NCBI GenBank assembly: GCA_002104535.1
Contig: NBOG01000001.1
Span: 1 to 62,848, forward strand
Origin: Cognaticolwellia sediminilitoris
GTDB taxonomy: Bacteria > Pseudomonadota > Gammaproteobacteria > Enterobacterales > Alteromonadaceae
DNA: 62,848 nucleotides
Direction: 5' to 3'
Part shown: piece after piece, positions 1 to 62,848 of the stretch
How the letters are laid out: each line of letters starts with the position of its first letter
Position numbering within the stretch: the first letter of the stretch is position 1
Made by a program: the position numbers and the translations under genes
The notes under the pieces: model-generated
Told to the model about the DNA's origin: nothing
The model's database searches: none
The model's input: only the letters and a program-made list of their open reading frames with translations

Positions 1-60
1 TTGCATGTGTTAAGCCTGCCGCCAGCGTTCAATCTGAGCCATGATCAAACTCTTCAATTA
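1..60 (-). rRNA. rrs: 16S ribosomal RNA, 5' end only
   Basis: The reverse complement carries the universal 16S start, including AGAGTTTGATCATGGCTCAG followed by the usual ATTGAACGCTGGCGGCAGGC. Only about the first 60 bases of the gene are in the window; the rest lies beyond the left edge. The exact mature 5' base is set by analogy with E. coli and may be off by one or two bases. The gene is read leftwards from the promoters at 422-449 and 592-619. Confidence 0.97.
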
Positions 61-316
61 AAAATCGTTTGTGATGCTCACCTTAGTAAACTAAGAAAAG
101 ACATCTGCTCAATGAATTCTGTCGTGTTACTTTCTATCGTTCCCTAATAAAAGAGTAAGAAGAAAGTAACTACATAAAACGTATATTTAAATCCGAAGAC
201 CTAAATGATACTTATTTTTTGTGTGACATCATATTAAGCTGTTTTTTTTGTTACCCGAAGGTAACTATGTAAAATCAACGTTAATGTGAGTGTCCACACA
301 AATTGCATGATAACTA

Positions 317-330
317 ATTGTTAAAGAACG
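317..330 (-). promoter_or_regulatory. rRNA leader boxA antitermination site
   Basis: On the minus strand this reads CGTTCTTTAACAAT, a close match to the boxA element of gammaproteobacterial rRNA leaders, bound by NusB/NusE to let RNA polymerase pass terminators in untranslated RNA. It lies between the rRNA promoters and the 16S start, where boxA is expected. Confidence 0.75.
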
Positions 331-421
331 TATCATCAAAGATGATGCCGATACAGAATCTCATTCGTTCTATACCGTAAAGTAATTCGTTGCTGCAGGC
401 CTTGCCTGAAGCGAGATGCGC

Positions 422-449
422 ATTCTACGCAACTCAGTTTTAATGTCAA
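422..449 (-). promoter_or_regulatory. rRNA operon promoter, proximal
   Basis: On the minus strand a perfect TTGACA -35 (444-449) is followed after 16 bases by TAGAAT (422-427) and a GCGC-rich discriminator. The bases upstream of the -35 are A/T tracts that look like an UP element. The 16-base spacing and GC discriminator are classic for rRNA promoters under stringent and growth-rate control. Confidence 0.85.
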
Positions 450-591
450 CGCTTTTTTGAAACTTTTTAAACTTTCTTTTCAGAAGATTTAAAACTTAAC
501 TTTGAAACGTTAAGTTAACCAAATCAGCCTAAACTGAATGAGATAACTTATTAAAACCGCCTCTTCGACTTGTCCCGAAGAAGTGGAGCGC

Positions 592-619
592 ATTTTAGAG
601 ATTTATCGCCCCGCGTCAA
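592..619 (-). promoter_or_regulatory. rRNA operon promoter, distal
   Basis: On the minus strand TTGACG (614-619), a 16-base spacer and TAAAAT (592-597) are followed by the same GCGC discriminator as in the proximal promoter. It is placed 170 bases further from the 16S gene, giving a tandem pair like P1/P2 of E. coli rrn operons. Confidence 0.75.
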
Positions 620-904
620 CCGCTAAATGCAATTAAATTGCCTTAATGTGTTTGTTTGCTTTTTAAATAAGCAATATGAGTAAATAGACAGCTTAATCAA
701 TAACAATAAACTAAAAACAAGGTGAAATAGTGCGTTATTGAGGACTTAAGTTTAGCTATCTAAGTTTGTTCTCACCGTTTATACGTTAATTTTAGATTTA
801 TAAGTAATGAAACTACAAAAACTCATGGGTATCTAGCTTGTATACAAAATTCAAACTATTAGTATCAGTAACACCTATCGGCACTCGGAAAATAACCAAC
901 AAAA
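620..904. other. Intergenic stretch, nothing recognised
   Basis: AT-rich sequence between the distal rRNA promoter and the tRNA-Ser terminator. I see no convincing reading frame with a ribosome binding site, no RNA gene and no strong inverted repeat. It may hold upstream activator sites for the rRNA promoters, but no Fis-like site stands out by eye. Confidence 0.5.
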
Positions 905-905
905 A

Positions 906-927
906 AGCCGCTAGTTAACTAGCGGCT
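906..927 (-). terminator. Rho-independent terminator after tRNA-Ser
   Basis: A 22-base perfect palindrome, AGCCGCTAGTT and its complement, is followed on the minus strand by a run of Ts. It lies about 30 bases past the tRNA-Ser 3' end, so it most likely ends that transcript. Confidence 0.8.
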
Positions 928-958
928 ATTTAACACAACATGACTATTGAGTATTGTA

Positions 959-1046
959 TGGCGGTGAGGGAGGGATTCGAACCCTCGAAGGCTTGCGCCT
1001 TACACACTTTCCAGGCGTGCTCCTTCGGCCACTCGGACACCTCACC
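959..1046 (-). tRNA. tRNA-Ser (anticodon GGA)
   Basis: The minus strand folds as an 88-base class II tRNA. The acceptor stem GGTGAGG pairs with CCTCACC, the anticodon arm carries CTGGAAA with anticodon GGA (reads UCC/UCU), and there is a long variable arm and a T loop GGTTCGAATCC. CCA is encoded in the gene. It is followed by its own terminator at 906-927. A fragment of its 5' end is repeated at 1181-1208. Confidence 0.95.
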
Positions 1047-1052
1047 ATAAAA

Positions 1053-1094
1053 CATAGAACATAGAACATAGAACATAGAACATAGAACATAGAA
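1053..1094. repeat. Tandem repeat, six 7-bp units
   Basis: Six perfect copies of CATAGAA lie head to tail, directly upstream of the tRNA-Ser gene (between it and its likely promoter region). The uniform copies suggest recent slippage expansion. Confidence 0.9.
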
Positions 1095-1180
1095 CAAAAA
1101 AACATTGATAAGTTTACGTGCTATCAACACTGTCTGGAAATTTAGCCGATGAGCACGCTAGGCGTGTCAACTCAACTTGC

Positions 1181-1208
1181 CGGCCACTCGGACACCTCAC
1201 CATAAAAC
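1181..1208 (-). pseudogene. Truncated tRNA-Ser 5' fragment
   Basis: Twenty-eight bases are identical to 1026-1053, which cover the first 21 bases of tRNA-Ser(GGA) and the seven bases upstream. After the D-arm start the copy loses all similarity (no anticodon arm, no T arm), so it cannot make a tRNA. It looks like the remnant of a tandem tRNA-Ser duplication. Confidence 0.75.
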
Positions 1209-1215
1209 TGATCAC

Positions 1216-1280
1216 TACAAAGCTATAAGTACAAAGCTATAAGTACAAAGCTATAAGTACAAAGCTATAAGTACAAAGCT
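1216..1280. repeat. Tandem repeat, 4.6 units of 14 bp
   Basis: Units of TACAAAGCTATAAG are repeated four times perfectly, followed by a partial fifth. The array sits right beside the tRNA-Ser fragment, mirroring the placement of the 7-bp array next to the intact tRNA-Ser. Confidence 0.9.
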
Positions 1281-1371
1281 GCGCTATGTTAGGAAAATAA
1301 TCTTCTTAACGCAACTTAATTCCAATAAAGACCTAGTGGTTGCTTATTTAACAAGCAACGCAATACAAACT

Positions 1372-2418
1372 TTACTTATTCTGCTTATGTTCAGCATTAA
1401 AACTTAACATACGATCGAGTGATTTAAGAGCGCCTGTACGAAGTGTCATATCCACAAATACTTCACGGCCCGCAGGATTTAATAAAGCTTGCTCTATTTC
1501 TTTTAAACCATTCATCGCCATCCACGGACAATGTGCGCAACTTCGACATGTTGCACCTTCACCTGCAGTTGGAGCTTCAAAGAATTCTTTATCTGGGCAT
1601 AGCTGCTGCATTTTGTAGAATATGCCTCTGTCTGTTGCGACAATAAATTTTTTGTTCGGCAAATCTTGTGCTGCTTTTATAAGTTGGCTTGTTGAGCCTA
1701 CTGCATCGGCTAAATCAATAATCTCAGCCGGTGACTCTGGGTGCACTAGAATGGCAGCATCAGGATGAAGCGCTTTCATATCTTGTAAGGCTTTTGTTTT
1801 GAATTCATCATGAACAATACAAGCCCCTTGCCACATGATCATGTCAGCACCAGTTTGCTTTTCTATATATGCACCTAAGTGTCGGTCTGGTCCCCAAATG
1901 ATTTTCTCGCCAAGATCATCTAGGTGCTCGACAATTTCTAGTGCGCAAGACGAAGTAACTATCCAGTCAGCTCTTGCTTTTACAGCTGTTGAAGTATTCG
2001 CATAAACCACAACCGTTCTATCAGGGTGTTGATCACAGAAAGCGTTGAACTCTTCGATTGGACAGCCTAAGTCTAGTGAACAAGTCGCCTCCAAAGTTGG
2101 CATTAAGACTGTTTTTTCTGGGGTGAGCACTTTAGCAGTTTCCCCCATAAAGCGTACACCAGCAACAATTAGGGTATCTGCTGGGTGATTATTACCGAAT
2201 CTAGCCATTTCTAGTGAGTCAGCTACACAACCACCTGTTTCTTCAGCTAAGGCTTGTATCTCTGGATCGGTATAATAATGTGCAACAAGAACAGCATTCT
2301 TTTCTTTTAACAGTGATTTAATACGTGTTTTATATTCTTCACGCTCTACATCGTTTAATGGCGTAGCTTTTTGAGGAAATTGAAAATCAAAATCAACGGC
2401 TAAATTTGCTTGGGTCAT
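1372..2418 (-). CDS. nadA: Quinolinate synthase NadA
   Basis: Condenses iminoaspartate with dihydroxyacetone phosphate to quinolinate, the committed step of de novo NAD synthesis, using a [4Fe-4S] cluster in the cytosol. The protein has 348 residues, one more than E. coli NadA. The three cluster cysteines expected in the family are at C113 (in CSLDLGC), C200 (in ACIVHDEF) and C297 (in CAHCPWM), matching E. coli numbering. The start at 2418 lies behind a GAGAATAC ribosome binding site. The order cpoB, tRNA-Lys, nadA is the same as in E. coli. No riboswitch or NadR-like site was identified upstream. Confidence 0.97.
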
Positions 2419-2572
2419 ATGTATTCTCGATAAGTGCCTTAAAATCGCGGGAATTATAAGGTATAGAAGAATAAAAGTGTACTACGAATATAACAGTTAA
2501 AGTGTTTAAAGCAAAAACGAGTTTAGACTTATTGACGTTGTACTTTTGGGGAGTGTAGGAAGTAAGTAAAAG

Positions 2573-2648
2573 TGGTCGGTCGTGAAGGATTTGAACCTTC
2601 GACAAATTGGTTAAAAGCCAACTGCTCTACCAACTGAGCTAACGACCG
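2573..2648 (-). tRNA. tRNA-Lys (anticodon TTT), copy 3 of 3
   Basis: A 76-base tRNA on the minus strand. The acceptor stem CGGTCGT pairs with ACGACCG, the D loop is AGCTCAGTTGGTAGAGC, the anticodon loop CTTTTAA holds TTT, the T arm is normal and CCA is encoded. It is identical in sequence to the copies at 2725 and 2846 and lies furthest downstream in the array. Reads AAA and AAG. Confidence 0.96.
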
Positions 2649-2724
2649 ATAAACTACTTTTAATTTTAGATGTAACTATGAAATGTTGAATGACAACCAT
2701 TTTACTTTTAATATTAAGTAAAAG

Positions 2725-2800
2725 TGGTCGGTCGTGAAGGATTTGAACCTTCGACAAATTGGTTAAAAGCCAACTGCTCTACCAACTGAGCTAACGACCG
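2725..2800 (-). tRNA. tRNA-Lys (anticodon TTT), copy 2 of 3
   Basis: Identical over 76 bases to the tRNA-Lys genes on either side, with a complete cloverleaf, anticodon TTT and encoded CCA. The spacer to the next copy downstream is 76 bases, and a short AAGTAAAAG sequence follows the 3' end of both this copy and copy 3, so the duplication unit extended beyond the tRNA. Confidence 0.96.
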
Positions 2801-2845
2801 TCATATATTCCAAAACAAATGCCAACCACTTTCATTGGTAAAAAG

Positions 2846-2921
2846 TGGTCGGTCGTGAAGGATTTGAACCTTCGACAAATTGGTTAAAAGCCAACTGCTC
2901 TACCAACTGAGCTAACGACCG
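2846..2921 (-). tRNA. tRNA-Lys (anticodon TTT), copy 1 of 3
   Basis: First of three identical tRNA-Lys genes in transcription order, just downstream of cpoB. It has a complete cloverleaf, anticodon TTT and encoded CCA. E. coli also has a lysine tRNA cluster between ybgF and nadA, so the position is ancestral. Confidence 0.96.
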
Positions 2922-3068
2922 ACATTTGTTCTGCGTTGAACTACTCGTCCAACGCGGGGCATATAATACTCATAAAAATTTTAAGTGCAACCATATTCTT
3001 CTGCTTTTTTGCACTTTATTGTTCGTTCGCGCAAAAAGGAAGCAATACGGACAACTTATCAGCAATAA

Positions 3069-3857
3069 TTATGGTTTTAAACTTTGTAATCTTGGTTGTG
3101 CTAGTTTAGCCGCACTTGAATTCGGGTATTCAGCGATTAACTTGTTATATATTGAAATTGCTTTAGCAGGGTTATTTTCTTTTTGTTCAACCATAGCAAG
3201 TTTTAACATTGCATCGCTACGTTTACTAGAATCAGGGTAACCGCTTACAACTTTCTCAAATTCTTGCCGAGCTTTAGTTAACTCACTTTTGTTAAATAAA
3301 AGCTGGCCTAACCAATAATGAGCATTCGCTGCATAACTTGAATTGGGATACTTTTCATTAAACGCTTCAAACTCTGGAATCGCTTCATCATAGAGTTTAT
3401 CTTTAAGTACCATATTTACAGCACGGTCATAAGCTTCATTTTCAGTTAAATTATCACTGTAATTTACTTGGCCCGCATTACCAGAGGGAGCAACAATACC
3501 TGCAGGCACTTGATTTGCAGGTTTTAGCGCTTCAGATACTCTTCGGTCAAGCTCTTGGTACAACTCTCGTTGACGGTCGAGTACTTGGCTCAATTGGTAC
3601 GTGTGTAGCTCTGTAATACCACGGAGTTCATTAACTTCATTTTGCAGCTCATCAAGCTGTCGCTGAACATTCACTTGGGCACGATTACGTGCGTCGAGTT
3701 TACGCTCTAAACTTATAAGCTGCTCACTTAAACTTGAAGTACCAGCTTTACTTGCTGAACCAGCGCTTACTTCAATAACTGGGGCAGGTTCTGCTGCTAC
3801 TGCCAAATTGGCAGCAACAGCAAAAGACATCCCGAATAGAATACTATTGGGTTTCAT
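3069..3857 (-). CDS. cpoB: Cell division coordinator CpoB (YbgF)
   Basis: Periplasmic protein of the Tol-Pal system that coordinates outer-membrane constriction with septal peptidoglycan synthesis. 262 residues. A signal peptide ends near residue 22 (AVAA-EP). A coiled-coil region at about 45-105 (Q/L/E heptads) corresponds to the trimerisation part, and three TPR units fill about 135-262, with NAHYWLGQLLFNKSELTKA as a typical helix pair. It starts 12 bases after the end of pal, as last gene of the tol-pal operon. Family length and domain order are normal. Confidence 0.95.
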   Translation of the reverse strand: MKPNSILFGMSFAVAANLAVAAEPAPVIEVSAGSASKAGTSSLSEQLISLERKLDARNRAQVNVQRQLDELQNEVNELRGITELHTYQLSQVLDRQRELYQELDRRVSEALKPANQVPAGIVAPSGNAGQVNYSDNLTENEAYDRAVNMVLKDKLYDEAIPEFEAFNEKYPNSSYAANAHYWLGQLLFNKSELTKARQEFEKVVSGYPDSSKRSDAMLKLAMVEQKENNPAKAISIYNKLIAEYPNSSAAKLAQPRLQSLKP

Positions 3858-3869
3858 TGCAATACCCGA

Positions 3870-4424
3870 TTAGTAAACTAATACGGCACGACGGTTTTTA
3901 GCAAACGCGCCTTCACTGCGATCTTTAATCATTGGTTTTTCTTCACCGTAGCTAACAGTGCTTAACTGTGAAGCTGAAACACCCATGTTCTCTAAGTAAG
4001 TTTCAATTGATTTTGCACGACGCTCGCCTAAAGCGATGTTGTACTCAGGCGTACCACGTTCGTCAGCATGTCCTTCAATTAAAACATTTACGTTTGAGTT
4101 TTCGTTAAGAAATTTTGCATGAGCTTCAAGTACTGCTGCAAACTCACCGCTTACTGTTGACTTATCAAAGTCAAAATAAACGATGTGCTCAGAACGTAGT
4201 TTATCCATTTCTTGTTTCTTTTTAGCTTCGATTGCGTTAGCACGTTGCATTGCTTCCACTTTCACACGTTCAGCTTCATCACGTGCTTTTTGTTCAGCCA
4301 TTACAGCTTCATTTTTTTGCATCGCACTAGCATCTTCGCTAGCTGAATCTGATGAACTACAAGCTGATAAAGCCATGATTGGTAAAGCAACCGCTAAGGC
4401 TTTTACTGTTTTATTCAAGCGCAT
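3870..4424 (-). CDS. pal: Peptidoglycan-associated lipoprotein Pal
   Basis: Outer-membrane lipoprotein that binds peptidoglycan through its OmpA-like domain and TolB/TolA during division. The lipobox LSAC is at about residues 19-22 of the chosen start, giving a lipidated cysteine. A charged helical linker (about 35-65) is followed by the OmpA domain, with IVYFDFDKSTV and the binding signature EGHADERGTPEYN...GERRA. The start at 4424 is preferred over an ATG nine bases upstream because that ATG overlaps the AAGGAT ribosome binding site that serves 4424. Lies between tolB and cpoB. Confidence 0.96.
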   Translation of the reverse strand: MRLNKTVKALAVALPIMALSACSSSDSASEDASAMQKNEAVMAEQKARDEAERVKVEAMQRANAIEAKKKQEMDKLRSEHIVYFDFDKSTVSGEFAAVLEAHAKFLNENSNVNVLIEGHADERGTPEYNIALGERRAKSIETYLENMGVSASQLSTVSYGEEKPMIKDRSEGAFAKNRRAVLVY

Positions 4425-4467
4425 TTTATGCATCCTTATTATCTACAAATTAAATTACTAATAATTA

Positions 4468-5814
4468 TTATAAAAACGGTGACCATGAAGGAGACTTCAC
4501 TTCACCATTCAGTGCAGGCAACCTTGCCTTAAATCTTCCATCGACAGACACTAAACTTAATACCTGTCGGTTATTGTGTAACGTACTATAAATTATCATA
4601 CCACCATTAGGTGATATGCTTGGAGACTCATCTAAGCGTGTTGAAGTCAACACTTGAAAAATTCCAGAGTCAAATTCTTGTTTTGCTAAATGGTACTTGC
4701 CCTGTGTACGATTTACCATCACTAATTGTCGTCCATCAGGCGTTAACGAGCCGCCTAAGTTCATTTCACCATCAAAGGTAAGTCTTCTGACTTTACCATC
4801 AACTAAATTTACGCGATAAAGCTGTGCTTTTCCACCTCGTTCTGAACTAAATATCAAAGAGTTACCGTCAGGTGTCCAACTTGGTTCAGTATCAATTGCG
4901 CGATGGCGTGTTACCCGGCGCAATTTTTTCGTTGCAACAGTCATAACATAAAGCTCTGGATTGCCATCTTTGGACAGCACCATAGCTAATTTTTTACCAT
5001 CAGGAGACCACTTAGGCGCACTATTAATGCCCTCAAATGAACTGATTAAATTACGCTGACCTGAATAAATATCAATAACATGTATTTGTGCTTGACGGTT
5101 TTCAAATGTGACATAAGCTAATTGATTTCCATTCGGGTGCCAAGCTGGTGACATTAATGGCTCTCTCGAGCTCAGTAGAACATGTTCATTAAAACCATCG
5201 TAATCAGCAATCACTAATTGATAAGGATGTTCGCCTTCATCGCGAACAATAACATAAGCAATCTTCGTTAAAAATGCGCCACGGGTGCCAGTCAATTTTT
5301 CGTAAACAGCATCACTAATACTGTGTGCATAACGGCGAAATTGCTCAGCGCCAATTTCTACCGTACTTTCATCTAAAATATGATCTGATGTGCGAACTAA
5401 CTCACCATTACTTAACATTTGAGTTTCACCGCCTGTGACTTGACCGCGAATAACATCAACAAGTTGATATTTAACTTCGTATCTACCGATTGTTGATTCA
5501 CTGACTTCACCAATAACAATTGCTTCCACACCTTCAGCTGCCCATGCGCTGTAATCAATTTCACTATCATCACTCGGAGACTGAGGGTAACGTGTTTGAC
5601 TGATCGGATTAAATTTACCGCTACGTAGCAAGTCATCACTAATAACTTTAGACAAGCCTACTGGCATTATGCCGGTGCCTGTCCATTTAAAAGGCACTAC
5701 GGCGATTGGGCGTGCACTATCAATGCCTTCTGTAATAACAATCTCTAAAGTTGCTAATGCCTGCTTTGAAAGCAAAGCCGAAAATAAGAGTAAAAATAAC
5801 GTTATTTTTTTCAT
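4468..5814 (-). CDS. tolB: Tol-Pal system translocation protein TolB
   Basis: Periplasmic beta-propeller protein that binds Pal and TolA. 448 residues. A signal peptide covers residues 1-21 (ends ALA-TLE). The N-terminal alpha/beta domain (about 25-160) is followed by a six-bladed propeller made of TolB/WD40-like repeats with recurring SPDG/TPDG/SPNG motifs, such as [14 protein letters not shown] and [14 protein letters not shown]. Length is near the usual 430. It lies 33 bases after tolA and 34 before pal, inside the same operon. Confidence 0.97.
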
Positions 5815-5847
5815 AAAACTGTCTATTTTCCTAATTTACACAAAAAC

Positions 5848-6762
5848 TTAATTAAATTTATCTGGTGCTACCGTTAAGCTGATCGTTCTCATTTCACGAA
5901 ATACTTCAGGGTCTTTAGAAACAGGTAAAGTCCCAGCTTTATAAACCGCAGTTTTTGCTGCCTCGCAAACGATCCTGTCACCATTTCCCGTGACAACATT
6001 AGTAACAAAACCTGATGGTGCAAGACTTATGGTTAATTTACAAGACTTACCTTCCATAGTACTGCGATCTGTAATCAAATTACGCTTAATGGTTTGAGAT
6101 ATTAAAGCTTGAAAACGCCCTATTTCAGTCATCACTTGTTGACGACGTGCTTGTTGACGATTAGCCATTTCTTCTGCCATTTGCTCAGCCATTTGCTGCT
6201 CTAACAACTTCTGTTGTGCTTCACGTTCTTTAGCTTCCTGCGCTTTGCGCTTTTTATCCGCGGCTTGTTTTTTACGTAAATCTTCAGCTTTTTTAGCCGC
6301 AGCTTCTTCTTTTAACCTTTTAGTGCGAGCCTCAGCTGCCGCTTTATCGGCTTGTTGCTTTTCTAACTCTTTTTGCTTGCGTAATTTATCTGCCGCATTG
6401 GCCTTAGCTTTAGCTTTTTTAGCGGCAATATCTGCTGCTTTTTTCTCTTTTGCCTTTTTCTTACGTTGCAGCTCAAGTTCTTTAATGCGCTTGGCTTCAT
6501 TAATACGTTTAGCTTTTGCTGCCGCAATACTCTTTTCTAAGTCTTTTAGCTTTTGAGCTTCATCAGCCTTTTTCTGCTTAATTTTATTAATTTGAGCATC
6601 AACTTTACTTCTCTCAACAACCACTGCTTGAATGGGCTCCATCGGTGCAGCAGTTGGTGTCGGCTTCAGTGGCGAAGAAAAATCACCTAAAAGTAAAATA
6701 GCAGCCAAAACAATATGAATAGAAAAACTTAATAGTAAAGGCAAAGAATACTTAGCTGACAC
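5848..6762 (-). CDS. tolA: Cell envelope integrity protein TolA
   Basis: Inner-membrane protein that spans the periplasm and links TolQR energy to Pal/TolB. 304 residues. One N-terminal membrane helix at about 7-26. A long lysine/alanine/glutamate-rich helix runs from about 55 to 205 (domain II). The C-terminal domain III is at about 215-304 and ends ISLTVAPDKFN, with two cysteines (CKLTI and IVCEAA). The start codon is GTG and overlaps the tolR stop by one base (TAGTG), so the two are translationally coupled. Confidence 0.93.
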   Translation of the reverse strand: MSAKYSLPLLLSFSIHIVLAAILLLGDFSSPLKPTPTAAPMEPIQAVVVERSKVDAQINKIKQKKADEAQKLKDLEKSIAAAKAKRINEAKRIKELELQRKKKAKEKKAADIAAKKAKAKANAADKLRKQKELEKQQADKAAAEARTKRLKEEAAAKKAEDLRKKQAADKKRKAQEAKEREAQQKLLEQQMAEQMAEEMANRQQARRQQVMTEIGRFQALISQTIKRNLITDRSTMEGKSCKLTISLAPSGFVTNVVTGNGDRIVCEAAKTAVYKAGTLPVSKDPEVFREMRTISLTVAPDKFN

Positions 6763-7190
6763 TATTTACTCTCCGGAGTATCAGTCATCAAACCTACCGA
6801 AGGTACACCTGCTCTTTTCTGTAACAATACCATGAGTTGTATAACGGCGTCATAAGATACAGCGCCATCTCCATTAACTACTACAGGCGTATCTGGCGCT
6901 AGCTTCAAATGAGCCGCCACTAAAGTCGCTACTTCTTCGGCCGACATTGGCTCGTTCCTACTGTCGCCAACCGCTAAATAGTATTTTCCTTGTGCATCAA
7001 CTGAAGCCACTAATGGCGGTTTCATATCTTTGCTAAGTGGCTCCGCATCAGCTTGTGGTAAATCAACTTTAACGCCTTGGGTTATTAAAGGTGCTGTTAC
7101 CATAAAAATAATCAACAGCACCAACATAACATCGATATAGGGTACTACATTTATCTCAGCAACCTTACGTCGCCTAACTCGATTATACAT
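6762..7190 (-). CDS. tolR: Tol-Pal proton channel subunit TolR
   Basis: ExbD/TolR family protein that forms the proton-driven motor with TolQ. 142 residues. A short cytoplasmic N terminus (RVRRRKVAEINVVPYIDV) leads into a single membrane helix at about 18-38 that contains the conserved aspartate in PYIDVMLVLLIIFMV. The periplasmic domain follows, ending SVGLMTDTPES. It starts 14 bases after tolQ and overlaps tolA by one base. Confidence 0.97.
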   Translation of the reverse strand: MYNRVRRRKVAEINVVPYIDVMLVLLIIFMVTAPLITQGVKVDLPQADAEPLSKDMKPPLVASVDAQGKYYLAVGDSRNEPMSAEEVATLVAAHLKLAPDTPVVVNGDGAVSYDAVIQLMVLLQKRAGVPSVGLMTDTPESK

Positions 7191-7204
7191 AGTTAATATC
7201 TACC

Positions 7205-7888
7205 TTAGCCGTGCTGCTCTGTCGCAGTTTGTCGCTGTAAAATACTCGAAAACTCTTCCATAAAATTACCGTAGCTGTTTTCTAGTTTTTCAACATTGTG
7301 GCTAAAACGGTTAAATGCCATTACCGCAGGGATTGCTGCAAACAAGCCCATTGCTGTTGCTATTAAAGCTTCTGCAATACCAGGAGCGACCATAGCAAGC
7401 GTTGCTTGTTCAACGGCACCTAAAGCGATAAAAGAATTCATGATGCCCCAAACTGTACCGAATAAACCAATATAAGGACTGATAGATCCAACTGTGGCCA
7501 TAAAAGGTAAATGAGTTTCTAAACTGTCGACTTCTCTTGAAAGTGCAACACGCATTGCTCGATGAGTACCATCGACAATAACTTGTGGCGCATATGCATG
7601 CGACTTACGCAACCGAGCAAACTCTCGAAACCCTGAAACAAAAAGGTTTTCTATGCCATCTATATGTTCTTTAGCAGATACTTCACTATAAAGCTTACTT
7701 AAATCTGCACCACTCCAAAATTTGTCTTCGAAACTTTGCAGTTGCTCACGGGCAGCAATCAACACCTTCCTACGCTGAAAAATCATAGTCCAACAGGCGA
7801 TTGAAAAGCCCAATAATGTCAACATTACCAATTTAACTAATAAACTGGCTTGTAAAAATAAATCAAAAAATGAGAGTTCAGCTGACAC
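7205..7888 (-). CDS. tolQ: Tol-Pal proton channel subunit TolQ
   Basis: MotA/TolQ/ExbB family inner-membrane protein that makes the pentameric ring around TolR. 227 residues with three membrane helices at about 14-34, 130-155 and 165-190. The signature region [13 protein letters not shown] is near residue 138, followed by the glycine-rich third helix [21 protein letters not shown]. The start is GTG with AGGAG nine bases upstream, inside the end of ybgC. The 11-base overlap with ybgC points to coupled translation. Confidence 0.97.
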
Positions 7889-8288
7889 GTTTTAATGCTC
7901 CTAAAATGCTTTTTGGGATAATACAAGGTTTAGCAATAGACAAATTAACACAGGCGACTTTAATTTCAGCCGTACAAAGGGTTAACTGATTTTGGTTAAC
8001 AAGTTGCTGAGAAAATACCACACTAGCAGATTTTAATCGGCTTATTGTTGTGGTAATAGTCAGCAAGTCATCGAGTTTTGCCGAAGCTTTGTTGTCCATA
8101 GCAACCTTTGTGACCACAAAGCCGATGTTTTGTTCTAAAAATTTTGACTGATTAATACCAAGCGCTCGTAACCATTCAGTACGGGCACGTTCAAAAAACT
8201 TTAAATAATTAGCATAATAAACGATACCACCAGCGTCGGTATCTTCATAGTAAACACGGATATCGTGTTGATAATTGTTTAATGTCAT
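7878..8288 (-). CDS. ybgC: Tol-Pal-associated acyl-CoA thioesterase YbgC
   Basis: Hot-dog fold thioesterase of the 4HBT family, linked to phospholipid handling near the Tol motor. 136 residues. The catalytic motif [24 protein letters not shown] (split here as YYEDTDAGG and [13 protein letters not shown]) is at about 13-36, with the aspartate of DTDAGG as key residue. First gene of the ybgC-tolQRAB-pal-cpoB operon, as in E. coli. No strong ribosome binding site is visible before ATG 8288, but the alignment to the family start is good. Confidence 0.94.
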
Positions 8289-8570
8289 TAAATTTATTTA
8301 CATTAACCTAGTATAAAATTTCTTGCTCATATCATAATAGATAAAGCTTACTACGGACAAGGCCTATGACACTTTCTTTATCGCAATTTCAACATTATTT
8401 TTAATAATAATTTAGTCTTTAAAATAACCTCAAAATTTTGTCACCATTTAGCGACAAAAATAAGCTAGATATAGAGATAAAGGTAAAAACACTTCGCATT
8501 AGTTTTTCTAATGATTAATATAAAAAATTTTCGGTTGATTAGATTTAATGTTCGCATTAAAATATCGTTG
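8289..8570. other. Intergenic region upstream of ybgC and the sRNA
   Basis: About 280 AT-rich bases with no convincing frame. It must contain the promoter of the ybgC-tol operon on the minus strand and the upstream part of the sRNA promoter region on the plus strand, but no single -35/-10 pair stands out for ybgC. Confidence 0.4.
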
Positions 8571-8573
8571 TTT

Positions 8574-8589
8574 TTTGAGCTAGCGCACA
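8574..8589 (+). promoter_or_regulatory. Candidate CRP-binding site
   Basis: TTTGAGCTAGCGCACA matches 12 of 16 positions of the CRP core consensus TGTGATCTAGATCACA, including most of both half-sites (TTTGA and GCACA). Its centre lies about 83 bases upstream of the start inferred for the sRNA at 8665, a distance at which CRP can activate. Read by eye only. Confidence 0.45.
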
Positions 8590-8652
8590 AATTTTGTTTT
8601 ACATGATTTATTTAGCCCATGAATGTTTTAAATAGGTGTAGTTACCTTTTGC

Positions 8653-8658
8653 TATGAT
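8653..8658 (+). promoter_or_regulatory. Extended -10 promoter element for the sRNA
   Basis: TATGAT is preceded by TGC, giving the extended -10 form TGnTATGAT. No good -35 is seen 17 bases upstream, as is usual for activator-dependent extended -10 promoters. The predicted start is near 8665. Confidence 0.5.
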
Positions 8659-8664
8659 TTATTT

Positions 8665-8736
8665 CCTAGGAACCTCCTTTCCTTCTTTAACTTATATTCT
8701 AAGTTGGCCCACATAGTTTTATGTGGGCTTTTTTTT
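8665..8736 (+). ncRNA. Predicted Hfq-type small RNA, CyaR-like
   Basis: A stand-alone 72-base transcription unit in a gene-free region. It has the extended -10 at 8653, an unpaired pyrimidine-rich 5' segment with CCTAGGAACCTCCTTTCC, a small hairpin (AACTTA 8689-8694 with TAAGTT 8700-8705), and a strong terminator hairpin (8707-8728) with eight Ts. The 5' segment resembles, from memory, the conserved AGGAACCACCUCCUU stretch of enterobacterial CyaR, a CRP-activated sRNA that blocks ribosome binding sites (ompX, luxS, nadE in E. coli). CCUCCU is complementary to Shine-Dalgarno sequences. A CRP-like site lies upstream at 8574. Expression, the exact start and homology are not shown by the sequence; the terminator and promoter geometry are the firmest parts. 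Confidence 0.55.
8707..8736 (+). terminator. Rho-independent terminator of the sRNA
   Basis: GCCCACATA (8707-8715), loop GTTT, TATGTGGGC (8720-8728), then eight Ts. Nine perfect stem pairs. It faces the plus strand, where no protein gene lies upstream, which is the main argument for an sRNA. Confidence 0.9.
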
Positions 8737-8848
8737 ATTTAAAATCTGACTGTTAGCTGCCATAAATGTTTTTGCTAAATACATTAGCTATTTCAACCTA
8801 AACATCTTATTGCTTCATCTTTTGTGTATTTGATTTAATTGCACCAAA

Positions 8849-8863
8849 GGCGACTGAAGTCAC
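8849..8863. repeat. Degenerate GGCGAC palindrome
   Basis: GGCGACTGAAGTCAC followed by ACCTACAAG is a decayed form of the hairpin GGCGAC-TTCA-GTCGCC with its flank CCTACGAA seen intact at 62811-62826. One copy of a short dispersed palindrome family. Confidence 0.5.
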
Positions 8864-8945
8864 ACCTACAAGAAATAAAGATTGCTGCCATCAATAATTT
8901 CAACATCAACCTGTGCCACTAATTTATTCGCCTCGGTAAAAAGCA

Positions 8946-9015
8946 GTTGTCAGCTCTCAGTAAAAAAATATTAACTAATCCCTATTTTTAGCCTTTAACT
9001 GATAGCTGACAGCTT
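8946..9015. repeat. MITE-like element with inverted ends, copy 1
   Basis: TGTCAGCTCTCAGT near 8948 and ACTGATAGCTGACA near 8998 are inverted repeats matching at 13 of 14 positions, around about 36 AT-rich bases. The right end (8997-9015) is identical over 19 bases to 62603-62621, where a similar bracketed arrangement occurs. There is no coding capacity. Together they look like a miniature non-autonomous element or REP-like unit. Confidence 0.5.
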
Positions 9016-9087
9016 TAAGCTAAAAACTTACACTTCGCTGCTCTTTCGTAGGGGAAAATTTATTCGCCGTAGTACAAACAGAGAAAA

Positions 9088-9103
9088 GGCGACTAACGTC
9101 GCC
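9088..9103. repeat. GGCGAC palindrome
   Basis: GGCGAC-TAAC-GTCGCC, a perfect six-pair hairpin with a four-base loop, of the same family as 62811-62826. TCGTAGGGG, the usual flank, lies about 40 bases away at 9045-9053, split from it by other sequence. Confidence 0.55.
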
Positions 9104-9175
9104 CAAAAAGGTCTAAAAGCAGCTTGGTGATTTAACTAAATGTAATCTAGCTGATTAAAATATCTCACAAATGAA

Positions 9176-10180
9176 TTAGCTCGGAAAATCTAAGCCAAAA
9201 TGAAGGTAAGCTCGGCTAGTCGCTATGCGTCCTCTTGGGGTTCGTTGTAAAAAGCCTTGCTGTATTAAATAAGGTTCGAGTACATCTTCAATTGTTTCGC
9301 GTTCTTCGCCGATAGCTGCGGCAATATTATCAAGGCCGACGGGGCCACCCGAAAATTTATCAATAATAGCTTCAAGCAGTTTTCGATCCATTAAATCGAA
9401 ACCTTCATTGTCAACTTCTAACATATCTAACGCGCTGGCCGCTGTTGATTTTGTGACAATGCCATTGGTTTTAACATCGGCATAATCACGCACTCTTCGA
9501 AGTAAGCGGTTGGCAATACGCGGGGTACCACGAGAGCGCCTTGCGACTTCAAATGCACCTTCTTTATCTATATCTAAGTTAAGAAAGTGTGCCGATCTCA
9601 TAGCTATTTCTGTTAATTCTTGAGTATTGTAAAACTCTAACCGTTGCACAATACCAAAGCGATCACGTAGTGGTGAGGTTAATGCTCCTGCTCTCGTCGT
9701 TGCACCAATTAAGGTAAAAGGCGGCAAATCAAGTTTTATTGAACGAGCAGCAGGTCCTTCTCCTATCATAATATCTAACTGATAGTCTTCCATCGCTGGA
9801 TATAAAATTTCTTCAACAACAGGGCTTAAACGATGAATCTCATCGATAAACAAGACATCATTTTCTTCTAAATTTGTCAATAATGCGGCTAAGTCACCCG
9901 CTTTTTCTAACACTGGTCCTGATGTGGTACGTATACTTACGCCCATTTCATTAGCAACAATATTGGCTAGTGTTGTTTTTCCTAAACCTGGCGGACCAAA
10001 AATTAATAAATGATCAAGTGGCTCTTGTCGCTTTAAGGCTGCCGCTATAAAAATTTCCATTTGAGATTTAACATGTTGCTGACCGGTATAGTCAGAAAGC
10101 ATTTTCGGCCGAATAGCGCGGTCGATAGTTTCATCTTCGCGACTGGCTATGGGTTCTATTAATCGGTCTGCTTCTATCAT
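9176..10180 (-). CDS. ruvB: Holliday junction branch migration helicase RuvB
   Basis: AAA+ motor that drives branch migration with RuvA and hands junctions to RuvC. 334 residues, family-typical. Walker [12 protein letters not shown] is at about 62-72, Walker [10 protein letters not shown] near 110, sensor 1 in LIGATTRAG near 156, and the arginine finger region in SPLRDRFG. The C-terminal winged helix ends with [17 protein letters not shown]. It starts 50 bases after ruvA with AAAGAG upstream of the ATG. Confidence 0.98.
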
Positions 10181-10230
10181 GATTTACTCTTTGGAAAATT
10201 TAACATTCATTAGTGTCGGTTTTATAACCG

Positions 10231-10848
10231 TTAGATCATCGCTTTTAAGGCGTTGCGGATTAAGTCTTCGCTACTTTTATCACTAGAAAATACAGACTTT
10301 ACTGCTTTATCGGCTTGTTGTTGACTATACCCTAAAGATACTAAAGCGTTAATAGCGTCACCTTTGTTGTCACTGACAAAAGCATTTTCTTGCGTGACAT
10401 CGGTTGGCATCATGTTGATTAGCGCATCGCTACTATCAGTCTGCCAATCTTTTAATCTATCTCGCATTTCAACCAATAGGCGCTCGGCTGTTTTTTTACC
10501 GACCCCTGGAATTTTAACGATGGTGCTTAAGTCATCATGGATAACACAGCTGACAAATTGATCGGCTGACATACCCGATAAAATAGCCAAGGCTAGTTTA
10601 GGGCCTACACCATTAACTTTAATTAATAACCTGAATAGTTTTCGCTCAACTTTATTGGCAAAGCCGTAAAGTAATTGTGCGTCTTCTCTTACAACAAAAT
10701 GCGTGTATAAAGTGGTTTCTTGATTAACTTCTCCCAGTGCATAAATACTGGTCATTGGCATGGTCACTTCATAGCCAATCCCTGCACATTCGATTAAAAT
10801 TTCTGGGGCTGTTTTTTCAATTAAAATGCCACGTAAACGTCCTATCAC
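10231..10848 (-). CDS. ruvA: Holliday junction DNA-binding protein RuvA
   Basis: Tetrameric junction-binding subunit of RuvAB. 205 residues. Domain I starts [12 protein letters not shown], the helix-hairpin-helix region contains [18 protein letters not shown] (about 72-89) and [17 protein letters not shown] (about 110-126), and the flexible C-terminal domain III that touches RuvB ends [13 protein letters not shown]. The start codon is GTG. A LexA-like operator lies at 10889-10908 just upstream. Confidence 0.97.
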
Positions 10849-10888
10849 AGCTTAACCTTTTACTTGATTTTCTATGTCGACACCATAC

Positions 10889-10908
10889 CACTAGATATTT
10901 ATACAGTA
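10889..10908 (-). promoter_or_regulatory. Candidate LexA (SOS) operator before ruvAB
   Basis: On the minus strand TACTGTATAAATATCTAGTG agrees with the E. coli LexA consensus TACTGTATATATATACAGTA at 16 of 20 positions, with the left half-site TACTGTATA perfect and the right half weaker. It lies 40 bases upstream of ruvA, and ruvAB is LexA-controlled in E. coli. ruvC is on the other side of it, so the site would act on ruvAB only. Confidence 0.55.
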
Positions 10909-10942
10909 AAGTGAAATAGTGCTGGTATAAAATAATTATCTT

Positions 10943-11470
10943 TTACCTTAAACGCCCACGTACTGTTTTACTTGCTTGACCAGACATTTTACTGATTGAG
11001 TCATAACTATGGGCATGGCAAAGAGCGACAGCTAAAGCATCAGCTGCATCAGCTTGCGGAGTACCAGGGAGTTTTAATATTGTTTTGACCATATGTTGAA
11101 CTTGGGTTTTATCAGCAGCACCTGTGCCAACAACAGATTGTTTAATTTGTCTGGCAGAATATTCAGCAACACTAAGACCAGTATTGGTTGCAGCAACAAT
11201 GGCCGCCCCTCGAGCTTGACCTAATTTTAATGCCCCGCCAGGGTTTACGCCCATAAACACTTGCTCGATAGCAAACATATCTGGTTGGAATTGCAAAATG
11301 AGCTCACTAACGCCAGCAAAAATGGTTTGTAATCTGTCGCTAAAATCATCGCCCGCAGCTATTGTTTTAATACAACCACTGCCGAGGTAAGTGAAGTTTC
11401 GACCAGTTTGCTTAATAACGCCATAGCCCGTTAAGCGCGAACCAGGATCTATCCCTAAGATAATACTCAT
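10943..11470 (-). CDS. ruvC: Crossover junction endodeoxyribonuclease RuvC
   Basis: RNase H-fold nuclease that resolves Holliday junctions. 175 residues. The catalytic acidic residues are visible as [12 protein letters not shown] (Asp7), AIEQVFMG (Glu near 68) and the C-terminal [14 protein letters not shown] pair (near 138-141). It ends 94 bases before ruvA. In E. coli yebC precedes ruvC; here aspS lies directly upstream, separated by a terminator hairpin. Confidence 0.97.
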
Positions 11471-11501
11471 TACAAGCGCCTTAGTTGAGTGCTAGTGAAA
11501 A

Positions 11502-11543
11502 AAAACGCACGAATAAGGCCAGTAGCATTAATTCGTGCGTTTT
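11502..11543 (-). terminator. Terminator between aspS and ruvC
   Basis: A 13-pair stem (AAAACGCACGAAT with its complement at 11531-11543) and a 16-base loop are followed on the minus strand by eight Ts. It ends aspS transcripts and the plus-strand side also has a T-rich tail, so it may work both ways. ruvC therefore probably needs its own promoter or read-through. Confidence 0.8.
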
Positions 11544-11595
11544 ATTGTTTTTTAATATTAACTTTTAGTCAATGTTAAAAATTCTGAAACGAAAG

Positions 11596-13380
11596 TTATT
11601 CTGCTTTTTCGTCAGTATCAGTTTCTTTTTCTAAACAAGCAATGCCTAATTCTTTTAACTGTGCAGGGTTAGCATGACCTGGTGCATTGGTTAACGGACA
11701 AGCCGCAGTTGTTGTTTTCGGGAATGCCATTACGTCACGAATTGAGCTAGCGCCTGTCATCAACATCACTAAACGATCTAAACCAAACGCTAAACCTGCA
11801 TGTGGAGGCGCACCGTATTGTAGAGCTTCTAATAAGAAACCAAACTTTTCTTGGGCTTCTTCATCGCTAATACCTAGAATACGAAATACAGCCGCTTGCA
11901 TGTCTTGATTATGAATACGAACTGAACCGCCGCCTAATTCACAACCATTGAGCACCATGTCGTATGCGTCAGATAAAGCCCCTACTGGGTTAGCCTCTAA
12001 TTCTTCTGCAGTTAAATTTGTTGGTGCGGTAAATGGATGATGAATCGCATGCATGTGTCCATCAACTTCTTCAAACATTGGGAAGTCAACAACCCATAAT
12101 GGTTTCCAATCACCTTCTAGTAACTCAAGGTCTTCACCAATTTTAAGGCGAAGTGCACCTAACGATTCAGTAACAACGTTATAAGTGTCTGAGCCAAAGA
12201 AGATGATATCGCCAGTTTTCGCGTTAGTGCGCTCTAATAAAGTCTTCACCGCATCTTCAGTTAAGAATTTTAAAATTGGCGATTGTAAACCTTCAAGGCC
12301 TGCATCAAGGTCGTTAACTTTCAACCATGGCATACCTTTTGCGCCATAAATGCCAACAAACTTAGTTAATTCGTCAATACCTTTACGAGAGAATTTAGCA
12401 GCACCTTGTGGCACACAGATCACCGCAACACGGCCTTTTTCATCATTGGCAGGACCTGAAAACACTTTAAACTCGACATCTTTTAAAATATCCGCAACGT
12501 CAACGATTTCAAGTGGATTACGTAAATCAGGCTTATCAGAGCCAAAACGTGTCATTGCTTCTGAATAAGGCATACGAGGGAAATCGCCAAGGTCAACGTC
12601 AAGTAGTTGCTTGAACAATTCACGGATCATGGTTTCAGTAACTTCCATCACCTGATCTGAGCTCATAAATGAAGTTTCAATATCAATTTGGGTAAATTCA
12701 GGTTGTCTGTCAGCACGTAAATCTTCATCTCGGAAACATTTAACGATTTGATAATAACGCTCCATACCTGACATCATCAACAATTGTTTGAATAACTGTG
12801 GTGACTGCGGTAGCGCAAAGAATTGCCCTTTATGGGTACGACTCGGCACTAAATAATCACGTGCACCTTCCGGTGTTGCAGCTGTTAAAATAGGTGTTTC
12901 GATATCCAAAAAGCCTTGAGACTCTAATGATGAACGCACCGCAGAAGTAACTTTTGCACGAAAACGCATACGCTCGGTCATTTCAGGACGACGTAAGTCG
13001 AGGTAACGATATTTTAAGCGTTGCTCTTCAGAGTTCTTTTGATTTGAATCTAACGGTAATGGAGCGGCTTTATTTAAGATAGTTAACTCTAAGCCCAACA
13101 CTTCAATAGCACCGGTTGCCATATCTTTATTAACTTGACCATCAGGGCGTGCACGAACTTTACCTCTAACTTGTACGCAAAACTCATTACGTAAAGTGTT
13201 CGCTTTTTCTAATACCTCAGGGAAATCTGGATCATAAACAACTTGCACAATACCTTCACGATCACGTAAATCTAAAAAGATCACCGCACCTAAATCACGA
13301 CGACGATTAACCCAACCACAAAGTGTGACTTCCTGACCAACATGAGATTCATTAACCTCACCACAATAAAGACTACGCAT
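11596..13380 (-). CDS. aspS: Aspartate--tRNA ligase
   Basis: Class II aminoacyl-tRNA synthetase charging tRNA-Asp. 594 residues, typical of the bacterial type with the GAD insertion. The N-terminal OB-fold anticodon domain covers about 1-105 ([23 protein letters not shown] is split by the family core GWV-RRRDLG), motif 2 is [18 protein letters not shown] near 217-234, and motif 3 is [15 protein letters not shown] near 530-545. The C terminus is acidic ([11 protein letters not shown]). Single-gene unit ended by the hairpin at 11502. Confidence 0.98.
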
Positions 13381-13567
13381 GTATTTACCTTGAATTTCCG
13401 ATTAGCTAAAAAGCTATAAATAAGTTAAAAGAGTTACACCAATAAGTTAGTTTGATTGGTTAACTAGTAATGCTAAAAAATTGCCGACATTATAAAGCAA
13501 TGTCAGGCAATGTCACCCGACATTCTTTTAATAATAAGATGAAGTCTACATCGAATCTGCTTGCAGA

Positions 13568-16396
13568 CTATCCTTGCTGATTAAAGACATAATGATTCTT
13601 ACCCGCGTCTTTAACTTTATACATTAATGAATCAGCGACTTTTAACAAGTCGTTGTCTGTGTCGCCATCTTCTGGATACATTGAAATACCGATACTACAG
13701 CCAATATTGACACTGACAGTAGACAGCGTTATCTGCTGTTGTATTAGCTTTAATACTTTGTCAGCGATATAAGCGGCTTCATCTTGATGATGCAAGCCAG
13801 TAAGTAACAGCACAAATTCATCACCACCAAATCGAACAACGGTATCAGAATCACGAACACAGCCTTTTAGGCGACTCGCCACTTCAATTAAAAGTTCGTC
13901 TCCAACATCATGACCATGACTGTCATTAATAATTTTAAAACCGTCTAAATCAATGAAAAGCACCGCTATTAATAATTTTTGCCTTTGATGAAACGTTATC
14001 GCTTTATTCAATCTATCTTTTAATAGCACACGATTTGCAAGCCCGGTCAAATCATCATGTGTCGCCATATATTGCATTTTCGATTCTAGCGCTTTACGAT
14101 TTTTTATCTCAACATATAAGCGGCGATTCCATACCATTATAATGATAATAATAATGGCAATAAGCACACCTACTTGAGCTGCTATACGCAATACAACATT
14201 TTTATCTAAGCCTGTCTCAATGCTGATATCGAACCATTTTTCATATATTTTTTGGCTATCAACATCTGTAATAGTTAAGACGGCTTTATTTAATACTTTG
14301 GCAAGAATGGGCAAGTCTTTATTAATTGCTAGTTGGTTGCTGTTTTGTTCCATTTCATCGAGGATTGACATTGACAGACTTAATAAGCTCTCTCTTTTAA
14401 GAATTTCAGTACCCGACGATAAACTATCAATGAAACCGTCTACTCTGCCCTTTTGTACAGCAAGCATCCCTTCTTCGCTATTATCGACTAAGCGTAATGT
14501 GATCTCTGGAAACTTTTTCCTTATAACAGAAACTAGATAATACCCTTTGGCAATAGCTAAAGCTTTACCTTTAAAATTTTCAAGAGATAGCTGATTACCC
14601 AATTCACGAGGGTGAACAATAACCCATGGCATACTCCAATATGACTCGGTAAATAACACTTGTTTTTTTCGATCTACTGTTTCAGTCACACTACCTATTA
14701 CATCGATTTCACCAACGACTAGCGCTTGATATAAATCAGCAAAATTGTCATAGACAACATATTCTATTTCAATATTTAGCCGCTCAGCGAATAGACGAAA
14801 AACATCAGGATTCGTCCCTTTAGCCTCACCGAACTTATCGACAAACTCAATTGGAACCCAATCTTTGGTAATACCAAATTTAACGACATTATGATCCTTC
14901 AACCATAATGTTTCTTGCTCTGTCAGTTTTAACATCGCAAGTTGGCGTTTAAAAAATCCTGAAGATTTATCTAAGTCCCACTTTCGCTCCAGTGCGGCAA
15001 GACTATCTAATGGAATAGCATTAAAGCCTTCTTCAATTAACTGACTCAACTCTGGGTTTGCTTTATTTAAAATGGCATGAATTGGTCGTTTAAAACCATA
15101 GTCTTGGAGCTTCAAATATGTCGATTGCAACTTATTTTCAATAAGAAGGTATTCTATAACATCACGTTGACCCGCAATGATATCAAGCTCGCCTTGAGCT
15201 ACCGCTTGAAACAATGCCTGATGATTGTCAAAGTATATAAAATTAGCACTTAATACTTTGCTTTTAATATCCTCTACAAAGCTTGGCGTTGAAACTATGC
15301 CTATATTTTTATCTTCAATTTCATATACATGAGGAATATCTTCATTTTCTTTAGAAAGAAACAAACCATAATCAATGTCGTAAACGACAGGGCCTAAAGC
15401 ACTGTTTTCAAGCTTCGCTTCGTGCACAACACTTGAAATATGGATATCAGCCATTGCTAAATTTGATTGATCAAACTCTTCTGGATTGCCGACAATGAAT
15501 TCAACCTCAAGGTCGCTAAATTTTGCCCACATCTGCCATAGGTCAATAAAGAATCCTTGGGCAATACCTGAAATAGCACTATCAGAAAATGGCATTTCAT
15601 TGTTGGAATAAGAGAAAGTAATTACATTTTCAGGCTTATCAATAATTAGCCATTTTTTTTCTATAGCAAACCTTTCCTCTGAACTTATTCTGTCCATGCC
15701 TTGCTGAATAAAATCGAGTAATTGCTGCTGCCCTTTAGCAACAGCATAGCTGTAATCATTACTATCAATAGAAATACGAGCAAACACAGGGTATTGTTGA
15801 CTTAACGTTACATAATCTTCGAAGTTTTTCGATAACCTTTCTACCCCGCCAATAATCAACACTTCATGCTTTATTGCAGCTTGATATAAAGCATGACGGC
15901 TAGGGAAAGTTCTTACCGTTAAATTAGGATAATTGGCTTCAATAGTAACTTCATGACTAGAGCCCTCTACAACTCCTATTGAGTATGGTGATAATTGGGC
16001 TATATTTTTAAGGTGAGCAAGTGAGCGGTGTAAAAAAAAGTTTCTACTTTGACGAAAAACCGCTGGACTAAAATCGAGAAAAGTCGCTCGTTCTGAGCTA
16101 AAAAATAGACCTGCATGTATATCTAGTTGATTATCTTTTACCTGTGTAAGTGTTTGCTGCCAATTTAGCGGTACAAACTCAACATTAACTTTTTGCTTTT
16201 CTGCCCATAGCTTCCAAAGATCGACCATCATGCCATCTGCGTTTTGCTGCTTATCAACAAAGTGATACGGATAAGAGGTTTTATTGATAGCTATACGATA
16301 AGTTTTATCAACGTCTTGCGCCGAAGCAGGAGCTACACAAAATAGCAGTACGATAATAAAGCGGGTAACTAACAATGTTAGATATCTAAAGACCAA
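13568..16396 (-). CDS. Diguanylate cyclase with three periplasmic solute-binding domains
   Basis: Predicted inner-membrane sensor that makes cyclic di-GMP. 942 residues. The signal peptide is at 1-26. Three tandem SBP_bac_3 (PBPb) domains lie at about 32-255, 258-478 and 500-722, each opening with the family pattern of a short strand then PxxFxD..G....D.W. One membrane helix is at about 738-760, rich in isoleucine. The GGDEF domain is at about 785-940, with catalytic GGDEF at 857-861 and an upstream RDSD inhibitory site in the right register, so product feedback is likely. No EAL domain. Ligands are unknown; amino acids or similar small molecules are the usual guess for PBPb folds. Monocistronic. 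Confidence 0.9.
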   Translation of the reverse strand: MVFRYLTLLVTRFIIVLLFCVAPASAQDVDKTYRIAINKTSYPYHFVDKQQNADGMMVDLWKLWAEKQKVNVEFVPLNWQQTLTQVKDNQLDIHAGLFFSSERATFLDFSPAVFRQSRNFFLHRSLAHLKNIAQLSPYSIGVVEGSSHEVTIEANYPNLTVRTFPSRHALYQAAIKHEVLIIGGVERLSKNFEDYVTLSQQYPVFARISIDSNDYSYAVAKGQQQLLDFIQQGMDRISSEERFAIEKKWLIIDKPENVITFSYSNNEMPFSDSAISGIAQGFFIDLWQMWAKFSDLEVEFIVGNPEEFDQSNLAMADIHISSVVHEAKLENSALGPVVYDIDYGLFLSKENEDIPHVYEIEDKNIGIVSTPSFVEDIKSKVLSANFIYFDNHQALFQAVAQGELDIIAGQRDVIEYLLIENKLQSTYLKLQDYGFKRPIHAILNKANPELSQLIEEGFNAIPLDSLAALERKWDLDKSSGFFKRQLAMLKLTEQETLWLKDHNVVKFGITKDWVPIEFVDKFGEAKGTNPDVFRLFAERLNIEIEYVVYDNFADLYQALVVGEIDVIGSVTETVDRKKQVLFTESYWSMPWVIVHPRELGNQLSLENFKGKALAIAKGYYLVSVIRKKFPEITLRLVDNSEEGMLAVQKGRVDGFIDSLSSGTEILKRESLLSLSMSILDEMEQNSNQLAINKDLPILAKVLNKAVLTITDVDSQKIYEKWFDISIETGLDKNVVLRIAAQVGVLIAIIIIIIMVWNRRLYVEIKNRKALESKMQYMATHDDLTGLANRVLLKDRLNKAITFHQRQKLLIAVLFIDLDGFKIINDSHGHDVGDELLIEVASRLKGCVRDSDTVVRFGGDEFVLLLTGLHHQDEAAYIADKVLKLIQQQITLSTVSVNIGCSIGISMYPEDGDTDNDLLKVADSLMYKVKDAGKNHYVFNQQG

Positions 16397-16555
16397 ATTA
16401 AATTCTCATTATTTTTTTATTAATAGCCAAAATACACCTAGCACTTTGGCTTTTTACTGGCACTGAAAATAGATAAAAACATATTATCTATTCATTACAA
16501 TGTTTATCGTAAAAAAATTCAGGTAAAATACCATTTTATATAACCTAAAAGTTAG

Positions 16556-17305
<750 letters not shown>

Positions 17306-17309
17306 ACAA

Positions 17310-18275
17310 ATGATTTCATTTAACAACTTTTATCAAAAAATTGCCGGCAATCGTTTAAATCATTGGCTCAATACCCTACCCGCACAATTAACTCAGTGGC
17401 GAGAGCAACATTTGCATGGCGAATTTGCCCAATGGCAAAAAACCATAGCTGCGCTACCAAAAACATCACCTTCAAGTATTGATATTAATAGCACGGTACG
17501 TGCTGGCGAACGTGAAGATATTAATGAAGGTGAGTATAAACGTATAGAAAACCTCTTAAAAAAATTCAAACCATGGCGTAAAGGTCCATACCATATCCAT
17601 GGTTTGCATATTGATACCGAGTGGCGTTCTGACTTTAAATGGGATCGCTTAGCACCACACATTAGTGACTTAAATAATCGTTATGTACTCGATATTGGTT
17701 GTGGCAGTGGTTACCATTTATGGCGTATGCGTGGTGCGGGGGCTGAATTTGTCGTTGGCATTGACCCTACGCAACTGTTTTTAAGTCAATTTCAAGCCAT
17801 ACAGCACTTTGTTAAAGACGATAACGTCAACCTTTTACCATTGGGTGTTGAACAACTACCTGAACTAAATGCCTTCGATACGGTATTCGCCATGGGGGTT
17901 TTATATCACCGCCGTTCACCTTTCGACTTTATTTACCAACTAAAAGCGCAATTGGTTAAAGGTGGTGAATTAGTATTAGAAACGCTAGTGGTTGATGGTG
18001 ATGAAAACACAGTATTAGTGCCGGGCGAGCGTTATGCAAAAATGCGAAACGTATGGTTTTTACCCAGTTGCGACGCAATGTGTGCATGGCTGGAACGTTG
18101 CGGATTTAAAAACATTCGAGTGGTAAATACAGACATTACAGCCTTAGATGAACAGCGAAAAACAGATTGGATAGACACTGAGTCATTACAAGACTTTCTA
18201 GACCCAAATGACAAAAGTAAAACTATTGAAGGCTACCCTGCGCCTAAGAGAGCTATATTTATCGCAAATAAATAG
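17310..18275 (+). CDS. cmoB: tRNA U34 carboxymethyltransferase CmoB
   Basis: Transfers the carboxymethyl group of carboxy-SAM to 5-hydroxyuridine 34 of tRNAs for Ala, Ser, Pro, Thr, Leu and Val. 321 residues, as in E. coli (323). The N-terminal alpha-helical part (1-115) ends in the conserved [22 protein letters not shown] (split here as RKGPYHIHG and [10 protein letters not shown]). The methyltransferase core has [16 protein letters not shown] at about 125-140 and [16 protein letters not shown] near 190. Second gene of the cmoAB pair. Confidence 0.97.
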
Positions 18276-18302
18276 CATTTAGTATGAGTAATACTAAATG
18301 CT
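18274..18302. terminator. Hairpin between convergent cmoB and the 18315 gene
   Basis: A perfect 12-pair stem (AGCATTTAGTAT with its complement) and a five-base loop start within the cmoB stop codon region. It sits between two converging genes and probably serves both, though neither side has a long T tract. Confidence 0.55.
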
Positions 18303-18314
18303 CCAAAGGGATTT

Positions 18315-19163
18315 TCACATATAGCGTTCTATGACTTGCTGATATATCCCTTGCGCTTTTATCTTAGAGATCCCCAAATCAAAAAGATCACGATATGCCT
18401 CGTTACGAAACCCTGCAGCATAGTCACGTTCTTCAAAAATATAATGGATATTAAAGGCTTGATCATAACGCCCACCAACATGAGATTTGATGAAATGTTT
18501 AAAAATACTCACATCAAGTATGATGACTTCTATACGGCGTGAAAACAACATATTTATTTGTTTTATTTGATCTGAAAATTCACGATAGGTAGACGCGTAA
18601 CCTACGCTAGTATTATATTCCGCGCTCATAAATTTCTTAGCATTTTGAAAGGCAATAATACTTTTGCCTTTCAATCCCGTAACGTGATCAATAATAAAGT
18701 GATTGTCGGCCAAGCTTACAGCAACATTTTGATAGCTTATATAAGGTTTAGAAACGTAGATGCTAGGGTAATTATAATCTTTTGGTAATAACGTTATACC
18801 ATCAGCATTAAATCGCTTAAAACTGGTAATACTCCTGCCGGCCGGTACGTGACTAAAATTAACACTATAATTAACACTATCAAAAGCTTGGCGAATAAGA
18901 TCTAATTGTAATCCAGCACCATTTTTTTCTATGATAAATGGAGGTTTAGGTAGTCCAGCCAACATTTCAATGTTTTGTTGAGCTTGACTCTGTTCTTTTG
19001 AAGTATTCTCGATATTATAATCGCTTGCCAAGCTAAAACTTGCATTAAGTAATAGAATAATTAAAGAGAAATATAAATTTACGTTGATAACAACTCCCAC
19101 AACAAAAATTGCTTTTATTTTACACGGTAAAGTGAACTGGTTGATTGAACGAAAACAGTCCAA
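18315..19163 (-). CDS. Periplasmic solute-binding protein-like, SBP_bac_3 fold
   Basis: 282 residues. A basic N terminus is followed by a long hydrophobic stretch at about 22-46 (signal peptide or anchor ending FSLAS). The rest fits the two-lobe extracellular solute-binding fold: LAGLPKPPFIIEKNGAGLQLDLIRQAF as the first strand-helix unit (as PPFIIEKNGAGLQLDLI) and GLKGKSIIAFQNA as the hinge strand. No transporter permease or ATPase is nearby, so it may act in sensing rather than uptake. The start is uncertain, since the region before the hydrophobic stretch is unusually long. Confidence 0.65.
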   Translation of the reverse strand: MDCFRSINQFTLPCKIKAIFVVGVVINVNLYFSLIILLLNASFSLASDYNIENTSKEQSQAQQNIEMLAGLPKPPFIIEKNGAGLQLDLIRQAFDSVNYSVNFSHVPAGRSITSFKRFNADGITLLPKDYNYPSIYVSKPYISYQNVAVSLADNHFIIDHVTGLKGKSIIAFQNAKKFMSAEYNTSVGYASTYREFSDQIKQINMLFSRRIEVIILDVSIFKHFIKSHVGGRYDQAFNIHYIFEERDYAAGFRNEAYRDLFDLGISKIKAQGIYQQVIERYM

Positions 19164-19431
19164 ATAAAGTGGCGACTATAGCATAAAAGTGAACAATGTT
19201 GTCTATAGTAAATAGCCACTTTTAAGCTCAATAATCACTCTACCTTTTAGGCTTTTCATTAACTGTAAAACAATAACACTCAATAATTGAATAGACTAAA
19301 ACTTATCGTTAGAGTTGAGACTGACTTAGCCTTAGGGTATTTTAAACCTTAACAGTAAGTACTAATTTAATGAATTTAGTATAATATGCGATTTAATGAA
19401 TGTGCGATTACACTTTAACAATTGAGGTATC

Positions 19432-20778
19432 ATGGACAACCCTTGGCTAGCAAGACGTTTAGAGCGAGTGGCGCAAAGACATCAAGATCACCGCAGCCCT
19501 TTTCAGCGAGACAGAGCTCGCATTTTACATTCTGCTGCGTTTCGACGTTTACAATCAAAAACGCAAGTCATGGGCAGCGGTCAAAGTGACTTTCATCGCA
19601 CTCGACTAACCCACTCCCTAGAAGCATCTCAAATTGGCAGCGGCATTATTGCGCAAATTCGCTGTAAGTACCCTGATAAAAGTAAAGCATTACTGCCAAC
19701 TGATGACAGTTTAATTGAGTCATTATGTTTAGCGCATGACATAGGACATCCACCTTTTGGCCATGGCGGCGAAGTCGCATTACATTATATGATGCGTGAT
19801 TTTGGTGGCTTTGAAGGCAATGGGCAAACGTTTCGAATTGTTGCTCATTTAGAGCCTTTTAGTGAACACTTTGGCATGAACTTAACCCGTAGAACTTTGC
19901 TTGGGTTAATCAAATATCCACAAACCTTAGATAAACTACAGCACAATATTGAGCCTGAATTACCTGCCAATTATCGTCAGCTAAAAGCCGACAACTGGCA
20001 CCCACCAAAAGGCTTGTATTTAGACGATATTGATATGATTAATTGGGTGCTTGACCCGCTATGTCCTGAAGATAAAGCGTTATTCCAACAAGTCGTGACT
20101 AAAGAAAAAAAGCACAGTAAAACCTTATTCAAATCATTAGATTGCTCAATTATGGAGTTAGCAGACGATATTGCCTACGGCATACATGATCTCGAGGACG
20201 CTATTGTAACCGGTGTAGTTAACCAACAAGACTTTCATCATCAGGTTATTGAAAGACTTCAAGAAATAGATGACGAATGGCTGCAAAGCTACAGTAAAAC
20301 ATTAACGGAAAAACTGTTTAGTCCAAAGCGCTATCAACAAAAAGAAGCGATTGGTGGCTTAGTAAATTACTTAATTACGGCTGTCGAATTAGTCGATATC
20401 AATGAGCGTAAAGCTTGTAACTTTCAAGAACCACTGTTACGTTTTAATGCTGTTCACCCTGCTATGCCGGCTAAAGCACTGCAGATATTCAAAGATTTTG
20501 TTTTTCACTATGTTATTAAGCAAACATCTATTCAGCAGTTAGAATACCGTGGTCAGCAAATCGTAATGGAGCTTTTTGAAGCTTTATCATCAGACCCTGA
20601 ACGCTTGCTACCTAAAGCCACCGCTCAGCGCTGGCAACTGGCAATTGAGCAAAACGTAAACCCACATAGAGTTATTGCCGACTATGTCGCTGGTATGACC
20701 GATGAATACGCGACTAGGCTTTATCAAACTTTATTTTTACCGATAGGACAAACAGGTTTTGGTAAGCATGATTACTAA
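19432..20778 (+). CDS. dgt: dGTP triphosphohydrolase-like HD-domain protein
   Basis: Hydrolyses dNTPs to the nucleoside and triphosphate, helping set nucleotide pools. 448 residues. The HD metal site is clear: HRTRLTHSLEAS (His near 64), LCLAHDIGHPPFGHGGE (His-Asp near 102) and MELADDIAYGIHDLEDA (Asp near 245). The N terminus has the family start NPWLARRLERVAQRHQDHRSPFQRDRARI in two pieces. It is closer to the shorter dGTPase-like type than to 505-residue E. coli Dgt, so substrate range and any anti-phage role are open. The start at 19432 follows TTGAGG. Confidence 0.9.
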   Translation: MDNPWLARRLERVAQRHQDHRSPFQRDRARILHSAAFRRLQSKTQVMGSGQSDFHRTRLTHSLEASQIGSGIIAQIRCKYPDKSKALLPTDDSLIESLCLAHDIGHPPFGHGGEVALHYMMRDFGGFEGNGQTFRIVAHLEPFSEHFGMNLTRRTLLGLIKYPQTLDKLQHNIEPELPANYRQLKADNWHPPKGLYLDDIDMINWVLDPLCPEDKALFQQVVTKEKKHSKTLFKSLDCSIMELADDIAYGIHDLEDAIVTGVVNQQDFHHQVIERLQEIDDEWLQSYSKTLTEKLFSPKRYQQKEAIGGLVNYLITAVELVDINERKACNFQEPLLRFNAVHPAMPAKALQIFKDFVFHYVIKQTSIQQLEYRGQQIVMELFEALSSDPERLLPKATAQRWQLAIEQNVNPHRVIADYVAGMTDEYATRLYQTLFLPIGQTGFGKHDY

Positions 20779-20970
20779 GCGAATAGCAGGTGAATTATCA
20801 AGAACAAAAAGGAAATAAATCCAAGTAAATCTGCGTTCGAGTATGACAAATGAAACGCTTGTGCATTATTGCACAAGCCTTTCACACCTATACCCTGTAC
20901 CTTTCAACAAATTAAACGCTTCAAGCTAAACTTTTATTGCACATAATGACTAAACCCAAGTGGGGGTTAC

Positions 20971-21351
20971 TTAACTGTTTTTTTGATAAATCGCACACAC
21001 TGCGCCGGCAGGGTCTTTAATTACCGCATATTTATCGCTGCCCATAGACTTCACTTCCGACACTAAAGATCCACCTTTTGCTTTTACTGCCACAATTGAT
21101 GCTTCAATATCAGTGACCAGAAAATAAGGTAGCCAAGCTGGTGGTAAATCTTTATTTACTCCCTGTGCATGACAAACTCCAGCAACAGCCTCGTTATTAA
21201 TAGGCTCAAGCATGGCGTAATCGTCATATTCACCCATAGCAATATTTTCAGTTTTCCAGCCAATTACATCTTCATAAAAAGATTTTACTTCAGTGGCATT
21301 GGTTACAGATAAATCCAACCATGCCATTGTGCCTATTTTAGAATCACTCAT
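20971..21351 (-). CDS. VOC-family protein (glyoxalase/bleomycin-resistance fold)
   Basis: 126 residues with the paired beta-alpha-beta units of the vicinal oxygen chelate fold. The first starts GTMAWLDLSVTNATEVKSFYEDVIGWK and the second WLPYFLVTDIEASIVAVKAKGG (both shortened in the fold to WxDLxV and YFLVxDI). The C-terminal glutamate expected in metal-binding members is not obvious near VIKDPAGAVCAIYQ. It begins one base after the stop of the kinase at 21353, so the two are one transcript. Substrate unknown. Confidence 0.85.
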   Translation of the reverse strand: MSDSKIGTMAWLDLSVTNATEVKSFYEDVIGWKTENIAMGEYDDYAMLEPINNEAVAGVCHAQGVNKDLPPAWLPYFLVTDIEASIVAVKAKGGSLVSEVKSMGSDKYAVIKDPAGAVCAIYQKNS

Positions 21352-21352
21352 A

Positions 21353-23185
21353 TTAACGCTCCGTTTGTTGTTTTGGGTTTCTCGGGTAAAACTTATCAGG
21401 TAAACAATTTATATGCTCAAAAAATCGCGTGTCTTTGTAAGGTAGCTTCATAAAACCAGAAATGCCAACGCCCGTGATTGTTGGTAGCAACTGCAAAATA
21501 TCTGCTAAGCATTGTTTAAATTCGGCTTCTTTATCATGATTAAGCAACATCAAGTAACTGTGAATTTTTAAGTGTCGTGGTAGAACTTCAAAAATAATAC
21601 AACCTGAATGATGAATTTGATTCAAGCGTGCTAATACCGCCATAATTTCATCCGGTAAATATAGATATTCATCCGGATCTTTACCGTCTTCAAAATAAGA
21701 ATGCAAACGGGTGATATCGTCCATAATAGCAACGTCACTTACATCATAACTTATCACTTGTTCAGGTATTGCTTGGAAAGGTTGCTCTTCATCATCACGC
21801 TCTACATGTAAGGTATTACGGGCATTGAATAAGCAACTTTTAAACACCCCTACTCTGAAAATACCTTGCGCAAGGCGGATCATATTATTCACCGCACTTT
21901 GAAATGAAAGCTTCAACTTTGGATCAAACAATGACAGGTTAGAGTCGATATAAACCCCGTCTTTTTCCCAACGAATCGCTAGGCCACCTACTACTGGAAA
22001 ATTAGCTAAACGACTAACTGCCGCTATAAAAGCTTTTTCAGTATCGCCCATTCCCATCAGAAAGTTTTTGAAATATTTCTCTAACTGAACATCATCGACA
22101 TCACTTAATTGTTCGAAGTCAGAAGTTTCTCGCAAAAAAGACTTTCGTGAGCCATAAACCACAGTATCCATATCTTTATGAAAATTTTTACACCACACTG
22201 GCACTAAAGGTTTTATATCGACAGGTAGTGGCGGGTCAGCCATAACAGTATTTTTTAAAAGTGATAGATTCTTGAAAAAATAATCACCGGCCTTATTACG
22301 AGTTTTTCGGTCTTTACTTAGCATGCCCGTTAATATCTGCGCCAATAATTTTGGTAAACCTAAAGATGCAGGTGTAATAACATCGCAGCCATAGCGGCAC
22401 GACTGCCCTGAAGCAAGCGCATATAATGTTGCAGCGAGTCCTTGCTCATCAAAACGAGGTGATGACATTTCACCGCTAATTTGTTCATGACCAATAAAAT
22501 AAACATCACCTAAACGAGCATTACTATTTTGTAAGTCACTGCTCATTAAATCCATGATGTTGTTAGCTGTCGTCTGCCCATTTACATCAAGCTGGGCATG
22601 CACTGCTGAACCCCAATCGACAAGATAAACCTTCTCTGTTTCAGGATCAAAAACCACATTTGACGGTTTTATATCACCATGTACATAAGGCTTTCCTTTT
22701 ACGTGCTGACGGGTATCACGCAAGTAATTAAGCAACTCAGCAAGCTGTATGGCAATTTTAACCACTAGTTCGCTTGGCAAAGGCCCTTTTTGAAATGATA
22801 GCTTCTCTAGATCTATGCCCGGCGCCCTTTGCATATGGACGATAGATTGACGTTTGATTTTATAGTAGCCAATAATTTTAGGGATACGTGAGTGTGATAA
22901 TTGTCGTTGAATGTCGGCTTCTTCAGCTAAACGGTCTTGTACATGCTGAGGCAAATTTATTCGAGAGAACTTAAATACTTGTGATTGTCCATGTTCGTCT
23001 TCACCACCAAAAACAAAACCATAAGCGCCCTTGCCAATTAACGAAATATTTTGATAGCCCAACAAAGTTAACTGCTGCTTACAAAGCTCAACCCATTGTT
23101 TTAATTTGGTTGCATCTTCATGATTTAATAAATAAATCGACTGTTCTTCAGCGATATAAAAATGTTGAAGCTTTTTCTCTGTCAC
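21353..23185 (-). CDS. Serine/threonine protein kinase, RD-minus
   Basis: 610 residues, cytosolic, no membrane helix. The kinase domain covers about 44-310: glycine loop GKGAYGFVFGG (51-61), VFKF with Lys72, catalytic HGDIKPSN with Asp171, Lys173 and Asn176, and metal-binding DWG with Asp190 in place of DFG. HGD instead of HRD means no activation-loop arginine switch, so it may be always active or regulated otherwise. The region from about 330 to 610 has no motif I recognise. Co-transcribed with the VOC gene. Eukaryotic-like kinases of this type are uncommon in this order, and the target is unknown. Confidence 0.87.
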   Translation of the reverse strand: MTEKKLQHFYIAEEQSIYLLNHEDATKLKQWVELCKQQLTLLGYQNISLIGKGAYGFVFGGEDEHGQSQVFKFSRINLPQHVQDRLAEEADIQRQLSHSRIPKIIGYYKIKRQSIVHMQRAPGIDLEKLSFQKGPLPSELVVKIAIQLAELLNYLRDTRQHVKGKPYVHGDIKPSNVVFDPETEKVYLVDWGSAVHAQLDVNGQTTANNIMDLMSSDLQNSNARLGDVYFIGHEQISGEMSSPRFDEQGLAATLYALASGQSCRYGCDVITPASLGLPKLLAQILTGMLSKDRKTRNKAGDYFFKNLSLLKNTVMADPPLPVDIKPLVPVWCKNFHKDMDTVVYGSRKSFLRETSDFEQLSDVDDVQLEKYFKNFLMGMGDTEKAFIAAVSRLANFPVVGGLAIRWEKDGVYIDSNLSLFDPKLKLSFQSAVNNMIRLAQGIFRVGVFKSCLFNARNTLHVERDDEEQPFQAIPEQVISYDVSDVAIMDDITRLHSYFEDGKDPDEYLYLPDEIMAVLARLNQIHHSGCIIFEVLPRHLKIHSYLMLLNHDKEAEFKQCLADILQLLPTITGVGISGFMKLPYKDTRFFEHINCLPDKFYPRNPKQQTER

Positions 23186-23397
23186 TTAATTTCCTTAACA
23201 GCTCAGGGCTAGACACCATCAAATTATCATTGATATTAAACCAAATTGATATGGTTAATTAGCCGGATAAATTATTTAAACAAACCAGTAAATTGAAGAA
23301 GTTCATTTATAAGTTTTAGCCCTTGATAACTTCACCTTTAAAAATCATTATGCGATAGTAAGAGTCATCTACTAAATAATAAAAGCTAAAGTATAAA

Positions 23398-24141
23398 ATG
23401 AATAACATTAAAATCTTAGTCACGCTCTTTGTCGGCATATTTATTGGTTATGTCATGGCAAACGTCATTAGTTTAGATGCAAATAGTCAAAATAATTTAA
23501 CTGCTGATATGTCTACTGAAGCGCCCAGAAAAATTGAACGCGTTTTGATAACCAAGAAAAACATTGAAAAAGACGTAGAGAAACCATCTGCCAAAGAAGT
23601 TTACATCATTGAAAAAGATGAAGATGAAGTGATCGAAATTTACAACACAGTTCAGGATACTAGCGACTCTAAATACCAACAACTGGAGACCGCCTATCAA
23701 TTAGCTAAAAATAAAATTGCATTATTGCAACTAAAACTGGAAGAGTTTGATGATAGCAATGTATCTACTAGCCAAATGGAAGCTTTAGTGGATGAGCCAT
23801 TTAAAGGTATTATAAACAGTTTTACCGGTGTTACACGGGATCAAATTTATAACTTCCATCAAGCGGAAGAAGATGCCGACTGGGGTTTCAACATGCAAAA
23901 TAATATCAGTGACTTCATTAATACGCATTATGAAGTAAATGATATAAATTTAGTTTCTGTTATTTGTAAACAACAGCAATGTGAAATTCAAGTTATACAA
24001 CACGCTGATGACGCTTGGAATAAAATCTCCCAAGACTTAATGGAGCAAGATTGGTGGTCGTTTACTTCCACACGTTCATCGGCTGGAAATACTTCTGATG
24101 CAAGTAATGACATGGCTATTTATACTTTTTTATCCATGTAG
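23398..24141 (+). CDS. Uncharacterised membrane-anchored periplasmic protein
   Basis: 247 residues; I do not recognise the family. One N-terminal hydrophobic helix at 5-23 (ILVTLFVGIFIGYVMANVI) is likely an uncleaved anchor. A charged low-complexity stretch (about 38-80) follows, then a probable helix at 85-112, and a C-terminal globular part with a close cysteine pair in VICKQQQCEIQV and several tryptophans. Alone between a divergent kinase and the bkd operon; the start ATG follows TAAAGTATAAA without a clear ribosome binding site. Confidence 0.7.
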   Translation: MNNIKILVTLFVGIFIGYVMANVISLDANSQNNLTADMSTEAPRKIERVLITKKNIEKDVEKPSAKEVYIIEKDEDEVIEIYNTVQDTSDSKYQQLETAYQLAKNKIALLQLKLEEFDDSNVSTSQMEALVDEPFKGIINSFTGVTRDQIYNFHQAEEDADWGFNMQNNISDFINTHYEVNDINLVSVICKQQQCEIQVIQHADDAWNKISQDLMEQDWWSFTSTRSSAGNTSDASNDMAIYTFLSM

Positions 24142-24225
24142 TTATCGTTTGATCTGGAGCTTATAAAAATGTAGGACTTAGGTTATGTCTAGAACTTATA
24201 ACCTGAGCATTCATCCTGAATATAA

Positions 24226-24251
24226 AAAAGGTCTACAAATGCAGACCTTTT
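24226..24251. terminator. Bidirectional terminator
   Basis: AAAAGGTCT and AGACCTTTT form a nine-pair stem around an eight-base loop, with A/T tracts on both sides. It lies between the converging 23398 gene and the bkd operon and can end both. Confidence 0.85.
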
Positions 24252-24277
24252 ATTATTTATTTTTACTTAAATAAAGC

Positions 24278-25855
24278 TTACGACATATGAACTAGCATGT
24301 TACTTGGCTCTTCAAGGAACGACTTCCACAAGTTACAAAAACGAGCAATGGTGCCCCCGTCAATTGTACGATGATCGCCAGACCAACTTACTTGCATAAT
24401 TGAACGAGCTTCTACTTCGCCTTTATCGTTAAAGCGTGGTAGTTTTTGTAATTTACCTAACGCTACGATTGCCGACTCAGGTTTATTGATAATAGGTGTT
24501 GCCACCGTACCGCCAATTGCGCCAATGTTTGAAATAGTGATAGTACCGCCTTTTAAGTCAGCAGCTGGCACTCGGCCAGAGCGTGCGTCATTAGTTAAAC
24601 GTGTAATATCTGCCGCTAAGTCTAAAATAGATTTAGTTTGTACTTGTTTAACATTCGGTACTAATAAACCTACTTTTGAGTCAACCGCCATGCCTATGTT
24701 GTGGTCGTCAAAATATGTCAACTCTGTGCAATCTTCATTTACTTGCGTGTTCACTAGCGGGAATTGCTTCAGCGCTAACGACATAGCTTTCATGAAAAAT
24801 GGCATCATGGTCAATTTAATATCTTGCTTGGCGTAAACTTCTTTAAGTTCACCACGCAATTTAATCAAATTAGTCATATCAATTTCTTCACAATAAGTAA
24901 AGTGAGGAATGGTCGATACTGAATTCACCATAGCTTTTGCCATCACAGCTTTTATGCCGCGAATTGGTTCAACACGAGTGCCACCAACAACCGCTTGAGT
25001 GGCAACTGGTGCACTAGCAGTGGTTTGTGGTGCTTCATTAAAGGCTAAAACGTCTTCTTTATAAACACGACCTTTTTTGCCACTACCCGGTACTTGATGA
25101 ATATTAACGTTTAATTCACGAGCGACGCGGCGAACAGCTGGGCTAGCAACGGCTTTCTCGTTAACGACTTTTGCAGTAACGTTAGTCGATGCCGCAACAG
25201 GACATGCCGCAGGTTTAACAGCTGCTTTCGGCGCTTCACTGACTGCAGTTTCTGTAGTTACAGAAGCTGCGGCAACTGCTTGGCCGCTCGCTGCAATTTC
25301 AATAGCAAATAACGGCTCATGCACTTTAGCAATCTCACCTTTTGCATAATAAAGCTTAACTACTTTACCTTTATGCATAGCTGGAATTTGTACCAAAGCT
25401 TTATCGGTCATTACATCTGCAATCGGCTGATCTTCTTCAATTAAATCGCCTTCAGCAACTAACCATTCAACCAATTCACACTCAACAATACCTTCACCTA
25501 TATCAGGCAAAATAAAGTCTTCTATTTGTGTACCATCAACATCTGCTTGAACAGGCGCAGCAACTACTGCCGTTTCAGCGATTACAGTTTCAGTAACGCT
25601 ACCACTTGTTGCTGTGCCTTCAGGTGTCATGGCAAATAAAGGTTGGTGAACTTTAGCAATTTCGCCTTTCGCGTAATAAAGCTTATCAACCACACCTGAA
25701 TGCATTGCAGGTATTTGAACCAAGGCTTTATCGGTCATTACGTCAGCCACGGGCTGATCTTCAACAATGACATCACCTTCTGCTACTAGCCATTCCACCA
25801 GTTCACATTCAACGATACCTTCACCAATATCTGGTAATATAAAATCAATGCTCAT
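24278..25855 (-). CDS. bkdB: Branched-chain 2-oxoacid dehydrogenase E2 (dihydrolipoyl acyltransferase)
   Basis: Transfers acyl groups from E1 to CoA in the branched-chain 2-oxoacid dehydrogenase complex. 525 residues. Two lipoyl domains at about 3-77 and 113-187, each with the lipoylated lysine in MTDKALVQIP (Lys43 and Lys152); the two domains are nearly identical, a sign of internal duplication. A subunit-binding domain at about 235-270 (PAVRRVARELNVN) is followed by the catalytic domain at about 295-525 with GDHRTIDGG (His495, Asp499). It starts 11 bases after the E1-beta gene. No E3 gene is adjacent, so a shared lipoamide dehydrogenase is expected. Confidence 0.93.
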   Translation of the reverse strand: MSIDFILPDIGEGIVECELVEWLVAEGDVIVEDQPVADVMTDKALVQIPAMHSGVVDKLYYAKGEIAKVHQPLFAMTPEGTATSGSVTETVIAETAVVAAPVQADVDGTQIEDFILPDIGEGIVECELVEWLVAEGDLIEEDQPIADVMTDKALVQIPAMHKGKVVKLYYAKGEIAKVHEPLFAIEIAASGQAVAAASVTTETAVSEAPKAAVKPAACPVAASTNVTAKVVNEKAVASPAVRRVARELNVNIHQVPGSGKKGRVYKEDVLAFNEAPQTTASAPVATQAVVGGTRVEPIRGIKAVMAKAMVNSVSTIPHFTYCEEIDMTNLIKLRGELKEVYAKQDIKLTMMPFFMKAMSLALKQFPLVNTQVNEDCTELTYFDDHNIGMAVDSKVGLLVPNVKQVQTKSILDLAADITRLTNDARSGRVPAADLKGGTITISNIGAIGGTVATPIINKPESAIVALGKLQKLPRFNDKGEVEARSIMQVSWSGDHRTIDGGTIARFCNLWKSFLEEPSNMLVHMS

Positions 25856-25866
25856 GCTTTAAAATC

Positions 25867-26844
25867 CTAGTAAGTCATACTGTTTTTAATTGCTTCATAG
25901 ATCTTTAAGTGATCTGCAGCGTATTCTTTTTCAAGGGCTAATGGATAAGGTGTATCCATGCCACATACTCGAGCAATTGGCGCTTCTAAATGTAAGAAAC
26001 ATTCTTGCTGAATAGTTGCCGCAATCTCACTGGCAAAACCTGCTGTTAATGGTGCTTCTTGAGAAACAACAAAACGACCCGTTTTAGTCACAGAGTTAGC
26101 CACTGTTTCTACATCCCAAGGTAAAATCGTACGTAAATCGATAATTTCACATGAAATGCCGTCTTTTGCCGCTAATTCAGCCGCTTTTTCAACGATTTCA
26201 ACTTGAGCGCCCCACGCTAATAACGTGATGTCAGAACCTTGTTGGACAACTTCGGCTTTACCTAAAGGTAATTGGTAATCTTCTTCAGGTACTTCGCCAA
26301 CCGATGCACGGTATAAACGTTTCGGTTCAAAAAATATCACCGGGTTATCGTCACGAATTGACGCCAGTAATAAACCTTTAGCTTGATACGGGTTACGTGG
26401 CACAACCACTTTTAATCCTGGTGTATGAGCAAAGTAAGCTTCTGGCGATTGGCTATGATATAAACCGCCGGCAATTCCGCCACCGTATGGTGTACGAATT
26501 GTTAGCTTACCAACATTAAACTCATTACCACTACGGTAACGAAATTTTGCAGACTCGTTCACTATTTGGTCAAACGCGGGAAAAATATAATCAGCAAACT
26601 GAATTTCAGCAATTGCTGTACTACCTTGCGCTGCCAAGCCATTAGCAAAACCGATAACACCTTGCTCTACTAGTGGAGTATTGAAACAACGGCTTTTACC
26701 GTATTTTTCTTGCAAACCACTTGTTGCACGGAAAACACCGCCAAAATGACCAACATCTTCACCAAAACAAACCGCACGTTCGTTTTCTGCCATTACAGTA
26801 TCAAGCGCGTTATTAATCGCTTGTAATAAATTCATTTGCGCCAT
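25867..26844 (-). CDS. bkdA2: Branched-chain 2-oxoacid dehydrogenase E1 beta
   Basis: Beta subunit of the thiamine-diphosphate decarboxylase E1. 325 residues, usual for the family. Seen: [16 protein letters not shown] at the start, [15 protein letters not shown] (cofactor-binding glutamate region), [22 protein letters not shown], and the C-terminal transketolase-like domain from about 195 with [15 protein letters not shown]. The ATG overlaps the stop of the E1-alpha gene by one base (TAATG), so translation is coupled. Confidence 0.94.
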
Positions 26845-28028
26845 TACTTAATTCTCCCTGCAGTAAACGGATAAGCTTGGGGATATTTTTTAATATGTAC
26901 TTTTAGATCGTCAAACTGACTTTGTAACAATGGTGGTACTTGGTCATAAACGTCTGTAATTAAATCTTCAACCGGTGGTTTAGCAATTTTTTCTGCAACT
27001 TTAACGGCAGCTAACACTTCATCACGTAACTTTTCGAATAAAGCAGTTTCTTGTGCTTCGTCCCACCAACCTTGCGCTAACATCCAGTTTTTCATGCGAA
27101 GAATAGGATCATGTTCTTGCCATTTAGCTTCTTCTTCACGCGTTCTGTAACCAGACGGGTCATCAGATGTTGAGTGAGCACCTAAACGATATGACATCGC
27201 TTCAATTAAAACTGGCTTGCCTTCTTTAATCGCGTATTCACGGGCTAACTGCACTGCAGAAATAACCGCTAAAATGTCGTTACCATCGATACGAATTGTT
27301 TTCATACCGTAACCAACACCACGTGAAGCGATACCGTTACCTACGTATTGCTCTTCAGAAGGTGTTGAAATAGCATAACCATTGTTACGACAGAAGAAAA
27401 TAACCGGTGATTGATGCACTGCCGCCATGTTTAAACCGGCATGAAAGTCACCTTCAGAAGCTGCGCCTTCACCGAAATAACAAATGGTTACCGCGTCTAA
27501 ACCTTGCAGTTTTTGACCGTAAGCATATCCTGCCGCTTGAGGAATCTGCGTACCTAGCGGTGATGATATCGTCATATAGTTCAACTCATTACTACCGTAA
27601 TGGATTGGCATTTGACGACCTTTACCTAAATCTTTTTCATTACTGAACATTTGGTTCATAAAGTTTTCAAGGCTAAAGCCTCGAAACATTAATGCACCTT
27701 GCTCACGGTACTGCGCCATGATCATATCTTGATCTTTTAAGCCTGCAGCACCACCAACACTAGCGGCTTCTTCGCCAAGTGCTGCCATATAAAAACTGAT
27801 ACGACCTTGGCGCTGTGCAGCGACCATACGCTCATCTAAAACACGATGAAAAGCGAGTGTTTTATAGGTTTTAGTGGCAAGTTCTTGATCAATTTCTGGC
27901 ATGGCAGCATTTTCATAAATGCTACCATCTTGTTTCAATATCTTAAGGATTGGAATTTCAACTGAATGACCATCAATAAAAGCGGGTTCATGTACGACCG
28001 GGCTTTCGCTATATATGTCAGTGTTCAT
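26844..28028 (-). CDS. bkdA1: Branched-chain 2-oxoacid dehydrogenase E1 alpha
   Basis: Alpha subunit of E1, decarboxylating the 2-oxoacids of Val, Leu and Ile. 394 residues. The TPP motif runs from [15 protein letters not shown] to NNGYAIST (about 195-230). The phosphorylation-loop region has [15 protein letters not shown], typical of the branched-chain rather than the pyruvate type. First gene of bkdA1-bkdA2-bkdB. The products feed branched fatty-acid primers or catabolism; no regulator is adjacent. Confidence 0.94.
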
Positions 28029-28377
28029 AGCCTTTTCTCTTTTTTATTAACCTTGGATGCAAGGTGACATTGTAAAATTACCTTGCGTTAACTAATGAAA
28101 GTATAGAAGTTTTCAGCGCAAGATGAATAATTATGTCGTTGTAATGAATTTTTGGTTGTAATAATCGCATGCACTTTACCTTTACGTAAACTGAAAAACA
28201 AGTTTAGCAAGAAATGTTAGCAGTGAAATTTACAGAACAGCGAGCATAATTCTTTACAGTTATACTCGCAATTCACAAGCCATTAACTTGGTCCGTTATA
28301 CCAGCAGTATTTTTACTTAGCTAATAAGCTGATCATAAGGCATAAAGTTACTTAAATAGCTGAAGTACAAGTTTTAC

Positions 28378-28485
28378 GTTCCAGATATAACCTAAGTACC
28401 TATTTACCTAAAGTTATGTCCCTTTAGGCACAGGTTATTTGTTCCAGACATAACCTAAGTGCCTAAGTCCCTTTAGGCAAGGGTT
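28378..28485. repeat. REP-like direct repeat pair with hairpins
   Basis: GTTCCAGATATAACCTAAGT (28378) recurs as GTTCCAGACATAACCTAAGT (28441), each followed by CCCTTTAGGCA. Both units fold: CCTAAAG with CTTTAGG (28407-28428) and GCCTAA with TTAGGC (28461-28478). The second unit runs into the 3' end of astE and supplies its stop codon. The rest of the 440-base gap up to bkdA1 (28029-28377) shows nothing else recognisable. Confidence 0.7.
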
Positions 28486-29582
28486 GTTGGTGTTACCGTT
28501 AATAATGCTCTTTGGCCAATAGCGACATTAGCATTTGGGAAAATAATAGCTTCACCATCTTGCTGTGTTTTAACTTCATTATTACCATCAATAGCCAATA
28601 CATGCCCTTTAGGGAAGTCGGTAAAATTTTCAACATCATCGGCAAAAGTTAATGAGAAGTTTTCATTTTGGCGATCAATGACTTGCGATATTTCATAAAG
28701 ATTAAAGTCTTCAGCTTGGTATGGTTTTAACGCAAGATCTTGCCCTGAAACCAGCTTAGTTAAGGTATCTCTAACTTGTACAAACTGGCTCATATCATTT
28801 TCACCGAACGGACGAACTTTTCCTAATTCAACTGTAAAGGCATCTGCGCCAAATTCATTTGATGAAAAGTAGCTAAACGTAGTGGTCGGTGAATGCGATA
28901 ATAAAATAGTGTTAACACCACAAGCATTTAAAAACTGTAATTGACTTTTCTTACGTGGCGCACCGTGTAAAAAAGGATAAACCGCAAACTTGTCACACTT
29001 TGAACCACGAATAGCGGTATGTAAATCATAATGACTACGTTGACGATCCTCGCTTGAATCTTTACTTAACTCACTACCCGCTTTAAAGAATTCTCGAACG
29101 GTATTTTCCAACAACAATGCACGGTGGCGTTCTTTATTGATTAATCCTGCGCCCTGACCTTGGTCTTGCGAATGCCCACCAGAGAATAAGCGATTCATAT
29201 TTTCTTCAACAAATCGCTCAGCGATGTTCATTGATGCTGGGTTGCCAAAAATAAATAACACACGCTCAGCAAGCATTAACTCTCCACGAATTAATTGCCC
29301 AATAATATCGCTACAAATTTCAATCGGTGCAGTCTCATTGCCATGTACTGCACTCGACAAAACAATATCATGATGGGTAACACGATTCTTCGGTTCAAAA
29401 GTAATTAGACCAGTTTCTATTACCGTAACTTTACTGACTGTTTTAGTATCTTGATGCGTCACTTCAAAAGTAAAACCACCATTAGGTAACGACCATTCAT
29501 TAGCACGAGTTATAGATAAAAAGTCACCACTTTGTTGTAAAGCAGTTGCTAAGGATGTAGTTGAATTAGATAAATCGGTCAC
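28473..29582 (-). CDS. astE: Succinylglutamate desuccinylase AstE
   Basis: Last enzyme of the arginine succinyltransferase pathway, releasing glutamate and succinate. 369 residues, zinc-dependent, M14-like fold. Zinc ligands are visible in SSAVHGNETAPIE (His and Glu near 80) and YDLHTAIRGS (His near 186), and the catalytic glutamate probably lies in AFTVELGKVRPFG near 255. The other ast genes are not in the window. The last codons and stop lie within a repeat unit (28441-28485), so the C terminus may differ from relatives by a few residues. Confidence 0.93.
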   Translation of the reverse strand: MTDLSNSTTSLATALQQSGDFLSITRANEWSLPNGGFTFEVTHQDTKTVSKVTVIETGLITFEPKNRVTHHDIVLSSAVHGNETAPIEICSDIIGQLIRGELMLAERVLFIFGNPASMNIAERFVEENMNRLFSGGHSQDQGQGAGLINKERHRALLLENTVREFFKAGSELSKDSSEDRQRSHYDLHTAIRGSKCDKFAVYPFLHGAPRKKSQLQFLNACGVNTILLSHSPTTTFSYFSSNEFGADAFTVELGKVRPFGENDMSQFVQVRDTLTKLVSGQDLALKPYQAEDFNLYEISQVIDRQNENFSLTFADDVENFTDFPKGHVLAIDGNNEVKTQQDGEAIIFPNANVAIGQRALLTVTPTTLA

Positions 29583-29818
29583 GCGTTTTCACCTGTAGTT
29601 TGGTCGTTTATATAGCTCGATTATAAAGTCGAATGTTAGAGTGGATTAATTCGAGCGCTTAGCACTAACTAAAGTAAAGCCTCACCAACTCCTATTAATT
29701 CCTGGGCGTTATTATACAAGATTTGCCGCTTTACGTCCTCGTATTGACAACTTTATATCTGTTATGAATGATTATTCATTTTTAACTTTTAGGTGATAAA
29801 CCTATTTATTTCGTGCTC

Positions 29819-30550
29819 TTAAAGCGAGGTATTACGTTTATTTGCAAATATTGCTAGTTGTTCGGTGTGACTTAATAAATGTTTATCGCCAACCTTACCG
29901 TGCCCGGGAACGACTACTTTAATGTTTGAATATTTATACTTTACTTTCTGTATTGATAGTGGCCATTCAGCAATAGCTGCATCATTTATATTGCCTAAAC
30001 TTTTGCTGCCAAGGCTTTTAACAAAGCAACCTCCAAATAGTATTTCATTTTTCGCTAGCCATACCACAATATTGTCTTGGGTATGACCAAGTCCAGGATA
30101 ATACACTTCAATAAGACCATTAAATAGCTGGACATTTTCCGTTGTTATTTCATCACTCGCTTGCACTAAATCATTTAGTTTCAACAATCGATTGGTTAAA
30201 CGGGTTGCAAAGGTTTTTATCTTCAAATTATTTAACGTCGCAATACCTCCACTCGCATCTTCATGAAAGTGTGTAATAACCGCACTTTTCACCTCAAGCC
30301 CTTTTAACTCAGCCCATTCAATTATTTTTTTTGTATCTTGTTTTGTCCAAGGCGTATCAATGACATGTGCTTCATCTCCCTCAATAACAATTAAACCCGA
30401 AGCGGCAACCACACCGTACGGCTCAACTTTTTTATAAGAAACATGTTGGTATACATCATCAAATAATTGAATGATTTTAAGTGTTGGCAGTTTTGTTTCA
30501 GCCCAAAGACAACTAGAAAAAAATATAAAAAGTAAGGTAATTAATTTCAT
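29819..30550 (-). CDS. Subclass B1 metallo-beta-lactamase
   Basis: Exported di-zinc hydrolase predicted to open beta-lactam rings. 243 residues, signal peptide 1-17 (ends CLWA-ETK). All B1 zinc ligands are present: His94, His96, Asp98 in HFHEDASGG, His156 in GLGHTQDNIV, Cys175 in LFGGCFVKS, and His217 in VVPGHGKVGD. Lys178, three residues after the cysteine, matches the substrate-binding lysine of IMP/NDM-type enzymes. FGGCFVKSLG and YPGLGHTQDNIVVWL are especially close to IMP-type sequences. No integron, transposon or att site is seen; composition matches the neighbours, so it looks chromosomal and intrinsic. Single gene, ending 110 bases before the next. Activity spectrum cannot be read from sequence. 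Confidence 0.9.
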   Translation of the reverse strand: MKLITLLFIFFSSCLWAETKLPTLKIIQLFDDVYQHVSYKKVEPYGVVAASGLIVIEGDEAHVIDTPWTKQDTKKIIEWAELKGLEVKSAVITHFHEDASGGIATLNNLKIKTFATRLTNRLLKLNDLVQASDEITTENVQLFNGLIEVYYPGLGHTQDNIVVWLAKNEILFGGCFVKSLGSKSLGNINDAAIAEWPLSIQKVKYKYSNIKVVVPGHGKVGDKHLLSHTEQLAIFANKRNTSL

Positions 30551-30659
30551 TTTCTCAAGCTTTCAAAAAACTTCATAATATTTTCTCTCTTAAAATCAAT
30601 GCGTGACAGACTTTTAATTCAGGTTCTGGGTCAATTAAAAAGCTCCTCGATAATACGTA

Positions 30660-32105
30660 TTATTGACTTTTTTTTGCTTTTTTTAGTACTTCAAGGATTT
30701 TTGCATTCATTTTCGATTCAGCAATTTTTAGTGCTGTTTGGCCGCGATTATTTTTAAGTGTAATGTCCGCACCATTTTCGAGTAAATATCTAAGGTTTGT
30801 TAGTTTACTTAAATAGGCTGAATCCATAAGAGCAGTATCTCCATTATTATTCGCTAAGTTTACATTTGCCCCATAGGAAATTAATAATTTGAAAAGCTCA
30901 AAATTATCGCTGTTCCACCCTGCTATAATTAGTGCGCTATCACCAGATGAAGTTTGAGCATCTATATTCGCTCCTTGTTTAATCAGTGATTTAATGCCTT
31001 GGAACAAATCTTTTTCGTGCAGGAACTGTGTTATAAAAAGTGGTAAAACACTACTTTCAACCGGATGAACATTAGTCCGGTTAGATGTCACCTTCTGCAA
31101 CATTCTAAAATATTCCTTACGTTTTTGTTGTAATGAAAATTCAAACAATGACACTTTATTGATCCTAATGTTGTCAATATTCACCCCACTGTTAATCAAG
31201 ACTCTTGCTAATTCTGATCGATCTAAAACTACAGATTGATAAAAAGCTTCTTGTATTATTTCTTTATCTTTAATAACTGCGCTAGTAATCGCTTGGCTTA
31301 ATGCTTCTTTATCATTATTTAGAATTGCAGCAATTAGTGGGTGTCTAGGGATAATAGCTACTGCTGTTTCGTTCATTAAACTTTTAAGCCAAGAATAATG
31401 AGAAGAGACCCTAGTATAGTATTCAGCCACACCATAATGACCTTCTTTATAACCGTTACCCACTTGGTATGAGCTAACACCAATAACATAGAGCTTGTCA
31501 GCATATTCAATAAATGCAGGTCCACCGCTATCGCCCCGAGAACTAATTCCTTCATAAATAGTGCTTTTTGGTGGCCGATTGAATGTGAAACCAAGGACAT
31601 GTTTGTTCACCATATCGACGGTATTAGTGGCACCTCGTTGTATATAGTCATCACGTATTAGGCCATCTTTACCATTACCAAATGTTCCTCTGCCAACAAA
31701 GACAACAGGTTGGCCATTTTCGTTATATTCTTGGTAAAGCATAGCTGGTTTACCTGTCTCAATAGGATCTTTAAGCTGTACAAGCGCAATATCATTAAAC
31801 TCGTCATTGTTATTGTCGAATTTTGGGTGAATAAAAATCTTCTCTAATCTATATTGCGCATCAATATGTTTGACATAAAAAAGGCTATGCTCTTTTCCTG
31901 CCAAACAATGTGCGGCAGTTAATACCCAACTGACATCAATTAATGTCGCAGCACACCCACCTACATAAGCTACGGAAGGAGAAAACTGTTGCCCTAAAGC
32001 TAGGTACTCTTTGTCTTCAACATCATGCCTTATTACAATTGCCTCAGCACTGCTAGCGATAAGCCAGCCAATGCATAGAGATGTTTTTAACAACTTCAAT
32101 ATCAT
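30660..32105 (-). CDS. Secreted trypsin-like serine protease fused to ankyrin repeats
   Basis: 481 residues. Signal peptide at 1-22. The S1 peptidase domain covers about 24-240 with catalytic His66 (VLTAAHCLAG), Asp105 (FNDIALVQL) and Ser193 (SSRGDSGGPAF); the residue six before the serine suggests possible trypsin-like selectivity but was not modelled. Ankyrin repeats fill about 250-478, clearest at GDSALIIAGWNSDN, LLISYGANVNLANNNGDTAL and LLENGADITLKNNRGQTAL. The fusion is uncommon; ankyrins would bind a partner or substrate outside the cytoplasm. Monocistronic. Confidence 0.88.
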   Translation of the reverse strand: MILKLLKTSLCIGWLIASSAEAIVIRHDVEDKEYLALGQQFSPSVAYVGGCAATLIDVSWVLTAAHCLAGKEHSLFYVKHIDAQYRLEKIFIHPKFDNNNDEFNDIALVQLKDPIETGKPAMLYQEYNENGQPVVFVGRGTFGNGKDGLIRDDYIQRGATNTVDMVNKHVLGFTFNRPPKSTIYEGISSRGDSGGPAFIEYADKLYVIGVSSYQVGNGYKEGHYGVAEYYTRVSSHYSWLKSLMNETAVAIIPRHPLIAAILNNDKEALSQAITSAVIKDKEIIQEAFYQSVVLDRSELARVLINSGVNIDNIRINKVSLFEFSLQQKRKEYFRMLQKVTSNRTNVHPVESSVLPLFITQFLHEKDLFQGIKSLIKQGANIDAQTSSGDSALIIAGWNSDNFELFKLLISYGANVNLANNNGDTALMDSAYLSKLTNLRYLLENGADITLKNNRGQTALKIAESKMNAKILEVLKKAKKSQ

Positions 32106-32514
32106 TATTCAAATCCCATTTTTAGATCTATATGTTTTTTTAAGTAAGGCTGTCATTTGACGCGAATTTAAGCTTAATTTCTACAAATTGTATAACTAAA
32201 AAATATAACCATATATGACCCCATTTGGGCAAGAAATTCAAATTAAGCCGTAATTATTTCATATAGGTTTAAACGGTTTTTAATATTAAAATATTTAGAA
32301 CTTAACAATGAATACTCAGAAATAAAGTTTAATAAATTGAGAGCATGTCAGGGCTTGAAAATACTGGCTAACATCCCTTATAAGCGATGTGAATGTCTAA
32401 ATGTATTGCGTGAAATTGCTCTCCATAACCATACCTTTTCTTTAAAAAATAAATATTTACCTTGTTCATTACAAGTAGTCAACTTATTATCTTTATCAAA
32501 ATAATGAGTGAGTT
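32106..32514. other. Intergenic region upstream of two divergent genes
   Basis: About 400 bases between the protease gene and the sigma-54-type regulator. It must hold the promoters for both directions. No frame, RNA gene, strong hairpin or repeat was recognised by eye. Confidence 0.4.
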
Positions 32515-33873
32515 ATGATGTCAAAGCCGCAAATATTGGTTGTCGATGACAGCCCGGAAATTCGTTTAAGTGCCGCCTTTATTCTAGAAGATCAAGGTTT
32601 CAGCGTAATTGAAGCGCAAAATCATCACTATGCTCAAACTGCCTTATCTGAACATCATATTGACTTAATCTTGCTTGATATGAACTTTTCCTTAGATACC
32701 ACTTCAGGAGAAGAAGGCTTAAGGTTTTTAACTTGGATCAGTAAATCTGACTTTGTTATACCAGTCATCGCGATGACTGGTTGGTCTAATGTTGACTTAG
32801 CTGTTAATGCCATGCGTTTAGGAGCTTGTGATTTTGTTGAAAAACCTTGGAATAATCAACGATTAGTGCAAATTATCCGCCAGCAATTAAAAATGGCTGG
32901 ATTGCAAATTCAAAATCAAAAACTTAAACAACAACTTGAGCCTGTTGCAGAGCAAGATTTTAATTGGCGCTCTAAGTCTATGGTTACATTATTAGGGCAA
33001 ATAAAATCAGTAGCGGCGACTGACGCAAGTATTTTATTAACTGGAAATAATGGCACCGGAAAAAGTTATTTAGCCAAACGTATTCATCAACAGTCAGATC
33101 GTGCTAATGATGCATTTATTGCGGTTAATATGGGTGCAATTTCAGAATCATTATTTGAAAGCGAAATGTTCGGCCATAAAAAAGGGGCATTTACTGATGC
33201 CAAAGAAAATCGTATCGGTCGATTCGAGCTATCTAAACATGGCACTTTGTTTTTAGATGAAATCGCTAATATTCCCCAGTCTCAGCAAGCTAAGTTATTA
33301 CGAGTTTTAGAATCAGGTGAATATGAAGTTTTAGGCTCAAGCCAAACTCAACATGCTGATAGTAGAGTAATTAGCGCCACCAATGGCGATATAGCTAAAA
33401 TGATATCTGATGGTGTATTTCGTGAAGACTTGTATTTTCGCTTAAATACCATCGAGCTAAGAGTGCCAACGCTGCAAGAAAGGCTCGAAGATATTGCGCC
33501 TTTAGCGAAACATTTTATAGCAATGTATGGAAAAAAATATAAACGCGATGAATTAACACTAAGTTCATGTGCGATAAACGCATTACAAGCCTATCATTGG
33601 CCGGGAAACGTGCGCGAGATGAGCCACTTAATGGAACGTGCTGTTTTGTTAGCTCATGGCAACAAGCTTTGTAAAGAAGACTTACATTTATCTAACCTTA
33701 AAAAAAACAACGCTATGCCAATGATGACATTGGAGCAAGCAGAAAAGATACTGATAGAACAAGCACTAGCAAGAAGTCATGATAATGTCCCCAAGGCAGC
33801 CATAATGTTAGGCCTGACTAAATCTAGTATGTATCGACGATTGGAAAAATATGGCATTAAAGAACAGTCCTAA
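32515..33873 (+). CDS. Sigma-54-dependent response regulator (NtrC family)
   Basis: Phosphorylation-controlled activator of sigma-54 promoters. 452 residues. Receiver domain at about 5-125 with acidic pocket Asp11/Asp12 and phospho-acceptor Asp55 (LILLDMNF). AAA+ domain at about 150-385 with Walker A GNNGTGKS and Walker B GTLFLDE. The sigma-54-contact loop reads GAFTDA, not the canonical GAFTGA. A Fis-type helix-turn-helix closes the protein (PKAAIMLGLTKSSMYRRLEKYG). Followed 60 bases later by its histidine kinase, and 1.6 kb upstream of a sigma-54 promoter at 35488. Either of two adjacent ATGs could be the start. Confidence 0.95.
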   Translation: MMSKPQILVVDDSPEIRLSAAFILEDQGFSVIEAQNHHYAQTALSEHHIDLILLDMNFSLDTTSGEEGLRFLTWISKSDFVIPVIAMTGWSNVDLAVNAMRLGACDFVEKPWNNQRLVQIIRQQLKMAGLQIQNQKLKQQLEPVAEQDFNWRSKSMVTLLGQIKSVAATDASILLTGNNGTGKSYLAKRIHQQSDRANDAFIAVNMGAISESLFESEMFGHKKGAFTDAKENRIGRFELSKHGTLFLDEIANIPQSQQAKLLRVLESGEYEVLGSSQTQHADSRVISATNGDIAKMISDGVFREDLYFRLNTIELRVPTLQERLEDIAPLAKHFIAMYGKKYKRDELTLSSCAINALQAYHWPGNVREMSHLMERAVLLAHGNKLCKEDLHLSNLKKNNAMPMMTLEQAEKILIEQALARSHDNVPKAAIMLGLTKSSMYRRLEKYGIKEQS

Positions 33874-33933
33874 CATGAGTAATACAGCAACCAAAATCTA
33901 GGTATATTCAATGCTTATTAAAGTAGCATCTAA

Positions 33934-35283
33934 ATGAAGAAGATAAAGCTAACCGTTCGCCAGTTGCGACAAAAAGCCAGCGGGATAACTTCGCCATTTG
34001 TTTTTAATTCTTTAGAACAATTGTTGAAGGCTTGTTTTATTGGCGCCAGCATACTCTTTGTTGGGCTTTGGCTAGTAATAGGTCTGTTACAACAATGGAA
34101 TTTGGTCAATATAGCATTAACTAGTGCCGCCGTATTATTACTAGTATCGTTATGTTTTTCTTATATATATAAAAGAACTATGGTTGCATTTAAGCGTGCA
34201 AGCTTACACTTGGATGCAGTGCGTAATAACGACTTTTGTCAGTACGCCAAACCGGCTTTTAATACCGGCAGAGTAATTGAGTTTCATAATGGACTAGAGA
34301 ACTTAAGCTCGCACTTACAATTACTTAAATCTCGCTATGATCAGCATATATTTTTGGTCTACCAACTAATAGAACAACTCGACAGTCCTATTTTGGTTTT
34401 TGATCAACAACCGAAACTAACCTATGCCAACAGCGCTTTTAACGAGCTATTCCCTCAACCTTGGCAGATTTTTAGGAACTCTTCGCCGGGGCTACTTGGG
34501 CTTGAGTTTTCAGATAACAAATGGCGTTTCAAAGATAAGCAGCGTGACGGTAAATGGCAAATTAGACACAGTGAATTTATTGAACAAGGAAAAAATCATC
34601 AACTGATGGTGTTTGTTAATATCGAGTCGGCTCTTAGACAAAATCAACTTTGCGCTTGGCAACAGTTAATTCGTGTTTTAGGCCATGAAATCCATAACTC
34701 ATTAACCCCTGTGTCTGCTTTAGCACAAGGACTGTCAGCTAAGGCTGCAAGTGAGAGAGAAAAACAAGCGTTGACGGTTATCACAGAACGCTGTCAGCAC
34801 TTGCAAGACTTTGTCAGTAGGTATGCGTCAATAACTAAGCCATTTCATTTAAATTGCCAAATGATCTCCACCACCAACTTAGCTAAAAATATTCAAGCAT
34901 TGCTCAAGGATATAAATATTGAGGTTGAGTTTAACGCGCAGCGCATTTGGGCTGATCCAGCATTTATCGAACAAGTGCTATTAAATATCGTTAAAAATGC
35001 CGATGAAGCTTCTGAACCTAGTTCAAAAGTGAAAGTTATATTTAGTGAAACAAAACGCTCGTCATTAATTCAAGTAATCGATAGCGGTCATGGCTTTGCT
35101 AATCTGGACAACCTGTTTGTCCCGCTATATTCGACCAAGCAAAATGGGCAAGGTATAGGGCTGAGTTTTTGTCGAAACATTATCGAGCATCATAAAGGGA
35201 CAATTGAACTGGTTAATAATACTAGCTCCGTCGGCGTTACTGTTTCCATTTCTTTACCAATACTGAACACTGAAAACAGCTAA
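33934..35283 (+). CDS. Sensor histidine kinase, NtrB-like
   Basis: Inner-membrane partner of the preceding regulator. 449 residues. Two membrane helices at about 32-52 and 58-80 with almost no periplasmic loop, so the signal is likely sensed in the membrane or cytosol. A PAS-like segment at about 145-230 (LDSPILVFDQQPKLTYANSA). The phospho-acceptor is His251 in VLGHEIHNSLTPV. The HATPase domain has NIVKNADEAS (N box), DSGHGF (G1) and GQGIGLSFCRNII (G2). No start codon overlap with the regulator, but the same transcript is likely. Confidence 0.93.
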   Translation: MKKIKLTVRQLRQKASGITSPFVFNSLEQLLKACFIGASILFVGLWLVIGLLQQWNLVNIALTSAAVLLLVSLCFSYIYKRTMVAFKRASLHLDAVRNNDFCQYAKPAFNTGRVIEFHNGLENLSSHLQLLKSRYDQHIFLVYQLIEQLDSPILVFDQQPKLTYANSAFNELFPQPWQIFRNSSPGLLGLEFSDNKWRFKDKQRDGKWQIRHSEFIEQGKNHQLMVFVNIESALRQNQLCAWQQLIRVLGHEIHNSLTPVSALAQGLSAKAASEREKQALTVITERCQHLQDFVSRYASITKPFHLNCQMISTTNLAKNIQALLKDINIEVEFNAQRIWADPAFIEQVLLNIVKNADEASEPSSKVKVIFSETKRSSLIQVIDSGHGFANLDNLFVPLYSTKQNGQGIGLSFCRNIIEHHKGTIELVNNTSSVGVTVSISLPILNTENS

Positions 35284-35381
35284 GTTAAATTTATTTCATC
35301 ATCGAAAAATAGTTATAATTTTCTAAATAAAAGATTAACTTACACTAAAACTCATGCCTTTGTGAACAACCAACCACACCT

Positions 35382-35400
35382 CAAAATAAGTTCGATTTTG
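35382..35400. promoter_or_regulatory. Candidate enhancer site for the sigma-54 regulator
   Basis: CAAAAT-N7-ATTTTG is an inverted repeat about 115 bases upstream of the start site predicted for the sigma-54 promoter, in the range where NtrC-type activators bind. A wider pair TGTGAAC (35361) and GTTCAC (35410) brackets it. Inferred from position only. Confidence 0.35.
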
Positions 35401-35487
35401 GGTCTGAAAAGTTCACTAGCGGACCCATTCATTACTAAAACACCTCACAAAAACCACAACCACTTGATTTTAATCAATATTTCATAC

Positions 35488-35503
35488 TGGCACAATAATG
35501 GCA
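35488..35503 (+). promoter_or_regulatory. Sigma-54 (-24/-12) promoter of the efflux operon
   Basis: TGGCAC-AATAA-TGGCA matches the sigma-54 consensus TGGCAC-N5-TTGCA at every base but one, with the essential GG and GC elements at the right spacing. It lies 46 bases before the adaptor gene at 35549. The neighbouring NtrC-type regulator gives a ready activator. Confidence 0.75.
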
Positions 35504-35548
35504 CTAGCATAAGTAGATTTCGTTCTAATTATTCAAGGCCTCCACTAA

Positions 35549-36799
35549 ATGGATGTAAAAAAAACTAAAGTTGCGCAAAGTAAATTAAAATCTTATCCAG
35601 TTATTATAACCTTGGCTTTGTTCATCCTTGCTGCTGTGTGGTATATCAGCACGAAAGAAATGTCTTCATCAGTTAAACGTAGCGACTTACTTTTAGGCAT
35701 CGTAAAGCAAGGTGATCTACAAGTTGAAATTGAAGGCTACGGGGCTTTGCGATCAGATAAACAGCTGCTTATCACTTCTTTGACCAGTGCAACAGTGCAA
35801 GAAATAGTGCTAAAGCCTGGCGCATTTGTTTCCGCAGATAGCGTTATTGTCCAACTGGCAAACCCTGAACTACAACAACATGTAAATAGCGCCACCCAAG
35901 AACTCTCTCAACGAAAAGCCAACTTACGCCAACTCAAATTAAACCAAAAAAGAGAACTGCTGAACGAAAGTGCGGCTTATGCCGAAATGGAAGCTAGTTA
36001 TGAAACAGCGAAAGTAAAATTACAAGCGCTATCAGGTTTAATCGAATCGGGAATTGTCTCTGCGCTCAGCTACCAAGAAAGTATAGTTCAAGAAGCACAA
36101 CTTAAAAAACGTTTAGCTATTCACAAGCAAAGAACTGCTGCACTTAAATCCGTAAATCAAGAAGCTATTAATATTCAACTCGAACAAATTAAACAGCAAC
36201 AAGGGCAATTAGATATCGCGCAAAATCGACTTGACCGCCTAACAGTTAAAGCCGGTTTTGATGGCGTGTTACAGCGCCTCTCTGTGGAATTAGGCCAAAG
36301 TTTAGCGTCAGGACAGGAAATAGCATTAATAGGTAGTGTGGAAAATTTAATTGCTTTAGTGCGGGTACCACAAAGCAAAGCGCAACAAATTTTTATTGGC
36401 CAACAAGCTATTGTAGATACCCGTCGTGACAAGATAATGGGTACAGTTTCAAGAATTGACCCTGTCGTTGTAGACAATACTGTTGAAGTTGAAATTGCCC
36501 TACCCAATCAACTACCGGCTAGTGCTCGCCCACAGTTAAGTGTTGATGCCGTGATTATCACCGATACCTTAACAAATATAACTTATATGGAACGCCCTGT
36601 TAATGGCAAAGCCTATTCAAAAATTAGCTTATATAAGCTCGATGATTCAAATAACTATGCACAAAAATCACAAGTAGAATTTGGTAAAGAAGCAGGCCGT
36701 TATATTGAAATTATTAAAGGTGGCAAGGTAAACGACAGCTTTATTGTTTCGGATTTATCTCACTTAAAAAATTCAGCAATCACTATAGACAGCTTTTAG
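35549..36799 (+). CDS. HlyD/MacA-type membrane fusion adaptor protein
   Basis: Periplasmic adaptor linking an inner-membrane ABC transporter to an outer-membrane channel. 416 residues. One N-terminal membrane helix at about 15-33. Then a first half of the barrel-sandwich (biotinyl-like) domain near 55-105, an alpha-helical hairpin at about 105-215 (glutamine/leucine-rich coiled coil), and the second barrel half with LDRLTVKAGFDGVLQRL (about 225-250), followed by beta-barrel and membrane-proximal domains. First gene after the sigma-54 promoter and 64 bases before the ATPase start. No outer-membrane channel gene is nearby, so a TolC-like one is probably shared. Confidence 0.9.
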   Translation: MDVKKTKVAQSKLKSYPVIITLALFILAAVWYISTKEMSSSVKRSDLLLGIVKQGDLQVEIEGYGALRSDKQLLITSLTSATVQEIVLKPGAFVSADSVIVQLANPELQQHVNSATQELSQRKANLRQLKLNQKRELLNESAAYAEMEASYETAKVKLQALSGLIESGIVSALSYQESIVQEAQLKKRLAIHKQRTAALKSVNQEAINIQLEQIKQQQGQLDIAQNRLDRLTVKAGFDGVLQRLSVELGQSLASGQEIALIGSVENLIALVRVPQSKAQQIFIGQQAIVDTRRDKIMGTVSRIDPVVVDNTVEVEIALPNQLPASARPQLSVDAVIITDTLTNITYMERPVNGKAYSKISLYKLDDSNNYAQKSQVEFGKEAGRYIEIIKGGKVNDSFIVSDLSHLKNSAITIDSF

Positions 36800-36863
36800 A
36801 TTACATTAAAAAAATAGCGTTAATTATAAACACATATAAATCATGATATATAAGGAACTACAC

Positions 36864-37568
36864 ATGACTGAAATAAAAATAGAAATGAAGAATATTGGTA
36901 AAGTTTTTGAAACTGATGACATAGAAACCCACGCCCTTAAAGACGTCAATATTGTCATTCGTGCTGGCGAATATGTTTCTATCGCGGGCCCGTCTGGTTG
37001 TGGTAAATCTACTTTGTTGTCGTTATTGGGTTTACTCGATATGCCAAGTTCAGGCACGTACACAATCGAGGGGCTTGATGTGAGTTCACTTTCACTTGAC
37101 GAGGCCGCAAGTATTCGAAATGAAAAAATCGGATTTGTATTTCAATCATTTAACTTAATTGACGAACTATCAGTTTTTGATAACGTCGCATTACCTTTGC
37201 AATATAAAAAAGAATTGCCGTCAGATGAATTTATCAAAACGCGAGTTGAGGCCTGTTTAAAAATGGTTGAAATGAGCCATAGAGCCGGCCATAAGCCGAA
37301 CCAATTATCCGGTGGTCAACAGCAGCGCGTTGCAATTGCACGCGCACTAGTTGCTGACCCTGCAATTTTGCTAGTCGATGAGCCTACGGGTAACTTAGAT
37401 TCACAAAGTGGTGACACTGTGATGGCCGTTTTAGCCGATCTCAATAAAAATGGCACGACTATTTGTATGGTAACGCATGATGCGCGTTACGCTGACATGG
37501 CAAAAATACAACTTAAGCTACTTGATGGCCAAATCGTTAAAGATGAAACATTAAAGGTGGCAGTATGA
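36864..37568 (+). CDS. MacB/LolD-type ABC transporter ATPase
   Basis: Cytosolic ATPase of the efflux transporter. 234 residues. Walker [13 protein letters not shown]-loop FVFQSFNL, signature [15 protein letters not shown], Walker [13 protein letters not shown] and H-loop VTHD are all present. ATG 36864 is preferred to an ATG at 36843 because AAGGA lies eight bases before it and because the paralogue at 40259 starts at the same place. Its end overlaps the permease start by four bases (ATGA), so the two are coupled. Confidence 0.95.
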   Translation: MTEIKIEMKNIGKVFETDDIETHALKDVNIVIRAGEYVSIAGPSGCGKSTLLSLLGLLDMPSSGTYTIEGLDVSSLSLDEAASIRNEKIGFVFQSFNLIDELSVFDNVALPLQYKKELPSDEFIKTRVEACLKMVEMSHRAGHKPNQLSGGQQQRVAIARALVADPAILLVDEPTGNLDSQSGDTVMAVLADLNKNGTTICMVTHDARYADMAKIQLKLLDGQIVKDETLKVAV

Positions 37569-40018
37569 GGAAATTTATCCTACAACAAAAGCAGGCTTGG
37601 GCCAGTTTAAAAAAGAAACCGGGGTTTGTCTTAACTGTACTAATGACCATGGGGATTACTTTAGGCGCTTTATTGTGTGCTGTAACATTAAATTATCTGC
37701 TACTTGTTGAGCCTCTGCCTTACCCAGAACAAGAGCGTTTATTTGTTGCAGAACACGTACTTCTTGGCGCAGAAAAGGAATCTAAAGGTGTTGCATTTAC
37801 CTATCCAGGTTTAGTGCATCTGTACAAAAGCAAAGTAGCCTTCGAGCAAGCAGCAATGATGAGTTATGGCCAAGATGTCATCATCTCTCATAACAGCCAA
37901 CCTTTGGTAAATACCGCTTATGTGACACCTGAATTACATCAAATTTTGGCATCGCCAATGGCCATTGGTAGATTCTTTGAAGCCAGTGAAGCTATGGGTA
38001 CTAGTAATCCTGTTGCCATACTAAGTTACAGTACATGGCAAAAAGAGTTTAATGCAAGTAAAGATATCCTTGACCAAAAAATTAATTTAAGTGGTGTAAG
38101 TTATAGCATTGTTGGCGTATTAGCTGAAAATTTTGTTGAGCCTGAATTGGCTGAAACTGGCCGTGAAACACACGTTTGGATGCCATGGGATTATAATCAT
38201 ACGGGAGAAGGACAACGACAAAGTTTCGGCAACATCAGTGGCAACCTTAAATTTATCGGGCAGTTAAAGAATGGTATTAGTCAAAGTCAAGCTGAGCAAC
38301 TGTTAACCCCATTAGTGAGTGACCGTTGGCAAGAAGGCGTTATGGAAATTGATTTTTTCAAAGGCTGGTCTATTGATATACGTATTCGTTCAGTAAAAGA
38401 AGTTGTTATCGGTAAAAGTGAGTCGATTGCGATTATGCTATTGGCTGGTGTCGTTGGTTTAGTGTTAATTGCTTGCGCAAACATCTCTAACCTATTTATG
38501 TCACGCACTGCTGAAAAACAGCGCCAAATGGCGATTCAAGCGGCTATTGGCGCCACTAAAAAACATTTATTTAAAGCGATGTTTGCTGAAACTAGTTTAC
38601 TGATGTTTATGTCTATCATCATTGCCTTGATTCTAGCCAAAGTCGGTTTTTATATCATGCAACAGTACTTAGCTGAGGTATTACCTCGCGTTAATGAGTT
38701 GTCTTTCACCCCAATAACTTTTGGCAGCGCGATAATAGTTACTCTTATATTTGCTTTGTTTTTCGCTAAATTAAGTACACGTATGATTAACTACAGAGCA
38801 CTAAATACCACGTTACAAAGCAGTGGTAAAGGCAGTGGCTTGCAGGTTTCTAAAAAAACTCGTCAAGTATTAATTGCAAGTCAGGTTGCCTTAGCGACCG
38901 TACTGGTTTTTGCCAATTTCAGCTTACTAAAAGATGCAGTAAAAACCATCAATGCGCCGATAGGTTTTAACACTGAGAATATATCAACTTTGATCTTAAA
39001 TTTCTCTTCAACTAACTTTCCAACAAATGAAGAGTCAATACCCATTATGGCTGAAATAATGGAGAAACTGACCGCCTTACCTGAAGTTGAATCACTAAGT
39101 CAAGGAAGAACGCCTTTGGGTGGCTATAGTGTTAGAGCATTAACCAATGTGGCTAACAATGAAAGGTACACTCCTTACTTTAAAGGGGTAGATCATAAAT
39201 ACTTTGATATGATTGGGCAGCCATTGGTACAGGGAGATAACTTTACGCTAACACACCGTCGTGATGGTGTTAATGTCATGATTGTAAACCAAGCTTTTGC
39301 TAAACAATTAAAAGCTGATGGTGATGTTTTGGGGATGCAAATATCAACAGGTCGTCCCGAGCCATTTAAAGTAATCGCTATTGTCAAAGATATTTCGATT
39401 CCCGGCGTTACGGCAATTGACAATGACAATGTGACTGACGGCGTCCCAAGAGTATATATACCCAATAGGCTTGGCGGACAGTCTTTTATACTTAAGCTAA
39501 AATCAGGGCAGTCTGTGAGTCGCCAGCAACTGGCGAAATTGTTAGCTGAAGTAGATTCTAGATACTCTGTTTTTAGTTTCAATTCAGACGCTGAGATTCT
39601 GACTCGAAGCTTATTTGCTGAAATTACCACCGCAGTGACTACTGCCGTGTTAGCAAGCTTGGTCTTTTTACTTGCCGGCATAGGTTTATACGGTATTTTG
39701 AGTTACGGCACGCAACTTAGAAGATTTGAACTTGGTGCCCGCATGGCCATTGGTGCTAAACGTAAACACTTAATCTTATTAATTATTAGTGATAATAGTA
39801 AAGCTGTTTTAGCGGGATTTGTTGGTAGTATTCTCTTGTTTGCCATTGCCTATATTGGCTTAAGTGAATACATTCAGCCATTTTTGAACTGGCAAGTGTT
39901 ACCTATGGTCTTGGCAAGTTTAGTGTTAATAGTACTGGTGACCTTATTTGCCTGTTACTGGCCATTAAGACAATATATTAACCAGCCAGCGATCCATACG
40001 TTACGTGGCAGTGACTAA
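37565..40018 (+). CDS. FtsX/MacB-type ABC transporter permease, duplicated form
   Basis: Inner-membrane permease. 817 residues, twice a single MacB-type half. Each half has an N-terminal helix, a periplasmic MacB-like domain and three membrane helices. Half 1: helix about 20-45, domain 50-270, helices about 285-305, 335-365, 380-410. Half 2: helix about 435-455, domain 460-680, helices near 690-715, 740-765, 780-800. Conserved AAIGATKKHL and MAIGAKRKHL coupling loops are visible. With two halves in one chain it would pair with two copies of the ATPase as a monomer. Export substrate unknown, possibly a peptide or antimicrobial. Confidence 0.9.
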   Translation: MRKFILQQKQAWASLKKKPGFVLTVLMTMGITLGALLCAVTLNYLLLVEPLPYPEQERLFVAEHVLLGAEKESKGVAFTYPGLVHLYKSKVAFEQAAMMSYGQDVIISHNSQPLVNTAYVTPELHQILASPMAIGRFFEASEAMGTSNPVAILSYSTWQKEFNASKDILDQKINLSGVSYSIVGVLAENFVEPELAETGRETHVWMPWDYNHTGEGQRQSFGNISGNLKFIGQLKNGISQSQAEQLLTPLVSDRWQEGVMEIDFFKGWSIDIRIRSVKEVVIGKSESIAIMLLAGVVGLVLIACANISNLFMSRTAEKQRQMAIQAAIGATKKHLFKAMFAETSLLMFMSIIIALILAKVGFYIMQQYLAEVLPRVNELSFTPITFGSAIIVTLIFALFFAKLSTRMINYRALNTTLQSSGKGSGLQVSKKTRQVLIASQVALATVLVFANFSLLKDAVKTINAPIGFNTENISTLILNFSSTNFPTNEESIPIMAEIMEKLTALPEVESLSQGRTPLGGYSVRALTNVANNERYTPYFKGVDHKYFDMIGQPLVQGDNFTLTHRRDGVNVMIVNQAFAKQLKADGDVLGMQISTGRPEPFKVIAIVKDISIPGVTAIDNDNVTDGVPRVYIPNRLGGQSFILKLKSGQSVSRQQLAKLLAEVDSRYSVFSFNSDAEILTRSLFAEITTAVTTAVLASLVFLLAGIGLYGILSYGTQLRRFELGARMAIGAKRKHLILLIISDNSKAVLAGFVGSILLFAIAYIGLSEYIQPFLNWQVLPMVLASLVLIVLVTLFACYWPLRQYINQPAIHTLRGSD

Positions 40019-40087
40019 ACATGTAAATTGATGTCATTTAAAAGTGGCTTAATAAAGAACTGATATAATAAGTTTAGATTTATAAAT

Positions 40088-40109
40088 GGTGGGATTTATC
40101 CCACCTTTT
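40088..40109 (+). terminator. Terminator of the efflux operon
   Basis: GGTGGGAT and ATCCCACC form an eight-pair stem with a very short loop, followed by TTTTC. It lies about 70 bases after the permease stop and separates it from the second ATPase gene. Confidence 0.75.
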
Positions 40110-40258
40110 CTATTCTTTATCATGGCGATTTACTATTACCATTTATTATGACGATAATATGACTTGAATCATTTAGGTTGAGTTATCAAACCATTTGTTC
40201 AATTAATTTTTTCTTGAATGATATACCACAAGACAAACTAAAGGGATCAACAGTTTTA

Positions 40259-40948
40259 ATGACACAGCCGATAATTAAAGTTCAGCAGTTAGACAAAATA
40301 TTCAGCACAGATGACATGCTAACTTACGCACTACAAGGCATAGACCTTGAAATTCAACAAGGTGAATATCTCTCAATTTCAGGTCCTTCTGGTTGTGGAA
40401 AGTCTACTTTGTTATCAATTATGGGCCTGCTCGATTTCCCGACAAACGGTAAATTATTCTTCGAAGGTGCCGATGTTACAAAGCTAAGCCTTGAACAGGC
40501 CGCCACTATTAGAAATGAAAAAATAGGGTTTATTTTTCAACAATTTAACTTGATAGATGACTTAAATGTGTATGATAACATTGCCCTGCCATTAAGGTAT
40601 GCTGAGCAGCCCCTAAATAAAAAGTTCATCAAAGAGAAAGTCGACCATTATTTGGATCTTGTCGGTATGTCATCATTATATACACGCAAACCTACACAAC
40701 TTTCTGGCGGCCAACAACAGCGTATTGCAATAGCACGTGCTCTTGTCGCTGACCCATCTGTTTTATTAGTCGATGAGCCCACTGGAAATCTAGATTCAAA
40801 AAGTAGCGACCAAATAATGGCAATGCTTGAAGTGTTAAATATTCAAGGTACAACGCTTTGTGTTGTTACGCATGACATTAGATATGCTGAAATGGCAAAG
40901 CGTAAAATTTACCTGCTCGATGGGCAAATATTAGGTCAACGTAATTAG
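40259..40948 (+). CDS. Second MacB/LolD-type ABC ATPase, no permease partner
   Basis: 229 residues with Walker [12 protein letters not shown], signature [15 protein letters not shown], Walker [13 protein letters not shown] and H-loop VTHD. About two thirds of residues are shared by eye with the ATPase at 36864. The ATG at 40259 is chosen since it lines up with the paralogue, with AAGGGA 12 bases upstream; the extra 26 codons from a TTG at 40178 look non-coding. It lies beyond the terminator at 40088 and has no permease after it, so it may be an alternative ATPase for the 37565 permease or a leftover of a duplicated operon. Confidence 0.85.
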
Positions 40949-40975
40949 TCAAAATAGGTGAGTGATTTAAATCAT

Positions 40976-41158
40976 TTAAAAGTTTATCAAAGTAATAAGA
41001 GTTAATACCGTGAGCACGACCAATACGGTGTAACAGAAAGATACTCGAAAGTTCTTAGTTTTATTCTCTTTACTAAATAATGCAACAATAGCGCCGAAGA
41101 GCAAGCCTACCATCACAGCTAATATCACTGAAAATGTAAATATAAAGAGATATTCCAT
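40976..41158 (-). CDS. Small two-helix membrane protein
   Basis: 60 residues, family not recognised. Two hydrophobic helices at about 3-27 and 40-59 flank a basic loop (SKENKTKNFR). The start has a strong AAGGAAGG ribosome binding site six to ten bases upstream, and the overall hydrophobic pattern is consistent with a real gene. Lies tail to tail with the ATPase gene. Confidence 0.6.
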   Translation of the reverse strand: MEYLFIFTFSVILAVMVGLLFGAIVALFSKENKTKNFRVSFCYTVLVVLTVLTLITLINF

Positions 41159-41264
41159 TGCCCTTCCTTTTGTCTAATAAACTTTACTTATTAAAAAATT
41201 AATCAAGTACTATAGACAATAAAGTATGCCCATCATCAATTTTCCAATGTAAAACTCAGGCGAG

Positions 41265-41768
41265 CTAATATTCGTCATCAACATGGCCAATAACTTTATT
41301 AGCGATTGAATATGAAAACCCTTTAGAAATTAAATGCCGTAATGCTTTTTGTTTTAACTTTAAATCTTCAATGGGCTCATCGCCAAATTTTCTTTGCTTT
41401 AATATTAATGCTTTTTCAAAATAATCTTCATCCGTTGTTTCTAAGGTACTGACACATTCATTTATGGTTTGCGATGAAAACCCTTTTGCATATAATTTTT
41501 CTTTAATTTTGTTGGGGCCTATATTTTTTTCTGAAAAACTCATGGTTAATCGCTTTGCATAACGAACATCATTCACAATATCTCGTTCTATAAGATAAGC
41601 TAAGGCCGGTTCATTAAACTGAGTATCATCCTTAAATAGCAGGTTTGCTTTTTGCAATAACACTTTCGCTGAGTAATCACCATAGCGTTCAATCATCCAC
41701 AGCATATACGACTTCACACGTTCATAAGATATAACTTGCGGCTTAGCATCTTGCTTTTTTTTATACAT
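41265..41768 (-). CDS. recX: Regulatory protein RecX
   Basis: Small all-helical protein that modulates RecA filaments. 167 residues with the three tandem three-helix RecX units, seen in YLIERDIVNDVRYAKRLTMS, IKEKLYAKGFSSQTINECV and ALRHLISKGFSYSIANKVI. RecX usually lies next to recA, but no recA is in this window, so this may be an unlinked recX. No LexA-like operator was seen upstream. It is separated from pgm by a terminator belonging to pgm. Confidence 0.85.
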   Translation of the reverse strand: MYKKKQDAKPQVISYERVKSYMLWMIERYGDYSAKVLLQKANLLFKDDTQFNEPALAYLIERDIVNDVRYAKRLTMSFSEKNIGPNKIKEKLYAKGFSSQTINECVSTLETTDEDYFEKALILKQRKFGDEPIEDLKLKQKALRHLISKGFSYSIANKVIGHVDDEY

Positions 41769-41819
41769 AAGAATGGTGATCCTTAATGCTGTCGTATCGG
41801 TTATTTTTTATAAACTAAA

Positions 41820-41842
41820 AAGGTGCCATTGGGCACCTTAAG
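41820..41842 (-). terminator. Terminator of pgm
   Basis: AAGGTGCC with GGCACCTT, eight pairs and a four-base loop, followed on the minus strand by TTTTTAG. It lies about 45 bases beyond the pgm stop. Between them (41857-41880) is AACTGATAGCTTGAAAC, which resembles the end of the MITE-like repeats at 8997 and 62603. Confidence 0.85.
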
Positions 41843-41886
41843 GATGTTGGATCATTTAACTGATAGCTTGAAACTAATAACTTTAC

Positions 41887-43533
41887 CTACAAGCCAGCAG
41901 CAACAAATGCTGCACTAACAAGCTTTTGTGCATCACTTATAATCAGCTGCAAGTGTGCATCGTCAATAAAGCTTTCAGCGTAAATTTTATAAATATCTTC
42001 TGTGCCTGACGGACGAGCAGCAAACCAACCGTTTTCAGTGCACACTTTAATGCCACCTATTGCAGCATTGTTACCAGGAGCATGCGACAGTATTTGGGTG
42101 ATTTTTTCACCTGCAAGCATATCCGTAGTAATTGCTGCCGGTGTTAAAGAAGTAAGCACCTGCTTTTGCTGCAAGTTAGCTACAGCTTCAACTCGGCCAT
42201 AACAAGGCTCACCTAATTGTGCTGCAAGCTCTTGATACAACTGATATGGGTCTTTACCGGTAACCGCTAACATTTCAGCGGCTAAAAGTGTCATCACAAA
42301 TCCGTCTTTATCTGTCGTCCAGCAACTGCCATCTTTTGCGATAAATGTCGCACCAGCGCTTTCTTCACCGCCAAAGGCGTAACTTGAGTCATGTAAGCCA
42401 TCAACAAACCATTTAAATCCAACCGGCACTTCAGAAAGTGGTCGGTCAATTAATTTAGCAACACGGTCGATTAACGAACTAGAGACTAATGTTTTGCCAA
42501 TTTTACAGGTCGCTGGCCAATTTCTATGGGTCATTAAATAATGAATAGAAACAGCTAAATAATGGTTAGGATTCATCAACCCACCGGTTTTGGTAACAAT
42601 TCCGTGACGGTCAAAGTCAGGATCATTGCCAACGGCAATATCAAACTTATCTTTTAAGGCAATTAAACCAGCCATGGCATAAGGTGATGAGCAATCCATG
42701 CGTATTTTGCCATCTTTATCTAATGGCATAAACGCAAAACTGGCGTCAACTACAGGGTTAACCACCTCAAGATTAAGACCATATTTTTTAGCAATTACTG
42801 GCCAGTAATGAATACCCGAGCCGCCCAGTGGATCAACACCAATATGGATACCTGCTTTTGCAATCGCTTCCATGTCAATTACTTGGCTAAGTTCGTCGAC
42901 ATAAAAACTGATAAAATCTTCACGTGTTAATAACGAAGACTGTAATGCGTGAGTGAAATCTATACGCTTAACGTCAACTAATTTACCGGCAATGATATCG
43001 TTAGCTCGTTGTTCAATAACTTTAGTTATTTCACCTTCAGCCGGCCCACCATGAGGAGGATTATATTTAATGCCGCCATCTGTTGGTGGATTATGAGAAG
43101 GAGTAATGATCAAACCATCAGCTTGTGTAGATTGGCTTTTGTTATGTGCGATTATCAAACGAGAAATTACCGGCGTCGGGGTAAACCCTTCATCAGCTTG
43201 AATCACGACAGGAATATTATTAGCAATTAATACCGCGATAGCAGAGGCAAAAGCAGGTTCAGATAACGCATGCGTGTCTTTACCTAAATACAAGGGCCCT
43301 TTAAAACCTTGAGCAAGACGGTATTCTGCAACAGCCTGGCAAATAGCTTCAATATGATGCTGATTAAAACTTAGCTTACTGGCATTTCCACGATGCCCGG
43401 AAGTACCAAAACTAACCTTTTGTTCAGCAATAGTAATATCTGGAGCCTGTAAAAAATAATCACTCACCAAACGTCCAATATTAATTCTGTCTTGTGGTCT
43501 TACTGGTTTGCCTGCATGTTGATGAATTGTCAT
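41887..43533 (-). CDS. pgm: Phosphoglucomutase (alpha-D-glucose 1,6-bisphosphate dependent)
   Basis: Interconverts glucose 1- and 6-phosphate. 548 residues, as in E. coli (546). The phosphoserine loop reads ITPSHNPPTDGGIKYNPPHGG in two parts (TPSHNP near 145, GGIKYNPPHGG), the metal loop is NDPDFDRHG near 300, the sugar loop GGEESAG near 389, and the phosphate-binding loop RPSGTEDIYKIY near 515. Lies just downstream of seqA on the same strand, an arrangement kept from E. coli. Confidence 0.97.
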   Translation of the reverse strand: MTIHQHAGKPVRPQDRINIGRLVSDYFLQAPDITIAEQKVSFGTSGHRGNASKLSFNQHHIEAICQAVAEYRLAQGFKGPLYLGKDTHALSEPAFASAIAVLIANNIPVVIQADEGFTPTPVISRLIIAHNKSQSTQADGLIITPSHNPPTDGGIKYNPPHGGPAEGEITKVIEQRANDIIAGKLVDVKRIDFTHALQSSLLTREDFISFYVDELSQVIDMEAIAKAGIHIGVDPLGGSGIHYWPVIAKKYGLNLEVVNPVVDASFAFMPLDKDGKIRMDCSSPYAMAGLIALKDKFDIAVGNDPDFDRHGIVTKTGGLMNPNHYLAVSIHYLMTHRNWPATCKIGKTLVSSSLIDRVAKLIDRPLSEVPVGFKWFVDGLHDSSYAFGGEESAGATFIAKDGSCWTTDKDGFVMTLLAAEMLAVTGKDPYQLYQELAAQLGEPCYGRVEAVANLQQKQVLTSLTPAAITTDMLAGEKITQILSHAPGNNAAIGGIKVCTENGWFAARPSGTEDIYKIYAESFIDDAHLQLIISDAQKLVSAAFVAAGL

Positions 43534-43623
43534 TTATATTCCTTGTCCTTAAACTTAGTCATACGCTTAGTAAATATTAACTTATATTCTTTAATTTACT
43601 CTCTTTAACTTATTCTCTTTAAA

Positions 43624-44181
43624 TTATAGTAAGTCGCGAATATTTTCTACATCTTGCTCATCGTAACCTAATGCTCGACTCACTTCAGTCAACATCATTT
43701 TTTTACGGGTAGTATTAGAGTTAGTGATCACCCAAAACGGGCTATCAGGTATCTGGCGCGGTTTAGTGCTGCTGCCACTTTCTGCTAACGCTGCTTCGCT
43801 GCCAGCAAAATATAAACGATCACGACCTCGTATCTGGCAAACGGTCGAAAAGTGTTGCCCATGTACTCGGTATAATGCAGCTAAAATCAATAAGAATCGA
43901 CCTACAGCGCCGCGCTGCATAGCTAACTCTTCTTTGTTAATGTAATTAAATACAGAGCCATTTGCATCAACCACCTCTGTCGGTAATGGTTGCTCAACTG
44001 GCGCTTGTTTCACTTCTTCTTTCTCAACCGCTTGGGGTTCAGTAACGGTTTTAACCTCAACATTGTTGTCATTTGGTATTTGTATTAAACGACGTAAAAT
44101 CGACGATGCGCTTTCGCCGATATACTGGGTATTTGACGCAATGTACTGATAAAGCTCTTCATCTATTTCGATGTTTTTCAT
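43624..44181 (-). CDS. seqA: Replication initiation negative modulator SeqA
   Basis: Binds hemimethylated GATC after replication and sequesters oriC. 185 residues from the chosen start. N-terminal oligomerisation domain [16 protein letters not shown] (1-35), a variable linker rich in E/V/P (about 40-75), and the DNA-binding domain at about 85-185 with [21 protein letters not shown] reading as in E. coli. The start at 44181 is chosen over an upstream ATG because it fits the family start [10 protein letters not shown]. Implies Dam methylation in this organism. Confidence 0.95.
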
Positions 44182-44476
44182 TGATGACCCTAGGAAAATT
44201 ATTATAGATCGCGGCAAGATTATACTTACGTTAATCACAAGTCTCTATAGTGGATCACCAAATGAAGATATTTTTTTTCAAATAATGCCTTAACGACTCA
44301 TTTTGGCTACGCTGAATAAGTAAATTAATTTTGACTGAATGAGCTGATTAGTTTTTATACTTTCTAAGTTTAGCGCTACTTTTCATAGGTGCTTGTAACT
44401 ATAATTTATTGCAACAACTGTTAAAAACGAGGACAATTCTGCCCTGAAATAACTATGCACTTTAAAAGAGAGCGTT

Positions 44477-45247
44477 ATGGCGAAGCTACTTAACTACCAA
44501 CAACTCGGCACCGGTAAAGACATCGTAATTATTCATGGCTTATTCGGTCGTTTAGAAAACCTTAATATGGTCGCTAAAGTTTTGTCAGAAAATTACCGAG
44601 TTACCAGTGTTGATGTTCGTAACCATGGTGATTCATTTCACGACAGTGTTATGGACTATCCAACCATGGCCCAAGACGTTTTAAACGTCATGCAGCACCT
44701 AGATATTGAAAACGCCATTGTGCTGGGACATTCAATGGGCGGTAAAATCGCTATGCAATTAGCCTTAACAGCACCTGAAAAAGTAACAAAACTCATTATC
44801 GCGGATATTGCCCCCGTTGAATATCCAGCTCATCACAAAGAAATAATTTCTGGTTTAAAAGCTATTGACTTAACAGCGGTAAAACAGCGTAAAGATGCCG
44901 ACAAGCAACTTTCACAATACGTTGACAATGTTGGGGTTAGACAATTTTTGTTGGGTAACTTAACCAGTAAAGAAGGCGTTTACAGCTTTAAATGTAATAT
45001 TGACAATATTGAAAAAAATTACCCAAACATTATGAAAACCTACCAAGGTAGCCATACTTACAATGGGCCAACGTTATTCATTAAAGGCGCAAATTCAGAT
45101 TATATTTTGCCCGAACATCGCGATGAAATATTACGTTTATTCCCCGCCAGCAAGGCTCGAATTATTCAAGGTGCAGGACATTGGTTGCATGCTGAAAAGA
45201 CCAGCGCTTTTAATCGCAGCGTGGAAAGTTTTTTAAATGCTAATTGA
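44477..45247 (+). CDS. ybfF: Esterase YbfF
   Basis: Alpha/beta hydrolase with activity on short acyl-CoA and esters in E. coli. 256 residues. Oxyanion region IHGLFG near 19-24, nucleophile Ser86 in VLGHSMGGK, the acid probably in GANSDYI near 205, and His in GAGHWLH near 235. Divergent from seqA, with a 300-base shared promoter region. Confidence 0.92.
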   Translation: MAKLLNYQQLGTGKDIVIIHGLFGRLENLNMVAKVLSENYRVTSVDVRNHGDSFHDSVMDYPTMAQDVLNVMQHLDIENAIVLGHSMGGKIAMQLALTAPEKVTKLIIADIAPVEYPAHHKEIISGLKAIDLTAVKQRKDADKQLSQYVDNVGVRQFLLGNLTSKEGVYSFKCNIDNIEKNYPNIMKTYQGSHTYNGPTLFIKGANSDYILPEHRDEILRLFPASKARIIQGAGHWLHAEKTSAFNRSVESFLNAN

Positions 45248-45430
45248 TCTAGTTCAGGTTTTGATACGCTAAAATCTTTATAATTAAGACACAAACTTAG
45301 GCTGACACATTGACTGACAGGCACGGTAGTTATGGATTATTACCCGAAAAGTTGCCACTTATGTTACAAAATTAATGTGTTTAAAAGCAGCGGTATGCTA
45401 TAGTGCGCCCTGAAAAATTTAGGGTTGATT

Positions 45431-45652
45431 ATGATTGCTGAACACTTCGAGTTAATTGAAACCATCGGGCTGAATTTATTTTTTGCTTTTATCTTTATTT
45501 TCATTGGGTTGTCTATCCATGATGTGATGAAGAAAAACGATGTTCCGAAGATGGGCAGGTTCGTGGTTTATTTTGTATTATTTTTAGGGTGTGCCGGTTT
45601 TATCGCAAAAGGCATCATTCAGTTTGTTTGGGAAAGCCAAGGCGTTGGCTAA
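45431..45652 (+). CDS. DUF2788 small membrane protein
   Basis: 73 residues from ATG 45431, which has AGGG eight bases upstream; the frame also opens with a TTG six bases earlier, which is less likely. Two membrane helices at about 10-32 and 48-68. Family of unknown function, found next to ybfE/fldA in several marine gammaproteobacteria. It ends 12 bases before ybfE and is likely co-transcribed. Confidence 0.82.
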   Translation: MIAEHFELIETIGLNLFFAFIFIFIGLSIHDVMKKNDVPKMGRFVVYFVLFLGCAGFIAKGIIQFVWESQGVG

Positions 45653-45664
45653 GTAAATAATAAA

Positions 45665-45955
45665 ATGGCAAAAGAAGTAGCAGATTTAACAACCATTGAC
45701 TTATTTAGCGATGAAAAACGTCCGGGGCGTCCGAAAACGAACCCTCATTCTCGCAGCGTGCAAGTAAAAATAAACAAGCGTAATCAAGTCAAACGCGATA
45801 AGAACAATGGTTTAAAGCGTGTAGAGTTTAAGTTGCACACCAGCGTATTTGAACGCCTAGACGCTTTAGCAAAAGATAAGGGTATCAGTCGAAGTGAGTT
45901 AATAGAATTATTATTAGTTCAATCGCTTGATGCCAACGATATTAAAGTTAAGTAG
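45665..45955 (+). CDS. ybfE: Ribbon-helix-helix protein YbfE (LexA-regulated in E. coli)
   Basis: 96 residues, strongly basic, with RPGRPKTNPHS (an AT-hook-like patch) near 14-24 and a ribbon-helix-helix-like C-terminal part, RVEFKLHTSVFERLDALAKDKG then SRSELIELLLVQSL (about 53-91). In E. coli ybfE is a LexA target, but no LexA-like box is visible upstream of this unit. Fourteen to nineteen bases separate it from fldA, so a shared transcript is likely. Confidence 0.88.
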   Translation: MAKEVADLTTIDLFSDEKRPGRPKTNPHSRSVQVKINKRNQVKRDKNNGLKRVEFKLHTSVFERLDALAKDKGISRSELIELLLVQSLDANDIKVK

Positions 45956-45974
45956 ATATAAAAAGGTTAGATTG

Positions 45975-46502
45975 ATGGCAATTGTAGGTTTATTTTTCGG
46001 AAGTGATACTGGTAACACCGAAGCCGTAGGCAAAATGATCCAAAAGAAATTGGGTAAAAAGCTTGTCGACGTTAAAGATATCGCAAAAAGTACCAAAGAA
46101 GAAATCGCCGAGTTTGATTTATTAATCTTAGGCATTCCTACTTGGTATTACGGTGAAAACCAATGTGACTGGGATGACTTCTTACCTGAATTAGAAGAAA
46201 TTGACTTCACAGATAAACTCGTTGCTATTTTCGGCCTAGGTGATCAAGAAGATTACGCTGAATACTTCTGTGATGCTATGGAACCCTTGCGTGATATCGT
46301 TGAATCAAAAGGCGCTATTATTGTCGGTAACTGGCCAACAGAAGGTTATGAATTTGAAGCATCTAAAGGCTTAGTTGATGAAAATACCTTTATCGGATTA
46401 TGTGTTGATGAAGACCGTCAACCAGAATTAACTGAAGCGCGTGTTGATGCTTGGGTTAAACAAATTTATGACGAACTTTGTTTAGCAGAGTTGGAAGACT
46501 AA
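45975..46502 (+). CDS. fldA: Flavodoxin FldA
   Basis: FMN-binding electron carrier for reductive reactions such as biotin synthase, pyruvate formate-lyase activation and methionine synthase. 175 residues from ATG 45975, which has AAAGG ten bases before it. The FMN phosphate loop GSDTGNTEAV (near 9-18) and the flavin-stacking regions PTWYYGENQCDWDDF (near 55-69) and GLGDQEDYAEYFCDA (near 90-104) are typical of long-chain flavodoxins. Starts at M17 of the longer frame, which runs into ybfE and is not coding there. Confidence 0.96.
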   Translation: MAIVGLFFGSDTGNTEAVGKMIQKKLGKKLVDVKDIAKSTKEEIAEFDLLILGIPTWYYGENQCDWDDFLPELEEIDFTDKLVAIFGLGDQEDYAEYFCDAMEPLRDIVESKGAIIVGNWPTEGYEFEASKGLVDENTFIGLCVDEDRQPELTEARVDAWVKQIYDELCLAELED

Positions 46503-46530
46503 GCTTTCGGCTATCAAGCTAACTAAATCA

Positions 46531-46554
46531 AGCCAGCAATAAGCTGGCTTTTTT
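46531..46554 (+). terminator. Terminator of fldA
   Basis: AGCCAGC and GCTGGCT make a seven-pair stem around five bases, followed by six Ts. About 30 bases after the fldA stop, closing the ybfE-fldA transcript. Confidence 0.9.
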
Positions 46555-46727
46555 GTGACTAAAATAAAAAATCTTGATGTATACTGATTAGGCTATTTTT
46601 AGGCTAACGTTAACCTGCCTTTAATGAATTAACGTCAATATTCTCGCCATGTAACCTCACCATATTGTCCTGTGAGAAAAATATAGAAAGACATGGTGTG
46701 AATGTATGTTTGGTGAATTTTCAATCA

Positions 46728-46755
46728 CACTAAGCTGCAAAATAACAGCTTAGTG
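46728..46755. terminator. Hairpin after the S9 peptidase gene
   Basis: CACTAAGCTG and CAGCTTAGTG form a ten-pair stem with an eight-base loop, just beyond the peptidase stop. T tracts are weak on both strands, so termination is plausible but not sure. Confidence 0.5.
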
Positions 46756-46765
46756 CTCATCAAGC

Positions 46766-48760
46766 TTAAGGGTTCACTGGGTTATTTTCTTCTAAAAACA
46801 GTAGTACTTGTTTATAGAACTTAAGTCGATTCTCACTATTGAACAAGCCATGACCTTCATTTTTAAATTCATACCAATGATAAACTTTATTATGTTCATC
46901 TAATTGCCCCATTAAGGCTTCAGCTTGCTCAAGCGGAGTTCGATCGTCTTTCGTGCCATGAGCAAGTAGTAAAGGCACTTCAAGTTTCTCGATATCATAA
47001 ATAGGCGAATGCGCTATTTGAATATCTGTTGAGCCGACCTTTCTGGCTAAATTACGTGCATCTTTGTATTCAGCGTCATCTATAAGTAGCTCTAAATCAT
47101 AAACACCTGAAGAGGCAATCGCACATTTAAATAAGTCAGGTTCTATAATACTACTTTGCAGTGCACTATAGGCGCCAAAACTCGCGCCCATAATACAAAG
47201 GCGGTTTTTATCAATGTAACCTTTACTAACTAAATGCTTAATACCATCAATAATGTCATATTGAATATTTTGCCCCCATTGTTTAAAGCCTGACTTTTCA
47301 AACTCCCAACCGAAGCCTTTTGAACCACGAAAGTTAACTTGTACAACTGCGTAACCATTAGCTGCCAATAACTGAACTTCGCTATCAAAACCCCAGTAAT
47401 CTCTAGAATGAGGCCCACCATGTACTAAGATAACAGCGGGTTTAGGTGCATCCACTGTACTTTTGGGTAAGGTGATATAACCTTGAACTTCGGTGTTATC
47501 TCGAGCGTTAAACTTGAACGAATATTGTGGTAGCAGAACGCTAGTATCGATAGATTTTTTGCTGTTAGCCACAAAGCTAAGCTTTTTGCTCTTACGGTCA
47601 AACACATACCATACGGTAGGTTGAACATCACTGGTTAATTCAATGAGTACTTTACCAGGACCTGTTTTATTAACAGTGACTTGCATTTGATAGCCCGCAA
47701 ATTGCTTAAGTAGTCCTGATAGTTCTTTGGCTAATGGGTGGGTTTCATCTAGTATTTTATTTTGAGGGTATTCATTAAAATAAGACACAGCAAATGGGAC
47801 ATTTTCATCATCATAGTAAAGCCAATCAAGATCTGAGCCTGCCACTTTATATAAAGATATAAGCTTTTTTGTTTCAGGATCAAATAAGCAAATTGATAAG
47901 GTATCGTTGCCACAATAATCCCTGACAAGTATTTGCTTACTGTCTTTATAATAATCAATTATTCCAAACTTTTTAGTTACATCAGGTATTTTATAATTGA
48001 GCCATTTTTGCTCAGAAAAATCATAATTAGAAATAGAAATATCGCCATTTTTTTCTATGGTTTGTTGCCATAAACCTTGGCCTTTATCTAGATACCACAA
48101 ATAGGTGTTGTCATGATCAATGTCAACGCCGTCAACCTGGGCTAAGGTTTCAATTTTGCCTTTATAAATATTTAATTTAAATACCCACATCCCTTTACTA
48201 TCATATTGTGAAGTAGAGATGATAATATGGCGAGGATCGTCCTCTAAGATACTAAGTACTCGGGGGTGAGCAAGATGTTTTTCATAATCGGCCTCAGTAA
48301 CATTACGTCTAAATTTTCCGCGGTGCACTAAAGAGCGCACACCAAAAATAAACTCTCCTTCTTCCTCATCAATGTTAATGCTGTATATTTCACCATAGGA
48401 AACTTTTTGCTCATGATATCTTTTTTCCGTCGATATAAAAATAAGTAACCTTTCATTATTTGCCCACCTATAGCTACCTACACGGTCTTTTTTGGCAAAA
48501 TAAATTTGATTTACCGCTTTCATTGTTGCTGTATCAACAATGACAAGGATAGGTATATCGTTGTGATTTCTAATTAACCCAAGGTGTTTTCCATCAGGAG
48601 AGAGACTAACATTTCGATAGTCATCATTTTGAAAAAGTGTTTTTACATCCAAATTTTTGCTTGTTGGGTGTTCATTGTTATTTTCATTCTTCGCAGCTAC
48701 CGGGTGCAGTATTAAGAATGACAACACTATTACTGCTAGCTTCAACACTTTACTAAACAT
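46766..48760 (-). CDS. S9-family prolyl oligopeptidase-like peptidase
   Basis: Exported serine peptidase or acylaminoacyl peptidase-like enzyme. 664 residues. Signal peptide at 1-22 (ends PVAA-KN). An N-terminal beta-propeller domain at about 35-410 (repeats around SPDGKHLGLI, DDPRHIII). Alpha/beta hydrolase domain at about 420-660 with the oxyanion region ILVHGGPHSRDYWGF, nucleophile Ser527 in GASFGAYSAL, Asp605 in HGTKDDRTP and His637 in NEGHGLF. Found inserted, with the DUF4442 gene, between fldA and fur. Likely used for peptide scavenging. Confidence 0.93.
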   Translation of the reverse strand: MFSKVLKLAVIVLSFLILHPVAAKNENNNEHPTSKNLDVKTLFQNDDYRNVSLSPDGKHLGLIRNHNDIPILVIVDTATMKAVNQIYFAKKDRVGSYRWANNERLLIFISTEKRYHEQKVSYGEIYSINIDEEEGEFIFGVRSLVHRGKFRRNVTEADYEKHLAHPRVLSILEDDPRHIIISTSQYDSKGMWVFKLNIYKGKIETLAQVDGVDIDHDNTYLWYLDKGQGLWQQTIEKNGDISISNYDFSEQKWLNYKIPDVTKKFGIIDYYKDSKQILVRDYCGNDTLSICLFDPETKKLISLYKVAGSDLDWLYYDDENVPFAVSYFNEYPQNKILDETHPLAKELSGLLKQFAGYQMQVTVNKTGPGKVLIELTSDVQPTVWYVFDRKSKKLSFVANSKKSIDTSVLLPQYSFKFNARDNTEVQGYITLPKSTVDAPKPAVILVHGGPHSRDYWGFDSEVQLLAANGYAVVQVNFRGSKGFGWEFEKSGFKQWGQNIQYDIIDGIKHLVSKGYIDKNRLCIMGASFGAYSALQSSIIEPDLFKCAIASSGVYDLELLIDDAEYKDARNLARKVGSTDIQIAHSPIYDIEKLEVPLLLAHGTKDDRTPLEQAEALMGQLDEHNKVYHWYEFKNEGHGLFNSENRLKFYKQVLLFLEENNPVNP

Positions 48761-48925
48761 ATAAATCCTTTTACTTTATAATTTTCATTACATTAAATGT
48801 TTTTACTATTATCCATTAGAGAATAATATGGTGCAAGGAAACTCTAATTCTATCTAAAATAGAGTATGTAGAGGCATTGATGCGTGATTACAGAATACCT
48901 AACTCCAAAATAACTTCATATTCAG

Positions 48926-49384
48926 TTATTTTGTAGGCTTTTTACGTCGAATATATAAAGTTCTATTTAATTTAGCGACGACTTCACCTTCTGCATCTTT
49001 CACATAAACGGGTATTTCTGGCAGGTATTTCTCCCCTTCGCTGGTATGCGCCAAAATGTCTTCAATCAGAGCATCAGTGATCAAAAACTCAGCAGTCACT
49101 GTGCCTTTTCCGGGTTTAACATAGTCAATATTTGCCGACTTATCCCAAACTATATAATCACTACCTAAGCGAGACATTATCATTAACATACAGAAAGGAT
49201 CTGTCATGGCGTATAACGAGCCACCGAAGTGAACTCCAACCGCATTTTTGTTAAATATGCTTAGTTTCAGACGAACAGTCGCTTTACGAAAATCATCTGA
49301 AATATCGACTACACGTATCCCTGTGCAGAGAAACGGAGGCCAAATATTTAATAATAATTTCATTTGCCATGCTTTTTTAAACAT
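48926..49384 (-). CDS. DUF4442 hot-dog-fold protein, thioesterase-like
   Basis: 152 residues. HFGGSLYAMTDPFCMLM (about 52-68) and the alternating strands around it fit the hot-dog fold of DUF4442, related to acyl-CoA thioesterases. The C terminus is basic (YIRRKKPTK). Separate from the peptidase by 165 bases, so co-transcription is uncertain. Substrate unknown. Confidence 0.8.
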   Translation of the reverse strand: MFKKAWQMKLLLNIWPPFLCTGIRVVDISDDFRKATVRLKLSIFNKNAVGVHFGGSLYAMTDPFCMLMIMSRLGSDYIVWDKSANIDYVKPGKGTVTAEFLITDALIEDILAHTSEGEKYLPEIPVYVKDAEGEVVAKLNRTLYIRRKKPTK

Positions 49385-49505
49385 ATCTTTACCTTTTAAA
49401 GCTATAAATAATCAGAGTATCCACATAAATATTAAGGTTTAAACACTTAAACTCATCAGACCAGACTGTTATTATGCAGCTTTAAGCCAATAAAACCAAC
49501 GAATT

Positions 49506-49520
49506 AGATAATCATTTACA
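49506..49520 (+). promoter_or_regulatory. Candidate Fur box in the fur promoter region
   Basis: AGATAATCATTTACA agrees with the 7-1-7 Fur consensus TGATAATNATTATCA at 11 of 14 defined positions. It lies about 80 bases before fur, a common place for autoregulation. Match judged by eye. Confidence 0.45.
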
Positions 49521-49596
49521 ACTAGCCCTTTCAACCAAGGGCATAACCCCCTATAATTTTCCCTAAATTAAGAGCCAAATATTGAGATTAAAATTA

Positions 49597-50040
49597 ATGC
49601 CAGAACAAAATGAAGAGTTAAAAAGAGCCGGATTAAAGATCACCCTGCCACGCATTAAAATTTTGGCTATTTTACAAAATCCAAATAACCAACACATCAG
49701 TGCTGAAGACGTATACAAGATTTTGCTTGAACAGCATGAAGAGATTGGTTTAGCGACAGTGTATCGTGTATTGAACCAATTTGATGACGCTGGCATTGTT
49801 ACTCGTCATCACTTTGAAGGTGGTAAATCGGTATTTGAACTAAGTCATAAAAAGCATCATGATCATCTTGTTTGCCTAAAATGTGGCAAAGTTGTTGAAT
49901 TTGAAGATGATGTTATCGAGCAGCGCCAAGAAGATGTCGCCAAACTTCATAAAATTAAACTAACTAATCACAGTTTATATTTATACGGCGAATGTGAAGA
50001 TGAAATCGCTTGTGAAGAATACCGCAAAGCTCAGTTCTAA
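49597..50040 (+). CDS. fur: Ferric uptake regulator Fur
   Basis: Iron-responsive repressor. 147 residues from ATG 49597, which fits the family start (EQNEELKRAGLKITLPRIKIL, given here in part). The longer frame from a TTG at 49582 is unlikely. Winged helix at about 10-80 with ISAEDVYKILLE, the recognition helix near TVYRVLNQFDDAG, and metal-binding KKHHDHLVCLKCGKVVEFED with a CxxC zinc site. The second CxxC at the C terminus is replaced by a CEDEIACEEY sequence, as in many Furs. A Fur box candidate lies upstream. Confidence 0.96.
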   Translation: MPEQNEELKRAGLKITLPRIKILAILQNPNNQHISAEDVYKILLEQHEEIGLATVYRVLNQFDDAGIVTRHHFEGGKSVFELSHKKHHDHLVCLKCGKVVEFEDDVIEQRQEDVAKLHKIKLTNHSLYLYGECEDEIACEEYRKAQF

Positions 50041-50060
50041 TTTTTCTGCAAACAAAAATA

Positions 50061-50094
50061 AAGCCCTAGTTAATAACTTAACTAGGGCTTTTTT
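50061..50094 (+). terminator. Terminator of fur
   Basis: AAGCCCTAGTTA and its complement make a 12-pair stem around six bases, then six Ts. Lies 20 bases after the fur stop; the A run on the other side could let it serve the opposite operon as well. Confidence 0.9.
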
Positions 50095-50128
50095 CATTAT
50101 AGGTTTACTAAGCTGCTTATTAGGCAAG

Positions 50129-51259
50129 TTACCAACGTTCGGTAATCCATTGTACTGCCATCAAGGCAATTAGCAACGAACCTATCGGCATAACACCTTG
50201 AATGTAAAACTTAGTTTTTCGCAATAATATCAATACAGGCAGCAGTAATATTAAAATAACTAACTGTCCCAGCTCCACGCCAAGGTTAAAAGCTAAAATA
50301 CTCAGAAGTTGTTGGTCTGCCGGTAGGCCTAACTCCCCCAAAACGCCGGCGAAGCCCATACCATGGAGCAAACCGAAAGCAAAAGTTAACCAAGCTAAGC
50401 GTATGACGAGGGGCCAAATATTATTTAATGCGGCAAATAAAACCGAACATGCTATGCCTAATTCAACCCAACGACTACTTGGGCTTAACCAACCTAACGC
50501 TGTCGCGGTTAAGGTCAATGAATGTGCTAACGTAAAAGCACTGACTATCCAGACTGTGTTGGTCAATATGGTTTTAACATCGCCAATACCTTGCCATTTA
50601 TTATCTTTACGTTGCAGTACTGCTGGCAGTAAAAGCGCCAGCAAAAATAAAATATGATCAAGACCAATCAAAATATGAACTATACCCTGATAAATGAATT
50701 GTTTAAGGGTTGTTAACCAGCTTCCTGCTTTTAAATCTAGTTCTATTTTTTGTGTTTTATCATCCAAAACAAAACTATGTAACCGCAAGCCATCGCCTAT
50801 ATTAACGATCACTTCATGACTACTGTCTTCTGAAAATATAGCGCTGTAATAAAGCTCTAAAGTACCACTAATAGCGCACTGCCCTGAAAAGTCAGTGACC
50901 GCAAAAGCTTCATTTGCATGATCTTGTAAGCGTTCTACAAGGTCAAAACTGAGTTGGCATTTAAGATTTTTACGACTGATTGATAAATGCTCAGATAAAT
51001 AACTGGCGATTTCAGCCTGGCTATCTTTAACTTCGCCCCAAGTTAATTCGCCGTTGCTATTAGCGTCTAGTCCAATCGCCAGTTCTAAATCTGTTAAGCT
51101 CAACTGCCACTCGCCGCTAATGTGGCCTGTGTCGTCAATCTTAGCAATAATGTAGCTTGTACTTAACTGATGAGCTGCAACGCTATGGGTTATCATCAAT
51201 ATTAAGCTAATTAATCCTATTTTAAACCACTGATTCATATAATATCTCGTTACTTTCAA
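50129..51259 (-). CDS. HupE/UreJ-type membrane protein
   Basis: 376 residues. A signal sequence or first helix at about 11-30, a periplasmic part of about 30-190 that includes an EF-hand-like loop DANSNGELTWGEV (about 70-82), then a membrane part at about 195-376 with some six helices. The conserved HILIGLDHILFLLALLLP and FGLLHGMGFAGVLGELGLP motifs fit HupE/UreJ proteins, linked to nickel or cobalt uptake in hydrogenase and urease gene sets. No such enzymes are in the window, so the ion here is unknown. Last gene of the sigma-factor locus, 22 bases after the TPR gene. Confidence 0.85.
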   Translation of the reverse strand: MKVTRYYMNQWFKIGLISLILMITHSVAAHQLSTSYIIAKIDDTGHISGEWQLSLTDLELAIGLDANSNGELTWGEVKDSQAEIASYLSEHLSISRKNLKCQLSFDLVERLQDHANEAFAVTDFSGQCAISGTLELYYSAIFSEDSSHEVIVNIGDGLRLHSFVLDDKTQKIELDLKAGSWLTTLKQFIYQGIVHILIGLDHILFLLALLLPAVLQRKDNKWQGIGDVKTILTNTVWIVSAFTLAHSLTLTATALGWLSPSSRWVELGIACSVLFAALNNIWPLVIRLAWLTFAFGLLHGMGFAGVLGELGLPADQQLLSILAFNLGVELGQLVILILLLPVLILLRKTKFYIQGVMPIGSLLIALMAVQWITERW

Positions 51260-51281
51260 GTAAATTTACCACTGATTTCGT

Positions 51282-52370
51282 TTATGTCTTAGTTAATGAC
51301 TCAGGAGGTCGCAGTGCCGCTTTAGCACGCTCTAATAGGTACTTATCTGGTGTCATCTTTGCTTGCTGCCAATTGATCTCTGCCCAATGTAATGCTTTAT
51401 TTGCATCAGGCGCAATGTCGAGATAATAGCGAGCAATATCAGCTGCATGCGCAGTATCATTTCGCTGTAAACGTATAGCAATTCTTTGATCTAAACGATT
51501 ATTCCAAATAGCATCCGCAGCTTTAGCGTGATGCTCAGCTAATGCTAAACGTAATAATAATGCATCATCAAAACTATCACTGTTCTCAACAATTGGTCCA
51601 AGCATTTCAAGCACCTTTTGATACTGCTGCTGCGATAATTGTATATCGGACCATAACGCTAAATAGCTAACAGGGGCTTGCAATAATGGAATGTCTGACA
51701 AATGATTAAGTGCTTGCTCGGGTAACTTTTGGCGGTGAGCTAGATCCGCTAATATTTGCTTAATCCATACATTTTGGTCGTTAGGAATGATACCGGCAAC
51801 TTTGACAATATTTTTCAATTGTTGGTAGCTTTGTTCAACCTTTCCTTGTTCTGCATTTACTTCAAGTAAACATGCCGAACTAAGTAAAAGGCTACTTTGC
51901 CCAAGGAGGCGTAAACAAGCTGTTTTCGCTGCGGTTAAATCCCCTTGAACCATATGAATATTAGCTTTCATTAACCAAGCAGCGATATGTTGTGGCTGTT
52001 GTAAAAGTACCTGGTTAAGTAATTGCTGTGCTTGCGTAAACTGATGATAGTGTTGGAGTACTGTAGCCGAGTAAAATTGCAACTCTATGTCATTAGGATT
52101 TTTGGCTAATAAAGGCTTAAGCAGCGCACTGGCTCTGCCATAATATCGACTCGCTAATCCGGGCTTACTTGCATCTTTTATGAGTTGGGCAATAAAAGTT
52201 TTCGGTTGTTGTGCAGCTGTTGGTATAGTCCACTTAGCCACCACATTTTGATCTGAACTCGGTACATAACTTTCAGCATGACTAGTAGTTGTAAATACCA
52301 TAAGTGAAAGTATTAAAATCATTCTAATTCTATGACAGCTCAAATATCTACTGTAAAAATGTAAGTTCAT
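51282..52370 (-). CDS. Exported TPR-repeat protein
   Basis: 362 residues. Signal peptide at about 15-32 (ends TSHA-ES). At least seven helical repeats across about 60-350, for example YGRASALLKPLLAKNPND, QAQQLLNQVLLQQPQHIAAW and WLMKANIHMVQGDLTAAKT. Likely a periplasmic scaffold. A terminator-like hairpin (52389-52405) lies between it and the upstream lipoprotein gene, so its expression may be damped or separate. Confidence 0.82.
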   Translation of the reverse strand: MNLHFYSRYLSCHRIRMILILSLMVFTTTSHAESYVPSSDQNVVAKWTIPTAAQQPKTFIAQLIKDASKPGLASRYYGRASALLKPLLAKNPNDIELQFYSATVLQHYHQFTQAQQLLNQVLLQQPQHIAAWLMKANIHMVQGDLTAAKTACLRLLGQSSLLLSSACLLEVNAEQGKVEQSYQQLKNIVKVAGIIPNDQNVWIKQILADLAHRQKLPEQALNHLSDIPLLQAPVSYLALWSDIQLSQQQYQKVLEMLGPIVENSDSFDDALLLRLALAEHHAKAADAIWNNRLDQRIAIRLQRNDTAHAADIARYYLDIAPDANKALHWAEINWQQAKMTPDKYLLERAKAALRPPESLTKT

Positions 52371-52387
52371 AGTGATCTCTTAAAAAA

Positions 52388-52406
52388 GGGCGCCGTCCTT
52401 GGCGCA
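52388..52406 (-). terminator. Intra-operon terminator or attenuator
   Basis: On the minus strand TGCGCC, six bases, GGCGCC, then C and six Ts. This sits between the Ig-like lipoprotein gene and the TPR gene of the same strand. It may set a lower level for the last two genes. Confidence 0.6.
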
Positions 52407-52419
52407 GTCATACTTTGCT

Positions 52420-52971
52420 TTACTGTCCGAGTAAATCGTCGTAAGCAGCTGAGTCTTCAACATCTTGAATAAAAACTCGACCGTTTGTGGCCAAAGGTTT
52501 ATCACTAGGTTGTTGATTAAAAGCCGCTCGGCTATAACTTGCAAAAGACACTTCTAAAGCTTCAATGGTAATGTTCACCGTCCCTGTAACAGCGGAATTC
52601 ATGCCATCACTAACCGTGTAGGTAAAACTGTCACTACCCGTTACTTCATCGTTGGGCTGATAAGTAAACTCACCATTGTTATTGACGGTTACCATGCCTA
52701 ACATTGCTTGTTGAGCAAGACTAAACGTTAAAGTATCACCATTTTTGTCAGTGGCAGTTAACATGTCAGTAATAGCCGTTTCTGTTTGCGTGATTAAATC
52801 AACCGTCACCGTTATTGGTGGAACATTTTCTGCTACTTCTTTGGGGTCATCGCTTTCAAATAAATTACAACCTGATAGCATGACTGTGGCGGCTAAGCTC
52901 ATGGTTAACCATTTAATAGATCGACTCGTGCTGGCTCTCAGCGCAGTGTTACTTTGATTAAATTTCATCAT
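52420..52971 (-). CDS. Lipoprotein with an Ig/cadherin-like domain
   Basis: 183 residues. The signal peptide ends with lipobox LSGC (cysteine near 35), so it is a lipoprotein. One Big_9/VCBS-like beta-sandwich at about 55-135 with the family pattern TDMLTATDKNGDTLTFS, FTYQPNDEVTGSDSFTYTVSDG. The C terminus (RAAFNQQPSDKPLATNG, VEDSAAYDDLLG) is unique to me. It begins eight bases after the DUF4331 gene. Two adjacent ATGs can serve as the start, with GGGGAG upstream. Confidence 0.82.
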   Translation of the reverse strand: MMKFNQSNTALRASTSRSIKWLTMSLAATVMLSGCNLFESDDPKEVAENVPPITVTVDLITQTETAITDMLTATDKNGDTLTFSLAQQAMLGMVTVNNNGEFTYQPNDEVTGSDSFTYTVSDGMNSAVTGTVNITIEALEVSFASYSRAAFNQQPSDKPLATNGRVFIQDVEDSAAYDDLLGQ

Positions 52972-52979
52972 TGCTCCCC

Positions 52980-54572
52980 TTATTTAGAACCTGGTATTGG
53001 CATTGCTAAGTAAGGAAAGCTTGTTCCCATCATAGCTGCGTTACTTGGTGCGCCATCAGTAAATGGAACATTACCTACACTAGCATCTTCAGTCGTACAT
53101 AGGCCTAGATCAGTGTCTACTCCATTAACTGGAATTGGGTAACACAAGCGTCCCATGACTACTCGTAGTGCAATATCGACTACATCATCACCAGGGCGAC
53201 GACCGTTTGGAAAACCAGCTAAATCATCTCCGGCAACACCAAAAGACGATTGCATATCTGCAGAAACTGCAGCTATACCAGTATTTAAACGTAGCATTTC
53301 AGCAGCGGTTACTGTTGCCAATTGATTAACACCTGGGAAACCAGTTAAAAATGCTGTAACTAAATCTACACGTGGAAAGTTAGTCGGCGCTAATGTTTCA
53401 ATATTCGCACCTAATGTAGTATTAACTGCATCTTTAAATAAAATATTTAACAATTCAGGTAGTGTTGGGTGCGTAACATAATCGGCAAATTGACCATCGT
53501 TGCTTGGGTGTGAAGTTGAAAACTTATCTTTATCCACTAAACCAATAACAAGCTCGTTTACCAATGGCGAACCTAGACGAGAAACTTGTGTCATCGCACC
53601 ACCATTAACTTCAGTGTTATCGAAACTCGCATTTGGATTTAAAATACGTGCTTGCGGTAAACTTGCCGTAGTCCAGCTACCAATGACACCATTACCTGTC
53701 CCTGTTAAACATGCAGTAGGAACTTCAATGGCAATACTAGTAACATTTTTATCTGCTAAATCATCATTCATTGCTGATTGGGTAATACCACCTGGAAAAC
53801 CTTCGCCATCTCCGCTACCTGGAGCACTATCACCTTCAACAGGTACAAAGTTTACTAAATCAAATACTTTACCTAAGTTAACTGTGAAAGCATCTTTACG
53901 TTGACCAACAAATACTTTAGCTGCGGCATCACAACCAGGGATTGCAGCAGAATAGATAAAACTATTAGCATAAGCAGCATACTGCTCAGCGTTGCTGAAA
54001 GTTTTATTACCAATGTAATCAAGTGGTTTACCGAAACTTGCACCGCCTGAAGTGCTATTAGTTACACTAACGCTTGAACCTGTCGCCATCGGGCCAGTGG
54101 TCATTTTAACGGTATAACTTTCTGAAAAGTTAGCGGCACTTTGATCAGCCATGCTTATGCCACCAACATTTTTAAGCGGAACACCTACTGATTTTTTGGC
54201 ACCGTCGCTTCCAACCATCAATGCCACTCCGGTATTATTATTAGCAAGCATTTGGCTAAAGTTAAAACTAAAAGTAATGTCTTCAACTGCATCACCGTCA
54301 TTATCAATATGTATTGCGTAGGTTGCGGCTGGGTCCATAGCAAAATAGTTAGGTCCACCGTAGGCATCTTGAAGTGGAATATAGTTTGCAATTAACGTGA
54401 CGTAATCGCCACGGCCTTCTTCGTAACTGTTAAATGCGTAAAAATCTGTTGAATCAACTGTTGGCATACGTGTCAGATTAGGTGCTTCACGATGACTCGA
54501 TGCTGTAACTGTTTGTGATAAAGTTGCACTCATTATTATTGAAGCAAGAAGTGTTATTTTAAATTTTTTCAT
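52980..54572 (-). CDS. DUF4331 exported protein
   Basis: 530 residues. Signal peptide at 1-24 (ends VTASS). The family opening SSHREAPNLTRMPTVDSTD (split: SSHREAP, DSTDFYAF) is directly after the cleavage site. Calcium-binding-like acidic clusters (HIDNDGDAVEDITF) and three cysteine sites (PGCDAAAK, TACLTG, CYPIPVNGVDTDLGLC) suggest a disulfide-bonded periplasmic or surface protein. DUF4331 proteins occur with ECF sigma factors in other bacteria, function unknown. Its own ECF-type promoter candidate lies at 54645-54671. Confidence 0.87.
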   Translation of the reverse strand: MKKFKITLLASIIMSATLSQTVTASSHREAPNLTRMPTVDSTDFYAFNSYEEGRGDYVTLIANYIPLQDAYGGPNYFAMDPAATYAIHIDNDGDAVEDITFSFNFSQMLANNNTGVALMVGSDGAKKSVGVPLKNVGGISMADQSAANFSESYTVKMTTGPMATGSSVSVTNSTSGGASFGKPLDYIGNKTFSNAEQYAAYANSFIYSAAIPGCDAAAKVFVGQRKDAFTVNLGKVFDLVNFVPVEGDSAPGSGDGEGFPGGITQSAMNDDLADKNVTSIAIEVPTACLTGTGNGVIGSWTTASLPQARILNPNASFDNTEVNGGAMTQVSRLGSPLVNELVIGLVDKDKFSTSHPSNDGQFADYVTHPTLPELLNILFKDAVNTTLGANIETLAPTNFPRVDLVTAFLTGFPGVNQLATVTAAEMLRLNTGIAAVSADMQSSFGVAGDDLAGFPNGRRPGDDVVDIALRVVMGRLCYPIPVNGVDTDLGLCTTEDASVGNVPFTDGAPSNAAMMGTSFPYLAMPIPGSK

Positions 54573-54644
54573 GACATTACCTTTTTAAATTTTATTTTCA
54601 ATTGTTAGCTTTTAATTGGTTGCTTTTTAAACTGTTCATATAGT

Positions 54645-54671
54645 TAAACGATCGAAAGTAACAATTGGATG
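54645..54671 (-). promoter_or_regulatory. Candidate ECF-sigma promoter of the DUF4331 gene
   Basis: On the minus strand CATCC (54667-54671), 16 bases, then CGTTTA (54645-54650). This resembles ECF promoters with a C-rich -35 and a CGT -10. It lies 73 bases before the gene. The same pair was not found in front of the sigma gene itself, which weakens the call. Confidence 0.35.
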
Positions 54672-54685
54672 CAAAAAAATGTAAA

Positions 54686-54713
54686 AAAAAGCGAAACTTT
54701 CGTTTCGCTTTTT
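54686..54713 (-). terminator. Terminator between anti-sigma and DUF4331 genes
   Basis: AAAAAGCGAAAC with its complement gives 12 pairs around a four-base loop, then a run of eight Ts on the minus strand. It ends sigma/anti-sigma transcripts, so the DUF4331 set needs its own promoter. Confidence 0.85.
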
Positions 54714-54754
54714 AACACTATGTTTTTATTAACTTAAATAAATTTAAAATATTT

Positions 54755-55453
54755 TTAAATAATGACCAATTTAGCAGTATATAGTACTGTAGTTGGCGAA
54801 CCATTAGGCGAACCTCCTAGCGGTTCTAAACTAACTGCTAATGCTGCGATGTCAATTTGATCAAACAAATCTGGCTTGGTTAATTGTAGTTTTCCAGATT
54901 TAGGCAGAATACCTAACGAGATAGGTGCTCGACCATCCTCTGCTACAATCCATAATTCATAATCAGCATTCGCTTTGGCTTGTAATTGCTTTGTTGCTTG
55001 TACGCCAATGCTATCTTTACCAATCTCTAATGCCCACAACAGCTCTGTTGCTTCATTATTGATCAAAGCAAGTTGCTGTATTTCAGGTGACGAGGTTGGC
55101 TGAACATTTACCAATAATACCGCCAACACTACAGCAGCCGCTGACGCAAAGGCGGCTATGCTTTGCCAAATTTTAGGCTTAGCTTTACCGATTGGCACAA
55201 CATTAGTTTTTTCCGGTTGAGCTCCTAAACCTAATTGCTGCTCTATGCGCTGCCAAACAATCGCATCAGGCATAACTGGCGCAATCTTTTGCCCTAAACC
55301 ATTTAAGTGTTGCTCCCACATTTGAGTTGCTTCACTTATTGATGAATGTTGCATCATCAACTTTTGAAAGCGTTGACGTGCAGGTCCACGTAATGTGCCT
55401 AATACATATTCTGCCGCTAAGGCATTTTTGAGGTCTTCTGATTGATAATTCAT
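54755..55453 (-). CDS. Anti-sigma factor, RskA/ChrR-like
   Basis: 232 residues from ATG 55453. The ATG overlaps the sigma factor stop by four bases (ATGA), so the two are translated together. N-terminal anti-sigma domain at about 1-75 with LAAEYVLGTLRGPARQRF, one membrane helix at about 94-116 (IAAFASAAAVVLAVLLVNV), and a C-terminal periplasmic domain with repeated LGILPKSGKLQLTKPDLFD-type strands (RskA family). It lacks the HxxxCxxC zinc motif of some anti-sigmas. The longer frame from a TTG 12 bases upstream is not preferred. Confidence 0.9.
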   Translation of the reverse strand: MNYQSEDLKNALAAEYVLGTLRGPARQRFQKLMMQHSSISEATQMWEQHLNGLGQKIAPVMPDAIVWQRIEQQLGLGAQPEKTNVVPIGKAKPKIWQSIAAFASAAAVVLAVLLVNVQPTSSPEIQQLALINNEATELLWALEIGKDSIGVQATKQLQAKANADYELWIVAEDGRAPISLGILPKSGKLQLTKPDLFDQIDIAALAVSLEPLGGSPNGSPTTVLYTAKLVII

Positions 55454-55980
55454 GACGTTAAGCAACTTTGTAAGCTCATAAGACCACGTCTTATCCAGCT
55501 TTTAATCGTTCCCAAAGGGTTGTTAAGGTGATTAACTACCTCTTTGTGAGAGCAACCGTTAAAATATGCTAAATAGATAGCCTGACGTTGTTGAAGATCT
55601 AATTGTTGTAAACATTGATCTAATAATAGCTGTTCAGAATCAGACGTTTGCTCTGGGGTGTCAATATCAAAATTATCGCTATCGACGAGCTCATCTTCTT
55701 TTCTAATCTTATTATATCGCAGAATATCTAAAGCCCGATAACGTACGATACTGATCATCCAAGTTAAAACACTGCCCTTGCCTGAGCGATATTCTGAGGC
55801 ATTGTGCCAGATACGAACATAGGCATCTTGTAATGCTTCTTCTGCTAACTCTTTACGGCGTAACATTTTCAAACTTACCGCATAAAGCTGCTTGCTAGTA
55901 TTTTGGTATAGAGTTGAAAATGCTTGCTTATCACCTTGAGCTATAGATCCAAGTAAAGCTAAGTGCTGTTCATGTTCCAT
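55450..55980 (-). CDS. ECF-type RNA polymerase sigma factor
   Basis: 176 residues with region 2 (ALQDAYVRIWHNASEYRSGK, region 2.3-2.4 in TWMISIVRYRALDILR) and region 4 (LQQRQAIYLAYFNGCSHKEV and NNPLGTIKSWIRRGL). Extracytoplasmic-function type, released from its anti-sigma partner by an envelope signal. Belongs with the gene set at 50129-54572. No copy of the DUF4331-gene promoter motif was seen upstream, so the mode of autoregulation is unclear. Confidence 0.92.
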   Translation of the reverse strand: MEHEQHLALLGSIAQGDKQAFSTLYQNTSKQLYAVSLKMLRRKELAEEALQDAYVRIWHNASEYRSGKGSVLTWMISIVRYRALDILRYNKIRKEDELVDSDNFDIDTPEQTSDSEQLLLDQCLQQLDLQQRQAIYLAYFNGCSHKEVVNHLNNPLGTIKSWIRRGLMSLQSCLTS

Positions 55981-56161
55981 TCTTTATCACCCTTTTAATT
56001 GAGATAATTTTAAATCGATTAATTGATAATATACTAAGCAGAAAATTTAAACAGGTACTTTGTAAAGCTCTGCTTGCCATTGATTTCAGTGTGTAAGTTA
56101 TTCTAACAACATGAGAATAGCTAAAATTTAAGCTTTAGCGTTAAGAGTTGAGGAGGCTATT

Positions 56162-56506
56162 TCACAACCTCAAAAGTCTGATAGTTACATATAACAATGC
56201 GAAAGTGACCAGCGCAAAAATCAAGGAAACCATGTTAAACAATCCTTTACCTACTTTGCTCTTCATTCGAGCAAACCAACCTTTATCGACATTGTCTGTG
56301 CTTGGTTTATGACTGTATAAACCGATTAATGCGCTCATCAATAAACTCCAAACAGCTAAAAGCAAGCTAGGCATCGCGTAGGCATTCTGCATGTTAATTG
56401 TCGACACGAGAAATAAATAAACAATAAAACCTAAACAAGCAACAGAAATAAAATTTAGCAGCGGTTTTATATAATATAAAGCCTGCATCACTTGTTTAAA
56501 GTGCAT
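56162..56506 (-). CDS. Small membrane protein, unknown
   Basis: 114 residues, not recognised. Hydrophobic helices at about 14-34, 43-62 and 88-110, with a basic loop (WFARMKSKVGKG) between the last two. AAGGAT lies six bases before the ATG, a good ribosome binding site. Located 180 bases downstream of the sigma factor start on the same strand but upstream in transcription order, so not part of that operon for certain. Confidence 0.6.
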   Translation of the reverse strand: MHFKQVMQALYYIKPLLNFISVACLGFIVYLFLVSTINMQNAYAMPSLLLAVWSLLMSALIGLYSHKPSTDNVDKGWFARMKSKVGKGLFNMVSLIFALVTFALLYVTIRLLRL

Positions 56507-56755
56507 ATTAGTATCCTTAAGTTTAATGGTTTAGTACTGATTAGGCGAACTTTCACCACAACAGCTTAACGTTTCTAGAAATAATCATCAAACAACTAGT
56601 TTTTTCTTTTAAAATAATAATTTAAACATTATTCTGGAACTAAAGTACCATTCATTATCAGTGTTTTATACGCCATGCTGTCATTATAAATTAGCGTGCT
56701 TTTAAGGTGCTACGCTAAAAGCATTCTCGTCATTATTTAATTCTGGAACACTATT

Positions 56756-57676
56756 ATGCATAGATATTTATCGGTATTTATCGTTGCCGCCATCACAGCT
56801 TACAGTTCAACAGTTGCAGCTAAAACACATGAATTAACTGACTTTGGTCAAAACCCTGGTGAACTGAGCGCTAGCTATATTCCCGGTGCAAAAACGAATA
56901 AAAACCTAGTAGTGTTGCTCCATGGCTGTGTTCAACAAGGTGAAGCATTAGCTGAGCAAAGTGGTTTAATTGCTTTAGCAAGAAAGAAACAGTTTTCGCT
57001 TCTTATTCCCCAGCAAAGTCAGGCTAATAATATTAAAGGCTGCTTCAATTGGTTTTCTACACAAGATATAGATAAAGACTCTGGTGAAAGTCTATCTATT
57101 AAGAATATGATTAATCAGGTTAATTCACAGCAGCGCTTTAATCATATATATATTGTCGGACTATCGGCAGGTGGGGCTATGGCAAGCTCAATGTTAGTTA
57201 ACTACCCTGAATTATTTACCGCCGGAGCCATTATCGCAGGTATTCCATACCCATGTGCCGATAATTTAATTACCGCTATTGCTTGTATGCGAAGTAGGCC
57301 TTCACAAGATGCAGATCAATTAACCAAACTAGTTAAAAAGATAAACACCACAGCTACACATTGGCCTTCATTGTCAATATGGACAGGCGAAAGTGACGCA
57401 GTAGTTAACCCTATTAACTCGAAGCACCTTGCACTTCATTGGGCTGAATTAACACAATCTCAGCAACAAGTGAAAATTTCACAGCACGAAGGTTATAAAA
57501 TTAGCCAATGGCTTGATCAGAATAAAAAGCTAAAAGTTGAGCTTATCGAAATAGAAAATATGGGTCATGGCATTGCCATAGCACCTAAATTAGGTGATGA
57601 AAGCACTGAAGCGCCCTTTGTTATTAACAGCGCTATTAGCACCTCATTACACTTAGCTAAGGCATGGAATTTGTGA
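56756..57676 (+). CDS. Secreted PHB-depolymerase-family esterase
   Basis: 306 residues. Signal peptide 1-22 (ends VAA-KT). Alpha/beta hydrolase with oxyanion motif VLLHGCVQ (Cys58 and Cys96 in GCFNWF are placed for a disulfide as in the family), nucleophile Ser137 in VGLSAGGAM, Asp in WTGESDAVVNP near 217 and His in NMGHGIAI near 277. No substrate-binding or cellulose-like domain, so a short-chain polyester or hydroxyacyl ester is likely. Divergent from the small membrane protein. Confidence 0.88.
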   Translation: MHRYLSVFIVAAITAYSSTVAAKTHELTDFGQNPGELSASYIPGAKTNKNLVVLLHGCVQQGEALAEQSGLIALARKKQFSLLIPQQSQANNIKGCFNWFSTQDIDKDSGESLSIKNMINQVNSQQRFNHIYIVGLSAGGAMASSMLVNYPELFTAGAIIAGIPYPCADNLITAIACMRSRPSQDADQLTKLVKKINTTATHWPSLSIWTGESDAVVNPINSKHLALHWAELTQSQQQVKISQHEGYKISQWLDQNKKLKVELIEIENMGHGIAIAPKLGDESTEAPFVINSAISTSLHLAKAWNL

Positions 57677-57913
57677 AGTTCTATCAATTAACGAGTAAAT
57701 ACTGACTTAATTCAAACGTTAAAGGCAATAAAATACAAGATAAAATAATATAAAACTATATAAATACAGCAGCTTATCGTGATTTTACGGTTGTATACTA
57801 CTATAGTACAAATTATCTTCTGTTAAATTTACGATAGAGTTTTAAATACACTAACGACAAAAATAAAGTACGCAAATTAGCGATTTATTAGATATAAAAC
57901 ACGGGGAAAGATT

Positions 57914-60193
57914 ATGAAGCGTTATACCGGAAGGCTGAGTATTTTAGCCATAACAATTTCTGCAGCACTTGCTGGCCAAACTGTTATGGCTGCAGAGGCT
58001 GACACTAAGGTTAAAGAAGATCCATCACTGGAGCGCATTGAAGTAACCGCTCGAAAGTCGGTTGAAAGTTTACAAGAAGTGCCAGTAACGATGACTTCAC
58101 TTAGCGCTGATGAAATGTCAGAACGCGGCATTGAACTCATAACAGAAGTACAACAATTCTCTCCAAATACTACTTTACAACGTAGCCGTGGTACTAACTC
58201 AACGATTACCGCTTTCATTCGTGGTGTTGGTCAACAAGATCCTCTATGGGGTTATGAAGCAGGTGTTGGTATTTATATCGATGATGTATATATCGCTAGA
58301 CCGCAAGGTGCCGTGCTTGATTTGCTCGATGTTGAGCGCGTTGAAGTTTTACGTGGCCCACAAGGCACACTTTACGGTAAAAACACTATTGGTGGTGCAA
58401 TTAAATACGTAACCAAAGAAATGTCGGGTGATGCGGAATTAAAAGTCCAAGGCACTATTGGTCAATACAACCAAAAAGACATTAAAATAACTGGTCAATA
58501 CCCATTGATTGCAGATAAGTTATTTATTGGTTTTGGTTTAGCGAATATGCAACGTGACGGTTACGGTGAATTCTTAACCTCAGACTTAGCTAATCAAGAT
58601 AAAGAAAACTACAATAAAGATCTAATGGCTAGCCGTATTAGCCTTGAATACCATGCCTCTGATGATTTACTTTTCAGTTTTAACTGGGACAAAACAACAG
58701 ACGACTCAAATTCTAAAGGTGGTTACCGCCTACTTCCTAGTGTACTAACAGATGCTCCTGTGCCTGATAGTAAGTTTGACTCATATACGAGTTTACCTAC
58801 TTGGAATGAAGTTGAATTAGAAGGTGTTAGTTTTAGCGCAAAATGGGATGTTAGTGATGCTACAACATTAAAATATGTATTTTCATCACGTGAGAGTTAT
58901 TCGCCGACAAATATTGATTTTGATAACACATCGTTAAGAATTTTTGATGTTCCTGCTATCTATGATGACAAGCAAAAAACACATGAAATTCAAGTTAATA
59001 ACATTGGTGATAATTACAAGCTTGTCTCTGGCTTATATTATTATGACGGCGAATCATGTGGTCAGTTTGAAGCTATTTTAGAAGTATTCGGCCAATCACT
59101 TGGCTTACCCGGTTTAACGCGTGAAGTGAGTGGTTGTAGTAACTCGAAAAGTACTGCGGCATATGCACAAATAAGCTATGACTTATCTGAAAAGTGGTCA
59201 GTTACTGCTGGTGCTCGTTACACGAAAGACGAAAAGGCTGCTATCGTACGTAACGGTCTAATATTTGACACTGTTTATCCAGAGTCAGGTTGGGTTGATG
59301 GTTATGTTCGACCAGATGGTGAATTAGTACCTGTGGTACTTGATGATGAAAATGATTGGTCTAAATTTACACCGCGCATTGGTGTTGAATACCAAGCCAG
59401 TGATGACTTAATGTTCTTTACTAGCTTTTCACAAGGCTTTAAGTCTGGAACATTTAATCCACGCGCAACAGGTGCAGAACCAGCAGCGAACCCTGAAGAA
59501 GTTGATTCTTTTGAAATTGGTATGAAAAGTGAGTGGTTAGAAAACCGTTTACGTGCCAATGTTACGTTCTTCTCACTTGATCATAAAGACCGTCAGTATA
59601 TTTCTATACTTCCTAGCGAAGATGCATCTGAATTAAACCAACGCTTAGGTAATATTGGTAGCTCAGACGCAACAGGTATAGAAGCTGAATTTACTTACCT
59701 AGCTACAGATGACTTAATGTTATCAGCCAGCTTTGGTTTTATTGACAGTAACTTTAAAGAAGTTATTGATACAGACCCAGATACTGGTGTTCAATTCGAT
59801 AAGTCAGAGTTATTTAGTATCTCAAATACGCCAGATTACACTTTCAACTTAGGTGCTAATTACACAATTGAATCAAGTGTTGGTGACTTTATAGTTAACG
59901 CAAGTTACTACTACCGTGACGATTATGTATTATTTGAAGAGAACAGCTTACTTACACAAGAAGGTTATGGTATAGCTAACGTTAGTGTTGTTTGGTATAG
60001 CGATGACGGTAACTGGAATGCTGGCTTACATGTTAAAAACTTGACTGATGAAGAATACATGATCGGTGGTTATCAATTTGTAGCGCCATTACCTGATGGT
60101 GGTTACGCACCAGGTTTAGGTGGCGATAACACGTTAATTGGTTACTTTGGTGACCCAAGAACAGTAACGTTAACTGTTGGATATCAATTTTAA
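57914..60193 (+). CDS. TonB-dependent outer-membrane receptor
   Basis: 759 residues. Signal peptide 1-26 (ends VMAAE). TonB-box-like IEVTARKS at about 42-49, plug domain about 55-170 (VERVEVLRGPQGTLYGKNT), and a 22-strand barrel ending in the outer-membrane signature VGYQF. Cysteine pair ESCGQF and SGCSNSK suggests an extracellular disulfide. The substrate is unknown; the plug resembles receptors for plant or algal compounds or siderophores. AAGGGGAAAG precedes the start. It is followed by a terminator and then the response regulator. Confidence 0.92.
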   Translation: MKRYTGRLSILAITISAALAGQTVMAAEADTKVKEDPSLERIEVTARKSVESLQEVPVTMTSLSADEMSERGIELITEVQQFSPNTTLQRSRGTNSTITAFIRGVGQQDPLWGYEAGVGIYIDDVYIARPQGAVLDLLDVERVEVLRGPQGTLYGKNTIGGAIKYVTKEMSGDAELKVQGTIGQYNQKDIKITGQYPLIADKLFIGFGLANMQRDGYGEFLTSDLANQDKENYNKDLMASRISLEYHASDDLLFSFNWDKTTDDSNSKGGYRLLPSVLTDAPVPDSKFDSYTSLPTWNEVELEGVSFSAKWDVSDATTLKYVFSSRESYSPTNIDFDNTSLRIFDVPAIYDDKQKTHEIQVNNIGDNYKLVSGLYYYDGESCGQFEAILEVFGQSLGLPGLTREVSGCSNSKSTAAYAQISYDLSEKWSVTAGARYTKDEKAAIVRNGLIFDTVYPESGWVDGYVRPDGELVPVVLDDENDWSKFTPRIGVEYQASDDLMFFTSFSQGFKSGTFNPRATGAEPAANPEEVDSFEIGMKSEWLENRLRANVTFFSLDHKDRQYISILPSEDASELNQRLGNIGSSDATGIEAEFTYLATDDLMLSASFGFIDSNFKEVIDTDPDTGVQFDKSELFSISNTPDYTFNLGANYTIESSVGDFIVNASYYYRDDYVLFEENSLLTQEGYGIANVSVVWYSDDGNWNAGLHVKNLTDEEYMIGGYQFVAPLPDGGYAPGLGGDNTLIGYFGDPRTVTLTVGYQF

Positions 60194-60224
60194 TAGATTG
60201 TGTTATTGTTCTAACAAGTGAAAT

Positions 60225-60253
60225 AAAAAGAGCTGAATTATTCAGCTCTTTTT
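60225..60253 (+). terminator. Terminator of the TonB receptor gene
   Basis: AAAAAGAGCTGAA with its complement TTCAGCTCTTTTT and a three-base loop. Thirteen pairs including the A/T run, bidirectional in form. Confidence 0.88.
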
Positions 60254-60254
60254 C

Positions 60255-60296
60255 ATTAATTAGCCAAAATTAATTAGCCAAAAATAATTAGCCAAA
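60255..60296. repeat. Tandem repeat, three 14-bp units
   Basis: ATTAATTAGCCAAA occurs twice exactly and once with changes at its start, directly after the terminator. Its length equals that of the array at 1216, though the sequence differs. Confidence 0.85.
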
Positions 60297-60321
60297 AATA
60301 AATAACGTACTGGAGTTTTTA

Positions 60322-60990
60322 ATGTCAGCAGCCAAAGTAATCATCGCCGATGACCATCCTTTATTTCGTACCGCGTTAAAACAAGCAATTGTGGAATGTA
60401 TTGATGATGATGAAACATTAGAAGTAGATAATTTCCATGATTTACTTAAAGCCGTTGGCATGAACAATAGCCTTGAACTTGTGTTTCTCGACTTACACAT
60501 GCCTGGCAATGACGGATTTACTGGTTTAACCCAACTGCAAAATCACTTTCCCGATATCGTCGTGATTATGGTGTCGTCTGATGACAATTCAGAAACAATG
60601 CAAAAAGCCATAAACTTTGGCGCAGCAGCATTTATACCAAAATCTGCAGATTTATCTACTATAGCTAAAGCGATTGATACTGTACTTGAAGGGGGAATTT
60701 GGTTACCAGAACATATCGAGTTTAACGCCGATCAACAAATTGACGTTGCTCATCAAAAGCTAGCAAAACAATTAAGTCAACTTACTCCTCAGCAATATAT
60801 AGTACTAACTCGAATAGCCGATGGTCAGCTAAACAAGCAAATAGCTTATGATCTCGACATAAAAGAAACCACGGTTAAGAAACATGTTTCGGCAATCTTA
60901 TTAAAATTAGAAGTGAATAACCGCACACTTGCAGGATTAGCATATCAACAGCTCATGCTAAGCCCTTCTCAGCACTTAAACGTTTCATGA
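60322..60990 (+). CDS. LuxR-type response regulator
   Basis: 222 residues. Receiver domain about 4-125 with Asp10/Asp11 (ADDHPLF), phospho-acceptor Asp57 (FLDLHMPG) and Lys in PKSADLS near 110. LuxR/NarL-type helix-turn-helix at about 150-212 (LTPQQYIVLTRIADGQLNKQI, ETTVKKHVSAILLKLEVNNR). No histidine kinase is adjacent, so its partner is elsewhere. The short spacer to the receptor suggests a link, though a terminator separates them. Confidence 0.9.
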   Translation: MSAAKVIIADDHPLFRTALKQAIVECIDDDETLEVDNFHDLLKAVGMNNSLELVFLDLHMPGNDGFTGLTQLQNHFPDIVVIMVSSDDNSETMQKAINFGAAAFIPKSADLSTIAKAIDTVLEGGIWLPEHIEFNADQQIDVAHQKLAKQLSQLTPQQYIVLTRIADGQLNKQIAYDLDIKETTVKKHVSAILLKLEVNNRTLAGLAYQQLMLSPSQHLNVS

Positions 60991-61088
60991 TAACTTGATT
61001 TTTATTGATGGGTTTTAGGGCGCAGTTAGGTAGACTTAAAACTAAAGCTAGTTAACTTTCTGGGAGGAAATAATTTACTTTCGGTGTT

Positions 61089-61259
61089 TTATGTTTTTTT
61101 ATCAAAGGACGTTTTTTTACCAAAAATCCCCAACCAAAAGCCCATCTCTAACACCATCCCTAGCACGATAAACAGTAATAGCCCGTGTGAAAAGCCATAA
61201 CCATATGAAACCAATGCAGCTAACAAAATAGCAGCGAGTACCAACCATTTTTTTAACAT
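61089..61259 (-). CDS. Small membrane protein of 56 residues
   Basis: A short frame on the minus strand, below usual length cut-offs. ATG 61257-61259 follows AAGGATTCACATA, a good ribosome binding site. Composition is hydrophobic, with two helices at about 5-22 and 26-45, and a charged end (GKKTSFDKKT). The pattern of conserved-looking small hydrophobic residues and the strong start make it likely real, but no family is known to me. Confidence 0.55.
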   Translation of the reverse strand: MLKKWLVLAAILLAALVSYGYGFSHGLLLFIVLGMVLEMGFWLGIFGKKTSFDKKT

Positions 61260-61428
61260 TATGTGAATCCTTATTAATCTAAATAAATAAACGAATATAT
61301 AATTAAAGTAATTCTGGACTTAATTTAAGGTTAATTGATTACTAACACAAATTAAGCTTGTAAGAAAATATGACCGAATGTAAAAAACGTTAAATTAATC
61401 AAACGTTTTTATAAATAATTTTTGCTTA

Positions 61429-61959
61429 TTACTGACGATTAACTACATCGGCAACCATAACAGTATCAAGGTGTATTTCACTGCCCATTTTAAAATTTAT
61501 ACTACCAACTTCGTTAAAACCATACTTTTCATAGAATCTTTTTGCGCGCTTATTTTCACTAAACACGCAAAGCCAGATAGCATTCATATCATTGACTTTA
61601 CTGACTTCAAAGGCTGCTAAAACTAATGATTTGGCGACATGACTTCCGTGGAATTCAGGTAAAACATATAACCTTTGTAGCTCAGCGCAGTTTTCCAACT
61701 TCACTGAATTGGGTTGTTGACTGCCAAACTTCAAAACAAAAAAACCAGCGATATTTTTACCGGTTTGAGCACAGCCAACAAAGATGTTTTCATCACTGAT
61801 CATGTCCTTAAAGGCAGAGTCATTTAAGTACTCGCTTATATAACCTTGAGTCTCTTGTGCATCGGCGCCTTCAGGGCCTGCTAATGCGAAAGTTAATCTG
61901 GTAATATTACTCAGCGCTTTAGCATCAGCAACTTCAGCTTGTTTAACATTGATATCCAT
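61429..61959 (-). CDS. GNAT-family N-acetyltransferase
   Basis: 176 residues. Acetyl-CoA-binding motif A in LQRLYVLPEFHGSHVAKSLV (about 91-110), motif B in LCVFSENKRAKRFYEKYGFNEVG near 132-154. Substrate unknown. Lies between two small membrane protein genes, with no clear operon. Confidence 0.88.
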   Translation of the reverse strand: MDINVKQAEVADAKALSNITRLTFALAGPEGADAQETQGYISEYLNDSAFKDMISDENIFVGCAQTGKNIAGFFVLKFGSQQPNSVKLENCAELQRLYVLPEFHGSHVAKSLVLAAFEVSKVNDMNAIWLCVFSENKRAKRFYEKYGFNEVGSINFKMGSEIHLDTVMVADVVNRQ

Positions 61960-62000
61960 AGGGCCTCTAAAATTGAATCGTTTCCTAATGCCCTATAAAC

Positions 62001-62288
62001 TTAAAAAGCGCTAACGATAATCAGCACAAAAGCTGACATAAAATAACGATAACTCGCCTTTGAAAATATAAATTTAGTATTAAACCAGCGCCTCACTGGT
62101 GTCACTAACACTTGTGGTGACAACAACAAGCCTCGCAATAAAGATAAAACACCAATGGCCCCTGCAATTGCGCCAAAATCCAGTACATTAGTTTGATAAA
62201 ACTGTACTACTTGCATAATAATGACAAGTGCCATAAAGCCTTTAATGAGGTTAGTATTACGCTGAATTCTATTCGTTTGTTCTGCCAT
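62001..62288 (-). CDS. Small membrane protein, unknown
   Basis: 95 residues, not recognised. Hydrophobic stretches at about 15-30, 37-56 and 81-95. AAAGGA lies 11 bases upstream of the ATG. Lies 41 bases upstream of the GNAT gene on the same strand, so the two may be co-transcribed. Confidence 0.6.
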   Translation of the reverse strand: MAEQTNRIQRNTNLIKGFMALVIIMQVVQFYQTNVLDFGAIAGAIGVLSLLRGLLLSPQVLVTPVRRWFNTKFIFSKASYRYFMSAFVLIIVSAF

Positions 62289-62405
62289 TAAAATTTAATC
62301 CTTTATTTTATAATTTGTGCACTAACCCTTTGTATACATGACGAGTTATGTGTTGAGTAGGGTAAACTATGCGCATAAAAAAAGCTAATCACCACTCACC
62401 AAACA

Positions 62406-62424
62406 ACGTAGTCAAAAACTACGT
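62406..62424. repeat. Short hairpin
   Basis: ACGTAGT-CAAAA-ACTACGT, seven perfect pairs and a five-base loop. Lies in the gap between the last gene and the repeat mosaic. It may be a terminator for a gene read from the right or a repeat fragment. Confidence 0.5.
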
Positions 62425-62540
62425 AATTATTTCTCTTTATAATTTAGTGACCATATTACCGATTTTACGCGATCAAACACTTTGAGCTCATTCTGGTGTT
62501 AAAATTTTTATCAGCCCTTCTCGGTGGTGAATAAAAATAG

Positions 62541-62640
62541 CTATAAGCTGTCAGTTTTAAGCTTTCAGTTAACCTCAAAGCCATACTTGGTGTGCTTGTT
62601 ATAACTGATAGCTGACAGCTTAGAACTTAAAACTTAAAAC
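62541..62640. repeat. MITE-like element with inverted ends, copy 2
   Basis: TATAAGCTGTCAGT near 62543 and ACTGATAGCTGACAGCTTA near 62604 are inverted repeats, as at 8946-9015. The right end is identical to that copy over 19 bases (62603-62621). AACTTAAAACTT follows in a short reiteration. Confidence 0.55.
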
Positions 62641-62763
62641 TTTTTTGCCCTTTAGACATAGACAAATTTAACCACCGAGAACACCGCGGGACTGCGTCCT
62701 ACACCGAGGAAAACCTAGACATATAATTTACAGGGACGAAACAATGAGAAAATAATGAGTGTG

Positions 62764-62780
62764 TTGGCCTAAAGACCAAC
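62764..62780. repeat. Palindrome TTGGCC...CCAA
   Basis: GTTGGCCTAAAGACCAAC has five-pair ends (GTTGG/CCAAC) around CCTAAAGA. It is followed by CTACAAAAATAAAGG and then the GGCGAC palindrome, a combined module. Part of a 300-base mosaic (62541-62848) without genes, which also contains an ACCACCGAGAACACCG stretch. Confidence 0.5.
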
Positions 62781-62810
62781 CTACAAAAATAAAGGTGCAT
62801 CCTTCGTAGG

Positions 62811-62826
62811 GGCGACTTCAGTCGCC
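62811..62826. repeat. GGCGAC palindrome, intact copy
   Basis: GGCGAC-TTCA-GTCGCC, six perfect pairs and a tetraloop, flanked by CTTCGTAG on the left and TTTTTGCG on the right. Degenerate or rearranged copies are at 8849 and 9088. The trailing T run could let it act as a terminator. Confidence 0.6.
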
Positions 62827-62848
62827 TTTTTGCGATTATATCTAGCCA

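Follow-up and report, generated by a model that had tools for sequence, protein, structure and literature searches.

A conserved small RNA gene predicted between ybgC and ruvB in Cognaticolwellia and its relatives has a GcvA-type box and gcvB-like promoter spacing

INTRODUCTION

In enterobacteria, vibrios, and pasteurellae, GcvA activates the small RNA GcvB (Rfam family RF00022). The accessible part of one report states that Escherichia coli GcvA activates gcvB at high glycine and, together with GcvR, represses it at low glycine, and defines the GcvA consensus site as "T-N11-A containing a 5'-CTAAT-3' sequence" (PMC3658693). A large effect of GcvA on gcvB fusions is described in the accessible part of a second report (PMC1557403), and that of a third gives the R1 and R2 seeds as common to all GcvB RNAs and places gcvB divergent from gcvA (PMC9409037).

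Here we describe an intergenic locus in a 62,848-nucleotide stretch of Cognaticolwellia sediminilitoris DNA (the window, whose first letter is position 1). An initial annotation of this stretch had proposed an undescribed small RNA of about 72 nt starting at 8665, controlled by CRP and carrying a CyaR-like seed. The presence of an undescribed small RNA is well supported by a conserved promoter, body, and terminator; what that annotation missed is a GcvA-type box with a gcvB-type promoter. From comparison of the sequence with those of relatives, we think it likely that the locus encodes a GcvA-activated, Hfq-type, trans-acting small RNA that would stand in for GcvB in Colwellia and its family (f1 below), from which GcvB itself seems to have disappeared.

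RESULTS

The ybgC-ruvB gap holds a conserved element

The small RNA gene is flanked by ybgC (7878-8288, minus strand) and ruvB (9176-10180, minus strand), and the program-made ORF list of the window has no ORF of 50 amino acids or more in the gap, which agrees with the gene-free setting initially described. The features of the locus are as follows.

8498 to 8512, no strand assigned: GcvA-type (LysR) box ATTAGTTTTTCTAAT, T-N11-A with CTAAT on both strands, center at about −65 (exact match; conservation)
8535 to 8563, plus strand: predicted promoter with −35-like TTGATT (8535-8540), 17-bp spacer, and −10 TAAAAT (8558-8563) (hexamer scan, geometry, conservation)
8570 to 8736, plus strand: predicted small RNA gene, 167 nt (start placed from E. 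coli gcvB spacing; end at the T run)
8576 to 8619, plus strand: 5' hairpin SL1 with lower stem, 5'-side bulge GCGCA, and upper stem (fold; covariation)
8634 to 8647, plus strand: small hairpin, variable in relatives, GGTG...TACC in the window (by eye; extent in the window uncertain)
8662 to 8672, plus strand: C/U-rich stretch 1, TTTCCTAGGAA, which is TTCCCTGGA in many relatives (alignment)
8678 to 8685, plus strand: C/U-rich stretch 2, TTTCCTTC, candidate seed for pairing with GAAGGAA-type Shine-Dalgarno sequences (conservation)
8688 to 8706, plus strand: hairpin before the terminator, TAACTTA/TAAGTTG (fold; retained by eye)
8706 to 8736, plus strand: intrinsic terminator with eight Ts (terminator scan; RNAalifold on 30 sequences)

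A BLAST search with 8560-8745 found matches in all 16 other genomes of the genus (E of 3.3e-17 or better) and weak matches in other genera. Mean pairwise identity within the genus was 0.75 over 8497-8569, 0.77 over 8570-8736, and 0.92 over the terminator; over the right flank (8745-9160) it was 0.12. In the left flank (8290-8496), the average rises to 0.56 owing to a conserved segment at 8319-8398. This segment, with identities of 0.69 to 0.80 in the genus, lies ahead of ybgC on the minus strand and is perhaps the ybgC/tol promoter. Elsewhere in the window, three consecutive tRNA genes (2576-2921, minus strand) have identical Rfam scores of 74.1 bits each.

Four terminator-like sites were found in 8000-9400 against 0.9 expected, and the most paired of them, with 10 pairs, is 8706-8736, the strong terminator with eight Ts already noted in the initial annotation. 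RNAalifold, run on an alignment of 30 sequences, gave this terminator nine pairs, five of them with changes on both sides, and recovered it alone, probably missing SL1 because the apical part of that hairpin varies in length. The fold of 8665-8737 reached −21.7 kcal/mol (z = −5.2; none of 200 shuffles equaled it), much of it supplied by the terminator; over the whole of 8570-8736, the fold stands out less (z = −2.5; 4 of 200 shuffles).

We extended the comparison to 57 orthologous elements drawn from the loci examined and from the ruvB flanks of 60 further genomes, each defined by a terminator and a box of no more than two mismatches. The spurious locus L085 was dropped, and L106 was reanchored by hand. 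Fifty-four elements come from family f1, two from f16, and one from f20; those of f16 and f20 rest on position, box, and terminator, with no match to the covariance model described below. The flanking genes ybgC and ruvB were both present at 28 of 30 loci examined (our own and 27 others), and L035 and L037 had neither. The locus almost certainly holds a real small RNA gene.

The promoter has the geometry of gcvB

The box at 8498-8512 has a mean pairwise identity of 0.95 across the 17 genomes of the genus, the highest of the blocks compared, and the −10 follows with 0.92. Among the 57 elements, for which the finder admitted up to two mismatches, the box had no mismatch in 42, one in 8, and two in 7. 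The TTGATT/TAAAAT pair matches 9 of 12 consensus positions, and such hexamer pairs occur at chance frequency (7 found, 5.7 expected).

The distance from box to −10 in the window is 45 bp, identical to that of E. coli K-12 gcvB, where the box is ATTAGTTTTTTTAAT, the −10 is TATAGT, and transcription starts 7 bases past the end of the −10. The best −10 lay 43 to 47 bp after the box in all 57 elements, with ties broken toward 45 bp and one element set by hand. When the preference for 45 bp was removed, the −10 profile still peaked at 45 bp (3.5 of 6 matches, compared to 2.7 at 44 bp and at most 2.4 elsewhere). Nine canonical GcvB loci from other families of the order had boxes with zero to two mismatches and a best −10 at 45 to 46 bp; the GcvB loci L046 and L047, from genomes with no gcvA match, were left out of this test.

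Exact boxes occur at six places genome-wide, compared to 10 for a reversed control pattern, so the box alone is no evidence, and its conservation and geometry carry the case. Only one other site in the genome is spelled identically, and it precedes the gcvA orthologue by 76 bp (NCBIfam GcvA, 463.8 bits against a cut-off of 288). Based on these sequence features, we regard control of the small RNA promoter by GcvA as highly probable.

Transferring the E. coli gcvB start spacing places the start at 8570 and the center of the box near −65, where LysR activators usually sit. A start near 8570 is thus very probable, and it is likelier than one at 8665 because the box at 8498-8512 and the −10 at 8558-8563 are conserved and the "extended −10" invoked for the shorter RNA is poorly so.

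The predicted RNA has a covarying 5' hairpin and two C/U-rich stretches

The 5' hairpin SL1 is built as UCUGAGCUA, the bulge GCGCA, the upper stem, and UAGCCAGA. The sequence of the upper stem varies among relatives, yet its pairing is kept: in the 20 of 57 elements with a recognizable motif, a run paired with its own partner gave 5.3 pairs, compared to 4.1 when partners were taken from different species, and none of 5,000 permutations reached this difference. Downstream of SL1, the small hairpin seen in relatives is less clear in the window, whose single-sequence fold pairs 8634-8647 in another way.

C/U-rich stretch 1 has one of four spellings in 42 of the 57 elements. Stretch 2 is more uniform, with TTTCCTT in all 17 genomes of the genus, TTCCTTC in 40 of 57 elements, and TCCTT in 52. 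Five shortened elements of 101 to 118 nt (L072, L081, L091, L095, and L108) and a still shorter one found by eye (L078) keep the box and the C/U-rich core and have lost most of the 5' hairpin. The shortened elements suggest that the 3' half may be the working part of the RNA.

The element is widespread in family f1

An exact pattern consisting of ATTAGTTTTTCTAAT, 48 to 74 bases, and TGAGCTAGCG occurs in 22 named stretches, and its carriers include Colwellia, Cognaticolwellia, Thalassotalea, Thalassomonas, and Rheinheimera. We built a covariance model (model R1) from 30 elements, with the window sequence among the training rows; it pairs the terminator only and is mostly a sequence profile. Searched against our own genome, it matched this training sequence at 8570-8736 with 134.8 bits (E = 2.7e-21).

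At an E value of 0.1 or less, model R1 matched 55 of 59 f1 genomes and 3 of 39 others in a set of 98, and 52 of the 55 matches lay in the ruvB flank. The three exceptions were a match beside ybgC, 6 kb from ruvB (G031); a match 5 kb from ruvB with no box of one mismatch or fewer in the 4 kb examined around it (G029); and a match on a contig other than that of ruvB, with a one-mismatch box (G035). The f1 genomes missed were G022, G024, G050, and G053; the first three have elements recognizable by eye, truncated in G024. G053 is the one complete f1 genome with no gcvA match, and the small RNA is missing from it too, a single case. Outside f1, elements that share the core and have a box with one mismatch are seen in f15 (G072 and G096), and G077 (f20) has an element by eye, yet no box upstream of gcvA.

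In a second set, at an E value of 0.01 or less, the model matched 237 of 295 f1 genomes, covering 46 of 52 genera. At least 207 of the 237 genomes lie outside the training set; the positions of matches were checked in the 98-genome set. Of the 58 f1 genomes with no match, a few were inspected by eye. Nearly all matched genomes have one match each.

GcvB and the ybgC-ruvB RNA have a complementary distribution

No RF00022 match was found in our own genome at an E value of 1 or less. Across the 98 genomes, RF00022 exceeded its cut-off of 42 bits in none of the 59 f1 genomes and in 10 of the 39 others, and model R1 had no match in those 10. GcvB lies divergent from gcvA in eight of the 10 (G062, G066, G067, G069, G075, G078, G090, and G091); the other two, G065 and G089, have no gcvA match at an E value of 1e-95 or less. 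In G093, a GcvB just below the cut-off is likewise divergent from gcvA. Two f2 genomes (G059 and G084; loci L214 and L215) carry GcvB-like RNAs with the R1 seed, divergent from gcvA and below the RF00022 cut-off; true GcvB RNAs that have diverged seem to escape the Rfam model. Three tandem weak RF00022 matches in G052 (L058, C6 about 1589700-1590340), beside a tRNA-like sequence identified by eye, look like a repeated terminator-bearing element and not GcvB.

The G/U-rich R1 seed was absent from all 57 elements, whether sought as TGTTGTG or as GTGTTTGC; the shorter TTGTGTT occurs in three. The R2 (Con-II) core ACTTCC is found in 15 of 57 elements, the window's RNA not among them, and a longer R2 was not seen by eye. 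A profile of the 57 elements stripped of the terminator scored only 1 of 12 canonical GcvB RNAs (E. coli, −3.2 bits, where 1,200 shuffles reached 6.7 bits and their 95% point lay at −4.3), and a GcvB profile scored none of the 57 elements. With profiles negative in both directions, we do not claim homology of the RNA body to GcvB.

The slot divergent from gcvA keeps the promoter in f1

Our own gcvA lies on a different contig from the small RNA (G000:C29:144038-144952). At 29 f1 loci, the promoter divergent from gcvA has a box with no mismatch in 28 and one mismatch in the other; the best −10 follows after 45 bp at 25 of these loci and after 48 bp at the remaining 4. The exact box was present at 28 of the first 30 f1 loci and a one-mismatch box at one more; at L183 (G047), gcvA apparently lies at a contig end, and its upstream region was not assessable. 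Of 10 further f1 loci, nine carried a box of one mismatch or fewer, and G041 carried none. TGTTGTG was not found in the divergent slot at the f1 loci with a box. In part of the Colwellia group, a TTGTTTGCA string follows the gcvA box; it was considered as an R1 seed remnant and rejected: its place is not kept in other genera by eye, and it can pair with an upstream CAAACA.

In our own genome, the slot holds a leader and an 88-amino-acid ORF, and by eye most other f1 loci are similar. The leader (G000:C29 about 145028-145250; L153 1501-1720), with orthologues among L154-L182, reads AUAGAUGAAGGAC...CCCAAC...GUCC...CAUCUAU, with complementary ends, a small secreted-looking ORF, and a GcvA-type box. 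The Colwellia group shares leaders of this kind with several further f1 genera, and no Rfam family matched at gathering in 11 such loci. A structured leader not yet described is one possible reading, and a second RNA under GcvA control is another.

Transporter start regions show no convincing complementarity

We compared the RNA with the start regions of AGCS alanine/glycine symporter genes and DppA/OppA-type (SBP_bac_5) genes from seven genomes and found no convincing complementarity in 27 regions: one had a P value below 0.05, as chance expects. The 27 came from 29 matches, two pieces of one broken gene in G008 being left out. Start codons were chosen by a simple rule and the pairing had no accessibility term, which makes this a weak test. 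Since the R1 seed is absent, the regulon need not resemble that of GcvB.

DISCUSSION

The alternative that fares best is that the RNA descends from GcvB itself: a copy of the gene would have left its place next to gcvA for the ybgC-ruvB gap, shed the R1 seed, and diverged. It would have retained the promoter, the 5' hairpin together with the bulge on its 5' side, and a CUUCC stretch like R2; by eye, the 5' hairpin, the small hairpin, the C/U-rich stretch, and the terminator follow one another in a similar order. Matches to the whole RF00022 model at the locus in G017 (20.2 bits), G042 (28.8 bits), and G058 (26.0 bits) also point this way, but they fall below threshold and within the range of weak matches in the same genomes, for example 29.3 bits elsewhere in G042. 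The negative profile comparisons, the different position, and the missing R1 seed argue against descent, and no intermediate between GcvB and the ybgC-ruvB RNA was found; we consider this origin unlikely, though not negligible. That an unrelated RNA replaced GcvB is somewhat likelier than that GcvB gave rise to this one. We tentatively suggest a non-orthologous replacement in Colwellia, Thalassotalea, Rheinheimera, and most of the family, an outcome that we rate at somewhat under even. In this scenario, the GcvA promoter logic was kept, the role of GcvB passed to an unrelated RNA with different seeds at a fixed and distant site (ybgC-ruvB), and the old gcvB slot came to hold the leader and the small secreted-looking protein, still under the same box.

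For the GcvA-activated RNA that we favor, transcription would be switched on by GcvA occupying the box at 8498-8512, some 65 bp ahead of the start, by analogy with E. coli when glycine is plentiful. The U run of the terminator would load Hfq, whose gene is present in our own genome. Single-stranded C/U-rich stretches, chiefly UUUCCUUC and also UUUCCU(A/G)GGAA, would then pair with Shine-Dalgarno regions and block translation of a set of mRNAs. Judged on its sequence, the RNA is rather probably a base-pairing regulator acting through these stretches, and the chance that its targets form an amino acid or nitrogen regulon is about evenly balanced.

The same GcvA promoter could instead drive a sponge for another small RNA or an RNA-binding protein. 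No target was found in the 27 start regions, and the SL1 bulge GCGCA, well conserved in one group of elements, is not an obvious anti-ribosome-binding-site sequence. A sponge is nevertheless improbable: base-pairing RNAs typically have what is seen here, conserved C/U-rich stretches that are single stranded and a terminator with a long U run.

The 72-nt RNA from 8665 with CRP control and a CyaR-like seed is very improbable, although a shorter processed 3' form of the longer RNA could occur. The CRP-type site at 8574-8589 (TTTGAGCTAGCGCACA) does exist, with two mismatches, but such matches number 30 in the window against 30.1 expected. It falls inside the conserved transcript, overlapping the 5' strand of SL1, and a score of 8 of 10 or better for the CRP consensus within the first 26 nt is reached by only 1 of the 56 other elements. 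The extended −10-like sequence TGCTATGAT (8650-8658) is also real, but its identity of 0.53 is the lowest of seven segments compared in the 17 genomes of the genus, and the relatives indicate the longer RNA, 8570-8736, under another promoter. As to the seed, AGGAACCTCC is present at 8668 as stated but recurs in just 1 of 57 elements; AGGAACC is found in 7, the same 7 of the 17 elements of the genus, and the AGGAACCACCUCCUU-type seed of CyaR is not conserved. For the seed proposed initially, then, the terminator is conserved and the seed is not, while a different stretch, TTTCCTTC at 8678-8685, is.

That the element is a mere terminator or cis element of a neighboring gene is scarcely credible despite its intergenic position, since it points away from ybgC, ruvB approaches on the other strand and has its own terminator-like site at 9104-9087, the promoter, 5' hairpin, and body are all conserved, and in G035 the element and its box lie on a contig apart from ruvB.

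If the proposed replacement of GcvB is correct, a large marine family that keeps gcvA and the box would show cleanly how a regulator can exchange one small RNA for another, and would offer a testable model of seed and regulon turnover. Lying over the cut-off of no family in Rfam release 15, the RNA would be one to annotate in at least 237 genomes. In searches that covered few subscription papers, we did not find GcvB together with Alteromonadales, GcvB with Colwellia, or ybgC and ruvB with a small RNA. The accessible parts of the literature on small RNAs and Hfq in Alteromonas, GcvB in Shewanella or Pseudoalteromonas, Colwellia small RNA transcriptomes, and GcvB evolution or seed loss in Gammaproteobacteria make no mention of the ybgC-ruvB locus.

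Among described families, none exceeded its cut-off in 8500-8800, nor over threshold at eleven relatives' loci. The best subthreshold match was Spot 42 (RF00021), with 32 bits against a cut-off of 80, resting mainly on the terminator and the neighboring hairpin; a separate Spot 42 over the cut-off exists in 8 of the 98 genomes, one of them in f1 (G035). Weak matches to MmgR/suhB (RF00519) and anti-hemB (RF02837) in L083, L089, and L070, all below the cut-off, share a C/U-rich stretch followed by a terminator and probably reflect shared composition rather than descent. The likeness to CyaR (RF00112) is confined to the short AGGAACC string in the window's own copy; CyaR is absent among 20 Rfam matches at an E value of 10 or less, the seed is unconserved, and there is no sign of CRP control. 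GcvB is the closest described system. The ybgC-ruvB RNA falls below the Rfam cut-off for GcvB, lacks the R1 seed, and sits between ybgC and ruvB rather than beside gcvA, but it has the size class of GcvB, a 5' hairpin with a 5'-side bulge by eye, and a C/U-rich stretch before the terminator, and it resembles GcvB above all in its control region, with a GcvA-type box spaced 45 bp from the −10.
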